This document shows, in pieces, positions 1 through 64,000 of a DNA stretch of 64,000 bases. A program made the translations under genes and the position numbers. Under the pieces are notes generated by a model that saw only the letters and a list, made by a program, of their open reading frames with translations, did no database searches and was not told the origin of the DNA. Source of the stretch: Persicirhabdus sediminis. GTDB lineage: Bacteria > Verrucomicrobiota > Verrucomicrobiia > Verrucomicrobiales > Akkermansiaceae. The DNA lies in contig NZ_JAENIM010000039.1 in NCBI RefSeq assembly GCF_016595495.1, forward strand, positions 124,001 through 188,000. Reading direction: 5' to 3'. Within the stretch, counting starts at the first letter, position 1, and every line of letters begins with the position of its first letter.

Positions 1-1638
1 GTAGGCCGCTGGTGTATTGGGCAGTTTCTGGGTGAATCCAACATCGTTAGCTGTGGTATGCACGCGATCCATTCTCGCAAAATCACCGACCCTAACAGAT
101 GACGTGTTGCGCGAGCGAATCAATGCCTCCTCAGCAGTGACATACTTGTAATATTTGCCATCGCTATTGCGTGGGTTCCAACTGCGCTGCGCCCCTTTAA
201 TTTCGCCGGGGCGAAGTGGGGTGTCGCGAATCCACGTTTGCGCCTGCATGCCGTTATTAAATGCCGTTAGGTAGACAAAGGGTTTAAAAATTGAGCCTAT
301 TTGGCGTTTCGCGTATTTAGCGCGGTTGAACATAGATTCATCGGCATCGCGGCCTCCAACAACTGCGAGCACAGCACCACTGCGGTTTTCAATGACAACC
401 GCTGCGCCTTGAATATATTTTGGTGGTTTGGTTTTTTCTGGCTGAGCTGTTTTTAGATAGTGTTGGTACTGGCTGCGAGTTTGGTGGTTGTAGCCAGGTT
501 TGCGCTCTACCGTGCGTAGGTGTTTTTCCATCGCCCTCTCAGCTGCTTTTTGAATGTTATGGTCGATGGTGGTGATGATTGTTAGTCCGCCAATGTCGAT
601 GCGCTCGTCTTCCAAAATAAGGTCGAGGTCGCGGCGAATCGCATCCATGGCATAGGAACCTTGAGCCAAACGACGGTCTTCTGGACGAATCTGTAATTTC
701 TCAGTTTTGGCCTGATCGGCTTCTGCTTGGGTGATGAATTGATTGTCGACCATGCGCGCCAGTGTGGTATCGCGCTCGCTGGTGGCTCGTTCGATGCTGC
801 GGAATGGTGAGAATGAGTTAGGTCCGCGAATGATGCCAGCTAACATAGCGGCTTCACTCAGTGTTAGATCTTTGGCGGATTTCTCAAAATAGGTACGCGA
901 TGCCGCTTCGACTCCTCGCATATTGTGGCCCCAGAAGATGCGGTTCACATAATGTTTGAGGATTTCTTTTTTGCTGAAATGCGATTCGATGCGAAATGCT
1001 AGAGCGATTTCAAGCATCTTGCGGTCCAGTGATTTGAGTGCGCTCCCTTGGCCGGGTTTGGCCTGAATATCAAAGCTGTTACGCGCCAGCTGCATGGTCA
1101 GCGTAGACGCTCCCTGAGTCATTGATTTGTCTTTGATATCGCGCACGAGTGCTCGAGCTAGGCCAACTGGGTCGACGCCAAAATGGTAGTAGAATCGTGA
1201 ATCTTCTCGGGCTAACAATGCACTAGTGAAGTAATCTGATACTTCATCTAGCTCGACAAGCAAGCGGTTATCACCGTGCATACGGCCAATTTCTGTGCGC
1301 CTATCACTAGCGTAGATGATAGATCTAGCTGGCATTTCTTCAACTTGCTTGAGATCGAAATGGCTGGCGCGCAAAAAGTAGAAAGTGCCAACAATGATGC
1401 CGATAGAGCTGAAGATAAAACCAAATGAAAGTACAAGTCGCAGCGGCCATTTGATAAAGAAATTCAGCCTATCAGTGAGCCTGTTGATGAGTAAAAATGG
1501 AGCCGTTAGGACCTGTGGCAGCCAGCTAGATGACTTTCTAGATTTTTTACTATTCTTCCGCTTATTTGCCGATGAGCTGGCTTTTTTTCTAGCCGATTTT
1601 TTTTTGGCAGATTTTTTGGCTGTCTTACGTGGTGGCAT
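1..1638 (-). CDS. Penicillin-binding protein 1A-type bifunctional peptidoglycan synthase (3' end outside window)
   Basis: Class A PBP that polymerises lipid II and crosslinks peptidoglycan at the outer face of the inner membrane. The reading frame starts at an ATG (complement of 1636-1638) and stays open to base 1, giving 546 residues without a stop. Order: a Lys/Ser-rich cytoplasmic tail (about 1-55), one membrane segment (about 63-90), a GT51 glycosyltransferase with EDSRFYYHFG near residue 145, GASTLTMQLARN near 180 and RKMLEIA, then a transpeptidase with SIFK (Ser449, bases 292-294) and SRN near 508. The KTG box and C-terminus lie outside. Family membership is clear; PBP1A rather than another class A PBP is an inference. 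The basic tail is longer than usual. Confidence 0.93.
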   Translation of the reverse strand, partial: MPPRKTAKKSAKKKSARKKASSSANKRKNSKKSRKSSSWLPQVLTAPFLLINRLTDRLNFFIKWPLRLVLSFGFIFSSIGIIVGTFYFLRASHFDLKQVEEMPARSIIYASDRRTEIGRMHGDNRLLVELDEVSDYFTSALLAREDSRFYYHFGVDPVGLARALVRDIKDKSMTQGASTLTMQLARNSFDIQAKPGQGSALKSLDRKMLEIALAFRIESHFSKKEILKHYVNRIFWGHNMRGVEAASRTYFEKSAKDLTLSEAAMLAGIIRGPNSFSPFRSIERATSERDTTLARMVDNQFITQAEADQAKTEKLQIRPEDRRLAQGSYAMDAIRRDLDLILEDERIDIGGLTIITTIDHNIQKAAERAMEKHLRTVERKPGYNHQTRSQYQHYLKTAQPEKTKPPKYIQGAAVVIENRSGAVLAVVGGRDADESMFNRAKYAKRQIGSIFKPFVYLTAFNNGMQAQTWIRDTPLRPGEIKGAQRSWNPRNSDGKYYKYVTAEEALIRSRNTSSVRVGDFARMDRVHTTANDVGFTQKLPNTPAAY

Positions 1639-1782
1639 AATCGTCGGGAAGGTGTGCTAGGCTTGGCGCTTTGGACGAGACGAGTGTGCCGTGAATTCAA
1701 GCAATCCGCAATGAATTCCTTAGGGATTAAATTGTCGTATCATATTTTACTATTCGCGGTAGTGTCTGGTGTTTGCTAATGT

Positions 1783-2169
1783 ATGAATATGAATACTCAG
1801 CCGCACAATGATCATAGCCGAGCTGCCCATCGGCTGGCTGGTGTGGCCGCGCTGGCTTCACTCGTCTTGGTCAGTTGTGGCGCATCACCACAATCTGCGT
1901 CTGGCCAGCAAGCTGTGCTAGATGAACCTGCCTTTATTGATAGTCATGGATTGCCCGTGGCATCTATCAATGAGAAGAGACGAGAGAATTATACTGAACA
2001 AGAAATGCAACGAGCGCGGCATGGTCGGTCTATCTACGAGCAGCCGCTCAACGAGCATAAATGGCTACCTCCCAATGGCAGCTCGATGAACCGTGTGGAC
2101 GAAATTTTCACCGAAGATCAAGGAGGTTTTCGCGGCAGTGCTGGCATGACGATGGGATACTCGCGCTGA
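1783..2169 (+). CDS. Small hypothetical lipoprotein
   Basis: 128 residues. An N-terminal hydrophobic stretch (about 19-32) ends in the lipobox-like LVSC, so export and lipidation at the Cys near residue 32 are likely. The mature part is polar, rich in Asn, Arg, Glu and Gln, and ends in a Gly/Met-rich tail. The leader before the hydrophobic core is long and basic; a second ATG two codons downstream could also be the start. I do not recognise a family. It is divergent from the PBP gene and convergent with the PEP-CTERM gene. Confidence 0.7.
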   Translation: MNMNTQPHNDHSRAAHRLAGVAALASLVLVSCGASPQSASGQQAVLDEPAFIDSHGLPVASINEKRRENYTEQEMQRARHGRSIYEQPLNEHKWLPPNGSSMNRVDEIFTEDQGGFRGSAGMTMGYSR

Positions 2170-2179
2170 GTTGGCCGAC

Positions 2180-2217
2180 AAAAAAACGAGTGAATCCATT
2201 AGCTGGAATCACTCGTT
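2180..2217 (-). terminator. Intrinsic terminator of the PEP-CTERM gene
   Basis: ACGAGTGA (2186-2193) pairs perfectly with TCACTCGT (2209-2216), and an inner TCCA/TGGA pairing extends the stem. A run of seven A on the left gives the U-tract for leftward transcription. It sits 21 bases past the stop of the minus-strand gene. Confidence 0.75.
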
Positions 2218-2237
2218 AGCAGTTGATAGTAATTAAA

Positions 2238-3017
2238 TTATTTCACCTTGCGGCGTAGAACTAGGGCAAGTCCGCCAAGGGCAAACAATGCGCTTGTGCT
2301 AGGTTCAGGGGCAGCAACAGTTGCTGCGTCCACGCTGAAGTTACTCAAGCGGATGTGATCACCTGTGCTATCTGTAGTGCCTAAGAGGCCAAAACCAGTC
2401 ACTTGTCCGGACAGAGTGCCGCCGACTGCAGTGGGCGCTACATCTAGCTTGCCGTCAGGGTCATCTCCTAGGTTAACATCAAGGGCGTACCAGTTAGATC
2501 CGTCGGTCCAGTCACTAAGTGTTAAAGTGTGGTCGGTGTAATCGCTTTCGTTACTTGAAAAAGTAGTGGCGTCAGAGACATACCATTGACCCGCCATCTG
2601 AATGGCATAACGAAATCCAGCACTGTTGGCTGAGTCAAACTTCGTATTGACCGTGATGTTATTCATATCAGACAGAGCGGTATTTACTGGGTTGCTAACT
2701 GAAAATAAAACCACCCCGTTAGCATTGTAATCTGTAGCTGTATTTGCCGCTGCCTTGGGGGCAAAAAAGACATAGCCTATGCCTTTAGCTGTAGCTACCG
2801 AGACAGGTGTAGGGGAGTTGCCGTTTGTGCCATTCGCAAAGGCGCCACTAGATTCATCAGTTACGATATTTGAGCTAGAGATTTGGGATGTGGCTGACCA
2901 GCCAAAGGTTGAGATAGGGGTAAGAGCGTGACCTTCGAAGCCTTGTGTGTAAATCACCGCTGCTTTTGATGCCGTGATCGATGTGATAAACACCATTGAT
3001 AGAAGTATTGGTTTCAT
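2238..3017 (-). CDS. PEP-CTERM sorting domain protein
   Basis: 259-residue exported protein. It has an N-terminal signal peptide (about 1-19, ending SKA), a Gly/Ser/Thr/Asn-rich all-beta mature region, and a C-terminal tripartite tag: PEPST, a hydrophobic helix (ALFALGGLALVL) and a basic end (RRKVK). In this class the tag directs exosortase-dependent processing and surface delivery in species with an EPS-type envelope. No exosortase gene lies in the window. The middle resembles lectin-like extracellular domains but I cannot name a family. It is monocistronic, with its own terminator. Confidence 0.88.
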   Translation of the reverse strand: MKPILLSMVFITSITASKAAVIYTQGFEGHALTPISTFGWSATSQISSSNIVTDESSGAFANGTNGNSPTPVSVATAKGIGYVFFAPKAAANTATDYNANGVVLFSVSNPVNTALSDMNNITVNTKFDSANSAGFRYAIQMAGQWYVSDATTFSSNESDYTDHTLTLSDWTDGSNWYALDVNLGDDPDGKLDVAPTAVGGTLSGQVTGFGLLGTTDSTGDHIRLSNFSVDAATVAAPEPSTSALFALGGLALVLRRKVK

Positions 3018-3459
3018 ATAGTTTTTCTGTTACCGTGTTTGTTGTCGTTAGTTTTTTTACTCACTTTCGGATTTTGTAGGTGAAACATATTTACCCTAAG
3101 GTTACTAGGTCAAACGTTTTTTCTAAATCTGACGATTAGGTTAACATGGTGTTTGGTTGAGCAAATATAGTGTTTTTGGTGACGAGTTTAAGATTTCATT
3201 TTTGAAACGATTGGGTGTTCTTGGCGATTGTATATGAGTGAGTTGTTCTATGCGTTTGCTGTTATTGTTGGTAATAGACGGAGATCTTAAAATCCATTAG
3301 GATTGGGAGGATTCTCTAAGATTGATTTTTTTCTAGCTGGGTGATTAAAAATTGAGGTATCAAGGTCATTAAACTTAATGGGCTTGAGTCTATCAGAATA
3401 TTCAGCTCGTTCCTTATAAGCCGCCTTGACTCTTTTGAGTGCTCGTTGAAGATGTCGGC
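3018..3459. other. Intergenic region between divergent PEP-CTERM gene and moaC
   Basis: About 440 AT-rich bases holding the upstream regions of two divergent genes. TTGAGG, 17 bases, TTAATG (about 3353-3381) is a weak sigma-70-like candidate facing moaC. I found no convincing RNA structure, repeat or conserved ORF. A molybdenum-cofactor riboswitch might be expected before moaC, but I could not recognise one. Confidence 0.4.
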
Positions 3460-3933
3460 ATGAGCGAGTTCACCCACATTGACGCACAGAATCAGCCGGG
3501 CATGGTTGATGTTTCAGAGAAAAAAATCACCAAACGAACGGCGGTGGCTGAGAGCCGAATTCGCGTTGGCGAGAAGATTGGTGAGCTACTGGTTGATGGT
3601 GATTTGGTTTCTAAAAAAGGACCGGTTTTTCATACTGCTATCATTGCTGGCACAATGGCTGCCAAGAAGACGCCTGAGCTGATTCCATTCTGCCATGGTT
3701 TGGCGTTGGATGATTGTAAGTTTCACATCGAGATGGTGGACTCAGCTGAGATTGTGATTCGCTGCACGGCGGTGACTCTAGCTAGAACGGGTGTGGAGAT
3801 GGAGGCTTTGACTGGAGCATCCGTAGCGGCGCTAACTATTTACGATATGTGCAAGGCGGTTGATAAGGGCATGGAAATTTTGACCACTCGGCTGATAGCG
3901 AAAACTGGTGGTAAGTCGGACTTCCAACGATAG
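3460..3933 (+). CDS. moaC: Cyclic pyranopterin monophosphate synthase MoaC
   Basis: Converts the MoaA product 3',8-cyclo-7,8-dihydro-GTP into cyclic pyranopterin monophosphate in molybdenum cofactor synthesis. Visible family marks: KKITKRTAVAES near the N-terminus, KGPVFHTAIIAGTMAAKKT, the IPFCHGL segment, and TGVEMEALTGASVAALTIYD with the downstream Asp and Lys-rich DMCKAVDKGM. I chose ATG 3460 (157 residues, close to the usual 160) over the in-frame GTG at 3439, because the protein then begins MSEFTHID as in homologues; GAAG lies 9 bases upstream. The stop is 6 bases before ctaA, so the two are probably cotranscribed. No other moa genes are in the window. Confidence 0.95.
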   Translation: MSEFTHIDAQNQPGMVDVSEKKITKRTAVAESRIRVGEKIGELLVDGDLVSKKGPVFHTAIIAGTMAAKKTPELIPFCHGLALDDCKFHIEMVDSAEIVIRCTAVTLARTGVEMEALTGASVAALTIYDMCKAVDKGMEILTTRLIAKTGGKSDFQR

Positions 3934-3939
3934 CATAAG

Positions 3940-4926
3940 ATGAAAATCTATCAGAAGATTGCGATTGGCGCCTTAGTTTCGCTTATTGTATTGATATTTG
4001 TTGGAGCTGTAGTGCGAGCTTCGGGTGCTGGCATGGGGTGTCCTGACTGGCCGACCTGTTGGGGATGTCTCATTCCTCCAACTGATGTTAAGGATGTTGA
4101 TTTCGACCAGCTAGATATTGAAAAGTTCCAGAAGAAGGCAGAGCGCCATGGTCGTGATCCAGCTGAGATCACGGTGGAAACATTGCGTGCGGAATTCAAT
4201 CCGGTACATACATGGACCGAGTACATCAACCGGCTAACATCTTTGCCCTTGGGGATTCTAACTTTGGCGACCTTTATCGGCTCATTTGCCTATAGGCGAT
4301 CTAAACCATCGGTATTTCTAGCTGCTTTGTTATCTTTGATTTTGTTATTGGTAAATGCCTGGATGGGGGCGCGCATTGTCTATACTGGCCTGCAGCCAGG
4401 TGTGATCACTCTGCACATGGCGCTCGCGATCATGATGGTTTGCAGCCTTGTTTATGTAGTTTGGAAATCAGCCGACCAGCCGCGCGCATTGGGGGTAAAG
4501 TCGTCAGCTAACAAGGGGGTATATTGGACAGCGGTCGCTCTTTTTGTATTGATTTTGATCGAAGGGATCATGGGCTCGCAAGTACGTGAACTCACCGACG
4601 AGCTAAAGAAATCACATGCAGAAGCCGCGCGATCTGAATGGGTGAACCAGCTGGAAGACTCCTTGGTTTATTTGTTCCACCGTAGTTTCTCGTGGCTGAT
4701 TTTGATTTTAGCTTGGGTGTATTTTTACACGACTGGCCGCTTGAAATCTGGTTTGCGTTGGATGGAATTTTCCGTATTGGCAATTGTGTTGGCGCAGATG
4801 TTTCTTGGCTTGGTTTTATCACAGGTGGGCATTTTGCCAGTCGTTCAGGTCCTGCACATCGGTTTATCGTCGATTCTCGTCGCAGTATTATTTGGCTGGT
4901 TATTAATTGGCCGCGCGGAGAAATGA
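3940..4926 (+). CDS. ctaA: Heme A synthase, COX15/CtaA family
   Basis: Integral membrane enzyme that oxidises the C8 methyl of heme O to give heme A for cytochrome oxidases. 328 residues with about eight hydrophobic helices. The first periplasmic loop carries GAGMGCPDWPTCWG with a Cys pair, and His residues sit where heme ligands are expected: HTWTEYINRL near 90, TLHMALA, YLFHRSFSW and QVLHIGLSS. The loop between helices 1 and 2 is long and charged (about 48-85), as in some Bacteroidetes and Verrucomicrobia forms. It lies 6 bases after moaC and ends before a bidirectional terminator. No cytochrome oxidase genes are nearby, so its partner is unknown. Confidence 0.93.
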   Translation: MKIYQKIAIGALVSLIVLIFVGAVVRASGAGMGCPDWPTCWGCLIPPTDVKDVDFDQLDIEKFQKKAERHGRDPAEITVETLRAEFNPVHTWTEYINRLTSLPLGILTLATFIGSFAYRRSKPSVFLAALLSLILLLVNAWMGARIVYTGLQPGVITLHMALAIMMVCSLVYVVWKSADQPRALGVKSSANKGVYWTAVALFVLILIEGIMGSQVRELTDELKKSHAEAARSEWVNQLEDSLVYLFHRSFSWLILILAWVYFYTTGRLKSGLRWMEFSVLAIVLAQMFLGLVLSQVGILPVVQVLHIGLSSILVAVLFGWLLIGRAEK

Positions 4927-5014
4927 TGTCCCATACATACCATTCCGGCTAGTCAGCTGTGAGAATGGTATTCGCTAGCTGGCGGTAGTGATTTAGCTGC
5001 TGCTGCGCGGGCAC

Positions 5015-5060
5015 AAAAAACCACCCAACTGTCATGGAATTCAGTTGGGTGGCCTTTTAT
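5015..5060. terminator. Bidirectional terminator between ctaA and the RidA-like gene
   Basis: CCACCCAACTG (5021-5031) and CAGTTGGGTGG (5042-5052) form an 11-bp perfect stem with a 10-base loop. It is flanked by six A on the left and CCTTTTAT on the right, so it can stop transcription from both convergent genes. Confidence 0.85.
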
Positions 5061-5079
5061 TGTATAGGAAAAGCTAGCC

Positions 5080-6291
5080 TTAGTATGCTGGCAGTGACGC
5101 GTCGAACTTGCGGTGTGCAATGGCGAGGCCTTCAATTTCGATCAGCCAGCCCGGTCTGCATACTGGAGCGGTGACGATCTCGAATGGAATTTTTGGGAAT
5201 CGACGGCTGATGGCTTCGCTGATCACGCCTGAGTCGTTAGCATCACGAAGATAGACGATGAATACCTGCATGTCGTTGATCGTCGCGTTAGATTCAGCTA
5301 GCAGCGCTTCGATGTTGATGATGGTACGGTCTAGCTGCTTGAGCACGTTGCCAGGGTGAACCACTTCACCTTCATCATCGATACTAGCAGTACCTGATAG
5401 GAAGATTTGTGAACGATCCTGATAGTGAACAGCAGTGGCGCGCTCAAAGGCTACACCGTAGATGTGTGTTGGGCTGAGGTAGTCGAGCGCATAGAGCTGC
5501 TGGATTTGTTCAGCTTTCACACCGCCGATGGCGTATGAGTCTAGAGTCGCCTTGGTAGCTGCATTATCGTAGTTCCCTTCGATGCCGGTGCTGGCGATGT
5601 AGTGGGTATCAGCGGTGAGGTTTTGTTTGTCAAATACCTCGTTGCGCGCCGTGACGAGTCCTGCATAGTTGCTGTCGACATTTTGCACAAAAAACCATGT
5701 GCGGATGACGTTGTCAAAAAGTGTGATCTCGTTGCGATCGAGAATTTTCTGGTAGCGGTTGAAAATGCCGTGAGTCTGGTCGTATGAGCTCTCGACGGAA
5801 TCATCTGTAAGTCCGATGGACCAGAGGTGTTTGAGTTCACCGCGGTCGAGGGTCAGCGTGCGGCCAGATTTTGATTTTTTCAGCGGTGCGCTCGGATCGA
5901 AAATATGATGGGCCCACATGCCTACTTTAGCTGGTGTAGCTGGATCCTGGCCAACCCATGAGATGGCACAGGGTTCGTCTGAATCGTCTGGATTGGAAAA
6001 TGGGCGCAGGCGCAGGAGATCTGATTGGTTGATCAGGTCGCTGCACATGAATCGACGCCAAATGGCGGTATCCATGTCCAAGCCGATGGATTTCACCGCT
6101 TTGGCATAGGCTTCTTCAATCCATGACAGCTGAGTAGAAAAATCAGCATATTCATTAGGGTGGATGATGATTTGAAATTCTTCGACACCGCTAGCGCCGC
6201 AGAATCTCGAGATGCGCACATCCACAGGCAGCTCATTATTTTCATCTGAGGGTAAATCGAGTTTGTCAATTTGTTGGATAACGGTAGTCAT
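5080..6291 (-). CDS. Long RidA/YjgF-fold protein, chorismatase-like layout
   Basis: 403 residues, about three times a normal RidA. The last ~130 residues match the RidA/YjgF pattern: SGTASID, NVLKQLDRTIINIEALL, NATINDMQVFIVYLRD, and the basic CRPGWLIEIEGLAI strand that holds the ligand-binding Arg in RidA enamine deaminases. The N-terminal half (about 30-260) is not a standard RidA domain but includes TGIEGNY followed by a segment like a degenerate second copy. Chorismate hydrolases (FkbO/Hyg5 type) have this size and layout, so an isochorismate or chorismate-type substrate is possible, but I see no diagnostic residue. It ends next to a bidirectional terminator and lies 16 bases after the PPC gene on the same strand. 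Confidence 0.7.
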   Translation of the reverse strand: MTTVIQQIDKLDLPSDENNELPVDVRISRFCGASGVEEFQIIIHPNEYADFSTQLSWIEEAYAKAVKSIGLDMDTAIWRRFMCSDLINQSDLLRLRPFSNPDDSDEPCAISWVGQDPATPAKVGMWAHHIFDPSAPLKKSKSGRTLTLDRGELKHLWSIGLTDDSVESSYDQTHGIFNRYQKILDRNEITLFDNVIRTWFFVQNVDSNYAGLVTARNEVFDKQNLTADTHYIASTGIEGNYDNAATKATLDSYAIGGVKAEQIQQLYALDYLSPTHIYGVAFERATAVHYQDRSQIFLSGTASIDDEGEVVHPGNVLKQLDRTIINIEALLAESNATINDMQVFIVYLRDANDSGVISEAISRRFPKIPFEIVTAPVCRPGWLIEIEGLAIAHRKFDASLPAY

Positions 6292-6307
6292 ATTTGCAGT
6301 GTGAAGC

Positions 6308-8524
6308 TTATCGGTTTTCGGTCACCTCAATGGGGATGCTTGGCAGCATTCCATGGGAAACCAATTTTTGCTTATTATCTTTACGTTTCTGAGCATGAAA
6401 AATTTCAATGATCAGGTTGTTCTTTGTTCCCACGGTCGCGGGATCCTTTGCGCTTATGGTCAGTTCGATTGATTTGTCTTTAAGTTCCTTAGTATCAAAG
6501 GTAATGCCATCAGGTGCTTTGTGCAATGTAAGTGCCACCGACTGGGCTTTTTTCGTTGGTTCTAGCACGATCGTTTTATAACTGTTTATAGGAATCTGGA
6601 CGATTTCGCCGGGCTTGAGTCCCGTTTTTCGATTAACTCCCCAGTTGCTGATATAGGCAATCAGTTGATCGCTAGGTAATAAATGGTGGCGAATGAATGC
6701 CTGCTCCATCGCTCGAGTTGGCTGGCACGGGCGCCTGATTTGTTTGCCGTCGACGATCGCTTTGCCGGTGAGATTGATGGCGGCGATGCGGTTTTTGAGA
6801 AATTTGGTATCGCTGATGGTGAAAGTTACTTCATCAGCTCCAGCTGGAATCTGGGCACCTGATAATTGGAATGTGTCTTCATCAGCTGGCAGCACGATGT
6901 CGATTGGTCCCTCAAAGCCGTCTTTGCGGATTGCTTTTACGGTGATCGCGGCAGACCCATTACTGCGCATGCTCACGCTCGCCTTTGTAGTGTAGAGTTC
7001 AAAATCGGCCATTGGTTCGCTGATGCGAAGTCGGTAAGCAAAAGCATCTCCGTAGCGGTTTTGGGTATCTTTGATGGTGATTTTGTAGCTGCCGTCAGCT
7101 GGCAGCTCGGCGCATAAATACGAATCGGCATGGTGGGTCTGCAGGCCAATATTCAGCCGGTCCATATCGTCGTTTGCGGCGATTAACTGACCATTTTCAT
7201 CAGTCAGGGTGATAAATGAATCGAGTGGTGAGCCAAGTTTGCGGGCGACTACTTCGGCGACGATTGATTGGCCCGCTTTACCGCGAAATTGAAAACTGCT
7301 GGTCTGCTGATTTTGATCAATTTTTCCATTGATGATAACTGGCAAGTTCACGGGCTGACCAGCTGCTTCGTCAGCCGCCGCTGTTTTGAAAATCTCATCG
7401 AGCTCGTTGAGCATGTAAAAATGCCCAGCTGGGTGGTTCTTACCCAAGCTAATCGGAGTATTGATAGCGCCGTTACCATCTATCAATGATTGTGTTTCAG
7501 CTAGGTTGAGGCCAGCTAGTTTTACTGGAGTGGATTCTCCAACTTTGCCGCCTAGCGGAAATTGATTAGTGATGAATGGGGAATCGCTCACCGTCAGGCG
7601 ATAGACAAAATCATCGCGTCCGCGGAAGATGGCATCCTGCAGCTGGATGGTATAGTTGCCGTCGGCGGGCACAGTGAAAAACATCACCGGGTCGGGGAAT
7701 TGTTCGAAACGATCAGCAAAGGCAAGCTCGCTGCCATTTTCATCTAGCATGCGGATAGTTGCCTGAAACCAGCCGGGAACGGCATCGGCGATGAATGGTT
7801 TGATGACTTGCGCGTCAACTCTGATAGTGAGCTGCTGGCCAGCTGTGGCGGAAAATTGAAATTGGTCTCTATCACCAGCTTTGATTTGGCCGTTGATGGT
7901 GAATGGCACTGGCTCATTGATGATTTGCGGTGAATTGTTATTTGGTTCCTTTTCTAGAATTTCAGCATAGCTGCCAATGTAGATAGGGAAGGGTTCGGAT
8001 AGACCAAAAGGTGTACTAACACGTATCTCGCGCCGGCCAGGTTTGGCGTCTGCTGCTATACGTAACTTCACCAGCGCGATCTCTTCCATCTCGCGGCTTT
8101 TCTGCATGGACTCGCGTTTTAGGTCAGTATTTCGCTGCTGCAAGTGGGCTAGCGACATCTCAGCGAGCTCGCGGAAGGCTGGGTGATCTGGCAATTTGGG
8201 TAAGTCAGATTTGGCCTCAGGAATGGGCTTTCCTTGTTCTTTCGCGTTAGCAATGCGAGTGAAATGTTTCAGGTAGTCGGCATAGGTTCTAGAGTAGTTA
8301 GAAAACGTGCTGCTCAATTCGGCTTCAACTCCATCGCCCGTGACATAGACTTCTTTTGCGCCGCGCAGCAGTCGGCCACCCAGACTGATTTCAGTCTCGC
8401 TATTTACCGCCGCGCCAGCTGGATAAGCGTAAGCGATGTTAGGATCTCCTTGAGCCCACGCTTGATGAATGCAGCTGAGTGAAAAAATCCAGCTGATGAT
8501 GATAGAGTTATAGTTGAGTTTCAT
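6308..8524 (-). CDS. Secreted protein with bacterial pre-peptidase C-terminal (PPC) domains
   Basis: 738 residues with a signal peptide (about 1-24, ending AWA). An N-terminal beta domain is followed by a charged helical insert (about 85-150), then at least two PPC-like beta-sandwich units: one around 190-310, marked by EKEPNNN, INGQIKAGDRDQFQF and RDDFVYRLTVS, and one around 395-510, marked by INGKIDQ, SSFQFRGKAG and GDAFAYRLRIS. The C-terminal third is further beta structure. No enzymatic motif was seen. In Planctomycetes and Verrucomicrobia such proteins typically sit beside DUF1501 and DUF1549 genes, as here; the spacing of 12 bases to the DUF1501 gene argues for one operon. Function unknown. 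Confidence 0.85.
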   Translation of the reverse strand: MKLNYNSIIISWIFSLSCIHQAWAQGDPNIAYAYPAGAAVNSETEISLGGRLLRGAKEVYVTGDGVEAELSSTFSNYSRTYADYLKHFTRIANAKEQGKPIPEAKSDLPKLPDHPAFRELAEMSLAHLQQRNTDLKRESMQKSREMEEIALVKLRIAADAKPGRREIRVSTPFGLSEPFPIYIGSYAEILEKEPNNNSPQIINEPVPFTINGQIKAGDRDQFQFSATAGQQLTIRVDAQVIKPFIADAVPGWFQATIRMLDENGSELAFADRFEQFPDPVMFFTVPADGNYTIQLQDAIFRGRDDFVYRLTVSDSPFITNQFPLGGKVGESTPVKLAGLNLAETQSLIDGNGAINTPISLGKNHPAGHFYMLNELDEIFKTAAADEAAGQPVNLPVIINGKIDQNQQTSSFQFRGKAGQSIVAEVVARKLGSPLDSFITLTDENGQLIAANDDMDRLNIGLQTHHADSYLCAELPADGSYKITIKDTQNRYGDAFAYRLRISEPMADFELYTTKASVSMRSNGSAAITVKAIRKDGFEGPIDIVLPADEDTFQLSGAQIPAGADEVTFTISDTKFLKNRIAAINLTGKAIVDGKQIRRPCQPTRAMEQAFIRHHLLPSDQLIAYISNWGVNRKTGLKPGEIVQIPINSYKTIVLEPTKKAQSVALTLHKAPDGITFDTKELKDKSIELTISAKDPATVGTKNNLIIEIFHAQKRKDNKQKLVSHGMLPSIPIEVTENR

Positions 8525-8536
8525 GGCTGCTAGGTG

Positions 8537-9853
8537 TCACATGAGTTCTTTAAGTAATCCTTCTCCTTGGGAATCAATGGTCAGCTGGACTTTTTCACCG
8601 CGACCATTATCGAGGTGGCTGTGTGGGTTGATGCCTAAGTTGTGATAGATGCTGCCGATAAAATCTTCCGGATACACTGGGCGCTCGGCGACTTCCATGC
8701 CGGTGGCGTTAGAGGCACCAACGACATGGCCACCGGTAAATCCACCGCCGCCAATCATGGATGAGAAGACCGCTCCATGGTGGCCACGTCCGCCATTCCA
8801 TGGTTCTTCCCATTTTACTTTTGGCGTGCGACCAAATTCCCCTGAACACCAAACGATGGTTGAGTCTAGCAATCCGCGCTGGGCGAGATCTTCAAATAGC
8901 ATTGCTAGGCCTTGGTCCATCTGCGGCATTTTTTGGTTCATCGAGTTGAAGTGCATCTTGTGGGTATCCCATCCTCTGGCGTTGATAGACACGTAGCGCA
9001 CGCCATTTTCTACCAATCGGCGTGCCATCAGGCAGCTTTGGCCAAAGGTATTGCGGCCGTACGCATCGCGCATAGCATCTGGTTCGTCAGCTAGATTAAA
9101 TACTTCGCGGGCATCACCCAAGATCATTGAATAAGCATCTTCTTCTGCCTCATCTAATTTTTTAAATGCTTGGCTGTTGGGGTGGGCATTAGCCAACGTG
9201 TCTAATGAATGAAGCAGGTCGCGGCGGCTCTGCTGTCTGGCATCAGTGATGCCTTGGGCGATGATACCTTGGACGGCAAATGGATCTTTGCTAGGGTCGC
9301 CACCAGTAGAAAATGGTTTGTAGCGAGGACCAAGAAATCCTTCCTCCGAGAAGCGACCGTGTGGCTGGGTGAGCACGATGTATGGAGGCAGCAGTCCTTT
9401 GTAGCCGGCGTCGTATCCTTTGAATTTTGATACCACAGAACCAATACACGGATAGACTTGGCCATCGCCGGGTTTGCGGCCCGTTTGCATCAGATAAGAT
9501 GCGGTTTCGTGGCCGTTGATGCCATGAGTCATGCTGCGGATGATAGAAAACTTGTCCGCCTGTTTGGCCATCAATGGCAGTTTTGAGTTCAACTGCATGC
9601 CGTCCGCTACGGTATTGATCACTTCATTAAATGGACCTGTATAATCGGCACCAGCCTGTGGTTTAGGGTCGAAGGTGTCTAGATGCGACGGGCCGCCCCA
9701 CATCCAGATTTCTATCACAGCCTTTGCTTTTGCTGTTGGGTGTGTCGTCTGGTTGGCACCGAGGACGGATTGTGCAAAGGGGAGTCCCATTGCCGTGGCA
9801 GCGGTCGTTTTGATAAACTGTCGTCTAGTAAATGGGGTGTTCGTACTTCTCAT
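8537..9853 (-). CDS. DUF1501 family exported protein
   Basis: 438 residues. The N-terminus carries a twin-arginine-like signal (TRRQFIKTTAATAMGLP), so export in folded form is plausible. Family marks include WMWGGPSHLDTFDPKP, SMTHGINGHETASYLMQTG, WDTHKMHF and GEFGRTPKVKWE followed by a His-rich GRGHHG and a Gly-rich GGGGFTGGHVVG. These resemble the metal-binding layout of the alkaline phosphatase/sulfatase superfamily, to which DUF1501 is distantly related. A hydrolytic role is plausible but untested. It lies between the PPC gene and the DUF1549 gene (12-base gaps), the usual arrangement in the PVC superphylum. Confidence 0.93.
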   Translation of the reverse strand: MRSTNTPFTRRQFIKTTAATAMGLPFAQSVLGANQTTHPTAKAKAVIEIWMWGGPSHLDTFDPKPQAGADYTGPFNEVINTVADGMQLNSKLPLMAKQADKFSIIRSMTHGINGHETASYLMQTGRKPGDGQVYPCIGSVVSKFKGYDAGYKGLLPPYIVLTQPHGRFSEEGFLGPRYKPFSTGGDPSKDPFAVQGIIAQGITDARQQSRRDLLHSLDTLANAHPNSQAFKKLDEAEEDAYSMILGDAREVFNLADEPDAMRDAYGRNTFGQSCLMARRLVENGVRYVSINARGWDTHKMHFNSMNQKMPQMDQGLAMLFEDLAQRGLLDSTIVWCSGEFGRTPKVKWEEPWNGGRGHHGAVFSSMIGGGGFTGGHVVGASNATGMEVAERPVYPEDFIGSIYHNLGINPHSHLDNGRGEKVQLTIDSQGEGLLKELM

Positions 9854-9865
9854 AGGTGCAATTTG

Positions 9866-11584
9866 TTAGTGGTTGTAGAGAAACTCCTTACTGTTGATGA
9901 GTGCCCACGCGATGTCTTGAATGGCGATGGCGTTAGCATTTGCAGGAGGTGCGGTCCTTCTATTGTTTTGGCGTTTTTTTTCAGCTGCCGCTGCTTGGTT
10001 TTTATTTTTGTTAGCGCGCTGCTGATTATTGGTTTTTGCAGGTAGATGTTTGGCGCGGTAGGCCATGGCAATTTGCATTTCATCCTCACTCGGGTAACGC
10101 GCTAGCAGGTTTAGATAGAGTTCGGAAATGGCCTGTTCTGGCTTGGCGGTTGCGCGTTGAGATAGTTTTCTAATCAATGGACTGGTACGCACCCTGACAT
10201 GCATTTGTTGTGAGTTCAGCAGGTAGAGTCGCTGGAATTCGTTAGGTGTATGTTCACGCTCAGATAGATAGCCAGTATCGCGAGATGGACGGCCAAACAT
10301 ATCAAGAAACTGGCTGGTAATACTACCGTCAGCTAGCGTGATGGTGCGGTTGTCTTTGGGGATAAAGGTAAATGGTTCGGGGATGGGGCTCCAGTAGTTC
10401 TCTACGGTATTGCCAAATTCGTTGAGCGCATCAATGAGTACTTCGGCATCTAATCTGCGTAGCGCATAATGGGCAAACAGCGCGGTAGATTTGGCATCGT
10501 CAGTGCGAGCAATGCTAGATTGCTGATAGGTTCTAGAATTTAGAATTTCTCGGTAGAGTGCTTTGAGATCGTAGTCGGCATTTACCAGCTGGTTTTGCAG
10601 GTATTCTAGCAAAGCTGGGTTAGATGCTGGATTGCTTGGATGGATGTCGTCAGCTGGATGAATGATGCCCTGGCCCATGAGCCAGTACCAAATGCGGTTG
10701 CAGATACTCTGTGTGAACCATTGGTTGTCACTGTTAACTAGCCAGTTAGTAAAGGCGATGCGTGGGTCTTCACCCGCGGCTAGGCTGATTTTGCTGCCGT
10801 CGGGGAAAATGTAATCTTGTTGGGGTGTTGGTGCTGGTTGGTGAAATACAATCTCTTCTTTCCATTCCTGAGTTTGCTTGAACTTCAGCTGGCTGAAAAA
10901 GCTAGCTAGTTGGTTCACATTTTCCTCACTCCAGCGGTCGGTGCGCGACCCCATAAATGTGAGCGCTACGATCTCGGCAATGTCGGCGGGTGAGTGGCCC
11001 TGGCCAGAGCGGTAAAAGTTCACTTCTGCTTGGCGAAAATTGCTGCCGTTAGCTAGTAACAAAGCACGGGCAAATTCGTCATAGCGCAGGTTGTTTTGGA
11101 TTTGTTGGCGAATCCACCTTTGATAGCTTTGCACTCCTTTGGGCCATAGGTTGATAGGAAATTCTGATTTTACCCGCAGCACGTCGCACCATTTGAGCGT
11201 CCAGTAGTCGGTGAAGTTTTCGCTGTCTAGCAGCTCGTCTATCAATCTAGCGCGTTTATCGCTAGCTGGATCTTGGAGGAATGCTTTGACCTGCTGGCCG
11301 CTGGGCATTGTTCCCGTGATGTCGATGTAGATGCGGCGGATAAATACGGCATCGTTGCACGGTTGGGCGCTGACGATGTTGTGTTTGTTGAGTTCAGCGA
11401 AGACGAGTTGATCAATTTGACTAGGAGGTGTTTTCCACTCACTATCATGGTAGATTTGGTCAACGCTCGGCGCGGGTGATGGGGCTGGCGCGTTGCTGGA
11501 TATTTGTTCCTCCGCCAACAATTGGCCAAGAGATACCATTAGAGTTAGGGCCAAAGTGGCCACTTTTTGTGTACCTGCTTTCAT
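9866..11584 (-). CDS. DUF1549/DUF1553 family exported protein
   Basis: 572 residues with a signal peptide (about 1-24, ending LLA). The N-terminal half carries DUF1549 marks: IDQLVFAELNKHNI, FIRRIYIDITGTMP, LIDELLDSENFTDYWTLKWCD. The C-terminal half matches DUF1553: FTNWLVNSDNQWFTQSICNRIWYWLMGQGI, LLEYLQNQLV, LYREILNSRTYQ and the closing NSKEFLYNH. There is no fused cytochrome c domain, unlike many planctomycete relatives. An Asn/Lys/Ala-rich low-complexity insert (about 515-550) lies near the C-terminus. It is the promoter-proximal gene of the DUF1549-DUF1501-PPC set. Function unknown; such sets are often linked to polysaccharide use. Confidence 0.92.
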   Translation of the reverse strand: MKAGTQKVATLALTLMVSLGQLLAEEQISSNAPAPSPAPSVDQIYHDSEWKTPPSQIDQLVFAELNKHNIVSAQPCNDAVFIRRIYIDITGTMPSGQQVKAFLQDPASDKRARLIDELLDSENFTDYWTLKWCDVLRVKSEFPINLWPKGVQSYQRWIRQQIQNNLRYDEFARALLLANGSNFRQAEVNFYRSGQGHSPADIAEIVALTFMGSRTDRWSEENVNQLASFFSQLKFKQTQEWKEEIVFHQPAPTPQQDYIFPDGSKISLAAGEDPRIAFTNWLVNSDNQWFTQSICNRIWYWLMGQGIIHPADDIHPSNPASNPALLEYLQNQLVNADYDLKALYREILNSRTYQQSSIARTDDAKSTALFAHYALRRLDAEVLIDALNEFGNTVENYWSPIPEPFTFIPKDNRTITLADGSITSQFLDMFGRPSRDTGYLSEREHTPNEFQRLYLLNSQQMHVRVRTSPLIRKLSQRATAKPEQAISELYLNLLARYPSEDEMQIAMAYRAKHLPAKTNNQQRANKNKNQAAAAEKKRQNNRRTAPPANANAIAIQDIAWALINSKEFLYNH

Positions 11585-11736
11585 AGGACATCAATGGGTG
11601 ATTGCTGAATTAGTAATACCTATGAGTGTGATGGAAAATTACATAAATTCGATTTAATTAACTTTATTTCCGCAATTTTCTCTAGATTAGTTTGAATTTC
11701 AGTTGGTAAATGACCACAGCTGATGGGGTGTATTTT

Positions 11737-11742
11737 TATAAT
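11737..11742 (+). promoter_or_regulatory. Candidate -10 element for dapB
   Basis: A perfect TATAAT 41 bases before the dapB ATG. The -35 is weak: the best hexamer is TGACCA at 11711 with a long 20-base spacer. Transcription would begin near 11749. Confidence 0.4.
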
Positions 11743-11783
11743 CTGCACTCGCATATCCATGCTAGCTGTGATTAAACCACGGC

Positions 11784-12524
11784 ATGACAAAACTTCTCAT
11801 AACTGGAAGCGGTGGTCGCATGGGCCAGGCATTGATCGAGGCGGGCAATTTGGACGCAGAGACTGAGGTTACAGCGACTCACGATAAAGGTGAAGATCTA
11901 GCAGCTGCCTTTTCTGATGTGAATGCGGCGATTGATTTCACCATGCACAGTTTCACCAAGCAGGTGCTTGAGCAGGCGCTGGCGACCAATACGCCACTGG
12001 TGATTGGAACCACTGGCCACAGTGACGAAGAAAAAGCGGCGATTGTAGAAGCTTCTAAAACACTGCCAATCGTATTTGCAGCTAACTACTCTATCGGTGT
12101 AAATACACTTTTCTGGCTGACTAGCAAAGCGGCACAGATTCTTGGCAATGATCGATTTGACATCGAGGTGACAGAAATGCACCACCGTCACAAGATTGAT
12201 GCGCCATCTGGCACCGCTCGTCGTTTGCTAGAAATTCTCAACGAAGAAACTGGTACTAGCTACGAAGATGACGTGGCTCACGGTCGTGTGGGTAATATCG
12301 GTGCACGCCCTAAGCGTGAAATCGGCATGCACACTCTACGCGGTGGCGATGTGGTTGGTGATCATACCGTGATGTTTGCCGCTGACGGCGAGCGCGTGGA
12401 GCTCACCCATAAGGCGTCTAGCCGCATGACATTTGCCTCTGGCGCAGTGCGCGCGGCTGTGTGGTTGCAAGACCAGCCAGCTGGTCTCTACGACATGCAA
12501 GACGTACTTGGCCTCAAAGGCTAA
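11784..12524 (+). CDS. dapB: 4-hydroxy-tetrahydrodipicolinate reductase
   Basis: Reduces hydroxy-tetrahydrodipicolinate to tetrahydrodipicolinate in the diaminopimelate/lysine pathway. 246 residues. The nucleotide-binding loop is ITGSGGRMGQ at the N-terminus; VIGTTGHS (73-80) and AANYSIGVN (99-107) follow; the signature EMHHRHKIDAPSGTA (131-145) holds the catalytic His and Lys. First gene of a tight dapB-folK-panB run, 9 bases before folK. The grouping mixes lysine, folate and pantothenate pathways, so it reflects shared transcription rather than a pathway. Confidence 0.96.
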   Translation: MTKLLITGSGGRMGQALIEAGNLDAETEVTATHDKGEDLAAAFSDVNAAIDFTMHSFTKQVLEQALATNTPLVIGTTGHSDEEKAAIVEASKTLPIVFAANYSIGVNTLFWLTSKAAQILGNDRFDIEVTEMHHRHKIDAPSGTARRLLEILNEETGTSYEDDVAHGRVGNIGARPKREIGMHTLRGGDVVGDHTVMFAADGERVELTHKASSRMTFASGAVRAAVWLQDQPAGLYDMQDVLGLKG

Positions 12525-12533
12525 ATTTTCCTG

Positions 12534-13058
12534 ATGAAACGGTCAGCTGAGAGCCATCGTGTAGGCATCGCATTGGGGTCGAATTTGGGCTCGCGCATTG
12601 GAAACCTGCGTGAGGCCCGCAAACGGCTTTGGGCCTTGTCTGACAATGCTGCTAGCTGCCTGCAGGCGCCGGTGTACCAATCAGCGCCGGTTGGCTGCCC
12701 TGATGACTCGCCAGATTTTTTTAATACGGTGGTGGAAATCAGCTTTGCTGGCAGTCCAGAGGAGCTGCTTCGGTTGACTCAGGCTATCGAGTTCCAGCTA
12801 GGCAGGCAGCAAAGTGAAGTGCGCAATGCACCGCGTGTGATCGACGTCGACATTTTGTATTTTGGCGATGAGATTGTGCGTTCCGACGAGCTTGAGCTGC
12901 CGCATCCACGGATGACGGACCGCTTGTTTGTGCTGCAGCCACTTGCGGAAATTTGCCCCCAGCTGATATTACCTAGAGATCAAGTGACCATTCTCGAGCA
13001 CCTAGAACACCTCGATAGCGGCGAAGAGCCACTCGGGCTGGTGCAGACGAATTGGTAA
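12534..13058 (+). CDS. folK: 6-hydroxymethyl-7,8-dihydropterin pyrophosphokinase (HPPK)
   Basis: Transfers pyrophosphate from ATP to 6-hydroxymethyl-dihydropterin in folate synthesis. 174 residues, typical of a single-domain HPPK. Visible marks: GIALGSNLGSRIGNL near the start, DFFNTVVEI, LTQAIEFQLGRQ, and the metal-binding APRVIDVDILYFGDE followed by LPHPRMTDRLFVLQPL. The two Asp in DVDIL are the expected magnesium ligands. It lies 9 bases downstream of dapB and 28 bases upstream of panB. Confidence 0.95.
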   Translation: MKRSAESHRVGIALGSNLGSRIGNLREARKRLWALSDNAASCLQAPVYQSAPVGCPDDSPDFFNTVVEISFAGSPEELLRLTQAIEFQLGRQQSEVRNAPRVIDVDILYFGDEIVRSDELELPHPRMTDRLFVLQPLAEICPQLILPRDQVTILEHLEHLDSGEEPLGLVQTNW

Positions 13059-13086
13059 ACAAGCCCCCAAATTCCATCCATAGAAA

Positions 13087-13845
13087 ATGACAGGACAAGA
13101 AAAAGCCGAGGCGATTCGCCAGTTGAAAGGCGAGCGCGACATATCAGCTCTTACCGCCTATGATTATCCTACCGCTCGCCTGCTAGATGAAGTTGGTGTC
13201 GATGTATTATTAGTTGGCGATTCTTTAGGCATGGTCGTGCTCGGCTATCCAGATACCACGCACGTGACGATGGATCACATGGTGCATCATGTCGCTGCCG
13301 TTGCTCGTGGTAGTAAAAATGCTCTGGTCATTGGTGATTTGCCAATTAACAGCTACAATACCCCTGAGCAGGCATTGGAAAATGCCCGTCGCCTGGTAGA
13401 AGCTGGCGCTGATTGCGTGAAGCTGGAAGGTGGCGTGCGCCAGGTGGATAAAGTTCGAGCCATCGTTTCCGCTGGCATTCCTGTAATCGGTCACCACGGC
13501 ATGTTGCCGCAGCGTGTCCTCGAAGAGGGGGGATACCACAAAAAAGGCAAAAGTATCGAAGAGGCCAAAGCCATCACCGAAGGCGTGACGGCTCTGCAAG
13601 CAGCCGGCTGTTCTGCGGTGGTTTTGGAAAGTGTGGTACCAGCATTGGCCAAACGCATCTCCGAGGAGCTGGAAATTCCCACTATTGGCATTGGATGTGG
13701 CAAAGGAAACTGTGATGGCGAAGTGGCTGTGATCACTGATATCACAGGCGCCTATCCGTGGTTTGTTCCGCCATTTGCCTACGTGCGCGCTGATTTTGCT
13801 GGCGAGATGAAACGTGTCGCCAAAGAATATATCAACGCGATCTAG
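13087..13845 (+). CDS. panB: 3-methyl-2-oxobutanoate hydroxymethyltransferase
   Basis: Makes ketopantoate from alpha-ketoisovalerate and methylene-tetrahydrofolate, the first step to pantothenate. 252 residues, in the normal range. Motifs: LTAYDYPTARLLDEVG, VLLVGDSLGMVVLGYPDTT with the metal-binding Asp, ADCVKLEGG, VIGHHGMLPQ and IPTIGIGCGKGNCDGEV. Many homologues have GAGxxxDGQ at the last site; here it reads GCGKGNCDGE, a conservative variant. Last gene of the dapB-folK-panB group, with a hairpin terminator 14 bases past the stop. Confidence 0.96.
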   Translation: MTGQEKAEAIRQLKGERDISALTAYDYPTARLLDEVGVDVLLVGDSLGMVVLGYPDTTHVTMDHMVHHVAAVARGSKNALVIGDLPINSYNTPEQALENARRLVEAGADCVKLEGGVRQVDKVRAIVSAGIPVIGHHGMLPQRVLEEGGYHKKGKSIEEAKAITEGVTALQAAGCSAVVLESVVPALAKRISEELEIPTIGIGCGKGNCDGEVAVITDITGAYPWFVPPFAYVRADFAGEMKRVAKEYINAI

Positions 13846-13859
13846 GGTCGTCAGCTAGT

Positions 13860-13892
13860 GGTTGCGAACTTATTTCGCAACCTATTTAATTT
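13860..13892 (+). terminator. Terminator after panB
   Basis: GGTTGCGAA (13860-13868) and TTCGCAACC (13874-13882) form a perfect 9-bp stem with a 5-base loop, followed by TATTTAATTT. The tail is only moderately T-rich. The hairpin covers the possible TTG start at 13862, which argues for a later start of the next gene. Confidence 0.7.
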
Positions 13893-13912
13893 GGGGTGGT
13901 TACATATTTGTT

Positions 13913-15172
13913 ATGTTTACTTCACCCTTGAGTTTTGCCGAAAAATCCATTCGCAAATTTTCTAGCTGGCCGAGCCAAAAACGTCCGCTACGCTACTTTT
14001 CCACCTCTCTTGTCGTTTGTGGTCTGAGCCAGCTGGCTTGCCCAAATGAGCTGTCAGCTGATGAGCTCAGCTACCCGATCGTCGATACTGGTGTTGAGAT
14101 TTTCACTAATGACAAAGAGGTCATTGATGAGCCTACAGAAGGTCAGGCATTTTATGGTCAAGATGCCCATTTTGCCTCGTTCTATCCAAGCTACGAAGAT
14201 AACGAAGACGGCACCGTCGAAGACCTCGTCACGGGGCTGATTTGGCAAAAAAATATGGGTGAGAAAATGACCTATAAAGAAGCTCTTGAGGCTGCTGAGG
14301 AATGTCAGCTCGGCGGCTACGACGACTGGCGTATTCCGTCTATCAAAGAGCTCTATTCATTGATAGATTTTCGCGGTGAAATGCGCCGTGAAGGTGATGG
14401 CGAGTTATTTATTGATACTGGATTTTTTGACCAACAGCTAGGTGATGAAGATGCTGGCGAGCGACCAATCGATGCTCAAACATGGTCGTCTACATTCTAT
14501 GTAGGCAAAACGATGCGTGCTAGCCGATCTATATTTGGCGTCAATTTTATTGATGGGCGCATCAAAGCCTATCCGCTGAAAAAGCCGCGTAGCCACGATG
14601 AAAATAAAATGTACTTCCGCTTAGTTAGGGGAAATGAAGACTACGGGGTAAACAAGTTTGTTGATAACGAAGATGGCACCGTCACCGATGAAGCGACTGG
14701 CTTGATGTGGCAGATTGAGGACAGTGGAGAAGGCATGGATTGGCAGATGGCATTAGATTACGCTAACAATCTCGAGCTGGCTGGCCACAGCGACTGGAGA
14801 CTTCCTAACGCCAAAGAGCTGCAGAGTATCGTCGACTATAACCGTTCTCCGCAAACGACAAGATCAGCTGCGATTGATCCGCTCTTCTTTGTTAGTGAAA
14901 TCAAAGGCCCAGATAGACGCAAAAATTTCCCATATTTCTGGTCTAGCACAACTCATCAAGATGGTCGCAACCCGTACGACTCAGCAGTGTACTTTGCCTT
15001 TGGTGATGCGCTGGGGAAAATGCACGATCGTGTAATGGACGTTCATGGCGCTGGTGCTCAGCGCAGTGATCCAAAGTCTGGTGACGAATCTGATTATCCT
15101 AAATTCCACGGCCCGCAGGGAGATCTGCGCGCGGTCTTCAACTACGTGCGCTGTGTGCGCGATGTGGAATAG
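13913..15172 (+). CDS. Exported protein with two DUF1566 (Lcl C-terminal) domains
   Basis: 419 residues from ATG 13913. The frame is open back to a TTG at 13862, but that codon lies inside the panB terminator. A basic stretch then a hydrophobic run (LRYFSTSLVVCGLSQLAC) looks like a signal sequence with an unusually long N-region. Two tandem DUF1566 units follow, each with the pattern D-N-E-D-G-T-V, T-G-L-(I/M)-W-Q, a helical A-L segment, D-W-R-(I/L)-P and K-E-L-x-S-(I/L)-(I/V)-D: the first near 95-160, the second near 250-315. DUF1566 is related to FGly/C-lectin-type extracellular domains; binding or adhesion is a guess. Unlinked by function to its neighbours. Confidence 0.85.
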   Translation: MFTSPLSFAEKSIRKFSSWPSQKRPLRYFSTSLVVCGLSQLACPNELSADELSYPIVDTGVEIFTNDKEVIDEPTEGQAFYGQDAHFASFYPSYEDNEDGTVEDLVTGLIWQKNMGEKMTYKEALEAAEECQLGGYDDWRIPSIKELYSLIDFRGEMRREGDGELFIDTGFFDQQLGDEDAGERPIDAQTWSSTFYVGKTMRASRSIFGVNFIDGRIKAYPLKKPRSHDENKMYFRLVRGNEDYGVNKFVDNEDGTVTDEATGLMWQIEDSGEGMDWQMALDYANNLELAGHSDWRLPNAKELQSIVDYNRSPQTTRSAAIDPLFFVSEIKGPDRRKNFPYFWSSTTHQDGRNPYDSAVYFAFGDALGKMHDRVMDVHGAGAQRSDPKSGDESDYPKFHGPQGDLRAVFNYVRCVRDVE

Positions 15173-15220
15173 TAACAATAGCTTGCTGTCAGGTGGTTAG
15201 GGTGATAGAGATGGATACTT

Positions 15221-15613
15221 ATGAAACTCAATTGGTCTCTCATTCTCCCATCTGCGATGGCTTTGACGCTCAGCCAATGTGCCGACACAACGACATCTGC
15301 AGCTGAGTTAGCCACAACGCCAGCTGCAAATGTTCAGCTGTCTAATGATCCACTTAACGTGGTATTAGGCGCGGGTGATGTCACGGTGATGGATGGCATC
15401 AAGGTGGTGTCGATATTGAAAACCTCTAAGCCTAACGTGGAACAAACAAAATTCCAACAAGGTCAAAAGCAGATTGTAGTCAAGTCGCGTGGCAGTCACG
15501 GGCCAGCCGCCATTCAGTTATTTGATACTAAATCTGGTCGCGAGCTCGGCAATGTGATGGCCTACGACGTGAAAGATGGCCAGCCGAGCTGGGCACTGGG
15601 CATGGGCGAGTAA
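15221..15613 (+). CDS. Small hypothetical lipoprotein
   Basis: 130 residues. Signal peptide with lipobox TLSQC at about residues 16-20, followed by a Thr/Ala-rich linker. The mature part alternates short beta-like segments (NVVLGAGDVTVMDGIKVVSIL, KQIVVKS) and ends PSWALGMGE. No family recognised. The cupin gene starts 16 bases downstream, so the two may be cotranscribed. Confidence 0.7.
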   Translation: MKLNWSLILPSAMALTLSQCADTTTSAAELATTPAANVQLSNDPLNVVLGAGDVTVMDGIKVVSILKTSKPNVEQTKFQQGQKQIVVKSRGSHGPAAIQLFDTKSGRELGNVMAYDVKDGQPSWALGMGE

Positions 15614-15629
15614 TTTTACCACTACCGTC

Positions 15630-15992
15630 ATGTCTGATAGTCAGCCATCAAAACCAGCTGATGATTTTATTCCGGTCGCGTCTGGCTCATTGCTAGATCC
15701 ATTGCCTAGTCAGCTGGGCGAGGAAGTATTCGAGATTCTAGCGCAGAGTGATGCGGTGAAGATTGAGCGCATTGTCTCGCGCGGGCATAGCTCGCCAGCT
15801 GAAGGATGGTACGACCAATCACAAAATGAATGGGTGATGGTAGTGAGCGGCGCCGGGGTGGTTGAATACGACAACGGTGAAGAATTCTACCTAGCAGCTG
15901 GCGAATTTCTACATATCCCAGCTCACCAAAAACACAAAGTGAGCTGGACTGACGCAAAACAGCCAACCGTCTGGTTGGCTGTGTTTTATTGA
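15630..15992 (+). CDS. Small cupin-domain protein
   Basis: 120 residues; a single cupin beta-barrel. Motif 1 is degenerate: RGHSSPAEGWYDQSQNEWVMVVSG, with His, Trp and Glu where metal ligands usually sit. Motif 2 is GEFLHIPAHQKHKVSW, with conserved Pro and His. The length and spacing fit the mini-cupin group often annotated as phosphoribosylaminoimidazole-carboxamide-like cupins; the substrate is unknown. ATG 15630 (MSDSQPSK) was chosen because the upstream in-frame stretch overlaps the lipoprotein gene. Its last ten codons form the left and right arms of a terminator. Confidence 0.8.
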   Translation: MSDSQPSKPADDFIPVASGSLLDPLPSQLGEEVFEILAQSDAVKIERIVSRGHSSPAEGWYDQSQNEWVMVVSGAGVVEYDNGEEFYLAAGEFLHIPAHQKHKVSWTDAKQPTVWLAVFY

Positions 15993-16010
15993 TTCCAGCT
16001 GGCTGGAATT
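15957..16010. terminator. Convergent terminator overlapping the cupin 3' end and the haemoglobin stop
   Basis: AAAACAGCCAACC (15957-15969) pairs with GGTTGGCTGTGTTTT (15973-15987) and ends in GTTTTATT, serving the + strand; it lies inside the cupin coding sequence. Beside it, ATTCCAGC (15992-15999) and GCTGGAAT (16002-16009) form a second hairpin that overlaps the stop codon of the minus-strand gene. Confidence 0.7.
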
Positions 16011-16386
16011 ACATCGGGCAGTTTTTCATGAAGTTGGCCACCTGGGTGAAAAACTCTCTCAGCGCGAGCTTGTGGAACTCGCGTAGTTCGACTTCTTCCA
16101 TGGCTTCGTCCATTATCTTTACCCAATGGTTAGCTTCTAGCTGGCCAATCTTGAATGGAGCATGACGCATGCGTAGACGTGGAGCGCCACGTTGCTCAAG
16201 GTAATCTTTAGGGCCCCCAAAGCGCATGATTAGAAATCCTAGCAGACGCTCTTCAGATCCTTCCCAGTCATCATCTGGGTACATTTTACCAATGATTTGG
16301 TCTGTTTTGATGCGGCTATAAAATGCGCTAACAAGCTCACGCAATTTCTCCTCACCGAGGTCTTCATACATATTGTCTACGTCCAT
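16009..16386 (-). CDS. Truncated haemoglobin, group II-like
   Basis: Heme protein of the 2-on-2 globin fold; group II members bind O2 and NO and are linked to respiration or nitrosative stress. 125 residues, as expected. Visible marks: the FYSRIKTDQIIGKMYP segment of helices B-C/E, FLIMRFGGPKDYLEQRGAPRLRMRHAPFKIG with the proximal-side His and the typical RxRHxPF, and the distal-side Trp in ANHWVKIMDEAM. Transcribed toward the cupin gene. No regulator binding site was recognised. Confidence 0.93.
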   Translation of the reverse strand: MDVDNMYEDLGEEKLRELVSAFYSRIKTDQIIGKMYPDDDWEGSEERLLGFLIMRFGGPKDYLEQRGAPRLRMRHAPFKIGQLEANHWVKIMDEAMEEVELREFHKLALREFFTQVANFMKNCPM

Positions 16387-16486
16387 ACAAAGGTGTATAT
16401 ACCGACTCAGCTGGAGATCTCAATGCAGAAAAATACCACCCCGCCAGCTGGCGAGATGGTATCACAAACACAGGGATGAAGAGGTA

Positions 16487-18904
16487 TTATTGAATCATGC
16501 TAGTTACTAGTCTGTAAAAGCGTACTGGTGAGTTGTTGTCTTCCTCAATGCAGTAGCTGGCGACGCCATTTTCGTTGGTGATTTCGTGCACCGTAGCGCT
16601 GCCTGTCCAGTTGCCGTTGCCGTCTTTTTGTGAAAGGGTAACCCAATCGTTAGGATCCATGCTTGAGCTAGCTTCTACGCTGTAGCGAACGTCATCTGGT
16701 GCACTGCTAGGCAGTGAGAGCAGCATGCCAGCGGTGTCTCCTTGGTTGATTGCTGAGCAGAATCCATTATGGCCTAACTCGGTATTATCTGAGCCGAGGG
16801 CATATTCGAGCAGGTTGTTGAGGCCGTCTGCGTCAGCGTCGCCGTTAGGGTCTTGCTGAGCGAGCAGCTGGGCTTCGTTGTAGTCGATGGTCACATTGAT
16901 TTCACTGTAGCTGCTAGCGTCTTCGTTGCTGCCAGTTAGGCGGATAGTGTAGTTACCAGATGTTGGGAAAACCATTTCTGTGCTGGTTTGCGCAGGATCA
17001 TCGATTTCTACGTTTACACCAGCTGGAGCGGCTACTACTGACCAGCTAGCGCTGAGTGAGCCAGTACCATTGACTTCACCTTCAAACTGCAACACGTTCT
17101 GGTCGGCAGTGACAGCTGGCTCGGTACTTGGTGAGATGATAGCTACCTGAGGAGCTGGCAATGTTGGCGGGCCAGCGATGGTGGCTGAGATGTTATAATT
17201 ACCCAGGCTTGAGTAGCTGGTGAATCCAGTGCTGGCGGTCCCTTGTGAGCCAGCGATAACGTGTAGGTAGTAATCGCCCTGGTCGAGTTCCATGTTGATG
17301 CTGGCATTGAAGCTTGTGGTTGGGTTAGCGCTAGCGATGAGTGACCCAGCTGCATTGTAGAGCTCAATTTTCACATCGAGCATGCTTTTGTAGTCAGCTT
17401 GGTTCACGGTGATGTTAGTAGAGCCAGCTGCAGTGCTGAATGAGAAAACATCACGGTCGCTAGATTTGTGAATGAGTCCAGTCTGGCTGAGGTTAGTAGC
17501 TGAGTTAATGATCAACTCGCTAGCGTTAGAGTTAGTATTGCCGAAGTCATCGCTGCGGTAACCAAATCCATTGTTGGAGCCACTGATGATAGCGAGGTCA
17601 TCTTGAGTATTGGTAGAGCCAGTGTATTCACCTTTGCTCCACTGAACGAGTGGATCGTAATAACCGATGCCCATGATTGGAGCCCAGTCGCCATGACCTT
17701 GATAGTAGGTGGTGGTTCCTTTACCATCGTGTGATAGGCCGAGTGTGTGACCAGATTCGTGAGTCACGGTTTCAACGATGTAGGCAGCATTATTGTACAA
17801 ATGGTTAGTGAAGACAAATGTTGGGGTGTCAGATGCTGAGTAGTACGAGCTGCTGAATGAATTTACATAGGCGGTACCAGCTGCGCCACTGAGTGTGCCA
17901 CCCGATCCGTAGAATGTGTTCGCTGGGGTAAGAACGACGCGGATACGGCGAGTCGCTGGAGCTGCTAGGAAAGCAGCTTCTTCGGTGGTGACGTTGACAT
18001 TAAATGGAGCGTAACGAGCGGAAACACCCTTCCAGATAGAAGTGATCTGGCTGCTGCTGAGTTTGCTAGTAGCAGCGTCTACAACGATGTCATTGCCGCT
18101 GTTATACGAGCTGTTCCAGATGGTGCCTGAAACTCGCTGACCGTCGAAATCCAGATAGATACACGCGCTGGCTGTTGGCTGGCTGTTGAGCACTGGCACA
18201 ATGCCCTGGGCATCTTCTGGTGATTCTGAGTCGGCTGGAGCTGTAGCATCGCTAGCTTGTTCAGCTGGCTGGGTCATGCCCAAAGTGACTATTTCTGGGT
18301 CCTCAGAGGTCTGAGCACAAAAGAGTGAAGTTGCTGCCACTGGTGTCAGCTGGTAATTTTGCTGATCGAGTTGTTCCAGCTGATAGGCGAGAGCTGAGTT
18401 TTGATTCACCAAGGTACCGGCGATCTGTTGCTCACGCTGGTTGATGTGCATGGTCAGAATGCCCTGAATGGCATTGCTCTCAGCTGTGAGGTCGATGGCG
18501 ACTGTTGACCATTCTTCACCGTGTTCAGCGAGCATGGTAGTGGTGCCAGTGAGTTTCTGGCCGGTAGCTAGCTGGATGCTAGCGCTATCGCCACGTTGCA
18601 GCTGGAATAATGATTTCAGCTCATTCGCTGAGATTTCCGCTGATGCTGCGGCTTGAACGATGGGTGAGGTGTGTTGGGCACATGGGCAATCAGAAGCATG
18701 AGCAGGGCGCTTGCTAGCGGCTGCGGTGTCTGAGTTCTGAGTGCGCTGCTTTTCAGCCAATGATGCATGTGGCTGACCGACTGGTGACATCTTGCTAATC
18801 TCAGCCTTCTTGGGGGTGGAATATTCGTTTGGTTTTTCTGATGCGAAAAACCAAGCGGATGCTCCAACGAGGCCAAAACTCGCAAGGAGTTTTGCAGTAT
18901 TCAT
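16487..18904 (-). CDS. Secreted zinc metalloprotease with PPC and PKD-like domains
   Basis: 805 residues. An N-terminal membrane or signal segment (about 4-21), then a Cys-containing propeptide-like region to about 235. The catalytic domain (about 245-440) has HESGHTLGLSH at 382-392, the HExxHxxGxxH metzincin zinc site, and a nearby IMGIGYY as a possible Met-turn. A PPC domain follows (about 455-560: SQTGLIHKSSDRDVFSF), then a PKD/Ig-like domain (about 590-680). The tail carries DPNGDADADGLNNLLEYALG, a Ca-binding-like motif common at C-termini of verrucomicrobial secreted proteins. It probably degrades protein outside the cytoplasm. Exact peptidase family (M10/M12/M43-like) is unresolved. Confidence 0.85.
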   Translation of the reverse strand: MNTAKLLASFGLVGASAWFFASEKPNEYSTPKKAEISKMSPVGQPHASLAEKQRTQNSDTAAASKRPAHASDCPCAQHTSPIVQAAASAEISANELKSLFQLQRGDSASIQLATGQKLTGTTTMLAEHGEEWSTVAIDLTAESNAIQGILTMHINQREQQIAGTLVNQNSALAYQLEQLDQQNYQLTPVAATSLFCAQTSEDPEIVTLGMTQPAEQASDATAPADSESPEDAQGIVPVLNSQPTASACIYLDFDGQRVSGTIWNSSYNSGNDIVVDAATSKLSSSQITSIWKGVSARYAPFNVNVTTEEAAFLAAPATRRIRVVLTPANTFYGSGGTLSGAAGTAYVNSFSSSYYSASDTPTFVFTNHLYNNAAYIVETVTHESGHTLGLSHDGKGTTTYYQGHGDWAPIMGIGYYDPLVQWSKGEYTGSTNTQDDLAIISGSNNGFGYRSDDFGNTNSNASELIINSATNLSQTGLIHKSSDRDVFSFSTAAGSTNITVNQADYKSMLDVKIELYNAAGSLIASANPTTSFNASINMELDQGDYYLHVIAGSQGTASTGFTSYSSLGNYNISATIAGPPTLPAPQVAIISPSTEPAVTADQNVLQFEGEVNGTGSLSASWSVVAAPAGVNVEIDDPAQTSTEMVFPTSGNYTIRLTGSNEDASSYSEINVTIDYNEAQLLAQQDPNGDADADGLNNLLEYALGSDNTELGHNGFCSAINQGDTAGMLLSLPSSAPDDVRYSVEASSSMDPNDWVTLSQKDGNGNWTGSATVHEITNENGVASYCIEEDNNSPVRFYRLVTSMIQ

Positions 18905-19141
18905 TTATGTTGTGTTTGTGTTTTTGGAGGTCGTTTATTGTAAGGGGGTTACAGGGTGATGTGGGTATAATGCAATCTGTATCACAAATCGCAAATGGCG
19001 GAATTTGATCGGGTGTTTAAATTTGGCGGTGCGGCAAAACACCTGTTTTCAGTTAATTGAAATTTTTTTGTGAGCATGTCGATTCACAGATTTGCAGCTT
19101 TTAAGCTTGTGAGTTTAAGCAATCTTAAGGACTTTTTTAAT

Positions 19142-20482
19142 ATGACAGAACCACTGGAAAAGTTTTTTGAATTTTTGCGCTTCGCAAGCATCTCAACCGA
19201 CCCTGAATACGCTAAAGACGTAAGAAACTGCGCGGACTGGCTGGTTTCTCATTTACAAGGCATTGGGTTGAAAACTGAGCTGCACGAGACGGCTGGGCAC
19301 CCGCTAGTGGTGGCGAGAAACGAGCACGTTGAGGGCAAAAAGACGGTGCTGATTTACGGTCACTATGACGTCCAGCCAGTCGACCCGGTTGAGCTGTGGG
19401 ATTCACCACCATTTGAGCCAGAAATCCGTGACGGCAAGATCTGGGCGCGTGGCTCGACTGATAACAAAGGGCAAATGTTTGCACACATCTGTGGTGTGGA
19501 AGAAATGCTCAAGCGCGACGGCGAGCTGCCAGTGAATTTGATCTTTCTCTTCGAGGGGGAAGAGGAAGTGGGTAGCCAGAATTTGAAGCCATTTTTAGAG
19601 CAGCATAAAGACGAGCTGGCCTGCGATATCATTGCCGTTTCAGATACTGGAATGGTGGCGCAAGGGGTGCCAACGATGGGCTACGGATTGCGTGGCATTG
19701 CTGCTTGTGAGGTGATTTTGAAAGGGCCAAGCGGCGACCTGCACTCAGGTGTGTATGGCGGCGCAGTGGCCAATCCAGCTACGGCGGTGGCCCAGCTGGT
19801 GGCTACTTTGCACGAAGAATATGGCAAAGTGGCGGTGGAAGGGTTTTACGATCACGTGCGCCCGCTGGAAGAGTGGGAGCGCGAAATGTGGGCGAAGGTG
19901 CCCAATACTAGCGACGATGACATTCGCCAACAAACTGGCGCGGCTGAAGTATACGGCGAAGCTGGCTACAGCTCTGCTGAGCGGCTGTGGGCGAGACCTA
20001 CGGCTGAGGTCAATGGCATTGGCGGCGGCTATCAAGGTGAGGGGACAAAAACTGTGCTGCCTGCTGAAGCTTTTGCAAAACTTACATTCCGCCTCGTTCC
20101 CGACCAAGATCCAGCTGACATCATGCAGAAGGTGAAAAGCCATCTCGAGCGCCACCTGCCAGCTGGCGTGGAGATGGAGTTGGAGATCGGTCACGACGGT
20201 AAAGCCTATTATTGCGATCCTCATTCACCATACGGACAGGCGGCCCAGCGCGCGCTCAAGCAGGCCTTTGGCGCCGATCCCGTGCTCATCCGCGAGGGCG
20301 GCAGCATTCCTATCATTCAGGATATGAAAGAAATCCTCGGTGTGGATACATTGATGCTCGGGCTGGCGCTGCCAGATTGCCAAATCCACGCTCCCAACGA
20401 GAATTTCTACGTTGAGAACTTCGAGGCTGGCATACGTCTGAATCAAGAACTGCTTAGACAAATTGGCAGTAGCGAAAATTAG
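19142..20482 (+). CDS. M20 family dipeptidase/deacylase
   Basis: 446 residues from ATG 19142, where AAGGA sits 11 bases upstream; an in-frame start at 19070 would add a non-homologous leader. M20 motifs: VLIYGHYDVQPV (metal His, catalytic Asp), ARGSTDNKGQ (bridging Asp), LFEGEEEVGS (catalytic Glu and metal Glu), the lid domain with SGDLHSGVYGGAV, and a late metal His in CQIHAPNENF. This matches cytosolic nonspecific dipeptidase/carnosinase-type M20 enzymes. Likely cytoplasmic peptide or acyl-amino-acid hydrolysis; the substrate cannot be read from sequence. Confidence 0.93.
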   Translation: MTEPLEKFFEFLRFASISTDPEYAKDVRNCADWLVSHLQGIGLKTELHETAGHPLVVARNEHVEGKKTVLIYGHYDVQPVDPVELWDSPPFEPEIRDGKIWARGSTDNKGQMFAHICGVEEMLKRDGELPVNLIFLFEGEEEVGSQNLKPFLEQHKDELACDIIAVSDTGMVAQGVPTMGYGLRGIAACEVILKGPSGDLHSGVYGGAVANPATAVAQLVATLHEEYGKVAVEGFYDHVRPLEEWEREMWAKVPNTSDDDIRQQTGAAEVYGEAGYSSAERLWARPTAEVNGIGGGYQGEGTKTVLPAEAFAKLTFRLVPDQDPADIMQKVKSHLERHLPAGVEMELEIGHDGKAYYCDPHSPYGQAAQRALKQAFGADPVLIREGGSIPIIQDMKEILGVDTLMLGLALPDCQIHAPNENFYVENFEAGIRLNQELLRQIGSSEN

Positions 20483-20555
20483 GCGTACAATTACGTAATG
20501 ATGGGAATTTTCTTACAGGACTTTAGAAAAAATCTGCCAACTAGCTTGCCATGAG

Positions 20556-20607
20556 CAATCATTTAGGCATGATGCGCAATCATAATAATACGATCATAGC
20601 ATGATGC
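20556..20607 (+). repeat. Two pairs of short direct repeats upstream of the TPR gene
   Basis: CAATCAT occurs at 20556 and 20577 (21 bases apart) and GCATGATGC at 20567 and 20599 (32 bases apart). The spacings are close to two and three helical turns, as in tandem regulator sites. No protein is assigned. Confidence 0.35.
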
Positions 20608-20650
20608 TTGATCCATACATACACACCTCCTTCACATATACGACATCTCC

Positions 20651-22039
20651 ATGACTGAACAGATTGTAGAAATCGACGAAAATGCATTGGACGCAGCCAC
20701 AAAAGATTTGTGGTTAAGAGTGCTTAGCGCAGTAGAGATCAATAACCACGAGTTTGCGATCCACCTCTGCCAAGCCGTTCTTAAAGCCGCTCCAGGCTTC
20801 CTGATGGCTCGCAAAATGGCGCGCCGTACAGCAGTAGCTGCCGGTGCCGGCGCTAAGAAAAAGAAAGGTCTCTTCGGTGGCGGCGGCGTTTCCAGCATGA
20901 AAATTAATGGCTGGATTAAAAAGAACCCGCTAGAAGCTCTGGAGCTCATCGAAAAGGAGCTGGAGTCAGATCCGTATGACTCAAACCTCAACGACGGACT
21001 GTTTGAGTGTGCTTGCGTTCTCGCGATGCCTGAAACAGCTGCTTTTGCTCTGGAAACTATCCGCACAGGTGCACCAGAAAATACCAAACTCCTTCATAAA
21101 CTCGCTGAATTCTACCTGTCGCGTGACGAACCAGCCAGTGCTGCAGATGTTTATACGACAATTTGCAAACAAGACCCAACTGACTCCTATGCGCTGAAGG
21201 GATCCAAGGATGCTACCGCACGCGCTTCCATGAAAAAGGATAACTGGGAGAGCAAAGATTCTCTGGCTAGCGTCAAAGAGTCTGCTCCAGGTGAAGATTC
21301 AGCTGAACTCGAGCAGGGCATGACGCGCGAGCAGATGGATGCCAAAATGGCACAACTGCTGGGTATCTACGCTCAAGATCAAAATAACCTCAAGGTGGTT
21401 AAGCAAATTGGCGACCTCTACGAGATGATGGAAGATTGGGCAAATTGTCACGCCTACTTCAGCTGGGCATACGAGCTGAGCAATAGTGACGTGGCTCTGA
21501 AAGATAAAGCCGATCACGCTAAGGATAAGTTAGTGGCCGCTCAGCTTGATCAACTCAAGCAAGCACTCGCCGCTGATCCTGACAATGCTGAGCTACAAGC
21601 TCAGTACGAGGCCGCTCAAGCTGAGAGCATTGAGGTGACACTTCGCGAAGCGCAAGCTCGTGTTGACAGCAACCCAACCGATCCACACCTGCGCTACGAG
21701 CTCGGATTAGCATTCTACAATGCTGGCGATTTCTCTGCAGCTATTCCTCACCTGCAGCAGGCGACGCGTAACCCACACATTCGTACGAAAGTGCTTCTGC
21801 TTCTGGCGAAGACATTCCGCGAAAAAGGCATGCGCGACCTCGCGATCAAGCAGCTTGAAGATGCGCTTGCTGATCTCGTGGCAATGGACAGCACCAAAAA
21901 ACAAGTACTCTACGAAAAAGGCCTCATCCATGCTGATATGGAGGACGATATAAATGCGCTCGGCTGCTTCAAAGAAATTTACGAAGTGGACTACGGCTAC
22001 CGTGACGTTGCTCAGCGTGTTGAGCAATCATACAGCTAA
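20651..22039 (+). CDS. Tetratricopeptide-repeat protein, cytoplasmic
   Basis: 462 residues, no signal peptide. The N-terminal 60 residues are helical and end in a basic Gly-rich loop (GAGAKKKKGLFGGGGV), then a helical, TPR-like body with repeat units visible around 85-180, 230-300 and 340-455 (for example LRYELGLAFYNAGDFSAAIPHL). A charged linker lies near 190-225. Probably a scaffold or adaptor; no enzymatic motif. Direct repeats sit in its upstream region, and a strong terminator follows. Confidence 0.8.
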   Translation: MTEQIVEIDENALDAATKDLWLRVLSAVEINNHEFAIHLCQAVLKAAPGFLMARKMARRTAVAAGAGAKKKKGLFGGGGVSSMKINGWIKKNPLEALELIEKELESDPYDSNLNDGLFECACVLAMPETAAFALETIRTGAPENTKLLHKLAEFYLSRDEPASAADVYTTICKQDPTDSYALKGSKDATARASMKKDNWESKDSLASVKESAPGEDSAELEQGMTREQMDAKMAQLLGIYAQDQNNLKVVKQIGDLYEMMEDWANCHAYFSWAYELSNSDVALKDKADHAKDKLVAAQLDQLKQALAADPDNAELQAQYEAAQAESIEVTLREAQARVDSNPTDPHLRYELGLAFYNAGDFSAAIPHLQQATRNPHIRTKVLLLLAKTFREKGMRDLAIKQLEDALADLVAMDSTKKQVLYEKGLIHADMEDDINALGCFKEIYEVDYGYRDVAQRVEQSYS

Positions 22040-22060
22040 TCGATCTCAGATAGGTTAAAG

Positions 22061-22097
22061 AAAATCACCCACAGCTCGGCTGTGGGTGATTTTTTTT
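22061..22097. terminator. Bidirectional terminator between TPR and GH95 genes
   Basis: AAAATCACCCACAGC (22061-22075) pairs with GCTGTGGGTGATTTT (22079-22093). It is followed by T8 on the right and preceded by an A-rich stretch on the left, so it can act on both convergent genes. Confidence 0.85.
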
Positions 22098-22098
22098 A

Positions 22099-22127
22099 TC
22101 AGCTAGCTGGCTGAACCAGCTAGCTGA
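22099..22127. repeat. Perfect 12-bp inverted repeat containing AGCTAGCT
   Basis: TCAGCTAGCTGG (22099-22110) and CCAGCTAGCTGA (22116-22127) with a 5-base loop. It lies 17 bases past the GH95 stop and directly beside a separate terminator. It lacks a U-tract in the leftward direction, so its role is unclear. Confidence 0.6.
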
Positions 22128-22143
22128 TGATGGAGCTGGGTGA

Positions 22144-24660
22144 TTATTTCAGCTGGCTAAGTGCGTCGACGGCTTTACCTAACTCAGGAGTTAGTGTGGC
22201 AGTTTTCTCACCGCAGCGCAGGCTGAGTGATTGACCGCTTTGGCTGCGCACAATGAGTTTTGTCAGCTGGCCATCCTGCCAGGCAAAGTCTAACTCGTGA
22301 TTTCCTTTCACCCGCATGCCGCTCACTTCACCCTGTTTTTCCCAGCCAGCTGGCATGGTAGGTAGAAGAACAACTTCGCCCTCGTGGTCATGGATCAAAC
22401 ATTCCGCGATGCCACGCGCGGCACCAAAGTTGCCATCGATCTGAAATGGCGGGTGGAGGTCAAACATGTTATTGGCGATGCGTTTTGGAGTCATCAGGTT
22501 GTTCATGAGTTCGGTGAAATTTTCACCATCACCCATGCGCGCCCAAACGCATAATTTCCAGCCCATCGACCAGCCAGTGGCGCCATTGCCGCGGCGCTCC
22601 ATTGATCTGCGCACGGCTTCTACCAGCTCAGGTCTATCATTAGTGATTTCTTGGCCCGGGAAGTAGCCGTATAAGTGGCTGATGTGGCGGTGGGTTTTCT
22701 GGCCGTCCGCAAAGTCTTTATACCATTCTTGTAGCTGGCCTTCGCTGCCAATTTGCAGCGGCTGCAGCTTGGGAAGTTGCTGACGCACGGTGGTGACGAC
22801 TTCACTATCAGGTTTTGCTAGAATCTCTGTAGCGCTGAGCAAATTGGTGAAAGTTTCGCGGATGATAGACATGTCCATCGTGCAGCCAGGGCTGAGTGTG
22901 CCACGCTTTTTGCCATCGCCGTAGATGAATTGTTGTTCTGGGCTCACCCCAAAAGGAGTCAGCAGGTAGCCATCGTCACCCTCAGTTAGCCACTGGGTGA
23001 AAAACTCAGCAGCGCCTTCGAGTGCTGGATAATAATTTGCGAGAAATTCTTTATCCCCAGAGAACTGATAGTGTTCCCAAGCATGTTGGAGGTACCAGCC
23101 CGCGCCCATTGGCCAGAAGGATGCTTTGGAATCACCATCGACCGGTGCACAGCTGCGCCAAATGCTGGTATTGTGATGCATGCACCAGCCACTGTAACCA
23201 AACATTTCTTTGGCTACTTTTTCGCCATTGGCTTGGGCTTCTAAAATCGCCCGTAAAAATGGCTCGTGGCATTCAGCTAGGTTAGCTCGCTCCATGTTCC
23301 AGTAGTTCATCTCAGCGTTGATGTTATTTGTGTAACCACCATTCCATGCAGGAATCACTCGGCGGCTCCAGATGCCTTGCAGGTTGAGCGGCTGGCTGCC
23401 TTCCCGCGATCCTGCAATGGCTAGATAGCGGCTAAATTGATAGAAGAGGCTAATTAGACCGAGATCGTTATCCTTCTTGTAGTTGGCAATACGTTGGTCA
23501 GTTGGAATGCTAGATGACTTTTCCTTTGGCTCGCCGATAGAGATAGACAGGCGGTTATACAGTGCTTGGTAGTCAGCGATGTGACGTTTTTTCAGCTCAG
23601 CGTAGTTGTATTGGCTAGCGCTAGCTAACAAGTTGGCTGTGCTAGCATTGCTATCGCGCCCTTCACGGCTTGGGCTCTTGTGGATACCATTGAAGCTGGT
23701 ATCGCTGGTGAGAATTAGTGTGAGGCTGTTAGCGCCTTTAATTGTTAGCTGGTTGCCGTCAATGCCAGTAGTTCCACCTTCGGGTTGCAGTTTGATGCGT
23801 GAGCTATAAAACATCCCGCGACCGTCAACTTTGTCGGCGTAGAGGACATTTTCATTTTTGCCGTACCTCAGCTTGTAGCCGTCGTCGGATTTTTCAAAAA
23901 ATGCTGGGTACTTAAACTCGTTGCCAATCGGCCCGCGAGCGCCAGATGTGCTAAGCTTGCGGCGATACGCCTCACCTGGACCTTGGCCGTGCATGAGTAG
24001 CTCTGTAGCGTCAGCTTGCCAGCTGCTCGTTGGTTCGTGCAGCGTCTGCAGGCCAAAGCTGCCCGAGATCATCGCTGGCTTGCTGGCGGTGAAACGAACG
24101 ACGATTGCTTGATCTGGTGCGCTGGCGAAGTACTCACGCTGGTAGTCGACGCCATCGAGCTGGTAGCTGATTGTCACCACGCCAGTCTGCATATCTAGCT
24201 GTTTGCGGTAGTGGCTAACTTTGCTCAGATCTGCGCTGCCGTGGTCTAGCTGCATGTTAAGAGTGCCAATGCTAACATAGGGGGCATTGCTGCGGCCATT
24301 GAGCTTGCTGATGAGTTTATCGTTAGCGCCATAATCACCCTTTGCGATGTTAGCCTCAACCTCGCGGCGAGTTTCACGAATATCAGGGATGTAACACGCT
24401 GTTTCTGGCTCTAGAGCGTAAAAGGTATCGTGGTTGATCCACACGGCGTCATTGGCGACGTTGCCGTAAACCATGCCGCCGAGGCTGCCATTACCAATAG
24501 GGAAGGCGCGCAGCCAGCTGCTGTCGCCAGCTTTGTTGTTATTGATTGGGCTGGGCAGTGGGCCAGCTTCTTTGTCATGCCAAATGATGTGTTCGTTAGC
24601 ATGGGTGAAGGTGCTCGCACTGACTGAGAGTAGCAGCGTGTAAAATAAGCAAGACTTCAT
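22144..24660 (-). CDS. GH95 family glycoside hydrolase (alpha-L-fucosidase-like)
   Basis: 838 residues with a signal peptide (about 1-21, ending THA). Layout of GH95: an N-terminal beta-sandwich with WLRAFPIGNGSLGGMVYG and INHDTFY, a long (alpha/alpha)6 barrel containing LNLQGIWSRRVIPAWNGGYTNNINAEMNYW (shown in part by INAEMNYW), HHNTSIWRSCAPVDG, and the C-terminal NMFDLHPPFQIDGNFGA that carries catalytic-site residues. Family GH95 enzymes remove alpha-1,2-fucose by inversion; some act on alpha-L-galactose. It follows a sulfatase gene at 59 bases on the same strand, suggesting a sulfated fucose- or galactose-containing glycan as target. Probably periplasmic. Confidence 0.92.
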   Translation of the reverse strand: MKSCLFYTLLLSVSASTFTHANEHIIWHDKEAGPLPSPINNNKAGDSSWLRAFPIGNGSLGGMVYGNVANDAVWINHDTFYALEPETACYIPDIRETRREVEANIAKGDYGANDKLISKLNGRSNAPYVSIGTLNMQLDHGSADLSKVSHYRKQLDMQTGVVTISYQLDGVDYQREYFASAPDQAIVVRFTASKPAMISGSFGLQTLHEPTSSWQADATELLMHGQGPGEAYRRKLSTSGARGPIGNEFKYPAFFEKSDDGYKLRYGKNENVLYADKVDGRGMFYSSRIKLQPEGGTTGIDGNQLTIKGANSLTLILTSDTSFNGIHKSPSREGRDSNASTANLLASASQYNYAELKKRHIADYQALYNRLSISIGEPKEKSSSIPTDQRIANYKKDNDLGLISLFYQFSRYLAIAGSREGSQPLNLQGIWSRRVIPAWNGGYTNNINAEMNYWNMERANLAECHEPFLRAILEAQANGEKVAKEMFGYSGWCMHHNTSIWRSCAPVDGDSKASFWPMGAGWYLQHAWEHYQFSGDKEFLANYYPALEGAAEFFTQWLTEGDDGYLLTPFGVSPEQQFIYGDGKKRGTLSPGCTMDMSIIRETFTNLLSATEILAKPDSEVVTTVRQQLPKLQPLQIGSEGQLQEWYKDFADGQKTHRHISHLYGYFPGQEITNDRPELVEAVRRSMERRGNGATGWSMGWKLCVWARMGDGENFTELMNNLMTPKRIANNMFDLHPPFQIDGNFGAARGIAECLIHDHEGEVVLLPTMPAGWEKQGEVSGMRVKGNHELDFAWQDGQLTKLIVRSQSGQSLSLRCGEKTATLTPELGKAVDALSQLK

Positions 24661-24719
24661 GGTGATGTATGTGATTGTTTGGTTAGCATTGGCTGGAGTA
24701 GTAGCATAGCTGGCAATAA

Positions 24720-26345
24720 TTATTTGGCAGGTTCGTCAGCTTTCGTTTTCTTGCCACGAGGTTTTACAAATGGTCTGCTAGCGCGCTCGTTAGAGATGGC
24801 AATAGCTTTCTGTTTGGCTGCATCATCATAGTCCCAATATTCGTTGATGATCTTATTGATAGGCAGCTTTGGATCATCATCCTTAGTAAAGGCGCGGCGC
24901 TCCTTGAGTTGTTCTTTTAGGTCAGCAACCACAGCGGCATACTCTGGGTTATCGTAGACGTTATTCATCTCGAAGGGATCTTTGCTGAGGTCGTAGAGTT
25001 CCCAAGCTGGCGGGGTGTCTGGGGTGTCGACGCCGCGGGCACCATAGAACATGATGAGTTTATGTTTTTTTGTACGAATCGCAAAATGAGCTGGATTGTA
25101 ATGATGCATCATGTGGAACCAGTAATGGTAGTAGGCGCTCTTTTTCCAGTCAGCTGGCTCTTCACCAGTTTCTAAGATGTGCTTGAAGCTTTTGCCGTGC
25201 ATGTATTCAGGCGTCTTGATGCCAGCAAAATCTAGCATAGTTGGCCCGTAATCGACATTTTCAACGATGGCGTCACTGCGAGTTCCAGCTTTGATAGACT
25301 TTGGATAACGGATGATAAATGGCATGCGCATGGATTCTTCGTAGGCCCATCTTTTGTCGGTATAGTCGTGCTCGCCGAGAAAGAAGCCTTGGTCCGCTGT
25401 GTAGATGATCACGGTATTATCGTAGATGTTTTCCTTTTTAAGGTAGTCTACCATGCGCTGGAAATTGTCATCGATGCCTTTCACACAACGCAAATACAGA
25501 TGCATGTATTCTTGATAGGCGTTAGATGTGCGCTGGGCTTCAGGAAGTGAGGTATCACCGCCCCATTTTCTAGTGAGTGTGCCACCTGCGTGACGGCTAC
25601 TAACGGATGTGCCGATTAGCGGACGCAGCTCACCATTGTGGCCAACGGTAGCTAGTGAGCCGTGATTTCCGTGATCATAGAGGCTGGCTGGCTCGGGGAT
25701 TTTTACATCTTTGAGATAGTCTTTGTAACGGTCAGCTGGCTTGAAGGCTGCATGGGGGGCCTTGAAGTGGTATTTCAAAAAGAATGGTTTGGTTTTATCG
25801 CGCTGCTCTAACCACGCAATGGCTGAGTCGGTGATGCAGTCAGACGAATGACCTATCATCTGCACTTCTTCTTCCTCTTTGCCGCTCTCGTAAAAAACCG
25901 GATCGTTGTAGGATCCTTGACCTGGCAGGACTTTATAATAATCGAAGTTCTCAGGGCGAGTTTTGAGGTGCCACTTGCCGATGACTGCTGTTTGGTAACC
26001 AGCATTCTTGAATTCTTTTGATAGATAATGCCGACCACTTTTGAGCGGATGGTTCAGGCCCGTCACTCCGTTAGTGTATGAATATTGGCCAGTCATGATG
26101 CTCGCTCGGCTTGGGGTACAAATCGCATTATTGCAAAACGCATTTTCCATCACCATGCCCTGTTTGGCAAAGCTATCAATGTTAGGTGTCGGGTTGAGAT
26201 CTTTCAGACGGCTTTCGTACACGCCAATGGCTCGGCTGGCGTGGTCATCTGACATAACAAAAAGGATGTTTGGCCTGTCATCAGCTGATGCAGCTACGGT
26301 GAGTGCGGTCGCCGCGAGCAGCTGTGTGATTAGTGTGCGTTTCAT
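24720..26345 (-). CDS. Type I sulfatase (exported)
   Basis: 541 residues; signal peptide about 1-21. The metal site begins RPNILFVMSDDHASRAIG, and the formylglycine motif is CTPSR (Cys76), followed by ASIMTGQY; this Cys must be converted to formylglycine by a separate enzyme not in the window. Further marks: GKWHL, an H-containing FKAPHAAFKP, and the late metal site TADQGFFLGEHDYTDKRW. The closing Lys-rich tail is unusual. It is the upstream gene of a two-gene unit with GH95, so it probably desulfates the same glycan. Substrate not determined. Confidence 0.94.
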   Translation of the reverse strand: MKRTLITQLLAATALTVAASADDRPNILFVMSDDHASRAIGVYESRLKDLNPTPNIDSFAKQGMVMENAFCNNAICTPSRASIMTGQYSYTNGVTGLNHPLKSGRHYLSKEFKNAGYQTAVIGKWHLKTRPENFDYYKVLPGQGSYNDPVFYESGKEEEEVQMIGHSSDCITDSAIAWLEQRDKTKPFFLKYHFKAPHAAFKPADRYKDYLKDVKIPEPASLYDHGNHGSLATVGHNGELRPLIGTSVSSRHAGGTLTRKWGGDTSLPEAQRTSNAYQEYMHLYLRCVKGIDDNFQRMVDYLKKENIYDNTVIIYTADQGFFLGEHDYTDKRWAYEESMRMPFIIRYPKSIKAGTRSDAIVENVDYGPTMLDFAGIKTPEYMHGKSFKHILETGEEPADWKKSAYYHYWFHMMHHYNPAHFAIRTKKHKLIMFYGARGVDTPDTPPAWELYDLSKDPFEMNNVYDNPEYAAVVADLKEQLKERRAFTKDDDPKLPINKIINEYWDYDDAAKQKAIAISNERASRPFVKPRGKKTKADEPAK

Positions 26346-26662
26346 TATAGGTATAAGGATTTTCCTGCAGTCTTATGGTTACGTGTGTAACAGACTTTTA
26401 TTTCAAATAATTTTTGTATCCAAAAAGAACTAGCGCATATGAAATTGATTCCAAGGCGAAAAGTTATTCATTAGAGAGTCATTATTGGTGGTCTATCTGC
26501 CAGCTATGAGAGCAAATGATTGGTGGCCAATGAGCTGTGAGCTGATCAGCGGTAGCTGGAAATATTATCCAGCTTCTAGCAAAAACAAAAAAAAGCCACC
26601 CAGCTGATGATGATTATCATCTGCTGGGTGGTATCGGAAAATGGGGTGATCTCAGCTGGCTG
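26346..26662. other. Intergenic region between sulfatase and engB
   Basis: About 320 bases upstream of the sulfatase start and downstream of engB. It holds the engB terminator and a second short hairpin, AGCTGGA (26554-26560) with TCCAGCT (26568-26574). The rest is AT-rich leader of the sulfatase gene; no promoter or RNA could be assigned. Confidence 0.5.
26582..26632 (-). terminator. Terminator of engB
   Basis: A 16-bp stem with one mismatch: 26596-26611 (begins CCACCCAGC) and 26616-26631 (ends GCTGGGTGG), loop GATT. A long A-rich run to the left (26582-26594) gives the U-tract for leftward transcription. Confidence 0.85.
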
Positions 26663-27259
26663 CTAACGAGCACGCGCCGCTTGATCAATAAAGTGCAGCA
26701 GTGGTCCACGCCCGCTAGCTGTTTTGGCAGATGCCTGATAGATGCGCGGCAGTCCGTCACACCATTCTGACATAGCCTCGGTGAATGCGGCGATATTTTT
26801 CTCGACGCCGCCTTTTTTGGCGCGATCAGTTTTGGTAAAGACGAGCACAAATGGGATGGAGCATTCCATCAACCATTGGCAAAATTCGAGGTCGAGTTTC
26901 TGCGGTGGAATTTTTGAGTCGATGAGCACAAATACGCAGCGCAGTTGCTCACGGCTGGTGAGGTATTCAGAAACAAACTCGTGGAATTCTTCCTGTTTGG
27001 ATTTTGAAATCTTGGCAAATCCGTAGCCGGGAAGATCAACCAGTGTCCATGAATCGTTGATGAGAAATAGGTTGATCATCTGCGTGCGACCAGGTTTTGA
27101 CGATACAATCGCCAGATCTTTCTGGTTGGTGAGCATGTTGATGAGTGATGATTTGCCCACGTTAGAGCGGCCGATGAAGGCAAACTCTGGGATGTCACTG
27201 TCCGGCACAGATTCGTAGTCGGGGCAGCTCGTGATAAACTCGGCAGATTTGATGTTCAT
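26663..27259 (-). CDS. engB: Ribosome biogenesis GTPase EngB/YsxC/YihA
   Basis: TRAFAC-class GTPase needed for large-subunit assembly. 198 residues, normal size. G1 GRSNVGKS (30-37), G2 Thr in PGRTQMINLF, G3 DLPG (75-78), G4 TKTD (142-145), and G5 SAKT near 177. The C-terminal LLHFIDQAARAR matches the usual helix. It is downstream of the AlgH-family gene on the same strand. Confidence 0.97.
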   Translation of the reverse strand: MNIKSAEFITSCPDYESVPDSDIPEFAFIGRSNVGKSSLINMLTNQKDLAIVSSKPGRTQMINLFLINDSWTLVDLPGYGFAKISKSKQEEFHEFVSEYLTSREQLRCVFVLIDSKIPPQKLDLEFCQWLMECSIPFVLVFTKTDRAKKGGVEKNIAAFTEAMSEWCDGLPRIYQASAKTASGRGPLLHFIDQAARAR

Positions 27260-27353
27260 TATGGTAAAATTTTTCTTTCGATAGCAGCTAAGAATTGTCG
27301 ATGCAACTGTTGATACTTGGCTGAGTGTTCAGTTCAGCTGGATTGTTGCTTAC

Positions 27354-27908
27354 TCAGTTGAGAAAGACGTCGCGAGGTGTCTCCGCGAGGATTCTGTGAA
27401 ACGGGGAAATGCTACTTAATGTCTTCTTCCACAATGAGGGCTCGAATGAGGAATTTGCAAGTTCCGCGCTCGGTGGGGTGACAATCCATGTCGAGTGCTT
27501 GAGCTCATTTTCTAGCTGACCTTGTGTCCAGCTAGAGTGGCCAGCGTACGCGCAGACGACACAATTAGGATCTTGCAGGTAGCTGATGGCTTCTTCTGGG
27601 CTCAGCCTGGTCTCGATGGAGAACTTTTTATTCCAGCTGAGCGCAGCAAAAATGAGTTTGTCGCGATCAACCGGGCCGCCAATGTGCACGGGCAGGTGCC
27701 AAAGCGGGCGCAGTTCTTCATCGTCAACGAGCTCGCCCACACTGATGGTGCTGGGGTGGTTGAGGATCAACCCAGTAGCGCCACGTTTTTTTGAATGCGC
27801 AGAGATAACGATAACGCTTTTGTAAAAGGTCTCGTCATGCACTGACGGGTCAGCAATAAGTAGCTGACCTTGAAGGCGGTTAGGTTTATGAAATGCGGGG
27901 TCACGCAT
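27354..27908 (-). CDS. YqgE/AlgH (UPF0301) family protein
   Basis: 184 residues from ATG at 27908 (complement 27906-27908); an upstream in-frame start would add 29 residues that overlap the divergent MATE gene. Family marks: GQLLIADPSVHDETFYKSVIV, KRGATGLILNHP, PVHIGGPVDRDKL, CVVCAYAGHSSWTQGQLENEL, and WIVTP. AlgH in Pseudomonas affects alginate regulation, but the general biochemical function is unknown. Confidence 0.94.
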   Translation of the reverse strand: MRDPAFHKPNRLQGQLLIADPSVHDETFYKSVIVISAHSKKRGATGLILNHPSTISVGELVDDEELRPLWHLPVHIGGPVDRDKLIFAALSWNKKFSIETRLSPEEAISYLQDPNCVVCAYAGHSSWTQGQLENELKHSTWIVTPPSAELANSSFEPSLWKKTLSSISPFHRILAETPRDVFLN

Positions 27909-28021
27909 AAGTGAAAACCTATGCCTGATAAGGGTTATGTGCAAGTGTAGAAAGCCTGCTGCTTGACATGTGAGAATGCGAGTTGAATGATTCATTACCC
28001 GCTAGAGCGGGTGCTTTGGCC

Positions 28022-29500
28022 ATGAGGAATAATATCAACCCAACAAGAGAAGTTGCTCCACCGCCGTCTGGCGGTAAATTAGGCGGGCGCCTTGCTGGGC
28101 TTTCCTTGGCAGAGCAGGTGGCTGTGTTGGCATTTTGGCCATTTCTGCAAAACCTGCTGAGTGTTGCGGTCGGGTTTGCTGACTTGATGATTGCGGGCCG
28201 CATGACAGATGAAAGTGCCACCCAGCACATTCTCGATATGATGGGGCTGGCCATGTACATCATCTGGCTATTGATGATTGTGCAGGGCGCTGTAGCCACT
28301 GGTGCCATGGCTGTGGTAGCTAGGGCAACCGGCGCTAATGATATAAAAACGGCAAATCACGCATTGGGGCAGTCACTTTTGTTAGGTGTTGGCTCCGGAG
28401 CCGTTTCTGGATTTGTTATTTGGTTAGCTATCCCGTCGTTGACTGCATGGTTTGGTCTCAGCCCAGAGGCAGCTGAGTATGCGGATGTGTATTTCAATGT
28501 GTTAGTCTGGACCGCGCCGCTGAGTGGAGTTTTGTTTGTAGCAAACTCGTGCCTGCGTGGCTTTGGAGATACAATGAGGCCGTTTCTCGCCATGGTGGTG
28601 GTGAATGGCGCCAATATCATCGTCAGCTACATCTTGGTATTTGGGCCTGATCCTATCGGTGGCATGGGCGTTAAAGGTCTAGCAATCGGTACTTTAGTTG
28701 GCTGGTTCTTTGGGGTGTTAGCCATTTTGTATTTCATGAAAGGTGGCTGTAAATGTAGTTCCTTAGATAAAACCTGCGACCCTGACCATGGCAAAGAACC
28801 GGTCATGGATAGGCTGGTATTACATTGCCGCAATCTCAAACCTGACGTCGCGATGATGAGGCGCATCCTGCGGGTGGGACTGCCAAGCGTGGTTGAAATT
28901 TTAGTCATGTGGGGTGTTCATGCTTTCGGATTGAAGATGATAGCGACGGCCACTGGTGATGGGATGTTAGGCGCTCACGGCATGGTGGTACGCTTGGAGT
29001 CCTTGTCATTCATGCCTGGCTTTGCCTTGGGGTCTGCAGCTGGCACGCTAGCTGGCCAGTACCTGGGAGCAGGCGACGAGGAATCTGCTAAGCGATCGGT
29101 GAGGGTATGCTGGCTAACAGCAGTTGTTTTGATGGGCGCAGCTGGATTTTTAATGGCTGCATTTGCCAAGGAATTTCTCTACCTGCTGAGCCCGAATGGC
29201 GGTGATCAGATAGAAATTGCTGTGCCTGTAGTGCAGTTAGTTGGCTGCTTCCAGTGTATCAACGCCACCGCTCTAGTGATCAAAATGTCTATGCGCGGCG
29301 CAGGTGCCACACGCCTAGTGACGATTGTCTCATTTGGCTCTATGCTCTCTATCAGAGTAGGGCTGCTGTATTTTGTTGTTAACTACATGAGCCCAAGTTT
29401 GATGTCTATCTGGATCGTACTAACCATAGACGTGGTGGTGCAGGCGCTCATATTCACCTTCATGCACTACAAACCATGGTGGATGCGTGTGGAGGTTTAG
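28022..29500 (+). CDS. MATE family efflux transporter
   Basis: 492 residues from ATG 28022, with about twelve hydrophobic helices in two halves. Conserved-looking segments include AVGFADLMIAGRM in helix 1-2 and the small-residue-rich second halves PLSGVLFVANSCLRGFGDTMRPF and PGFALGSAAGTLAGQYLGAG. MATE proteins export cationic drugs or metabolites by Na+ or H+ antiport. A TTG start at 27983 is possible and would place the gene closer to the divergent AlgH gene, but ATG 28022 is preferred. A central basic, Cys-rich cytoplasmic loop (GCKCSSLDKTCDP) between the halves is longer than usual. The substrate is unknown. Confidence 0.93.
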   Translation: MRNNINPTREVAPPPSGGKLGGRLAGLSLAEQVAVLAFWPFLQNLLSVAVGFADLMIAGRMTDESATQHILDMMGLAMYIIWLLMIVQGAVATGAMAVVARATGANDIKTANHALGQSLLLGVGSGAVSGFVIWLAIPSLTAWFGLSPEAAEYADVYFNVLVWTAPLSGVLFVANSCLRGFGDTMRPFLAMVVVNGANIIVSYILVFGPDPIGGMGVKGLAIGTLVGWFFGVLAILYFMKGGCKCSSLDKTCDPDHGKEPVMDRLVLHCRNLKPDVAMMRRILRVGLPSVVEILVMWGVHAFGLKMIATATGDGMLGAHGMVVRLESLSFMPGFALGSAAGTLAGQYLGAGDEESAKRSVRVCWLTAVVLMGAAGFLMAAFAKEFLYLLSPNGGDQIEIAVPVVQLVGCFQCINATALVIKMSMRGAGATRLVTIVSFGSMLSIRVGLLYFVVNYMSPSLMSIWIVLTIDVVVQALIFTFMHYKPWWMRVEV

Positions 29501-29516
29501 GTAAGTGATCTAGCTG

Positions 29517-30221
29517 CTAGAATGTGACGGCAAACCAAACACCTCCAAAAAAGGAGTCGCCGTCGGTATCGTCACTATCAAGCAAGGCTGAGCCACCAAC
29601 GAACGGTGTGATAGAAACAGCTGGGTTGATATAATAAACGATTTCGGCGCGACCAAAGGCGTCATTCCAGCCATTGCGATCGTAATAATCTGACACCGCA
29701 CTCACGCCACCACTGACGCGGAAGTACGAGGAGCTAGAAAGTTCATAAGACCACGCTAACTGAGCGTTTCCGTACCAACCTTCTGCGCCGTCGTTATAGT
29801 GGACTTCACCACGTAGCTCGACGTCGTTAGAAAATACCCACTGGGCGAATAATCCAGCGTCTAAGCCATTTTGAAAAAATGAATTACTGTAGTCGTGATA
29901 CGATAGGTTAGCGCCAAAACTCAGTACCTCGGTGCACTCGTAGCTGAGGTCGAGAAAGCCAGCGCCTTCGGCAAAGTCGTTGCTACCTGTGCCAGTGCCG
30001 TAGGAGGCGGCAAATGAAAGTGTGGTGCGATCGTTGAGGCTCACACGTGTATCTAGCTGGGCTTCAAGCATGCTATCCGTCAGAATGAATCCGCGATTGA
30101 CGTACTGGCTGCGATAGCCGGTTAGGGCTTCAATGCCGATAGGGATTTCGGAATCGATTTCAGCAGATGCAGGCAGCAATAATGCAGTGGACAGAGCTGT
30201 GAGAGATAGAAACGCTTTCAT
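29517..30221 (-). CDS. Outer-membrane beta-barrel protein
   Basis: 234 residues from ATG at 30221; a longer frame starting at 30281 lacks a signal peptide at its start. Signal peptide about 1-20 (ALLLPASA). The mature part is alternating beta strands rich in Tyr, Ser, Gly and Asp (for example FGANLSYHDYSN, YFRVSGGVSAVSDYYD) and ends in Phe (VWFAVTF), the usual signature for outer-membrane insertion. No channel family recognised. Ends 16 bases past the MATE stop on the opposite strand. Confidence 0.8.
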   Translation of the reverse strand: MKAFLSLTALSTALLLPASAEIDSEIPIGIEALTGYRSQYVNRGFILTDSMLEAQLDTRVSLNDRTTLSFAASYGTGTGSNDFAEGAGFLDLSYECTEVLSFGANLSYHDYSNSFFQNGLDAGLFAQWVFSNDVELRGEVHYNDGAEGWYGNAQLAWSYELSSSSYFRVSGGVSAVSDYYDRNGWNDAFGRAEIVYYINPAVSITPFVGGSALLDSDDTDGDSFFGGVWFAVTF

Positions 30222-30295
30222 GGACAGATGTATATATGAATAAATTTCAGCTGTGGTCAAACCTACATTCCAGCTACTCATAGATAGACGGGAAA

Positions 30296-30330
30296 TAAAA
30301 AACCACCTAGCCGTAGCTAGGTGGTTCTTG
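30296..30330 (-). terminator. Terminator of the MalY/PatB-like gene
   Basis: AACCACCTAGC (30301-30311) and GCTAGGTGGTT (30316-30326), 11-bp perfect stem with loop CGTA. An A-run on the left (30297-30302) supplies the U-tract for leftward transcription. Confidence 0.85.
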
Positions 30331-30353
30331 TGATTCTAGAAATAAGGATGTAG

Positions 30354-31484
30354 CTAGAGCGACTTGTACATTTTCTCTAACCCTTCAACGACGCGTGCGT
30401 GTGGACATCCGTAGTTGAAGCGAACAAATCCAGGAGCACCAAAAAAGGCACCCTCTGATAGATAGAGTCCTGCCATGTTTTCAAAATGGCTAGCTGGTTT
30501 GTTAAATGGTAGTTGGCGGCAGTCCATCCACGCTAGGTAAGTAGCTTCGATGTTAGGCACGATGATTTCAGGCATGTTTTTCTTAACATAGCTGACAAGC
30601 GTATCCTTGTTGTGACGCAGTACCTTGAGTAGCTCCTGACGCCATGGTTCACCGTGACGGTATGCGGCTTCAGCTGCGTAGTAGGCTAAGCAGTTGATTT
30701 CAGGAAGTGTGTGACCACGTGCAGCCATGAATTTGCGGCGCAAGTTAGAGTCTTTGATGACTGCGTAGGCGTAGCCGAGGCCAGCAATATTATAGGTTTT
30801 GCTAGGGGCTAACAGCGTGATGATGCGGCTCTGCAGCTCGTCTGGTAGAGCGGCTGCAGTGACGTGCGGAGTCTCATTATCATCGAGGATGAGATCACAG
30901 TGGATTTCATCAGAGATGAGGATGAGGTCGTGTCGCTGGCAGAATTCGACGAGTTGGTCGATTTCTTGTTTGTTGAATACGCGGCCAAGTGGGTTCTGCG
31001 GGTTGCTGAGCAAAAACAGCTTGGTGCTAGGTTCGACAGCTTTTTCCATCGCGTCCCAATCGAATGTCCAGACGCCATCGATTTCGACGTGTGGCACATT
31101 GATGCATTTCATCTGCGCATCATTGTGGATGCCGAGAAATGGCGGGTAGATAGGTGAGCAGGTCATCAACGAATCGCTAGCTGAACCAAATGCTCTAGCT
31201 GCTAGTGATAGAGCTGGAACGAGGCCGCCGAGGTGGACGATTTCGTTAGTGTCGATAGAAACTTCGTGCCTTTGTTGCATGTACTGCACGATGGCTTCGT
31301 TGAGGCCAGCGTGGGGGACTGCATATCCAAAAACTCCGTGAGAAACGCGCTCGTGCAGGGCATTAACAACTTCAGCTGGTGAGGTGAAGTCCATGTCAGC
31401 AACCCAGTATGGGTCGAGCTGGGGGAACTTATCCCACTTTAGTGAGCCAGTACCACGGCGTTCAATCTGGGTAGAAAAATCCAT
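30354..31484 (-). CDS. MalY/PatB-type PLP-dependent C-S lyase (cystathionine beta-lyase-like)
   Basis: 376 residues, fold type I. Marks: PYWVADMDF near the N-terminus (typical of MalY/PatB), FGYAVP, NPQNPLGRVF, SDEIHCDLIL, and the PLP lysine in APSKTYNIAGL (Lys229). Members cleave cystathionine and other thioethers to give pyruvate, ammonia and a thiol. It could equally serve as an aminotransferase. It stands alone, with a terminator at its 3' end. Confidence 0.92.
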   Translation of the reverse strand: MDFSTQIERRGTGSLKWDKFPQLDPYWVADMDFTSPAEVVNALHERVSHGVFGYAVPHAGLNEAIVQYMQQRHEVSIDTNEIVHLGGLVPALSLAARAFGSASDSLMTCSPIYPPFLGIHNDAQMKCINVPHVEIDGVWTFDWDAMEKAVEPSTKLFLLSNPQNPLGRVFNKQEIDQLVEFCQRHDLILISDEIHCDLILDDNETPHVTAAALPDELQSRIITLLAPSKTYNIAGLGYAYAVIKDSNLRRKFMAARGHTLPEINCLAYYAAEAAYRHGEPWRQELLKVLRHNKDTLVSYVKKNMPEIIVPNIEATYLAWMDCRQLPFNKPASHFENMAGLYLSEGAFFGAPGFVRFNYGCPHARVVEGLEKMYKSL

Positions 31485-31509
31485 AATTAGATTAATTCGT
31501 TAGTATTGG

Positions 31510-32793
31510 TTACGCTGCGTCAGCCTTTTTTTTGCGAATGATAGGTGGTTTTTTACCTTCGACCACGGCGCGGTTGATGGTAACTGATTCCACATTATTT
31601 TCGCTAGGCACGGTGAACATCACATCGAGCATCATTTTTTCAAAAATAGAACGCAGTGCGCGAGCACCAGTACCACGTTCGATTGCTTTTTGAGCAATTG
31701 CGCTGAGGCCATCTTTGGTTACTTTGAGCTTGGCGCCGTTCATGGCGAGTAGCTTGGAGTATTGTTTGATGAGAGCATTCTTTGGTTCGGTAAGAATCTC
31801 GATGAGTTCTTTTTCTTTCAGCTCACGCAGTGATGTGATGACTGGAAGACGACCGATAAATTCTGGAATTAGGCCGAAGTGAAGTAGGTCTTCTGGTTCA
31901 ACTTGTTCTAGCAGACGCTCTTTATCAATTTTGTCTTCGATATTTTCCTCGCCTTCGTGGAAGCCAAGAACGTGCTTACCTAATCGGCGGCTGATCATGT
32001 CTTCGATGCCAACAAATGCGCCACCGCAGATGAAGAGGATCTTCTCGGTATTAACCTGGATGTATTCTTGCTGTGGGTGTTTGCGACCGCCTTGTGGTGG
32101 TACGTTACACACGGTGCCTTCGAGGATTTTCAGCAGTGCCTGCTGAACGCCTTCACCTGACACATCACGGGTGATGGAAACATTGGATGTTGTGCGGCCA
32201 ATTTTGTCGATTTCATCGACGTAGATGATGCCGCGCTCAGCTTTGGCTACATCAAAGTTGGCGGATTGCAGTAGGCGCAGGATGATATTTTCCACATCAT
32301 CACCGACGTAACCAGCTTCTGTAAGCGTGGTGGCGTCAACGATGCAGAATGGGACATCGAGGCTTTTTGCTAGAGATTTGGCGAGCAATGTTTTGCCTGA
32401 ACCAGTTGAGCCGAGCATGAGGATGTTAGCCTTTTCAATGTCGACTTCGTCAAATTGTTTGCCGAGCTTGGAGTTGTTCTGCTGCTGGCGCATGTAGTGG
32501 TTGAATACCGCTACTGAGAGCACGCGCTTGGCTGCCTCTTGGCCGATGACGTGGTCATCAAGTCGTGTGCAGATCTCAGCTGGTGTGCTTGTGGTGCTTT
32601 CAGCTGGCTTAGCTGATGCGGCGTCACTTTCATCAGGGATGCTAGTTTGGGTGAGCTCTTTCTGCATGATTGAGTAGCAGACGTCGATGCACTCGTTGCA
32701 GATGTATACAGCTGGACCAGCGATGAGTTTTTTAACTTCTGAGTGACTCTTGCCGCAGAAGGAGCACATCGTGAGATTGTTATTGCGTGCCAT
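31510..32793 (-). CDS. clpX: ATP-dependent Clp protease ATP-binding subunit ClpX
   Basis: AAA+ unfoldase that feeds substrates to ClpP. 427 residues from the ATG at 32793; the longer frame from 32844 adds a non-homologous stretch. The N-terminal zinc finger has four Cys (10, 13, 32, 35: CSFCG and CNEC). Walker A GSTGSGKT (128-135), pore loop GYVGDD (161-166), Walker [10 protein letters not shown] (188-196), and the sensor-2 segment [12 protein letters not shown] Ser/Thr/Ala-rich linker (about 50-70) joins the zinc domain to the AAA+ core. It is downstream of clpP on the same strand, giving the standard tig-clpP-clpX order. Confidence 0.97.
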
Positions 32794-32888
32794 GGTTTTT
32801 GATAGGTGTGTTTGTCTAAAAAGACGTCGGGGCATTGCTGCCACCGACGTCTGTGAAAATTACTGGTTAGTTGTGATGTAGTTGAGTG

Positions 32889-33545
32889 CTACTTGTCGCT
32901 TTCCTCGTTAGGAAGCTCCTTGCGGCTCTCAAGTACTTTGTCAACGAGTCCGTATGCAGCAGCGGCTTCGCCTGACATATAGTTGTCACGATCGGCGTCT
33001 CTTTCAACTTCTTCTACTGTCTTACCAGTATGTTTTGAAAGGATGCCGTTGAGACGACTCTTGAGGTTGTACATAAACTCAACGGTACGCTCCACATCTG
33101 AAGCGGTACCTTGTGCCCCACCGGATACCTGATGGATCATCACATGTGAGTTTGGTAGGCAGAATCGCTTACCAGCTGTGCCTGCTGTGAGCAGTACAGC
33201 CCCCATGGATGCTGCGATGCCGATGCAGTAAGTATTCACATCACATGTGAGGAACTGCATGGTGTCGTAGATGGCTAAGCCAGCTGTGACTGAGCCGCCT
33301 GGGGAATTGATATAAATGTGGATGTCCTTCTTAGGATCTTGCATTTGCAAAAAGAGCAACTGCGCGATCACTGAGTTAGCAACGCCGTCATCAATACCTG
33401 TACCGATGAAGATAATACGGTCTTTTAGAAGACGCGAATAGATATCAAAGGCACGCTCACCGCGACCGTCTTGTTCGATGACGGTCGGGATGAAGTAACT
33501 ATTAGATGGGCTGCTAGAGCCGGTGGGTGAGTTCGAATTATGCAT
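32889..33545 (-). CDS. clpP: ATP-dependent Clp protease proteolytic subunit
   Basis: 218 residues. The serine protease triad is visible: Ser113 in GIAASMGA, His138 in VMIHQV, Asp187 in DADRDNYMS. Surrounding marks include [20 protein letters not shown] and the handle helix with Arg/Lys. The N-terminal extension is Ser/Asn/Pro-rich, as in peptides removed by processing. The start codon overlaps the stop of the trigger-factor gene by 8 bases, so translation is probably coupled. Acts with the adjacent ClpX. Confidence 0.97.
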
Positions 33546-34881
33546 CAGCTTCTGTGGTTACAACTTCAACGTCCTCTAGCTTTGCATTTTCAATGAGGAA
33601 GTCAATAGTCTTACCAACTAAGATGGAGTTGCGCAGGCTGTCAATGCGGCCTGACTGCTGCAGCTCTTTGATGTATGTTTTTACATTCTTTTTCTCCTGA
33701 GTAGCCATCTGGATGATGCGCTGAGTGAGCTCTTGGTCATCTACTTTGATGCCTTCTGCGCCAGCGATTTCTTGCAGGATGAAGTTGGTCTTCAGGTTGT
33801 TGCCAGCTTGGCTAGCAGCAGCTGTTTGAATTTCCTCTTCTTGAGCTGCGATTTGCTCTTCAGTAAGGCCGCTGCTTGCACCGCGTGCGCGCATGTCGTT
33901 AGCTGTGCTTTGCACTTCGAGGTCGAGCAGGTCTTGTGGTAGTTCAAGCTCGATGTTTTTGATGAGGTGCTCAACGACAGCGTTTACCTTAGCGTTTGAG
34001 ATCTGCTCAGTTTTCTGAGAGGTGATGTGTCCCTTGATGAGGTCTTTGACGTCTTCGAGAGTTTTTTCTTCACCGAGGCCGAGTGTGTTTGCTGCGAACT
34101 CGTCGTCGATAACTGGAAGCTTTTGCTCCTTGGCTTCTTTGACTGTTACGTTGAAGGTAACTTCAACGCCGCGCAGGTCTTCCATTGGGAATTCTTCACC
34201 GATGGTGCACTTTACTTCTTTGGCGTCGTTCTTTTTCAGACCAACCAGCTGGCTGGCGAATCCTGGAAGGAACGCGTCGTCTTTGAGCATTACCCAGTAG
34301 TCATCGCGGCCTGCGAGGATGCCGGGGTCGTTGCCTGTTACTTCTTCGATTGACTTGCCGTCAATGCTTGAAGTGAAGTCGATCACAGCGATGTCGCCTT
34401 CAGCGAGGTCGCGGTCAACGTCATCGTATGACGCGTAGCGCTCAGCGAGGGCGTCGATTTCTTTCTGGATCTCTTCTTCTGTTGCTTCTGGATCCGCATT
34501 TGGGATCTCGATGCCTTTGTATTCGCAAAGTTCGATTTCTGGAGCAAGGATGATGTCCATGCTGAAGCTCAGTGCTCCGTCGTCGGAGAAGCTGAGTGAT
34601 TCAGGTTTTTTGAAATTAAGTACTTTAAGTGACTCGTTTTGCTTGAGTGCTTCTGAGCAGGCTTCGTTCACGAGGCGTTGCTCGAGTTCTTCAGAGATGC
34701 CGTCTGCGAAGCGCTTCTCAACAACAGCGAGAGGCGTTTTGCCAGGGCGGAAACCTGGGATCTTTGCCTGCTTCGCAAAACCTTTAACGATGGCTTTGCG
34801 CTCGTTGTTGACTTTGTCTGCAGGAATTTCTGCACGCATGGTTGCGGTGCACTTAGCTTGCTTCTCAACGGTAATATTCAT
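33538..34881 (-). CDS. tig: Trigger factor (ribosome-associated chaperone)
   Basis: Holds nascent chains at the ribosome exit tunnel. 447 residues, normal length. The N-terminal ribosome-binding domain carries [13 protein letters not shown], the conserved GFRxGxxP signature. An FKBP-type prolyl isomerase domain follows (about 150-250, including [15 protein letters not shown] and [19 protein letters not shown]), then a long helical C-terminal chaperone region rich in Gln and Glu. First gene of the tig-clpP-clpX operon. Confidence 0.96.
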
Positions 34882-35025
34882 GATTTTCTGAAAAGGAAAT
34901 GGCTTGGGCGCGGGAAACTAGGTATAACTAAGCACTTCGTCAAGGAGATCATTTGATCTGACGTAGGTCTTTGATTTGGCCTTGCTTAGCCCATTACATC
35001 TGTGGCGTTTCATTTGGTGGAAAAG

Positions 35026-35097
35026 TAGGCTCGCCAGGAGTCGAACCTGGATCTGCGGCTTCGGAAACCGCCATTCTATCCATTGAAATACGAGCCC
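35026..35097 (-). tRNA. tRNA-Arg (CCG anticodon)
   Basis: 72 bases. Acceptor GGGCTCG pairs with CGAGCCT (first pair G-U), discriminator A. Anticodon stem GCGGT/GCCGC encloses the loop TTCCGAA, anticodon CCG, reading CGG. T arm is CCAGG-TTCGACT-CCTGG. CCA is not encoded; the next bases are CTTTT. D stem is short but the D loop has the GG of AATGGATA. Confidence 0.95.
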
Positions 35098-35120
35098 TTT
35101 TCACCGGATGACGCGGGCGG

Positions 35121-35150
35121 ATAGTTAAAGTTTCTCTGTTGAGACGTCAA
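35121..35150 (-). promoter_or_regulatory. Candidate promoter of tRNA-Arg
   Basis: On the minus strand TTGACG (35150-35145) is followed after 16-18 bases by a weak -10 (TTAACT or AACTAT). A G/C-rich stretch (CCGCCCGCG) comes next, as in stringently controlled stable-RNA promoters. The predicted start is about 18 bases before the mature 5' end. Confidence 0.45.
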
Positions 35151-35203
35151 GAAGTGAGTGGATAAATGATCATTTTTTATTCTATCTGATCAGCGGGTCG
35201 TAT

Positions 35204-35232
35204 TTTTCATTCGTGCTTACGCGTCGTATAAT
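35204..35232 (+). promoter_or_regulatory. Candidate promoter upstream of exbB
   Basis: Perfect TATAAT (35227-35232) with a poor TTTTCA -35 at 17 bases. If it drives exbB, the leader is about 335 bases, so another promoter closer to the gene is possible. Confidence 0.35.
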
Positions 35233-35574
35233 AGTTTGCGCATACTGTTGGGCTTGTAGATTCATGGGTGGGGGGCGGTTGTGTGAATGGTTACTAAGTT
35301 AGGTTGTTTTACTTGGTTTATATTGTGTTATGAATACTGAATTGATTAAGTATTGTTTTTGTTAAGCTCTCTAGCTGAAGTGTTAACTTGTGACCGTTTG
35401 TGGTAGAAAATTGCGTAAATTTAATGTCAGTTTTGAGATCAGGTTCAGCAGTTATGATAGGTGTAGCGTTTTAGTGGTTTTTTTCTGAATTTCCTCCTTT
35501 ACTAGATAGGCCCGCTTGTGGGTAATGCTTTGCGACATAGCTTGGAAATCAAGCTGTACTCTTTTAACCTACCT

Positions 35575-36372
35575 ATGAAAGATATGATGAACTCACTGAC
35601 TCGCTATACATCCAAAACTATTCTCGCCACTGCAGGTGTAATGGTCACTGCCACAGGCTCACTCTTTGCGCAAGATGCAGCCCCCCAGTCAAAAAACTAT
35701 CTTCAACAGTATGTTACTGATGGTGGTTGGACAATGATCCTTATCGGTGCACTGGTGTTAGCATTAGTTGCTCTCAGTGTGTTTAACTTCATGAACTTGA
35801 GCAAAAACAAGTTCTGTCCAGATGATCTTAAAGCTGCGCTCATGGATCACATGGCTAACTGCCGCATCCGTTCAGCTATTGAACTCGCAGCTTCACACCC
35901 AAGCTACCTCGGCCGCATGATGGCATACGCGCTTCCTAACGTTGACGCTCGCCGCATCGAAGATCTTGGCCGTGATTACGTTGAAGATGCGATTGCTGAT
36001 TTCTCAATCAACGAGAACCGCAAGAACATGACTCTGATCAACTACATCTCACTGGTTGCACAGGTTGCTCCAATGATGGGTCTCTTCGGTACCGTTCTTG
36101 GTATGGTGTCAGCGTTCGCCACACTCGCGTCTGGTGACGGATCAACTGACCCAGGTGCACTTGCGGGTGATATCTCCGTTGCGCTTTTGACTACTCTGTG
36201 GGGTCTGATTACTGCGATTCCATCAGTAACTATGTACTTCGTATTCAAGAACAAACTCAACAACCTTGTTGCTGAGTGTCACCACACAGCTGAAGAGCTT
36301 CTCAATGCTTCTATCCAGACTGTTAACGGTGAAGCACATCTTGCTAAGATTCCAGAAGGTATCGCAGTTTAA
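35575..36372 (+). CDS. MotA/TolQ/ExbB family proton channel protein
   Basis: 265 residues from ATG 35575; a GTG at 35518 would place 19 residues before the signal. It has a signal peptide (about 1-31, ending LFAQ), as many ExbB of this phylum do, then three membrane helices: about 50-70, 155-185 (NYISLVAQVAPMMGLFGTVLGM, the family signature, shown here in part as MMGLFGTVLGM) and 205-225 (SVALLTTLWGLITAIPS). Forms a proton-driven channel with ExbD proteins to energise TonB- or Tol-like systems. The two ExbD genes follow directly. Confidence 0.93.
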   Translation: MKDMMNSLTRYTSKTILATAGVMVTATGSLFAQDAAPQSKNYLQQYVTDGGWTMILIGALVLALVALSVFNFMNLSKNKFCPDDLKAALMDHMANCRIRSAIELAASHPSYLGRMMAYALPNVDARRIEDLGRDYVEDAIADFSINENRKNMTLINYISLVAQVAPMMGLFGTVLGMVSAFATLASGDGSTDPGALAGDISVALLTTLWGLITAIPSVTMYFVFKNKLNNLVAECHHTAEELLNASIQTVNGEAHLAKIPEGIAV

Positions 36373-36457
36373 TTAAGTAGGGAGTGATAATGAGCCTGTT
36401 GAATGATGATTCATCAGGCTTTCTATCCACTCGTAAAGCTAACGAATTGCTAAATCT

Positions 36458-36913
36458 ATGGCATCTAAAAAATTAAAACGAGCTGCAGCGAATGCTGAAG
36501 AAGAGCTGAAGGTGGACATGTCACCGATGATTGACATGGTTTTCCTCCTGTTGATTTTCTTCATTGTTGCTTCAACAGTGGTGATTGTTAAGCAGGATCA
36601 AAATGTTGATCCACCAGTTGCTAAGAACTCAATCAAACAGGAAGACGGGCGTGGCCGTATTGTGATCAACGTCTATGAAGATGGTACTTTGAGAACTGAA
36701 AACGGTTTAGACCTCGCTTCCGAGAGTGATATTACCGAGTTTGTTAAAGAGCAAAAAGCTCTGCACGAAGCTAACGGAACAGTTGCTTTCATCCACCTTC
36801 GTGGTGATAAGCGTACCGCTTTCAAACACGTGCGCCGCGTGATGCGCGCTTCTGCTCAGGCTGGAGTCAAGGACGTCAACTTCTCAGTAATGGGATTCGA
36901 AATTAACAAATAA
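36458..36913 (+). CDS. Biopolymer transport protein ExbD/TolR family (first copy)
   Basis: 151 residues. A short basic cytoplasmic tail is followed by one membrane helix (about 21-45) that contains the proton-carrying Asp26 in DMSPMIDMVFLLLIFF, then a periplasmic domain with VINVYEDGTL and HLRGDKRTAFKHV. It follows exbB by 85 bases and precedes the second ExbD by 17 bases. Confidence 0.94.
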   Translation: MASKKLKRAAANAEEELKVDMSPMIDMVFLLLIFFIVASTVVIVKQDQNVDPPVAKNSIKQEDGRGRIVINVYEDGTLRTENGLDLASESDITEFVKEQKALHEANGTVAFIHLRGDKRTAFKHVRRVMRASAQAGVKDVNFSVMGFEINK

Positions 36914-36930
36914 TCAATCAGATATAGAAT

Positions 36931-37392
36931 ATGGCTAGAAAGAAAAATGCTGAAGTACCTGAAGATGATGAACCAGGTTTGGATATTTCGTCTCTGATTG
37001 ACGTTACCTTCCTCTTGTTGATTTATTTCTTGGTAACTACTACCATTCAGCCACGTGAACAGGATTTGAAGATGGCTCTGCCAGCTGCAGCTCCTAGTGA
37101 TTCACAGCCAGTATTGGCGCCAATGTTGATCTCAGTTGATCGCGCAGGTATGGTATCTGTTGGTGCAGGCAGTGGTCGTGAACCTCTTGACGCTGATGTT
37201 GAGAATCATGATCTCCCTAGACTTTCAGAGCGTCTGTCTACATACGTAACCATGGCAAAAGCCGGTGGCCAAGAGCCAGTCGTGCAGATCTTTGTTGATG
37301 GTGAGGCTATTGAGCAGCGCGTTATCGACGTACTGAATGCGCTTGCTGGTGCATCAGTCAAATCAGTGACTTTCACTGATGTAATTGACTAA
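36931..37392 (+). CDS. Biopolymer transport protein ExbD/TolR family (second copy)
   Basis: 153 residues. The helix carries Asp24 in LDISSLIDVTFLLLIYFLV, and the periplasmic part has a TolR/ExbD-like fold with VQIFVDGEAIEQRVIDVLNAL. It is clearly diverged from the upstream copy. One channel with two ExbD types is common in Bacteroidetes and Verrucomicrobia. A terminator 10 bases past the stop ends the unit. Confidence 0.93.
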   Translation: MARKKNAEVPEDDEPGLDISSLIDVTFLLLIYFLVTTTIQPREQDLKMALPAAAPSDSQPVLAPMLISVDRAGMVSVGAGSGREPLDADVENHDLPRLSERLSTYVTMAKAGGQEPVVQIFVDGEAIEQRVIDVLNALAGASVKSVTFTDVID

Positions 37393-37401
37393 ATTATTTT
37401 C

Positions 37402-37450
37402 ACGATCTATCCCAGATGACTAAGATATTCTGGGGTAGATCGTTTTATTT
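37402..37450 (+). terminator. Terminator after the exbB-exbD-exbD unit
   Basis: ACGATCTATCCCAGA (37402-37416) pairs with TCTGGGGTAGATCGT (37429-37443), one T-G wobble, followed by TTTATTTTT. It separates the channel genes from the TPR genes, so the latter need a promoter of their own in the next 110 bases. Confidence 0.8.
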
Positions 37451-37562
37451 TTAAGAGGTTGCCTGAGTAGGGGCCTCATAACTACTGCATGTGTTGAGTA
37501 GTTAGCTTCGGCCAGGTGGCCAGCAAATTTTTAAAAACACGGATTAACCCACTTATTATACG

Positions 37563-40500
37563 ATGCGAAAAGAACTGTCTAAGCATTTATTATCAGGAAT
37601 TATTTGTTCGACGACTCTGTTGATGAGTCCTGTCGCTCTCGGTCAAGGAATTGACGCGGAAATGACAAATTCATACACGGCCATGCAGAATCAAGAGTGG
37701 GAGAAAGCCCTCTCATTACTGCAGTCCATTCATGACAACGTTGGCGAGCGTGCCTTCAAACTTTATGGCCCGCGATTTGGTACCGTTTATTTCCGCAAAG
37801 CTTATTGTGAGCTGAAGGTTGCTCAACAAGCCGCGCGTGCTGGAGATGCTGATCGTGCTGCTGAGTATTACGAAAAAGCCGCCGAATCAGCCAAGACTTG
37901 TTATACCGTTTACAAAAACGACAAAGTACAAGCTAAGGACAAAAATGATGGCGTTAACATGTTTGAGAAGCGCACCATCCACATGCATGGTGAAGCTCAG
38001 CAAGGTTTAGGAAACTACCAAGAAGCGCTGAATTTATACGACCAGTACCTGCGTGAGCGTGATAAAGATAGAGATAAGCTTTATCCAACACCGGGTGTAT
38101 TTGCCCTTAACCGCGCGTACTGTTGTTTCTCATTAGAGGAGCCACAGCTAGAAAAAGGCATTGAGTTCTTTGAATCCGCACTGGTTAACAAAGAAGCATG
38201 GCGTTCAGCTAATCCATTCATCATGCGCACATTCCAAGTTTTCACTGCTGCTGTAGTGAAAAGCAAGAATGAGCAGGCAATGGTAGACTTCCTAACTAAG
38301 AACCGTAAGTACATCCTCCTCGATCCATACGAAATGTATGAATTTGTTCCTGTATTCTTGCAGTCTGGAGCAGGTCTGTTGGAAGCCAACATGTACCGCG
38401 GCGCTTACGAGTGTTATTCCTTTATTCCTGAATCAAAGGTTGTGGTAGAAGATCTTAATGCTCGTTTGGCCAGCCTTGCTGGTACTCCTGGCATCAGAGA
38501 TGGTCGCAAGACAATCACAGCTGACGAGATAAATAAAACTCTCAGTCGCGTTGAAGAAAAGATCGCCTCTGGTGACCCAGTGGATACCGCTGTACTAAAT
38601 GCCCTCTTGTTCTTGCACGATAAAGCCAAGAATACACGTGGTGTATACGCGATCCTCCAACAGCTTGAGAGTTTCTATAGTAATAGCGCAAAGCGTGAAG
38701 ATAACTTGTTCAACCTCACTCGTGTTAGCGCCGTGCTCGGCCAGCATATGGAGACTGAGAAGTTTGGTTCACGTTTCCTAGCAGCTTACCCAGATAGCGA
38801 TCATTGTGAGACCGTGCGTGGTCTGATGGTGACCAGTCTTTTCTACGGTGGTGAATACGATAAGAGCTTGGAAGTTTCCCAGCGTCTTCTCGACAGCGGC
38901 AATGTTCCGGAAGGATCTGAGCAGCACGATACCGTATTGCACGTGTTAGGTGGTAGTCACTACTACCTTGGCCACTTCGACGAAGCTCAACCGCTCCTAG
39001 ATGAGCATGTTGCTAAGTACCCTGAAAGCCAGTTTGCTCAGAGTGCTATGTACTTCCAAGCATCTAACCTAACTAGACTGCAAGAGTGGGCAACAGCGGC
39101 TAAGAAATTGGATGCATTCCTTGAGAAATATCCAAAGCCAGCTGAGAACATCTACACACCATTTGCTCTGTTTGATAGAGCGAACTGCCACTACACAGAA
39201 GAGGAATACGCTCCTGCTCTCGTATGCCTCAACCGCATCGAGAAAGAATTCAATGGTGCACCAGTGATTGAGATGGTCTTCAACTTGAAGGCTAACATTC
39301 TTGAGTTTGGTAAAGAGTACAGCGAAGCCGAGAAGTACTACAAAATGGCTCTCGAGCGTGCTGAAGCCCGTGATAACCGTATGGTTGCTGGTGAAGCTCT
39401 GAACTTCCTTATTGGCCTGTTGGGCATGGAGAAAATCGACAAAGAGGACAATCCACGCATCAAAGAGGCAATTCCTTATTACGATAAGTTCATGACTAAA
39501 TACAGCGATTCACCATTCAAGCCTCAGGCTGTGGTATTTGCTTATCCTGCTATGAAGCTTGTTGGACGCGCAGACGAGTCACTCGAACATCTGCAAAATG
39601 TGATCACTGAGTTAGCTAACCGTGAAGGCGCTCCATTCCTCGAGGAAAGTATCAATGCTTACACAGATAACTTCCAAGATAACGGTGGTGACCCAGAGAA
39701 ACTTAAGGACCTCTACTATGACTTCCCAGGTGTTCGCCCGGATAACGTACGTGCACGAGCTCTGCTTCGTGTTGCTGTTATTGGTGTTTACGATGAACTC
39801 ATTAAGAGTGTGTCTGGTGAAAATGGTAATAAAGCTCTGGAGGATAAATACCGTTCACAGGTTCGAGCCTTGTTCCGTAACCTGCGTCAGGAATTTGACC
39901 CAGCTAAGCTTGATAACCTCGTTCTGTTAACTCTCGGTGACTACCTTCGTGAGAAAACTCAAGACCGTCGTGAGTCCGTTGTTTATTACGAGCAGATTCT
40001 CAAAGGGAAAAATAACTTCGGCCAAGACCGTGCGATGTTCGGTATTGCTGATGTTCTATCAGACTCTGATCAAAAAGGCGACCTCACAAAGGCCCTGGAA
40101 ATGCTCAAAAAAGTTAAAGAGCGCACCAGAGATGACCGTGAGCAGCAAGAGAAAGCGATTTATCGCATGATCACAGTTAACAGCAAGCTTGGTAACTGGA
40201 GTGATGTTAATGCGCTGGCTCGTGAGTACCTCGACGACCGTCACACCAAGAACGCAGCTCTTGTTGGATTCAACTTCGCTGAATCTTACGATAAGCTAGG
40301 TAAGCGTGAAGATGCTATTTTCAACTACGGTTCTGTTATTGGTGGAAACACCGGTTACATCCTTATTTCAGCACCATCAATGAAGCGCCTCATGGAGCTT
40401 ACTTGGCAGCGAAACAAAGCTGTTGGTGATGAACTCAAGGGAGCTAATGGCTCAGTTAAGCTGACAAAATCTGACCGTCAGTCTGCATACGACGCTGGTG

Positions 40501-40664
40501 AAGGCTACATTAGTTCCACTCGCCGCATCATTGAGGAAAATGACAAGATCACCGACAAGGAGATTGCTCTTTGGAGAAAAGTCGAAGACCTCGTTAAGCA
40601 GTACGAAAACAGTGGTGAGATCAAAACCAAAAAAGAGCAGGACGAAGAAAAGAACAGACGCTAA
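37563..40664 (+). CDS. Large exported TPR-repeat protein
   Basis: 1033 residues. A signal peptide (about 1-28, ending ALG) and then a body of helix-turn-helix repeats; clear TPR units include NYQEALNLYDQYLRERDK, HYYLGHFDEAQPLLDEHVAKY, EEYAPALVCLNRIEKEF and EYSEAEKYYKMALERAE. This resembles outer-membrane or periplasmic scaffolds. There is no catalytic motif. Length and repeats recall tetratricopeptide proteins of the Bam/YbgF type, but there is no coiled-coil trimer domain. It follows the ExbB/ExbD genes but is separated by a terminator. Codon use is like highly expressed genes of this window. Confidence 0.85.
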   Translation: MRKELSKHLLSGIICSTTLLMSPVALGQGIDAEMTNSYTAMQNQEWEKALSLLQSIHDNVGERAFKLYGPRFGTVYFRKAYCELKVAQQAARAGDADRAAEYYEKAAESAKTCYTVYKNDKVQAKDKNDGVNMFEKRTIHMHGEAQQGLGNYQEALNLYDQYLRERDKDRDKLYPTPGVFALNRAYCCFSLEEPQLEKGIEFFESALVNKEAWRSANPFIMRTFQVFTAAVVKSKNEQAMVDFLTKNRKYILLDPYEMYEFVPVFLQSGAGLLEANMYRGAYECYSFIPESKVVVEDLNARLASLAGTPGIRDGRKTITADEINKTLSRVEEKIASGDPVDTAVLNALLFLHDKAKNTRGVYAILQQLESFYSNSAKREDNLFNLTRVSAVLGQHMETEKFGSRFLAAYPDSDHCETVRGLMVTSLFYGGEYDKSLEVSQRLLDSGNVPEGSEQHDTVLHVLGGSHYYLGHFDEAQPLLDEHVAKYPESQFAQSAMYFQASNLTRLQEWATAAKKLDAFLEKYPKPAENIYTPFALFDRANCHYTEEEYAPALVCLNRIEKEFNGAPVIEMVFNLKANILEFGKEYSEAEKYYKMALERAEARDNRMVAGEALNFLIGLLGMEKIDKEDNPRIKEAIPYYDKFMTKYSDSPFKPQAVVFAYPAMKLVGRADESLEHLQNVITELANREGAPFLEESINAYTDNFQDNGGDPEKLKDLYYDFPGVRPDNVRARALLRVAVIGVYDELIKSVSGENGNKALEDKYRSQVRALFRNLRQEFDPAKLDNLVLLTLGDYLREKTQDRRESVVYYEQILKGKNNFGQDRAMFGIADVLSDSDQKGDLTKALEMLKKVKERTRDDREQQEKAIYRMITVNSKLGNWSDVNALAREYLDDRHTKNAALVGFNFAESYDKLGKREDAIFNYGSVIGGNTGYILISAPSMKRLMELTWQRNKAVGDELKGANGSVKLTKSDRQSAYDAGEGYISSTRRIIEENDKITDKEIALWRKVEDLVKQYENSGEIKTKKEQDEEKNRR

Positions 40665-40697
40665 CCAATAGTGGTAACCAATAATTAGAGAAAAGAT

Positions 40698-41633
40698 ATG
40701 AAGATTTTAAAATCAACCATCGCGATTCATCTATTGGCTGCTTCCTTTTTGGGAGCTGCTGAACCCGCAGCTGAGCCTGCTGCTGCTGTGATCTTGAAGA
40801 CCGATAAGACACGCGAAAATGTCTATGTCTACAACGTAGATGATAAAGGTGTTAAGTATAAGAATAACAAGGCGGCTATCGATACAAAAAATATGCGCAA
40901 GAGTGAAATCAAGCGTGTCTATTTCATCGAGCCATCTGAGTTTAAACAAGGGATGTTAGCATTCCGCGGTCGCCGCTACAAAGAAGCCATGGAGTTTTTT
41001 GATAAAGTGGTCGCTGAGAACGCAAGAACTTATACATTGACTGGTAATTACAGTACTCTAGCCAATTTCTACAAGTTGGAGTGTCTACGTAAGACTGAGC
41101 AGTACGAGCAAATGGAAAAGGAGCAGAAGGCCGCTATCTTTGATGCGCTGGAGCGTCCAAGCATGAAGACTCAGCTTGATCTCAACGTGCTTTGGCAGGC
41201 TACTCGCCATGAAGACTGGACTCGTCTAATGACATTGGTAAAACAATGGGATGGGCGTGACGGTCTTGATGCAAATCATCTTGCTCAGCTAGCATTCCTG
41301 CGCGGACTTGCTCATGAGAATCTAGGTAATACTGAAGGTGCGCTGAACGGTTATAACTACGCAATGACTGCCGATTACGGTTCATCATACGAGCTAGTTG
41401 TCGCCTCATTCAACCGTGCGCTTAGTGTTTATTGGAATGATCCAGACGTGCAAGTTGCCGTGAAAAACTGGGGCACTGCAGATGAAAACAAGGACACTCG
41501 CGGATACCTGCGTTTGCTAGAAGGTAACCGACTAGCTCACTTGTTTGAAATGACCATCGCTGCTAGTGGCGAAGGCCTCAGCGAAGAGAACAAGAACTTC
41601 TTCAAATATAAAGATCCTAACGCACAAGATTAA
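40698..41633 (+). CDS. Exported TPR-like protein
   Basis: 311 residues; signal peptide about 1-20 then an Ala/Glu/Pro linker. The mature part starts with a small basic beta region (VYVYNVDDKGVKYKN, IKRVYFIEPSEF) followed by helical repeats (FRGRRYKEAMEFFDKVV, LRGLAHENLGNTEGALNGY). No family recognised beyond TPR-like. It lies 33 bases after the large TPR gene and probably shares its transcript and location. Confidence 0.75.
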   Translation: MKILKSTIAIHLLAASFLGAAEPAAEPAAAVILKTDKTRENVYVYNVDDKGVKYKNNKAAIDTKNMRKSEIKRVYFIEPSEFKQGMLAFRGRRYKEAMEFFDKVVAENARTYTLTGNYSTLANFYKLECLRKTEQYEQMEKEQKAAIFDALERPSMKTQLDLNVLWQATRHEDWTRLMTLVKQWDGRDGLDANHLAQLAFLRGLAHENLGNTEGALNGYNYAMTADYGSSYELVVASFNRALSVYWNDPDVQVAVKNWGTADENKDTRGYLRLLEGNRLAHLFEMTIAASGEGLSEENKNFFKYKDPNAQD

Positions 41634-41655
41634 TGTGTGATTAGATCATAAATTT

Positions 41656-41692
41656 AAAGCCCGCTTGAGCAATCAAGCGGGCTTTTTTTTAT
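41656..41692 (+). terminator. Terminator after the TPR pair
   Basis: AAAGCCCGCTTGA (41656-41668) and TCAAGCGGGCTTT (41673-41685), 13-bp perfect stem with loop GCAA, followed by eight T. It also lies just beyond the convergent selA stop. Confidence 0.9.
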
Positions 41693-43074
41693 TAAACCAA
41701 AATCGATCTGAGATGGTCGGCGATGAGTTTGTCCTGCGCTGGGAAAATAGTACCTAAGTGGATGTGATAGGTGTCATCTTCAATGAAACCAACCAGTGCT
41801 GGTTTTTGTTTGCGCATCGCGTCAGCGATCTGGCTGGCGGTGGATTTGGCTGACTTAACGGCAATTCCAGCTGATGGGATTTTTGATTTTGGCATCGTTC
41901 CGCCGCCCGTGGTTGAATCAAGCTCTACAATATCTAGCTGGTTAGCAATTTCAGCTGGAAGGCAATCGATGATTGCTTGCGCGCGTATCTTCAAGTCAGC
42001 TGGTTTCTGTGAGATGAAATTGAGTACCGGAATGTCGCTGAGCTCTGGGTTTGCCTTGCTGTCTAGGTAGCTGTCGATAGATTCCTGCAGGACCGTTAGG
42101 ATGAGCTTGTCGCAGCGAACTGCGCGGTAAAATGGATCGGATTTGATTCTAGCAACCATATCAGCATTGCCTGCAATAATTCCCGCTTGTGGACCACCTA
42201 GCAATTTGTCGCCGGAAAAGCACACGAGGTCGATTCCTTTGCGTAAGCATTCTTGGGCGCGAGGTTCGTGTTCGATAGGTGCAAGTTTTTCGGTGTCGAG
42301 CATGGCACCTGAACCGAGGTCTTCAACTAGGGGGATGCCTTTGGATTTTGCTAGGGCTGAAAGCTCTTCGGTATCGACTTCAGCAGTAAACCCATCGATG
42401 TAGAAATTTGATCGATGTACTTTGAGAATGATCGCGGTTTTTTCGGTGATCGCCTTGGCGTAATCTTTCAGGTGGGTTTTGTTGGTGGCTCCAACCTCTA
42501 TCAGTTTTGCGCCAGAGGTTTCTAATATTTCTGGAATGCGGAACCCACCGCCAATCTCTACCAGTTCGCCGCGTGAAACTATGACTTCATTTTTATCAGC
42601 TGTCGTTAGTGTTCTCAGGATTAAAACTAGCGCGGCTGCGCAGTTGTTCACGGTGGTGGCTGACTCGGCTTCTAGCAAGCACGCTAGGGCGGTTTCTAGG
42701 TAGCTAGCACGTTTGCCTCGCTGGCCGTCGAGAAGGTTGAATTCTAGGTTGGAATAGCCCGTGGCAATTTGGTTGAGCGCGCCAGCGGCTCGGCTGCCTA
42801 ATGGTGACCGTCCAAGGTTAGTATGAATCATCACACCCGTGGCATTGATTACTGGCTGCAGCCGTGACTGCGCGAAGATATCCAGCTGGCTACTTACATC
42901 AGCGGTGATTTCTTCTCGGGTGAATCTTTCGCCAGCGAGGATTTTTGCACGATAGTTAGCCAGCTGGGATTGCACAAAGTTAGTGATCAGCGCTTTGGGT
43001 AAGGGCTGTGACTTACTAAGTTGGTGGCTGAGTTTTTCAACCGCTGGAAGGTGACGTAGATCGCTAGCTGACAT
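41692..43074 (-). CDS. selA: L-seryl-tRNA(Sec) selenium transferase
   Basis: Converts Ser-tRNA(Sec) to Sec-tRNA(Sec) using selenophosphate. 460 residues from ATG at 43074 (an upstream start at 43185 lies in the gcvT promoter region). Marks: NATGVMIHTNLGRSPL, NNCAAALVLIL, SRGELVEIGGGFRIPEI, KVHRSNFYIDGF, the PLP lysine in SGDKLLGGPQAG (Lys290), and RCDKLILTVLQE. The presence of selA implies selenocysteine use; selB, selC and selD are not in this window. It is divergent from gcvT. Confidence 0.95.
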   Translation of the reverse strand: MSASDLRHLPAVEKLSHQLSKSQPLPKALITNFVQSQLANYRAKILAGERFTREEITADVSSQLDIFAQSRLQPVINATGVMIHTNLGRSPLGSRAAGALNQIATGYSNLEFNLLDGQRGKRASYLETALACLLEAESATTVNNCAAALVLILRTLTTADKNEVIVSRGELVEIGGGFRIPEILETSGAKLIEVGATNKTHLKDYAKAITEKTAIILKVHRSNFYIDGFTAEVDTEELSALAKSKGIPLVEDLGSGAMLDTEKLAPIEHEPRAQECLRKGIDLVCFSGDKLLGGPQAGIIAGNADMVARIKSDPFYRAVRCDKLILTVLQESIDSYLDSKANPELSDIPVLNFISQKPADLKIRAQAIIDCLPAEIANQLDIVELDSTTGGGTMPKSKIPSAGIAVKSAKSTASQIADAMRKQKPALVGFIEDDTYHIHLGTIFPAQDKLIADHLRSILV

Positions 43075-43159
43075 GATGATAGATTGTGCGGTAGATTCGG
43101 GGTAGGGCAACTTTGAATATGCAATTTTTGCGGAAAAATAGATTTGCGTATTGGCTTTG

Positions 43160-43188
43160 TTGACAGCTAGAGATCGGCCACACATAGT
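43160..43188 (+). promoter_or_regulatory. Promoter of gcvT, sigma-70-like
   Basis: TTGACA (43160-43165), 17-base spacer, CATAGT (43183-43188). The -35 is perfect and the -10 matches four of six. Transcription would start near 43195, at or a few bases before the gcvT start codon candidates. Confidence 0.6.
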
Positions 43189-43206
43189 GCGCGTGTGAGC
43201 GATACA

Positions 43207-44280
43207 ATGAAAGAAACACCCATCGCAGCTTTACATGAAGAGCTGGGAGGCAAGATGGTTCCCTTTGCGGGATGGAGAATGCCAGTGCAGTATTCTAGCA
43301 TTATCAACGAGCATACTGCCGTGCGCGAACGTGTTGGCATTTTTGATATCTCTCACATGGGGCAGTTTTTCCTCAGCGGTCCAGGAGCGGCCAAGTGGCT
43401 CAACACTGTGCTGGCTAACGATGTTAATAAGTTGGGGTTGGGGGACGCTCAGTATACTTTTTTACTCAATCCATCTGGTGGCGTGATTGATGACCTAATC
43501 ATCTATCGTCAGGGGGAAGATGAGATCTTTCTCGTGGTGAATGCTTCTATGATAGATGAAGACTTCGCCGCTCTATCAGCGCTGCTGCCAGCTGAGCTCA
43601 CGCTGACTAATGAAAGTGCAGATTGGGCTGGTATGGCCATTCAAGGGCCCGAGTCCACTGCTATTCATGAGAAACTATTTCCGCAAGTTGAGCTGCCGAC
43701 ACGCAACCGCATTGTCATCTGGGAGCAAGATGGTGAGAAATTGATTATTTGCCGCACTGGTTATACCGGTGAAGATGGTTACGAATTTTTCTGTCCAGCT
43801 GGCTCTGGTTCAAAATGGTTTAAGGCCATTGTTGATGCCGGCGCTGAACCGTGTGGTCTGGGGGCGCGTGATAGCCTGCGCTTGGAAGTTTGTTATCCAC
43901 TGAACGGCTCTGATCTAGCTGCTGATAAAACACCACTACAAGCTGGTCTCGGGTTTTTCTGTGCGCTGGATAAAGGTGATTTTGTTGGTCGCGACGCACT
44001 TGTCGCGCAGAAAGAAAATGGCCTTGGCGAGCGTCTTGTTGCCATCCAGTACACTGGCCGCGGAGCGCCACCACGTGCGCATTATCCAGTCTGTCTAGCT
44101 GGCGGCGAGCCTATCAGCGAGCTCTCTAGCGGAGTTCTATCACCATCTTTGAAGATCGGCATCGGCATGGCCTACCTGCCTGTCGAGCACGCCAAGATTG
44201 GCACGCAGCTTGAAATTGACGTACGAGGTCGTAGATTCCCAGCTGAGGTTGTGAAGAAACCATTTTATAAAAAAGGCTAA
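43207..44280 (+). CDS. gcvT: Aminomethyltransferase, glycine cleavage T-protein
   Basis: Moves the methylene group from the H-protein-bound intermediate to tetrahydrofolate, releasing ammonia. About 357 residues from ATG 43207 (MKETPIAALHEELGGK, close to homologues); a GTG at 43195 is an alternative that coincides with the predicted transcription start. Marks: MVPFAGWRMPVQYSS, HTAVRERVGIFDISHMGQ, NRIVIWEQDGEKLIICRTGYTGEDGYEFF and GLGARDSLRLEVCYPLNG. Neither start has a clear Shine-Dalgarno site. First gene of gcvT-gcvH-gcvP. Confidence 0.95.
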   Translation: MKETPIAALHEELGGKMVPFAGWRMPVQYSSIINEHTAVRERVGIFDISHMGQFFLSGPGAAKWLNTVLANDVNKLGLGDAQYTFLLNPSGGVIDDLIIYRQGEDEIFLVVNASMIDEDFAALSALLPAELTLTNESADWAGMAIQGPESTAIHEKLFPQVELPTRNRIVIWEQDGEKLIICRTGYTGEDGYEFFCPAGSGSKWFKAIVDAGAEPCGLGARDSLRLEVCYPLNGSDLAADKTPLQAGLGFFCALDKGDFVGRDALVAQKENGLGERLVAIQYTGRGAPPRAHYPVCLAGGEPISELSSGVLSPSLKIGIGMAYLPVEHAKIGTQLEIDVRGRRFPAEVVKKPFYKKG

Positions 44281-44313
44281 GCCTATCATTATTGACTAAC
44301 TAACTTTTATACC

Positions 44314-44691
44314 ATGAACGTTCCAGAAAATCTAAAATACTCAAATGACCACGAGTGGGTACTTGTGGAAGGTGATGTTGCCACTGTTGGCATTACTGAT
44401 CACGCGCAGGAAGAGCTCACTGATGTGGTTTATGTCGAGCTTCCAGAAATTGGTCGCGAATGCGATGCTGCCGACCCAGTCGCTGTGGTCGAGTCAGTCA
44501 AAGCGGCGAGTGATATTTACACGCCCCTAGCTGGCGAAATCGTCGAAGGCAATGAAGCTCTTGAAGCTGACCCAGCGCTGGTCAATACCGACCCTTACGG
44601 TCAAGGTTGGATCTTTAAAATCAAGATGAAAGATCCTTCTCAGCTAGAAGACCTGATGGACGCCCAAGCCTACAGTGGTCTGCTCGGTTAA
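44314..44691 (+). CDS. gcvH: Glycine cleavage H-protein
   Basis: Lipoylated carrier that shuttles the aminomethyl intermediate. 125 residues. The lipoyl-lysine is Lys63 in [10 protein letters not shown]; the flanking [22 protein letters not shown] and [14 protein letters not shown] match the family. It lies 33 bases after gcvT; a hairpin terminator follows at 44723, before gcvP. Confidence 0.97.
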
Positions 44692-44722
44692 GCTCATTTG
44701 TTAGCTTGTATTAGCCCTCATT

Positions 44723-44760
44723 AGGCGCATCGATTGCAAGTCGATGCGCCTTTTATTTTC
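44723..44760 (+). terminator. Hairpin terminator between gcvH and gcvP
   Basis: AGGCGCATCGA (44723-44733) pairs with TCGATGCGCCT (44741-44751), 11-bp perfect stem, loop TTGCAAG, followed by TTTATTTT. It would limit readthrough into gcvP. Confidence 0.8.
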
Positions 44761-44824
44761 CTTGCTTGCTAGGGAAAACTGGGGGATTGCAATATCTCAT
44801 TTCTCAGCCACATTACTTCCTTCT

Positions 44825-47659
44825 ATGTCAGTTCACGCTAATTTTCTCAGCCGTCACGTAGGGTCCGTCGGCGATACTCGTCAATCCATGATTCAGTCGC
44901 TCGGATACGAGCGCATTGTTGATCTAATCGATGACGCAGTGCCATCCAACATCATGGGCATGGATGATCTCCAACTGCCTGATCCATTGACACAGGCGAA
45001 AGCGCTCGAGCAGTTGCGCGGCGTACTTTCGCAAAACAAAGTTCTCCATTCATACATTGGCCAAGGCTACAGCGGAACATTGGTGCCGCCAGTCATTCAG
45101 CGTAATATTTTTGAAAATCCAGGTTGGTACACTGCATACACGCCGTACCAGCCAGAGGTCTCACAGGGTCGTCTTGAGGCATTGTTAAATTTCCAGACCA
45201 TGATCAGCGATCTCAGTGGGCTGGACATTGCTAACGCATCACTGCTAGATGAGGCGACTGCTTGTGCTGAGGCTATGGCATTGGCAAAAACTACCAAACC
45301 ACGTGGGTCTGTTATTTTTGTTGATAGCAACTGTCATCCACAAAACATTGAAGTGGTTGAGACCCGCGCCGAGCCGCTCGGCATTGAGGTGCTGATAGGT
45401 GACTGGAAATCATTTGACCCAGCTAACTGTGAGGGACTTTTTGCCGCGCTGCTGCAGTACCCAAATACACAAGGGGCAGTTGAAGATTATGCCGATTTTT
45501 GTGATCGTGTTCACGCGCAAAAGGCGCAAGTGATCGTAGCTGCAGATATTCTCGCTCTCACCGTACTGCGTGCTCCGGGTGAGTTTGGCGCTGACATCTG
45601 CGTCGGTAACTCACAACGATTTGGTGTGCCGCTCGGTTTTGGTGGCCCTCACGCTGGTTTTATGGCTTGTTCTGATAAACTCAAGCGTAAGATGCCAGGG
45701 AGAATTGTTGGAGTCTCTATCGATGCCCATGGCAAACCAGCCTATCGCCTAGCCATGCAGACTCGTGAGCAACACATCCGCCGCGATAAAGCGACCTCTA
45801 ATATCTGTACAGCACAGGTACTTCTCGCCGTGATGGCGTCGATGTATGCCGTGTGGCATGGGCCTGAAGGACTCAAGCGCATTGCTAACAATGTTAATTT
45901 TGCAGCGCGAATTATTTCTACTAGTTTGCAGAAAAATGGTTTCAAAGTCGTTCATGCTGAGTTCTTTGACTCAGTCATGGTTGAGGTTCCAGGGAAAGCA
46001 GCTGAGATTCTATCAGCTGGTGTGGAGCAAGGTGTGAACCTTCGCCAGCTAGATGAAAATCATATCATCATAGCTGCTGATGAAACCATGAGCTGTGAGC
46101 AGGGCATGCAGGTCTTGCGTGCATTTGGCATCGAAGATGCCGAGATTCCAGAGTTTGCTGATGTCACCTGGTCAGATGTTCACGCGCGTCAGTCCGACGT
46201 GCTGCAACAAGAAGTCTTCAACCGTTACCATTCTGAAACTGAGATGATGCGTTATATCGCTCGTCTTGAGAAACGCGACCTCGCGCTGAATGAAACCATG
46301 ATCCCGCTAGGTTCATGCACCATGAAACTCAATGCTGCTGCCGAAATGATGCCGCTGGCGTGGCCTGAGGTGGCTAACCTGCATCCATTTGTGCCAGCTG
46401 ATCAATCTATCGGATACCGGCAGATGCTTGACCAGTTAGCTGACTGGCTGGCTGAAGTGACTGGTTTTGCGGCTGTCTCGCTACAGCCAAATGCTGGTTC
46501 ACAAGGTGAGTACGCTGGTTTGTTAGCGATTCGTAATTACCATCTATCCAATGACGATACTGATCGTGATGTTTGCCTGATCCCAACATCAGCTCACGGA
46601 ACGAACCCAGCGAGCGCCGTAATGTGCGGTTTCAAGGTGGTTCCTGTTGCCTGTGATGATCAGGGCAATATCGATGTGGCCGATCTTACAGAAAAGTGTG
46701 AAAAGCATTCAGCTAAGTTAGGTGCGCTGATGGTAACTTATCCATCTACCCATGGTGTGTATGAATCTACCATCGTTGATATCTGTAAGCTGATTCACGA
46801 CCACGGCGGTCAGGTCTATATGGATGGCGCTAACATGAATGCTCAGGTTGGCCTAACCAGCCCTGGCTTCATCGGCGCTGACGTCTGTCACCTCAACCTT
46901 CACAAAACCTTTGCTATCCCACACGGTGGTGGTGGCCCAGGTGTAGGTCCAATTGGCGTAGCTAAGCAGTTAGTTCCATTCTTGCCAGGTCACGCTGAGC
47001 TGGAAAACCAAGAGCTGGCGGTTTGTTCTGCACCATACGGCAGTGCGAGTGTGAATGTGATCTCATGGATGTACATCGCGATGTTAGGTGCTGAGGGACT
47101 TACTGAAGCTACTAAAATGGCGATCCTTAATGCCAACTACGTTGCCGCTAGACTGAAGGAATTCTATCCAATTCTCTACACCGGTAACAAAGGTCTGGTC
47201 GCTCACGAATGTATCATCGACCTGCGTCCGCTCACCGCTGAGAGTGGCATCACTGTGGAAGATGTAGCCAAGCGTCTAATGGATTACGGATACCACGCGC
47301 CTACTATGAGCTGGCCGGTAGCTGGAACCTTGATGATCGAGCCAACGGAATCTGAAAGCAAAGCTGAGTTAGATCGTTTCTGTGATGCTCTGATCTCTAT
47401 CCATGCTGAAATCCAAGAGGTCGTTTCTGGTGCAGCTGACGAGACGAACAACGTTCTCAAAGGTGCGCCACACACTGCCGAGCAGGTGATCTCTGATAGC
47501 TGGGATCGCCCATACGGACGTGAAAAAGCTGCCTATCCATCAGAAATCCAGCGCCAGCACAAGTTCTGGCCAGCAGTCGGACGCATCGATAACGTCTACG
47601 GTGACCGCAACCTAGTCTGTTCATGTGTCGGCATGGAAGCATTTGCCGAATCTGAGTAA
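44825..47659 (+). CDS. gcvP: Glycine dehydrogenase (decarboxylating), P-protein
   Basis: PLP enzyme that decarboxylates glycine and loads the H-protein. 944 residues, single-chain form with N- and C-terminal halves. I chose ATG 44825 ([13 protein letters not shown]); a start at 44744 would lie inside the terminator. Marks: [64 protein letters not shown], and the PLP lysine in [18 protein letters not shown] (Lys694). The last 20 bases of coding sequence are duplicated 0.8 kb downstream. Confidence 0.96.
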
Positions 47660-47682
47660 TCTATCAAGTTGCTAGAATTTCC

Positions 47683-47718
47683 AGCTGGGCCAGCGTCATC
47701 GCTGGCCCAGCTTTTTTA
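47683..47718 (+). terminator. Terminator of gcvP (copy 1 of repeated block)
   Basis: AGCTGGGCCAGC (47683-47694) and GCTGGCCCAGCT (47701-47712), perfect 12-bp stem, loop GTCATC, then six T. Confidence 0.9.
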
Positions 47719-47805
47719 TGCTGAATAGACGATAGAAGTGTCTAATCATTGATTTGTTAGGTTGGGTCTTGTTATCCATTGTTGGGTGCGTTATTGAATT
47801 GACCA

Positions 47806-48462
47806 ATGAAATCATCAAACTTGTTTGTGAAGCGGCTGAAATCTGTGGTTCTATCAGTCACTGTAGCTAGCCCCATGTTGGCCCTGGCTGAGGCGCCAAA
47901 GCTGAAAACTTGGCAGGGGAATCCAGCTTCTCTGGCTAGCGTAGGCGGCATATTAAACATTCAAGAGCTCGGCGGTAAATTCACCACGGATAAGCCGTAC
48001 TCGAGTGTAACTCTACGAGCAGCATTTTTCAAAAATGGTGAGTTAGATAAGCAGAGCTCAATCGCCTGTGGAGTTAGGAGCAAGCAGAACCGTTTTGATT
48101 TTGGTGAAGTGGCTGTGAAAATTGCGGATTTAGACATCCTGCAGTTGCGCGGTGCTCCCGAAAATTCAATGAGATTCCATTACGCGGTGCAGATGGGAGA
48201 CGAGGGCGTAGCGAGCGGGCTGAAAGATTTTCCCAAATCGGTATTCGATTGTTCTAAGGGGCTCAGTACCAGCCAGCAGCTTGATGGGAACCAACAATTT
48301 GAGAACATCATTTTTCACCTGACGGTATCAGATTCCGATACTTTAATTGAGTCTAGCAGTTTAGACGATCACTTGAAGTCTAATCCACAGTCTGAGCTTG
48401 TGATTTTCTATCTGACTTTCAAAGAATATTTTGTGATGCCTAGAGGCATTTGCCGAATCTGA
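47806..48462 (+). CDS. Secreted paralogue A of the tandem family, altered C-terminus
   Basis: 218 residues, unknown function. Signal peptide about 1-29 (ends ALAEA-like), nearly identical to copies B and C at DNA level over the first ~40 bases of coding. The mature part is about 40% like B and C by eye, sharing KLKTW, FFKNG, SMRFH, PKSVFDC and LKSNP-S. Where B and C stop after YLTFEE, A continues YLTFKEYFVMPRGICRI because its stop site changed and it runs into a duplicate of the gcvP 3' end read in another frame. It may be a functional variant or a damaged one. Confidence 0.8.
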   Translation: MKSSNLFVKRLKSVVLSVTVASPMLALAEAPKLKTWQGNPASLASVGGILNIQELGGKFTTDKPYSSVTLRAAFFKNGELDKQSSIACGVRSKQNRFDFGEVAVKIADLDILQLRGAPENSMRFHYAVQMGDEGVASGLKDFPKSVFDCSKGLSTSQQLDGNQQFENIIFHLTVSDSDTLIESSSLDDHLKSNPQSELVIFYLTFKEYFVMPRGICRI

Positions 48463-48489
48463 GTAACCTATCAAGTTGCTAGAATTTTT

Positions 48490-48526
48490 AGCTGGGTCAG
48501 CGTCATTGCTGGCCCAGCTTTTTTTA
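48490..48526 (+). terminator. Terminator of paralogue A (copy 2 of repeated block)
   Basis: AGCTGGGTCAGC (48490-48501) and GCTGGCCCAGCT (48508-48519), one G-T pair, loop GTCATT, followed by seven T. Confidence 0.88.
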
Positions 48527-48613
48527 TGCCAGCTAGGTAAATGATTGTTTTGATTATCTGTCTGGCAGATTGCCTCTTGTTGTTCGGTTTTGGGCGCGTT
48601 ATTTAATTATCTG

Positions 48614-49249
48614 ATGAAATCATCAAACTTGTTTGTGAAGCGGCTGAAATCTGTAGTTCTATCAGCCATTGTGGCTAGCCCGATGTTGGTCTTAGCGGAA
48701 GCTCCTAAGCTAAAGACGTGGAAGAAGAATGATGTCGCCTTAGGTAGCTTGGCGACGGCATTGAAGATTCGTGATTACTCGGGGACTTTCACCTCTGATT
48801 CAGAATTCAGTAGCGTTAGGCTAAATGTAGCCTTTTTCAAGAATGGGGTGCTAGAAAAAAAACGCATGATCGGCTCAGCTGTATCGGCTAGTAGCAAAAA
48901 GTCTACCGAAGGCGAAATCGCAGTTCAGATCGTCGATTTGGACTATCTCAATATTAAAGATGCGCCATCGGACTCGATGAGGTTTCATATCAATTTGAGC
49001 TCTCTCGGTATGGGGAGTTCTGGGCAAGAAGATATTCCGAAGTCGGTATTCGACTGTACGAAATCTCTTAGCACCTCCAGTAGGCCTGACGACTCGTATT
49101 ATAAAGGCGTCGACGGCATCGGTAATATTTTGTTTTACCTCATGAGCTCCAAAACAGGTGCATCAAAAGGGGCTAATAATTTGGAGGAATTACTTAAATC
49201 AAATCCGCATTCTGACATCGCGGTTGTTTATCTGACTTTTGAAGAATAA
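48614..49249 (+). CDS. Secreted paralogue B of the tandem family
   Basis: 211 residues from ATG 48614. Signal peptide as in A and C (MKSSNLFVKRLKSVVLS...). Mature part about 85-90% identical to C by eye; a single Cys in SVFDCTKSL. No recognised fold; beta-rich and Ser/Lys-rich with IRDYSGTFTSDSEFSSV and GEIAVQIVDLDYLNI. The upstream 80 bases and the downstream terminator are near-identical to those of C, as expected for a recent tandem copy. Confidence 0.82.
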   Translation: MKSSNLFVKRLKSVVLSAIVASPMLVLAEAPKLKTWKKNDVALGSLATALKIRDYSGTFTSDSEFSSVRLNVAFFKNGVLEKKRMIGSAVSASSKKSTEGEIAVQIVDLDYLNIKDAPSDSMRFHINLSSLGMGSSGQEDIPKSVFDCTKSLSTSSRPDDSYYKGVDGIGNILFYLMSSKTGASKGANNLEELLKSNPHSDIAVVYLTFEE

Positions 49250-49302
49250 CACTGTGCTAGATCTAGTTAGATAGAGGTGTCTATCAAAGTGCTAGAATTT
49301 TC

Positions 49303-49340
49303 AGCTGGGTCAGCGTCATTGCTGGCCCAGCTTTTTTTAT
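49303..49340 (+). terminator. Terminator of paralogue B (copy 3 of repeated block)
   Basis: AGCTGGGTCAGC (49303-49314) and GCTGGCCCAGCT (49321-49332), loop GTCATT, then seven T. Confidence 0.88.
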
Positions 49341-49426
49341 GCCAGCTAGGTAAATGATTGTTTTGATTATCTGTCTGGCAGATTACCTCTTGTTGTCCTG
49401 TTTTGGGCGCGTTATTTAATTATCTA

Positions 49427-50059
49427 ATGAAATCATCAAACTTGTTTGTGAAGCGGCTAAAATCTGTGGTTCTATCAGTTATTGTAGCTAGCCCGGTGTT
49501 GGCCTTAGCGGAAGCTCCTAAGCTAAAGACATGGAAGAAGAATGATGTCGCCTTTGGTAGCTTGGCGACGGCATTGAAGATTCGTGATTACTCGGGGACT
49601 TTCACTTCTGATTCAGAATTCAGTAGCGTTAGTCTGAATGTGGCCTTTTTCAAGAATGGAGTGCTAGCAAAAAACCGCACGATCGGCTCAGCTGTTTCGG
49701 ATAGAAGCCAAAAGTCTAGCGAAGGCGAAATCGCAGTTCAGATCGTCGATTTGGACTATCTCAATATTAAAGAATCGCCATCGGACACGATGAGGTTTCA
49801 TATCAGCTTGAGCTCTCTCGGTATGTGGGCTTCAGGGCAAAGAGATATTCCGAAGTCGGTATTCGACTGTACGGAATCTCTTTGCTCATCCGGCAGGCCT
49901 GACGGCTCGTATAAAGGCGTCGACGGCATCGGTAATATTTTGTTTTACCTCATGAGCTCCAAAACAGACTCATCAAAAGGGGCTAATAATTTGGAGGAAT
50001 TACTTAAATTAAATCCGCATTCTGACATCGCGGTTGTTTATCTGACTTTTGAAGAGTAA
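49427..50059 (+). CDS. Secreted paralogue C of the tandem family
   Basis: 210 residues from ATG 49427. Same signal peptide and beta-rich mature region as B; most differences are clustered around 150-165, including loss of one residue (RPDGSYKG here, RPDDSYYKG in B) and an extra Cys (ESLCSSG). Ends YLTFEE like B. Followed by the most diverged copy of the terminator block. Confidence 0.82.
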   Translation: MKSSNLFVKRLKSVVLSVIVASPVLALAEAPKLKTWKKNDVAFGSLATALKIRDYSGTFTSDSEFSSVSLNVAFFKNGVLAKNRTIGSAVSDRSQKSSEGEIAVQIVDLDYLNIKESPSDTMRFHISLSSLGMWASGQRDIPKSVFDCTESLCSSGRPDGSYKGVDGIGNILFYLMSSKTDSSKGANNLEELLKLNPHSDIAVVYLTFEE

Positions 50060-50112
50060 TACTGTGCTAGACCTAGTTAGATAGAGGTGTCTATCAAAGT
50101 GCTAGAATCTTC

Positions 50113-50147
50113 AGCTGGGACGGTGTCATCGCTGCCCAGCTTTTTTG
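50113..50147 (+). terminator. Terminator of paralogue C (copy 4, diverged)
   Basis: AGCTGGG (50113-50119) pairs with CCCAGCT (50135-50141) and is followed by TTTTTTG. The inner stem has mismatches compared with the other three copies. Confidence 0.75.
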
Positions 50148-50271
50148 TGTTTAGATTTGTTTGTTAGATGGGGGGTGAGGTTTGAATTTACGCACTGAAA
50201 TATATTTAATCACTTGTGTGTTTAAGTCTATCAAGGATTGTGTTATTAGTGTTTCAAACGAATTGATAGTC

Positions 50272-53094
50272 ATGCGATTTTATAGAAATATTCTCCAGTT
50301 ATTTACCGCAATCATCAGTCTGCATCTGTTATTTAGCTCACTGTGTCTAGCTGAAGTGAGTCAGCCTGATAGTTATGTGATAGTAGAGGTGATTCTCCCT
50401 AATGGCGATCCTGCCGTTGGGCTAAATTTTCATAGTCAGATTTGGTTACCTGATTCTGACAGGTCCTTATTTGTTGAGGGGGTAACAGATGAAGAGGGTT
50501 GTTTCAGTATCCCTGAAGAAGGCGATTGGTATTTGAATGACTTTTATGGTGTTTTCACTTGGATTCATACAAAGGAGCTGGGGTATAATTTTTATACCTA
50601 TCTTGCTGATCATCAGCCTGCAGTAAAGAAGGTGATTTTCCAGCTAAGAAAGAACGAATCCAAGTTGATGTTTCAATTATCAAAACCTGATGGATCGCCA
50701 GCTGAAGATGTCGAAATTATGCTGAATAAAGCCATAGATTTCGAGTGCTCGATAGGTGCGCGCCTGTTCAAGTTTTCTCAGGGATCAGGTGTTTGGAACG
50801 CAAAATCAGATGAGCAGGGGCTGGTCGTATTCGAAGGTTTACCTACAGCTAGATACGAGGTAAATCATAGTTCTAAAGATTATGCTGCCATCCCTTCGAT
50901 AGTAGATCGCAATTATGGTTATCAAACTGGTGATGTGCATTCATTGGATTTGATCCAATCTTCCGAGATATCTGGTCGATTGATAGGCCTTGAAGGTAAG
51001 GGGATTGTCGGTCAGAAAGTCTACGCATTAGGTCTTAAAATTCCGGGGCTAGACGCCGAAGCTGCTACTACTTTAACTGATAAAAATGGTTATTACTCAT
51101 TGCACAATTTGAGAGCTCAAGATTACGAAGTTGGTGTTATACTAGATCGGACACAGGCTTTATCATCAGCTGCTCCATTGTCTGTAGTGAAAGATTTGAA
51201 GCTGGGTGAAAAGAGAGCTGAACATGATATCCAGCTTGTTCGCGGCGTTACTGTTTCATGTAAGCTCATTGATAGAGAAAATAATTCAGAGCTTGATCTG
51301 AATTGTTATTCTATAGGAGTTTCTGCCAGCAAAACCAAATCATATTTGGATAGTTACAAGCTATACAAGAACGGTGATTTGTATACGGCTCAATTGCCCG
51401 CAGGTGACTACTCGTTTCGAATTATAGGGAGGCTTAAGGGGTATAATAGGGCGACTCTAACTAATATGGATGCTGTTTTGCGTGAGGGAGTTGCTGAAGA
51501 GCTGGTTTTTGAGATATCTCCAGTTGAGGTCGATGAATCTAGGATGGTTAGAGGTGCGGTGCTTGATGAGGAAGGGCAGTCTGTAGAAGGTGTTGGAGTT
51601 TATCAATTTGTCCATGGCAGGTCAATTGAGTCAGCTAAAGCAACGACAGGTGCAAAGGGGGAATTTGCCATGGATTTGGTTTCAGGTGATAAGGGTAAAC
51701 TTGCCGTTTTCGCGAGCGATGGTAAATCACTGTCGGCTCTGCTAGATCTATCTGAAGGCGGAGCGTCAGTGATTAAATTCGAGCCAAAGCAGCTGATTCC
51801 GGTGAATGGGCGTATTGTAGATTCATTAGGCCTTCCTATTCAGAATTTGGGGCTGCGATATGCTCCCTATTCTTATGATCTAAATTTAAGAGAATTAGAT
51901 ACAATCTTTACGACTGTTACGGATGCAGATGGGCGTTTTGAATTTCCTCAGGTGTGGTCCGGGGTTCCGTTTATTATTGCGCCTGTAGCGAAGAGTTCTG
52001 TCTTTGTTAGGGGGGCGGTTGAGTTTGTAGTCAATGTTGGGGAGCCGAGTGATATTGGCTCTATCTCTTACTTGCGGAGAAATAAATCTATCGGAGGTAG
52101 AGTAGTGAATGCCGATGGTGAGCCAGTTGGGGCTGCTATTCTAGCTGGTTCTGAAAATCAACCATACGTGGATGCACTCACAGATGAAGATGGAAGCTTC
52201 TTATTAGAGGGACTGGTTTCAGGCGAGGCTGAGCTTAAAGTATATGAATATAAATACGGGTCAATGCGGCGGGTTCTCACTGAAACGCATCAGGCTGGGG
52301 CTCAAAACATAAATCTAGTTTATGATCTAGCTGAGCCTACGTTGAGTTTGTCAGGAAAGATCGTATCAGCTGACGGGGCGCCACTAGTTGGGGCAATTGT
52401 TGAGCCAGTTTGGGGACAGCCTGATGGGATAAGAGCGGTCACCGATGCGCAGGGCGATTTTGAGTTGCAGGGTTTGTTTCCTGATTGGTTCAGTATTCAG
52501 GTGCGGCCAGCAATCACGGGTAGTTGCCAACAAAAGTTTCGTGTTAAAGCTGGGAATCAAGGTGAGACGATCAGGATGGCCAGTGATGAGAGAGCTAAAA
52601 AAGTCGAAAATATGTGGGCAGAGTTCGACAGGCCGATCAATCTAGTTGGGCAAGAGTTAGTCGGTAGTGAAGCTCCAGCGATTGAAATCAGTCATTGGTA
52701 TAGTGACGCTAAGCTAGAAGCAAAGGTTGAGGGGAAGGTTAGAGTCATAAATTTCTGGGGCATTGGTTGTAGGCCTTGTATAAAAAATATTCCTAACTTA
52801 GAAAATTTTTGGCAGGACAATCAAGGTCGTGGGCTGGAGCTGTTGATGATTGAAGTGGGCTCGCCTCATGCCGAAGTTAAGGAGTTTTTCTCAAGAAAAT
52901 TGTACATGCCGGCGATGCCAATGGCTGGGATGGAAGATGGTGACATAGCGATCCTGAATTACATAGCCTATGGAAGGCCAACCTATGTGGTGGTTGATGA
53001 GAATAACATTATACAACATTGGAGTATAGGGGATTGGGCTAAAGCTGAGGAAAAAGCGTTGCAGTTATTGGAGAATTTAGAGCGGGGGAATTAG
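50272..53094 (+). CDS. Secreted multidomain protein: carboxypeptidase-regulatory-like repeats plus C-terminal thioredoxin-like domain
   Basis: 940 residues from ATG 50272 (a frame open from 50182 lacks a signal at its start); signal peptide about 1-28. Then about six to eight beta-sandwich units of the CarboxypepD_reg/SpaA-like type, each showing a pattern such as GRVVNADGEPVGAAIL, DEDGSFLLEGL or GKIVSADGAPLVGAIVEP with DAQGDFELQGLF. The last ~140 residues form a TlpA/redoxin-like thioredoxin fold: VRVINFWGIGCRPCIKNIPN with the CRPC active site at Cys833 and Cys836, and GRPTYVVVDENN with the cis-Pro region. This suggests thiol-disulfide chemistry in the envelope. The AT-rich, AGA/AGG-using sequence differs from neighbouring core genes. 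Confidence 0.85.
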   Translation: MRFYRNILQLFTAIISLHLLFSSLCLAEVSQPDSYVIVEVILPNGDPAVGLNFHSQIWLPDSDRSLFVEGVTDEEGCFSIPEEGDWYLNDFYGVFTWIHTKELGYNFYTYLADHQPAVKKVIFQLRKNESKLMFQLSKPDGSPAEDVEIMLNKAIDFECSIGARLFKFSQGSGVWNAKSDEQGLVVFEGLPTARYEVNHSSKDYAAIPSIVDRNYGYQTGDVHSLDLIQSSEISGRLIGLEGKGIVGQKVYALGLKIPGLDAEAATTLTDKNGYYSLHNLRAQDYEVGVILDRTQALSSAAPLSVVKDLKLGEKRAEHDIQLVRGVTVSCKLIDRENNSELDLNCYSIGVSASKTKSYLDSYKLYKNGDLYTAQLPAGDYSFRIIGRLKGYNRATLTNMDAVLREGVAEELVFEISPVEVDESRMVRGAVLDEEGQSVEGVGVYQFVHGRSIESAKATTGAKGEFAMDLVSGDKGKLAVFASDGKSLSALLDLSEGGASVIKFEPKQLIPVNGRIVDSLGLPIQNLGLRYAPYSYDLNLRELDTIFTTVTDADGRFEFPQVWSGVPFIIAPVAKSSVFVRGAVEFVVNVGEPSDIGSISYLRRNKSIGGRVVNADGEPVGAAILAGSENQPYVDALTDEDGSFLLEGLVSGEAELKVYEYKYGSMRRVLTETHQAGAQNINLVYDLAEPTLSLSGKIVSADGAPLVGAIVEPVWGQPDGIRAVTDAQGDFELQGLFPDWFSIQVRPAITGSCQQKFRVKAGNQGETIRMASDERAKKVENMWAEFDRPINLVGQELVGSEAPAIEISHWYSDAKLEAKVEGKVRVINFWGIGCRPCIKNIPNLENFWQDNQGRGLELLMIEVGSPHAEVKEFFSRKLYMPAMPMAGMEDGDIAILNYIAYGRPTYVVVDENNIIQHWSIGDWAKAEEKALQLLENLERGN

Positions 53095-53140
53095 TTTACA
53101 TAGTGATTGCATCGGCGGGTGGTTTGTCTATCTGTTGGGA

Positions 53141-55270
53141 ATGTTGCGATTGCTAGAAATTTTCTGTTTATGGATTTTGATGATTTTGCAGCCGTGTTTG
53201 GCGGCTGGAAATGTAGCTGAGCGAGAGCTTGGCTACCGCTTGGTCGGTCTGGATGGAGAAGCTCTAGCAGGAGCCGATTGGTATCTGGATGTTGCTCATG
53301 CAGGAACAGGCAAGCTCAGCAGCCAGCGCGGAGTGAGCAATGCGGCAGGTGATGTGATCTTTAAGTTCTCGGAAGCCGAGCTAGTTGGCGGTGTGGATAT
53401 GACGCTAACAACGTCGCACGCCAAGTATGGCACACAGTTTTTCAATCTCTATGAGGATGGTTCGAATGAAGAGTTTGACCGTGAGTTGCGGCATCGGATT
53501 CATAATGATCGGCTAGAAGTTAGGTTTTTGAAGCCTGATGGTCAGCCAGCTAGTAGCTTGCGCATTAATGTATCAAAGTTGAATTCTTTTGGCGATTCGC
53601 CAGCCCCTGACTACCAGATTCAAAGAGATGATAGAAAAGTCGGGCTGCTGAGTGAGGTGACTAACGAAAATGGTGTGGTTGTATTTAAAAACATCCCACG
53701 TGGCCGCTACTACCTGAGCCACAACTCTGACGAATATGCAGTTCTGGCTGGACGACGCATTCCAAGCCTACGCCTACTGACAGGCAGCGATCACACTGTG
53801 CGCTTGATAGAACCGGCTAGCATTGTGGGTAAATTGCTAGACCGTGATGGAAATGGACGCGCAGGGGTGATGGTGCGTAGCTTGCACCGCAATAATAGCT
53901 ATTTTGTAGCGTCAGGCTCAGCTATCACTGATGGGCAGGGGATTTATGAGCTGAAGAAGTTGCGACCATTTAGCCACTATTTGTGGGTAGATGAGGGAAG
54001 TTCTTCACCTGCGGAGTGGAATTATAGTCCGGTGCAGATTGATTTGTTGGAAGCTGGTGAAACTCGCCTGCTCGCTGATATTGCTCCAGCTAGTTTGGTG
54101 AATTTTAGCGGCAGAGTGGTCAATTCTGTTAGCGGTGAAGTTATCGTTGATGTTCCTGTGCGCGTGCTGATAGAGAATAAGAAAGTGGGTGTTCGTGGAA
54201 ACTTGCTGGTGATGTCGCTAGATGCCAATGGTGAATTTTCCGCCTTATTGCCAGCTGGTGAATACAAAGTTAGCCTGCGTGGCCAGGTGACACGCGAGGA
54301 AAGAATCTCGCGGGTTGCATCGTTTCAGGGGGGCAATCTAGCTGGCTATGATCCAGCCGTCACTAATGGGCAGCATTTTTTGTTGGAGTTAGGTAAGCCG
54401 CAGCAGGTTGAGCTGAAGCTCAGGGAGCTCGATGATGATGACTATTTGCTAGGTGAGGTGATTGATGAACATGGTCAGCCGGTGGCAGGTGCTGAAGTTC
54501 ATTATCACGATGGTGGTTATCAGGTTCTCCCTGCTGACATTGCGCTTTCCGAGTTAGATGGGAGTTTTCGCCTGAAGTATCGCAAGTCGTTCAATGCTGG
54601 TGAAATTAAGCTATTTGCTTATGACGGGAAATATTGCTCTGATCTAATCATTGCTCAAGCAGGTAAGCCGGCTAGCTTAGTATTGAAACAAAGCGAGCCA
54701 GCTAGGCTTAGTGGCCGATTGGTAGATCCAGCTGGATCGCCATTGGTCAATGTTAGGATAACTTGTGATTATGGTCAGCTGGCGGGGATGATGAATAGCT
54801 CGCCACGATTCTATCAAGATGCTCAGGCTGGCATGACTGATAGTGACGGTCGATTTGAACTCATCAAGTGCTGGCCAGCGGAGAGGATGAGGATTCATCT
54901 AAAGTGCGACGGTTACGATAGTGATAGTATTGTATCGCCTGAGTTAGATGCTGGCGCAGATCACGATCTCGGTACGTGTATGTTAGTTCCTAGTGTAGGA
55001 GTCATTAGTGGGAGAGTATTAGATGTAAATGGTGACCCGCTGGCTCATGCGCTAGTTAGAGCGATGACCTACACTGAAGGAAGGGTGGTTGATGAATACC
55101 ACGCGCTTAGCAATGGAGATGGTTCATTTTTGCTAGAAAATATGTCAGGCGTGAAAGTCCAACTTAAGGTGAAAGATCCTTATCAACCGCGCCGCGCGGT
55201 AAGCACAGCGAGTGCATTAATGGGGGCTGAAAATGTGGTTTTGCGTTGTGATGGCAAAATTAAAAAGTAG
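53141..55270 (+). CDS. Secreted multidomain protein with carboxypeptidase-regulatory-like repeats
   Basis: 709 residues from ATG 53141. A signal peptide (about 1-21) is followed by beta-sandwich repeats like those of the upstream gene, e.g. GRVVNSVSGEVIVDVPVRV, GEVIDEHGQPVAGAEVHYH, GRLVDPAGSPLVNVRI with TDSDGRFELIK, and GRVLDVNGDPLAHALVRA with NGDGSFLLENM. The order and spacing resemble the upstream protein (both contain a YxxSHNS/NHSS-KDYA-like segment near 195), but it ends without a thioredoxin domain. Probable paralogue; 46 bases separate the two genes. Function unknown. Confidence 0.82.
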   Translation: MLRLLEIFCLWILMILQPCLAAGNVAERELGYRLVGLDGEALAGADWYLDVAHAGTGKLSSQRGVSNAAGDVIFKFSEAELVGGVDMTLTTSHAKYGTQFFNLYEDGSNEEFDRELRHRIHNDRLEVRFLKPDGQPASSLRINVSKLNSFGDSPAPDYQIQRDDRKVGLLSEVTNENGVVVFKNIPRGRYYLSHNSDEYAVLAGRRIPSLRLLTGSDHTVRLIEPASIVGKLLDRDGNGRAGVMVRSLHRNNSYFVASGSAITDGQGIYELKKLRPFSHYLWVDEGSSSPAEWNYSPVQIDLLEAGETRLLADIAPASLVNFSGRVVNSVSGEVIVDVPVRVLIENKKVGVRGNLLVMSLDANGEFSALLPAGEYKVSLRGQVTREERISRVASFQGGNLAGYDPAVTNGQHFLLELGKPQQVELKLRELDDDDYLLGEVIDEHGQPVAGAEVHYHDGGYQVLPADIALSELDGSFRLKYRKSFNAGEIKLFAYDGKYCSDLIIAQAGKPASLVLKQSEPARLSGRLVDPAGSPLVNVRITCDYGQLAGMMNSSPRFYQDAQAGMTDSDGRFELIKCWPAERMRIHLKCDGYDSDSIVSPELDAGADHDLGTCMLVPSVGVISGRVLDVNGDPLAHALVRAMTYTEGRVVDEYHALSNGDGSFLLENMSGVKVQLKVKDPYQPRRAVSTASALMGAENVVLRCDGKIKK

Positions 55271-55660
55271 GCGACCATTTTTCATGATCGCATGGTGACT
55301 ATTGCTAGCGATCTATTACCATCGGTCTGGCGAGGAGATAAATTTGCCTGCATGTCCAGCTGGAGGTTTATCGTTGATAATATCCAGCTAGTGGCTGGGT
55401 CAGCGGGTCTATTTTCCAGCTAGTTGATATTTCTAATGGCTTCAAAACTGGCGTTTTGTCTTGGCGCGGTGCGGTGATGTCACCTCAGTCTAGCTAGATG
55501 ACACACTGGAAAGCATGATTTTCCATAGCTTTCTGGGTATTTTAAGTGACAGTTGAGTGATTCTGCCTAGTGTAAATAACTCACCAGTGCGGCTGATCAT
55601 TGAATAATTGGAAATTCTTGATTTGCGAAGCACTCGGTGTGCGTATACCAAGTAATATCT
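55271..55660. other. Intergenic region before the tail-specific protease gene
   Basis: About 390 bases. An imperfect hairpin directly after the stop (GCGACCAT / ATGATCGC, 55272-55290) may be a weak terminator. The rest holds several AGCTGG- and CTAGCT-type words and the upstream region of the protease gene. No ORF, promoter or RNA gene could be assigned. Confidence 0.45.
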
Positions 55661-57907
55661 ATGAAGCATCTTTTCGCAAAACTGATCACTGGAGCTGTTC
55701 TTAGCTTTGCTAGTGTTTCTTGTGCAACGGCCGACAATGAAATCGCCAATACGGATTTTAATGCGGTTGGGCGCAGCATGGCTATCATGCTGCAAAATAC
55801 CCACTACGAGCATGAGAATTTGCCGTTTAACCAGAAACTGGGGGAGCGCTTCTTTGATTCGTATCTGCAGTCGCTCGATCCCGGCAAGCTGTACTTTTTG
55901 AAATCCGACGTCGACAAATTGCGCGAGCAGTACGGAAATCAGATGCACTTGTTATTGGTAGCTAGTGATAGCATGGATCCAGCTAGCGAGATTTATAATG
56001 TGTTCAAACTTCGCGCTCAGCAGCGCATTACCGAAGCTCAGGAGTTTCTCAAGGCTGACGAGTTTGATTTCACCAAAGACGATTTTGTTACCCGTTCGCG
56101 CAAAGAAGCCGAGTGGCCAGCTGATGAAGCGGAGGCTAAGATGCTGTGGAAGAAGCGCCTAACGGACGCAATGCTCAGCGAAACACTGCGCCGCGAAACC
56201 ATAGCTAGACTGGCTGAAGAGCAGGGCAAAGATGATCCGCTCAAGGATAAGGAATCGCCAGCTGAAATGATTTCTCTGCGCTACCAGCGCGTGCTTCACG
56301 GCATCGATGAGGCCACTTCTGAAGATGTGGCTAACTATTTCCTCAGTGCGGTAGCCAAGAGCTACGACCCGCATACGGATTATTTCTCAGCATCAGAAAT
56401 GGAGCGCTTCATGTCTGGCATGCAGCATTCGCTCGTTGGCATCGGCGCACTACTGCAAGCTGAAGACGACGGCGCGACAAAAATCTCCGGCATCGTAGTC
56501 GGTGGCCCAGCTGATAAACAAGGTGAGCTGCAGCTTAACGACCGCATTGTTGGAGTGGATTCTCTAAACGATGGCGAGATGACGGACATCATGTTTATGA
56601 AGCTCGATCGCGTGGTGGACCTCATCCGCGGCAAAGAAAAAACTCAGGTTAAACTCAAGGTGGAGCCAGCTAACGGCGCCCCTGGTGAGATCAAATATAT
56701 CATCATCGACCGCGCTAAGGTGGAAATGAAAGAAGAGTTAGCCAATGCGGAACTCATCCAGATGAAAGACGCTGGTGGTGTGACTCGCCGCATCGGTTGG
56801 ATTTCTCTACCATCATTTTACGCTGATATGCAGGACTGGAGCACTCGTTGTTCCGTGGATGTAGAGAAGCTTGTTAAGCGCCTAGCTGAGGAGAAAGTGG
56901 AAGGCATCCTGCTAGACCTACGTGGTAACGGTGGCGGCTCGCTTGAAGAAGTTCGCCGCATGACAGGATTCTTCATCGGCAAAGGACCAGTGGTTCAAGT
57001 GAAAGATCACCGCCGTCGCATCGAAGTGAAAGACGCTCAGCAGCGTGCTATCTTCGACGGACCAATGGTTGTTCTGATCGACAAAACTTCAGCTTCCGCT
57101 AGTGAAATTCTAGCTGGCGCACTGCAAGACTACAACCGCGCTGTGATTGTTGGAGATTCCTCTACCTACGGAAAAGGTACTGTGCAGCAGCCAATCGAGA
57201 TCGCTCGAATGATGCCTATCATGGCGCGTGCAGATCGCGCTGGTGTGCTCAAACCAACCATCCAGAAATTCTATCGTGTATCTGGTGGTTCCACTCAGCT
57301 CAAAGGTGTTGAGGCTGACATCGTATTGCCTTCATTGCTAGATGCCTTTGAAATTGGCGAACAGTACATGGACTATGCCATGCCATACGATAAAATCCGC
57401 CGCGCAGCTGGATTTACCCCAGAAAATCGCTCTAACCTATTCCTGCCTGTGCTCAAAGCGGGCAGCACTGAGCGAATCAATAACTCAGTAGATTTCCAAT
57501 ATGTGGTGGAAGATGCAAACCGCCTGAAAGAGAAACGTGAACTCAACCGCGACTCACTGAATAAAGAGATCCGCGAAGCTGAGATTGCTGAAGCGGATGC
57601 GCGTAAAAAATCACGCAACCTCGAGCAGAAGCAACGTTTTGCTGAAGTAGCCGCGGCTGATTCTGAGAAATTCAAATTCTATCGACTCAAGTTAGACGAC
57701 CTTGAAGATGAGGAGCTCGAGCTGATCAACTTTGACGTGGAAAATGAAGACTTCATGCGTAAGGCTAAAGATGACGTTGCTGACCTGGATGATACTCCAG
57801 ATTGGCCAAGCCGTCTTGATCCCGTCAAGCGCGAGGGCATCAACATTCTAGCGGATCTTATCGAGCAAGTGGATAAGGCAAAAACTGCTGGTGTTTATAA
57901 CCGTTAA
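55661..57907 (+). CDS. Tail-specific protease, Prc/CtpA type (S41, PDZ)
   Basis: 748 residues from ATG 55661. A signal sequence (about 1-22) with a Cys after ASVS that is only a marginal lipobox. An N-terminal helical domain, a PDZ domain (about 260-340: GIGALLQAEDDGATKISGI), then the S41 core: RIGWISLPSFY, VEGILLDLRGNGGGSLEEV, the SASASEI segment carrying the nucleophile (477-483), and the lysine base in STYGKGTVQQP (Lys505). This is the DUF3340-containing Prc layout of E. coli. Acts on proteins with nonpolar C-termini in the periplasm, including cell-wall and envelope proteins. Confidence 0.95.
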   Translation: MKHLFAKLITGAVLSFASVSCATADNEIANTDFNAVGRSMAIMLQNTHYEHENLPFNQKLGERFFDSYLQSLDPGKLYFLKSDVDKLREQYGNQMHLLLVASDSMDPASEIYNVFKLRAQQRITEAQEFLKADEFDFTKDDFVTRSRKEAEWPADEAEAKMLWKKRLTDAMLSETLRRETIARLAEEQGKDDPLKDKESPAEMISLRYQRVLHGIDEATSEDVANYFLSAVAKSYDPHTDYFSASEMERFMSGMQHSLVGIGALLQAEDDGATKISGIVVGGPADKQGELQLNDRIVGVDSLNDGEMTDIMFMKLDRVVDLIRGKEKTQVKLKVEPANGAPGEIKYIIIDRAKVEMKEELANAELIQMKDAGGVTRRIGWISLPSFYADMQDWSTRCSVDVEKLVKRLAEEKVEGILLDLRGNGGGSLEEVRRMTGFFIGKGPVVQVKDHRRRIEVKDAQQRAIFDGPMVVLIDKTSASASEILAGALQDYNRAVIVGDSSTYGKGTVQQPIEIARMMPIMARADRAGVLKPTIQKFYRVSGGSTQLKGVEADIVLPSLLDAFEIGEQYMDYAMPYDKIRRAAGFTPENRSNLFLPVLKAGSTERINNSVDFQYVVEDANRLKEKRELNRDSLNKEIREAEIAEADARKKSRNLEQKQRFAEVAAADSEKFKFYRLKLDDLEDEELELINFDVENEDFMRKAKDDVADLDDTPDWPSRLDPVKREGINILADLIEQVDKAKTAGVYNR

Positions 57908-57924
57908 TTTCTAGCTAGCCCAAT

Positions 57925-58614
57925 ATGAGCATCGCCGAGAATATTCATACGGTGAAAGAGAAGATGGCTGCCGCTGCTCAGCGTGCTGGCCGATCACTCG
58001 ATGACTGCCAATTGCTGGTGGTTTCCAAAACCTGGCCAGCTGATATAGTGGCCGAAGCTGGTGCCGAGCACCCGCTGCTAGGTGAAAGCAAACTGCAGGA
58101 AGCTGAGGTGAAGATTGCCGAGCTCGATGATTCTATCAGCTGGCATTACATTGGCCACGTGCAGCGCAATAAAGTGCGCAAAATCTTGCCATTGTTTGAT
58201 GTCATTCACGCCGTCGACTCGTTGAAGTTAGCTCGCTATACCAGCAATGTAGCTGGTGAGTTAGGCATCAAAGCCAAGGTGTTTATTCAGATTAACCAAG
58301 GAGCCGAAGAGAGCAAACATGGCTTCAGTGAAGGCGATCTGCGCACTCAGCTCGCGGAGCTCATGCAGCTGGAAAATCTAGATATTCAGGGGCTGATGAG
58401 CATTCCGCCAGCTAGCGAGAATGCAGAAGGTGCACGTGCTTGGTTCCGCCAGTTGCGCGAGCTTCGTGATGAACTCAACCAGCTAGATGGGGTGGCCTTG
58501 CCACTGCTCAGCATGGGCATGAGCCACGACTACGAAATTGCGATCGAGGAAGGTTCTAACATTGTCCGAGTTGGCTCTGCTATCTTTGGATCTAGACATT
58601 ACCCAACTGCATAA
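57925..58614 (+). CDS. YggS/PROSC family pyridoxal-phosphate homeostasis protein
   Basis: 229 residues. PLP lysine Lys35 in LLVVSKTWPAD; other marks include WHYIGHVQRNKVRKIL, VFIQINQGAEESKHGF, LSMGMSHDYEIAIEEGSNIVRVGSAIFG. Members bind PLP without known enzymatic turnover and keep vitamin B6 pools in balance. The GENxVQE motif of the family is replaced by LGESKLQEA. It lies 17 bases after the protease gene. Confidence 0.94.
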   Translation: MSIAENIHTVKEKMAAAAQRAGRSLDDCQLLVVSKTWPADIVAEAGAEHPLLGESKLQEAEVKIAELDDSISWHYIGHVQRNKVRKILPLFDVIHAVDSLKLARYTSNVAGELGIKAKVFIQINQGAEESKHGFSEGDLRTQLAELMQLENLDIQGLMSIPPASENAEGARAWFRQLRELRDELNQLDGVALPLLSMGMSHDYEIAIEEGSNIVRVGSAIFGSRHYPTA

Positions 58615-58622
58615 TAACAATC

Positions 58623-58913
58623 ATGATTGAGCTGAAAAATTTTGCCGCTATAGGCAATGAGATCGCCCTTGCGTGGGAAGATGGTAGTGAGAACTACGTC
58701 ACCTTAGACGAGCTGCGTAAAGCATGTCCGTGCGCTAAGTGTAAAGGTGAGCCAGATGCGATGGGGCGAATCCTTAGACCGCAGGTTTTTTACACGCCGA
58801 AGAGTTTCAACTTGGTCCGCTATCAAGTGGTTGGTGGATACGCAATTCAGTTATTCTGGGCTGACGGTCATAGCTCGGGAATTTATACTTATGATCTGCT
58901 CAGGCAGCTTTGA
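58623..58913 (+). CDS. DUF971 domain protein
   Basis: 96 residues, a single DUF971 domain (also found as the N-terminal part of gamma-butyrobetaine hydroxylase). Marks: LAWEDGSENYVTLDELRKACPCAKCKG with a CPCAKC zinc-like site, VGGYAIQLFWADGHSSGIYTYDLLRQL at the end. Some family members are linked to iron-sulfur or Mrp contexts. 8 bases after the yggS-type gene, so cotranscribed. Confidence 0.93.
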   Translation: MIELKNFAAIGNEIALAWEDGSENYVTLDELRKACPCAKCKGEPDAMGRILRPQVFYTPKSFNLVRYQVVGGYAIQLFWADGHSSGIYTYDLLRQL

Positions 58914-58976
58914 TAATAACTTTGCAGATATTGTTATTAGTTGACTGAAATTAATCGGTCGTTAGAAGGGTCGATC

Positions 58977-61061
58977 ATGAAACAGCTAGTTTGTATCATA
59001 TCGATCCTATTAACGGCCATTTCTCTGCATGCAGATGAGGAGTTGGCCGAAACGGTCATCACCGCCAATCGTGGCGTCTCTGAATTAATGAGCACACCTT
59101 TCAGTGTTGACTATCTGAGCGATGCTGATTTGCGCCACAACATGCATTTTACCTTGTCTCAGTCGTTGGCTGAGCTTCCTGGTGTGATGAACCAGAAAAC
59201 TAACGCTGGCTCTGGCTCTCCATATATCCGTGGTTTTACTGGATTTCGTAACCTGATGTTAGTTGATGGTATTCGATTCAATAACTCTGTATTTCGTGAT
59301 GGCCCTAACCAGTACTGGGGTATGATCGATCAATACAGCCTATCAGGCGTTGAGTTGGTTCGTGGTTCGGGGTCGGTTCTTTACGGATCAGACTCAGTTG
59401 GTGGTACTGTGAATGCACTAACATCTAGCACTGGGGTGGATCAAGCTATCGAAGGCCAGCAATATTGGCACGGTAATGTGCACTACAACTACGACTCTGC
59501 GAGCCGCAGTAATACGGGCCGGCTGGAAACGATGTTTGGTGTTGGCAACGAGTGGGGGCTCAGACTTGGATTTACTGCTCGTGATATTGGTGATCTGCGC
59601 GCAGCTGATGTTGGGCGCATGCCATATACGGGTTACGGTGTGCAGGCATTTGACGCCAAGTTCGACTACGTGATTTCTAATCACACCCGACTAACTCTAG
59701 CGCACCAACAGCTAGAGCAAGATGGTGTTTGGCGTACTCATAAGACGATCTACGGCATCGACTGGGAGGGTACTGATCATGGCGACGAATTGCGCCGTGT
59801 GAACGATCAGGATCGCAGCCTATCTTATTTCCGCCTTGAGGGTACTGACGTTAATCAGGTATTCGACCACTGGCAGTTTACATTATCCTATCAGACATTG
59901 AACGAGGAACGCGACCGTGTGCGCTCAGATGGTCGCCGCGATCTGCAAGGATTTGGGGTAGATACTTACGGTGCTAATTTGTTGTTCCGTTCTAACTGGG
60001 TTGGTGGGACGCTCAGCTACGGACTCGATTACTATCAAGACCGGGTGGATTCCTACCGTCGCGACTATAACGCGGATGGCAGTTTTAAAGGTGATGCTGA
60101 TCAGGGGCCAGTGGGGGATGATGGCAAATATGAAACTTATGGTGCCTATGCTAACAATGTTTGGGATATCAATGATCAGTGGAAGTTGACGCTCGGTGGG
60201 CGCTATTCATACATCGTGGCTGATATCGGTACGGTGTCTACCAGTGATGGCATTATTTCTATCAATGAATCTTACGATGCCTTGGTATTTAATGCGCGCC
60301 TGCTCTATCAGCAAGACGACCATTGGTCGCACTGGGCTGGTATTGCGCAAAGTTTTCGCGCACCTAACTTGTCAGATCTCTCAAGGTTAGACTCAGCCCG
60401 CTCTGATGAAATTGAAACACCATCACCTGGGCTCAAACCTGAAGATTATATTTCTTATGAGCTGGGAACGCGTTACGCCAGCGAGTGTGCCAGCGCACAA
60501 TTTTCTGTTTTCTATACGGATATTTCCAACATGATTGTGCGCACGCCAACTGGCAATGTCATCGATGGCGATTACGAAGTGACCAAGAGAAATGGCGGCG
60601 ACGGCTACGTCTGGGGATTTGAGCTCAGCGGCGACTGGCAGTTCTATCCACAGTGGACGGCATTTGGCCAGCTAGCGTGGATTGACGGTGAGGTGGAAAC
60701 TTATCCAAGTTCTGATAACCAGCTGGTTAGTGAGCCAATGGATAGGTTGATGCCAGCCACTGCTCGTTTGGGTGTGCGCTGGACTGAGTTAGATGGTCGT
60801 TACTGGGTTGAGGGGTTTGTGGATGCCGCTGCGAAAGCGGACAAGCTGTCATCACGTGATGAAAGTGATACCAACCGCATTCCGCCCGGCGGCACTCCTG
60901 GCTATGTGGTACCAACCATTCGCGGTGGCTGGCAGGCGACTGATAGTGTGCTGCTAACGGCAACGCTGGAGAACCTCAGCGACGTCGATTATCGCATCCA
61001 TGGATCTGGCCTCAACGAAGCTGGATTCAATGCAAAACTCGGCATCACCTACGCTTGGTAG
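58977..61061 (+). CDS. TonB-dependent outer-membrane receptor
   Basis: 694 residues from ATG 58977. Signal peptide about 1-19, a TonB-box-like ELAETVITANR, a plug domain with LPGVMNQKTNAGSGSPYIRGF, RNLMLVDGIRFNNSVFRDGP and VELVRGSGSVLYGSDSVGG, then a 22-strand-type barrel ending in aromatic GITYAW. The plug resembles receptors of the hemoglobin/heme and vitamin B12-type group, but the ligand is unknown: no metal or cobalamin genes or riboswitch are adjacent. Energised by a TonB/ExbBD system such as that at 35.5 kb (inference). Confidence 0.94.
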   Translation: MKQLVCIISILLTAISLHADEELAETVITANRGVSELMSTPFSVDYLSDADLRHNMHFTLSQSLAELPGVMNQKTNAGSGSPYIRGFTGFRNLMLVDGIRFNNSVFRDGPNQYWGMIDQYSLSGVELVRGSGSVLYGSDSVGGTVNALTSSTGVDQAIEGQQYWHGNVHYNYDSASRSNTGRLETMFGVGNEWGLRLGFTARDIGDLRAADVGRMPYTGYGVQAFDAKFDYVISNHTRLTLAHQQLEQDGVWRTHKTIYGIDWEGTDHGDELRRVNDQDRSLSYFRLEGTDVNQVFDHWQFTLSYQTLNEERDRVRSDGRRDLQGFGVDTYGANLLFRSNWVGGTLSYGLDYYQDRVDSYRRDYNADGSFKGDADQGPVGDDGKYETYGAYANNVWDINDQWKLTLGGRYSYIVADIGTVSTSDGIISINESYDALVFNARLLYQQDDHWSHWAGIAQSFRAPNLSDLSRLDSARSDEIETPSPGLKPEDYISYELGTRYASECASAQFSVFYTDISNMIVRTPTGNVIDGDYEVTKRNGGDGYVWGFELSGDWQFYPQWTAFGQLAWIDGEVETYPSSDNQLVSEPMDRLMPATARLGVRWTELDGRYWVEGFVDAAAKADKLSSRDESDTNRIPPGGTPGYVVPTIRGGWQATDSVLLTATLENLSDVDYRIHGSGLNEAGFNAKLGITYAW

Positions 61062-61084
61062 ACGAGAAAATATTTATTTGAAAT

Positions 61085-61120
61085 AGCGGGTGGTGAGCTT
61101 TTCACTACCCGCTTTTTTTT
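61085..61120 (+). terminator. Terminator after the TonB receptor
   Basis: AGCGGGTGGTGA (61085-61096) pairs with TCACTACCCGCT (61102-61113) with one G-T wobble, followed by seven T. Confidence 0.85.
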
Positions 61121-61177
61121 GTGTTCAAGTGTTGCAATTTCGCTTGATGCTAGTCTAGCTACTTATATGTTTCTGTT

Positions 61178-62527
61178 ATGAAGTTATTAGCTTTGCTAGC
61201 GATGATCGTTCCTTTTGCTGCTGTAGTTGATGTGCAGGCAAATGGTGGCGGCTATCATGTTGGATTAGATTTTTCAGGACAGGTGACGCCATTTACTCCA
61301 GTTGGTGTAGAGCAGGTTCAGATTCTTGATGAAACTCTCAGTATCGTTCTCAAGGCAGATTACGCAGAGGTGAATGTGCGTTATGTGATGGAGAATGTTA
61401 GCGAGAAATCGGCTAAGGTGAAATTTGGTTTTCCGGCCGAAGATGTGAAATCATCATATAATTGGATATATAGTTTTGAATCAGGTCAACAGACTAAGTT
61501 AGAACCTGTGACTGAAGTCAAATACTGCCGCAATTACCAAGTAAAGCTTAACGGCAAAGAACTAAGATCAACTTACATTCATGAGCCGTTCAATGATGCA
61601 AAGAAGGTGGCTGAGCATCCATCTATGGAGCCATTTTTGGGCATTAAGGGCTGGTTGGTTTCTGAGATGAAGGTCGCTAAAGGAGCTCAAGTGGTTTTAG
61701 AAATTAGTTACCTGTCTGAGTATGATAGTGATTATAGCTATGTAAGTGAAGATGCTCGTAAAGAAGCGCTAAGTTTCAAGTATCGTTTGTCTACCGGAGC
61801 TGTGTGGCATGGTCCGATTAAACAGGGCCGTGTGAAGCTTAGTCTGGACGGGGTTTCTCCTCAGGAGTTCAAGATTGTTAGTCCTGTGAATTGTTTTGTT
61901 CGTCACGGTGAGACGTGGGTGTGGGAGTTTGAGTCGCTTGAACCTACATTGGCTAATGATATCGAAATTCACGTCAGTGAGCCTTATAATGCCTATTGTG
62001 TTAATCTAGATGCCAATGGCTACTATAGGCAATATCGTGAAAAATTTTATAAATGGACTACGACTTATAAAGTGCAGGCAAGTTCTCAGTTAGCTGACGC
62101 TAATGGTTATTCTTATTCAGCAGATAACTTACACACGAATCAAGGGGAGAAGTCTTTTGCGTGGTCAGAGGGGGTAGATGGACATGGTATTGGGGAAGTG
62201 CTCGATTTTACTTTGAATAAAGAGATCGAGTTAGATTCTGTTCTGGTAGAAAATGGGTACACGCGTAGTGAGGAATTATTCTTGTCTAACTCTAGGGTAA
62301 AAGATGTCACCTTTGTTGTTAATGGCAAAGAGGAGTTCAAACGAACTTTGCTAGATCGACGACGTGAGCAGCGTATTGACTTGAGCGAATGCAAAACGAA
62401 GATGAAGACCATACAGCTGCGAATTGATAGTGTTTATCCAGGTAGCAAGTATGAGGATACCTGTTTATCTGATGTTTCTTTTTTAGGAAAACTTAAAGCG
62501 GCTCCAGAGCAATATGGGGCGCGTTAG
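61178..62527 (+). CDS. Exported protein with C-terminal NADase-type glycan-binding/discoidin-like domain
   Basis: 449 residues; signal peptide about 1-21 (VDVQANG). The N-terminal ~270 residues are beta-rich (NVRYVMENVSEKSAKVKFGFP) and resemble DUF4424-type secreted domains, with low certainty. The last ~150 residues match the discoidin-like glycan-binding module found next to bacterial NADase toxins: VQASSQLADANGY, AWSEGVDGHGIGEVLDF, VENGYTRSEELFLSNSRVKDV, VYPGSKYEDTCLSDVSFLG. Probably surface carbohydrate binding; no NADase domain was seen. The gene overlaps the start of the next by 14 bases. Confidence 0.75.
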   Translation: MKLLALLAMIVPFAAVVDVQANGGGYHVGLDFSGQVTPFTPVGVEQVQILDETLSIVLKADYAEVNVRYVMENVSEKSAKVKFGFPAEDVKSSYNWIYSFESGQQTKLEPVTEVKYCRNYQVKLNGKELRSTYIHEPFNDAKKVAEHPSMEPFLGIKGWLVSEMKVAKGAQVVLEISYLSEYDSDYSYVSEDARKEALSFKYRLSTGAVWHGPIKQGRVKLSLDGVSPQEFKIVSPVNCFVRHGETWVWEFESLEPTLANDIEIHVSEPYNAYCVNLDANGYYRQYREKFYKWTTTYKVQASSQLADANGYSYSADNLHTNQGEKSFAWSEGVDGHGIGEVLDFTLNKEIELDSVLVENGYTRSEELFLSNSRVKDVTFVVNGKEEFKRTLLDRRREQRIDLSECKTKMKTIQLRIDSVYPGSKYEDTCLSDVSFLGKLKAAPEQYGAR

Positions 62528-64000
62528 AACGCAATGTGGGCGAACTCTGTGTATGGCGCTAACGTGCTTGTTGGCGTTAGTTGTCAATGCGCTGGCCGCT
62601 GAGTTGCCTATCTACCTGAGTGATTCGCACGCTGGTAGTTTTGCTTTTTTTGCTTCTGAGTTAGACTTTGATGAAGAATATACGCTGATTCTCATTGATG
62701 CGCATTCAGATGCGTCAGGAGTTTTTGCCAGTGACCGTCTGAGAACTGGCTTGCGCTCAGTGCTCTCGCTCCGCCAGCGTGCTAGTCGCGCGCGTGAATG
62801 GGTGGAGAACGGTGAAATTCAGCCATTCAGCTGGATTGAGCCATTGATGCCTGAGCCTATCCAGCGGGTGATTTGGGTGGCTGGCGAAGATCTATCAGGT
62901 GATGAGTTGGCTACAAAGCAGGCTGAGCTGGCTAAACATCTCAACTGGCAAACCCAGCTGGAACCGCGAGCCTGTGGTATGCTAGATGATCGCTTTAAAG
63001 TGGTCGACTGGCAGGGATTTGAGAAGCTTTCGCTAGCGGGCAAGTTAGTATTGAGTATCGATCTGGATTATTACGCTCAGCCGGGGTTCTCAGCGGATTG
63101 GATAGAGCGCGACTGGCGTCGCCTGAGCTCGCTGCCGGATGTTAAGGCGGCGAGTATTTCCATTTCGCGTCCGTGGCTGGCTGATGACCAGCAGGCATAT
63201 CAATTTGTCGAGGCTATCTTGGATGAGGTCTTCTTGATGCAAAATGTCGATATCCAGCTAGATGCGTTTCTGCTCACCCAGCTGGATCGCTCGATGAAGG
63301 CAAAAGAATATCTATCAAAAGGATTGGAGGTGCCACGTTTGCAATGGTCTGAGTCGCCAGATTCGCTGCGACAGCTGATTTTGCAAAACCTAGATCGAAT
63401 TGAGATTCCTGCTTCAGCTGATAGGTGGAAGACGATGATTTCTAGCTGGCAAGCAGAGATGACTGAACTGAAGTTAGGTTTGGCAAATTTTCAGCCAGAT
63501 TTGGATGGCGTTTGGCGCTTACATCAGAGAAAACTTTCAGACCTGTGGCTAACTGGCCAAACGGGTGAGTATGAAAAGGTACGCTGGTGGCGGCTTCAAC
63601 CAGCTGAGCCAGTGTATAATCTGCTACGTGATACCCGCTTAGGTAAAGGGTTCACTGGAGATGCGGGTTCGTTTGTTAGCTTGCGGCGCCAACTCGTGGC
63701 TGAGACGGATGACCTAGCTCTAGCTGCTACTAGCTGGGCGGATTTATTGCCAGCGCCGGGTGTGGCTGGAGTATTGAAGTTACAGGCTGAAGTGGTCGCT
63801 GCAAATGGGGCTAGCTGGTCAACGCCAATCGAGATTCGTGTGCGTGACCGTGATGGTATAGCGGGGTCATTGATCGAGCAGTTAGGATCTCCTTATGTAT
63901 TTGGCATTGGCAAATTGATGCAAGGCCAGTCGACGGGAGCGGAAACTTTAGTGGGCAATGATTGTGCTAACTTTTTGGTCTATGCGATGCGTCGTCACGG
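62514..64000 (+). CDS. UPF0489-like domain fused to an NlpC/P60-like region (3' end outside window)
   Basis: At least 495 residues, open to the window end. A start at 62514 gives a basic N-region and a signal (about 14-28). The N-terminal domain shows LILIDAHSDASGVF near residue 60 and LVLSIDLDYY near 180, the Asp/His-rich pattern of the UPF0489 (arginase-fold, C5orf22-like) group. After a helical region, GSPYVFGIGKLMQ and GNDCANFLVYAMRRHG at the end look like an NlpC/P60 cysteine peptidase onset, with the Cys in NDCANF as nucleophile; the His and the third catalytic residue lie beyond the window. The combination is unfamiliar to me. Start overlaps the previous gene by 14 bases. Confidence 0.7.
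   Translation, partial: MGRVRTQCGRTLCMALTCLLALVVNALAAELPIYLSDSHAGSFAFFASELDFDEEYTLILIDAHSDASGVFASDRLRTGLRSVLSLRQRASRAREWVENGEIQPFSWIEPLMPEPIQRVIWVAGEDLSGDELATKQAELAKHLNWQTQLEPRACGMLDDRFKVVDWQGFEKLSLAGKLVLSIDLDYYAQPGFSADWIERDWRRLSSLPDVKAASISISRPWLADDQQAYQFVEAILDEVFLMQNVDIQLDAFLLTQLDRSMKAKEYLSKGLEVPRLQWSESPDSLRQLILQNLDRIEIPASADRWKTMISSWQAEMTELKLGLANFQPDLDGVWRLHQRKLSDLWLTGQTGEYEKVRWWRLQPAEPVYNLLRDTRLGKGFTGDAGSFVSLRRQLVAETDDLALAATSWADLLPAPGVAGVLKLQAEVVAANGASWSTPIEIRVRDRDGIAGSLIEQLGSPYVFGIGKLMQGQSTGAETLVGNDCANFLVYAMRRH

Follow-up and report, generated by a model that had tools for sequence, protein, structure and literature searches.

An out-of-frame copy of the gcvP 3' end closes an orphan gene in the array behind gcvP of Persicirhabdus sediminis

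Introduction

How does a gene come to end in the last bases of the gene upstream of it, read in a different frame? The question is raised by a 64,000-nt stretch of the Persicirhabdus sediminis genome (the whole stretch analysed, hereafter the window), in which gcvP, encoding glycine dehydrogenase (decarboxylating), lies at positions 44744 to 47659 of the forward strand (Pfam GDC-P, 1.5e-184; GcvP2_C, 2.4e-60). It is the source of the tail discussed below and is preceded by two genes that we take to be gcvT and gcvH. Downstream on the same strand are paralogue A (47806 to 48462, 218 aa), which has a signal-peptide-like N-terminus when read by eye, paralogue B (48614 to 49249, 211 aa), and paralogue C (49427 to 50059, 210 aa), the protein of which is 87% identical to B. 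A hairpin with a run of T follows each of the three. Together A, B, and C form a small, lineage-specific tandem array of orphan proteins behind gcvP, and secretion of these proteins is probable. Two large secreted-looking proteins are encoded downstream of C; in the first (50263 to 53094), several carboxypeptidase-regulatory-like domains are combined with a thioredoxin-like domain at the C-terminus, and the second (53135 to 55270) resembles it in style by eye. Among the named contigs, gcvP was closest to those of Haloferula (68% identity), an Akkermansiaceae MAG (67%), and Luteolibacter (64%). The family set comprised 145 genomes, with no second genome of the genus among those listed.

Results

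The original prediction was that the gcvP 3' end occurs a second time at the end of A, at 47639 and 48446, and the repeat is real. Positions 47639 to 47717 align with 48446 to 48524 ungapped and with 5 mismatches in 79, and the other registers tried next to this alignment gave 55 to 61 mismatches. The 21-mer GCATTTGCCGAATCTGAGTAA is exact at both positions (chance expectation, 0.01), with no third match in the window at up to 3 mismatches. The last 24 nt of gcvP (47636 to 47659, forward strand) recur at 48443 to 48466 with 23 identical, a score compared with at most 17 in 5,000 shuffles. Chance similarity as the source of the repeat was ruled out by the mismatch, 21-mer, and shuffle results. 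The part shared specifically by gcvP and A is only about 45 nt long, 47636 to 47680 corresponding to 48443 to 48487 (43/45 identical). A decayed gcvP tail was sought at the ends of B and C, where the best score was 13/24, within the shuffle range. It is highly improbable that the second copy is an assembly artefact from a collapsed or misjoined repeat: the genome is in 47 contigs, but the copies differ at 6 positions over 47636 to 47712, where a simple misjoin should give identical copies, and the array is ordered and consistently spaced within a 775 kb contig.

The same bases encode AFAESE-stop in gcvP and, one base out of frame, GICRI-stop in A, as had been read previously, and the out-of-frame C-terminal tail on A was borne out, with B and C having no such tail (the protein ends compare as LTFKEYFVMPRGICRI-stop on the gcvP/A side and LTFEE-stop in B and C). 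A exceeds the B/C stop point by 11 residues, YFVMPR plus GICRI, of which the gcvP-like DNA supplies only the last five before running on untranslated. The first six extra codons (48427 to 48444, forward strand) are not gcvP-like save for the last two bases. The original prediction had A losing its own stop, and a TAA-to-TAT change is plausible from the sequences of B and C, but the bases between the B/C stop point and the tail have no significant similarity to the 3' regions of B or C (1,435 and 571, respectively, of 2,000 shuffles scored as well). It may be that the old stop of A was merely situated on the far side of the junction. Near 48443, where the two sequences meet, no homology is visible between the body of A and the gcvP end, and an overlap of one or two bases is possible; the two are joined here without homology, as expected at one end of a product of homology-facilitated illegitimate recombination.

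In the eight closest gcvP loci (L157 to L164) the protein ends in frame with C[IAVE]GME[AEQ][FY] followed by a few residues. Because these relatives hold the tail in frame, the gcvP reading is the older one and A is the recipient, which agrees with the direction proposed at the outset. A retains its conserved domain through LTF(K/E)E and has an intact hairpin behind it, and the effect of the tail on A is most likely small, that of an appended and possibly neutral end.

Each of the four intergenic blocks after gcvP, A, B, and C has the G+C-rich hairpin and T run that define an intrinsic (Rho-independent) terminator. All are on the forward strand. T0, after gcvP, spans 47660 to 47721 (hairpin at 47683 to 47712, 13 pairs, then the T run; z, -5.8). 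T1, after A, spans 48467 to 48529, and its site patterns are T0-like in the 5' part and like the block after B in the hairpin (48490 to 48519) and downstream. The block after B (49280 to 49342) is likewise a hybrid, C-block-like in its 5' part and T1-like in the hairpin (49303 to 49332) and downstream. T2, after C (50090 to 50150), has a weaker hairpin (z, -3.2), which was absent from the terminator scan that listed the hairpins after gcvP, A, and B. Genome-wide (57 candidates initially, 40 scored), four strong copies of the block were found, all of them in the array, and the next match was 21 nt long (E, 6e-4); a mobile or genome-wide repeated terminator was ruled out on this basis. Behind gcvP in relatives (109 loci, 107 with enough downstream DNA), no T0-type terminator scored above 23, compared with 74 for the gcvP and C blocks under the same scoring; 6 of the 107 slightly exceeded the best of 50 shuffles.

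Up to about 48476, informative sites in the tail and lead-in at the end of A side with gcvP against B, apart from scattered exceptions in places of doubtful alignment; starting at about 48488, almost every informative site sides with B against gcvP. The idea of a duplicated segment crossing the gene boundary held in that the gcvP stop region is present again at the end of A; it did not extend to the terminator, which is array-wide and, from the hairpin of A onward, B-like.

Two side observations concern short words of the block. The 18-nt lead-in CTATCAARKTGCTAGAAT had 37 approximate matches in the P. sediminis genome at up to 3 mismatches, compared with 8 for the reversed pattern; four of the 37 belong to the array itself, and the surroundings of the matches printed have no common hairpin and are in many cases coding-looking DNA. 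A non-coding-looking region of another contig (C46, about 27.4 to 29.2 kb) carries several near-identical repeats with GCTAGAATTTCCAGCTGGGC or a close variant of it (loci L038 and L037), which share just this short word with the gcvP array and are otherwise unrelated.

At the protein level A and B are 52% identical. Their DNA beyond codon 36 is identical at 54% of positions, and the synonymous difference there, 0.76, is saturated and beyond correction; between B and C the figure is about 0.12 synonymous changes per site. Had the tail diverged to the A/B level, the probability of 43/45 identical bases would be about 5e-10. With a tail this well preserved and synonymous sites saturated between A and B, the arrival of the tail and the separation of A from B must differ in age, so that the tail joined A long after A and B had parted or arrived with gcvP DNA from another lineage. 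By these sequence comparisons, the tail is young relative to the A/B divergence and was not left over from the ancient duplication that gave rise to the two genes. A reading suggested by the wording of the original prediction, by which a plain tandem duplication of gcvP tail, terminator, and gene made A and B at once, is contradicted by the same figures. Such a duplication would in a single event put a gcvP tail precisely where it is found, between the two genes, but A would equal B at its origin and the tail and gene bodies would be equally diverged, and no constraint on the tail in A is known that would keep it alone so similar; we regard this explanation as very unlikely.

The stretch from T0 to the leader of A matches the corresponding stretch before B at about 50% of positions, as a long separation would lead one to expect. 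Apart from tail and terminator, A and B have only one other long island of high identity, at 47782 to 47860 (forward strand), which takes in the leader, the start codon, and the first codons of A and is 80 to 100% identical to unit B in 30-nt steps, compared with about 50% just upstream and mostly 40 to 70% further into the gene. Codons for the same residue are identical in 15/16 cases within codons 1 to 17 and in 33/86 elsewhere (Fisher P, 4e-5). This start-of-gene identity suggests either a second exchange between units or constraint on the start. The leader and first 17 to 20 codons are nearly identical in all three genes (47782 to 47860, 48590 to 48668, and 49403 to 49481). The G+C contents of A, B, and C are 0.46, 0.44, and 0.44, with third-position values of 0.49 to 0.50 compared with 0.48 in gcvP.

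The spacing of B and C is 813 bp. The two units are alike from the T1 hairpin, over the whole 813 bp, as far as T2, and the repeat-bounded copies have a hybrid repeat between them, the block after B being C-like and then T1-like. Tandem duplication via crossing over between short direct repeats is a general class of event. Given the limits of the identity and the T2/T1 hybrid block, crossing over of T1 with T2 explains B and C; the B unit would have been doubled by crossing over between these short homologous blocks, later than the event that gave A its end. The 813-bp unit, bounded by blocks with a hybrid block between the copies, is like other duplications of the class and differs from them in that an intrinsic terminator served as the repeat. 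In the titles and abstract beginnings that were searched, nothing was found on terminators as duplication endpoints, and an absence from the literature is not claimed. The array suggests that repeated intrinsic terminators may supply the homology by which small gene arrays grow.

Discussion

The account that we favour, and to which we give about an even chance, is that the 3' end of A is a recombination junction formed by homology-facilitated illegitimate recombination and that B and C arose by the later crossing over between terminators. The recipient gcvP would then have stood directly before T1 and gene B. An incoming segment of gcvP, terminator, and A would have paired with the resident gcvP along the long gcvP part, and its far end would have been joined without homology, so that a divergent A became fused, immediately beyond its final conserved codons, to the last 24 bases of the resident gcvP. 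The product would be gcvP, T0, and A, behind which the resident gcvP end would be left stranded before T1 and B. In being joined, A would have parted with its original stop and terminator; it now ends at a TGA that is out of frame in gcvP and directly precedes an intact terminator. The junction, its source, the hybrid terminators, and the relative ages are seen in the sequence; the anchoring in gcvP, the arrival of A from elsewhere, and the succession of events are inferred from the arrangement.

This gcvP-anchored route is favoured because one event explains the missing end of A, the scrap of gcvP and T1 before B, and the divergence of A and B; the differing ages of the tail and of the A/B split also fit a long period in which A and B evolved apart. 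Several results count against it. A donor-like arrangement was not found, and a profile search gave no relative of A, B, or C, and with it no relative showing the ancestral end of A, in any of the 385 other genomes of the order. The composition gives no mark of A as foreign. The near-identical first 17 codons require a separate exchange or strong constraint, and T2 resembles T0, so an earlier duplication of the terminator is required too.

The main rival, which we hold to be possible though doubtful, is a patch copied within the genome, for which the resident gcvP would be the template and the terminator block the anchor. A would already have been beside B with its own terminator block, and repair synthesis or template switching would have paired that block with the gcvP block and copied leftward through the gcvP stop, taking in the last 24 gcvP bases before the 3' region of A was rejoined by end joining or microhomology. 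A two-step variant, in which gcvP tail, T0, and A were duplicated and the extra A was lost by crossing over between terminators, gives an identical product. The mosaic look of T1, T0-like at sites to about 48476 and B-like from about 48488, agrees with such a patch, as do the recombined terminator blocks elsewhere in the array and the island at the start of A, which suggests a second exchange between units. Copying of this kind nevertheless needs one homology-free end, just as the favoured account does, and its anchor would be only a short block of homology; moreover, the T0-like signal within the block amounts to two sites (47668 to 47669), the remainder lying in or beside the gcvP tail. The literature found on the subject was general work on gene conversion and microhomology.

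Under the gcvP-anchored route, the end of A is a scar of a known kind, ordinary in mechanism, and the locus is instructive. The scar can be dated relative to its neighbours, and in it a protein has gained a C-terminus from out-of-frame neighbouring DNA while a transcription stop was kept. Homology-facilitated illegitimate recombination is reported to occur at low efficiency in Escherichia coli conjugation (PMC3240628), and a process akin to it was proposed for immunity arrays of Vibrio cholerae, in which an effector gene is displaced and its 3' end comes to lie further back in the array (PMC5361080). As in those accounts, one side here would be homologous, the other is joined without homology, and a gene end is displaced downstream; the known cases are experimental or drawn from many strains, whereas this one is a single genome with an inferred anchor (PMC3240628, PMC5361080). 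The likeness to the V. cholerae T6SS orphan immunity arrays extends to related or divergent genes behind a conserved gene and to the shifted-back 3' end of an upstream gene (PMC5361080), but neither an effector nor a secretion cluster was noticed next to the gcvP array, and its upstream gene is metabolic. The neighbours are gcvT, gcvH, and gcvP upstream and the large secreted-looking proteins downstream, the Pfam scan covering gcvP and the 970-aa protein.

A broader and rather unlikely proposal is that the gcvP end and its terminator are a landing place that captures divergent members of the orphan family serially, each capture stranding a scrap of gcvP, while the terminator, as the recombination repeat, multiplies and shuffles the units. 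If that were true, the array would parallel the T6SS immunity arrays, with a housekeeping gene at its head, and if strains of the lineage differ here, serial capture behind a housekeeping gene is directly testable.

A, B, and C all start with a signal-peptide-like stretch, as read by eye, and are probably exported; they matched no family in Pfam or NCBIfam. The phylum profile search found a match in 1 of 386 other genomes (E, 5e-4) with three stops inside it, and the one ORF of at least 80 aa in that stretch is outside the match. The search of the 145 family genomes gave 28 genomes at E up to 1, P. sediminis included, the best match outside it (E, 0.001) again having stops inside, and the ORF list at locus L005 held no A, B, or C homologue recognizable by eye. 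No relatives were found in genome contigs, viral contigs, plasmids, or phages, and solved structures gave nothing better than E 0.5 by sequence. The predicted structure is poor (mean pLDDT, 37) and gives a hint of mostly strands, the last of which would end where the extension of A begins. In eight fetched relatives, the DNA behind gcvP had no match to A, B, C, or the next seven proteins of the window at E 1e-3; at one of these loci, L192, the downstream DNA amounted to about 1.1 kb, and ORFs were listed for the other seven. Behind gcvP of one relative (genome G031; L189, 256 to 4624, minus strand) there are five tandem secreted-looking genes of about 230 to 270 aa, most of them with an LDDV..R..D.NRDG.GD-like motif near the N-terminus, and the family differs from that of A, B, and C.
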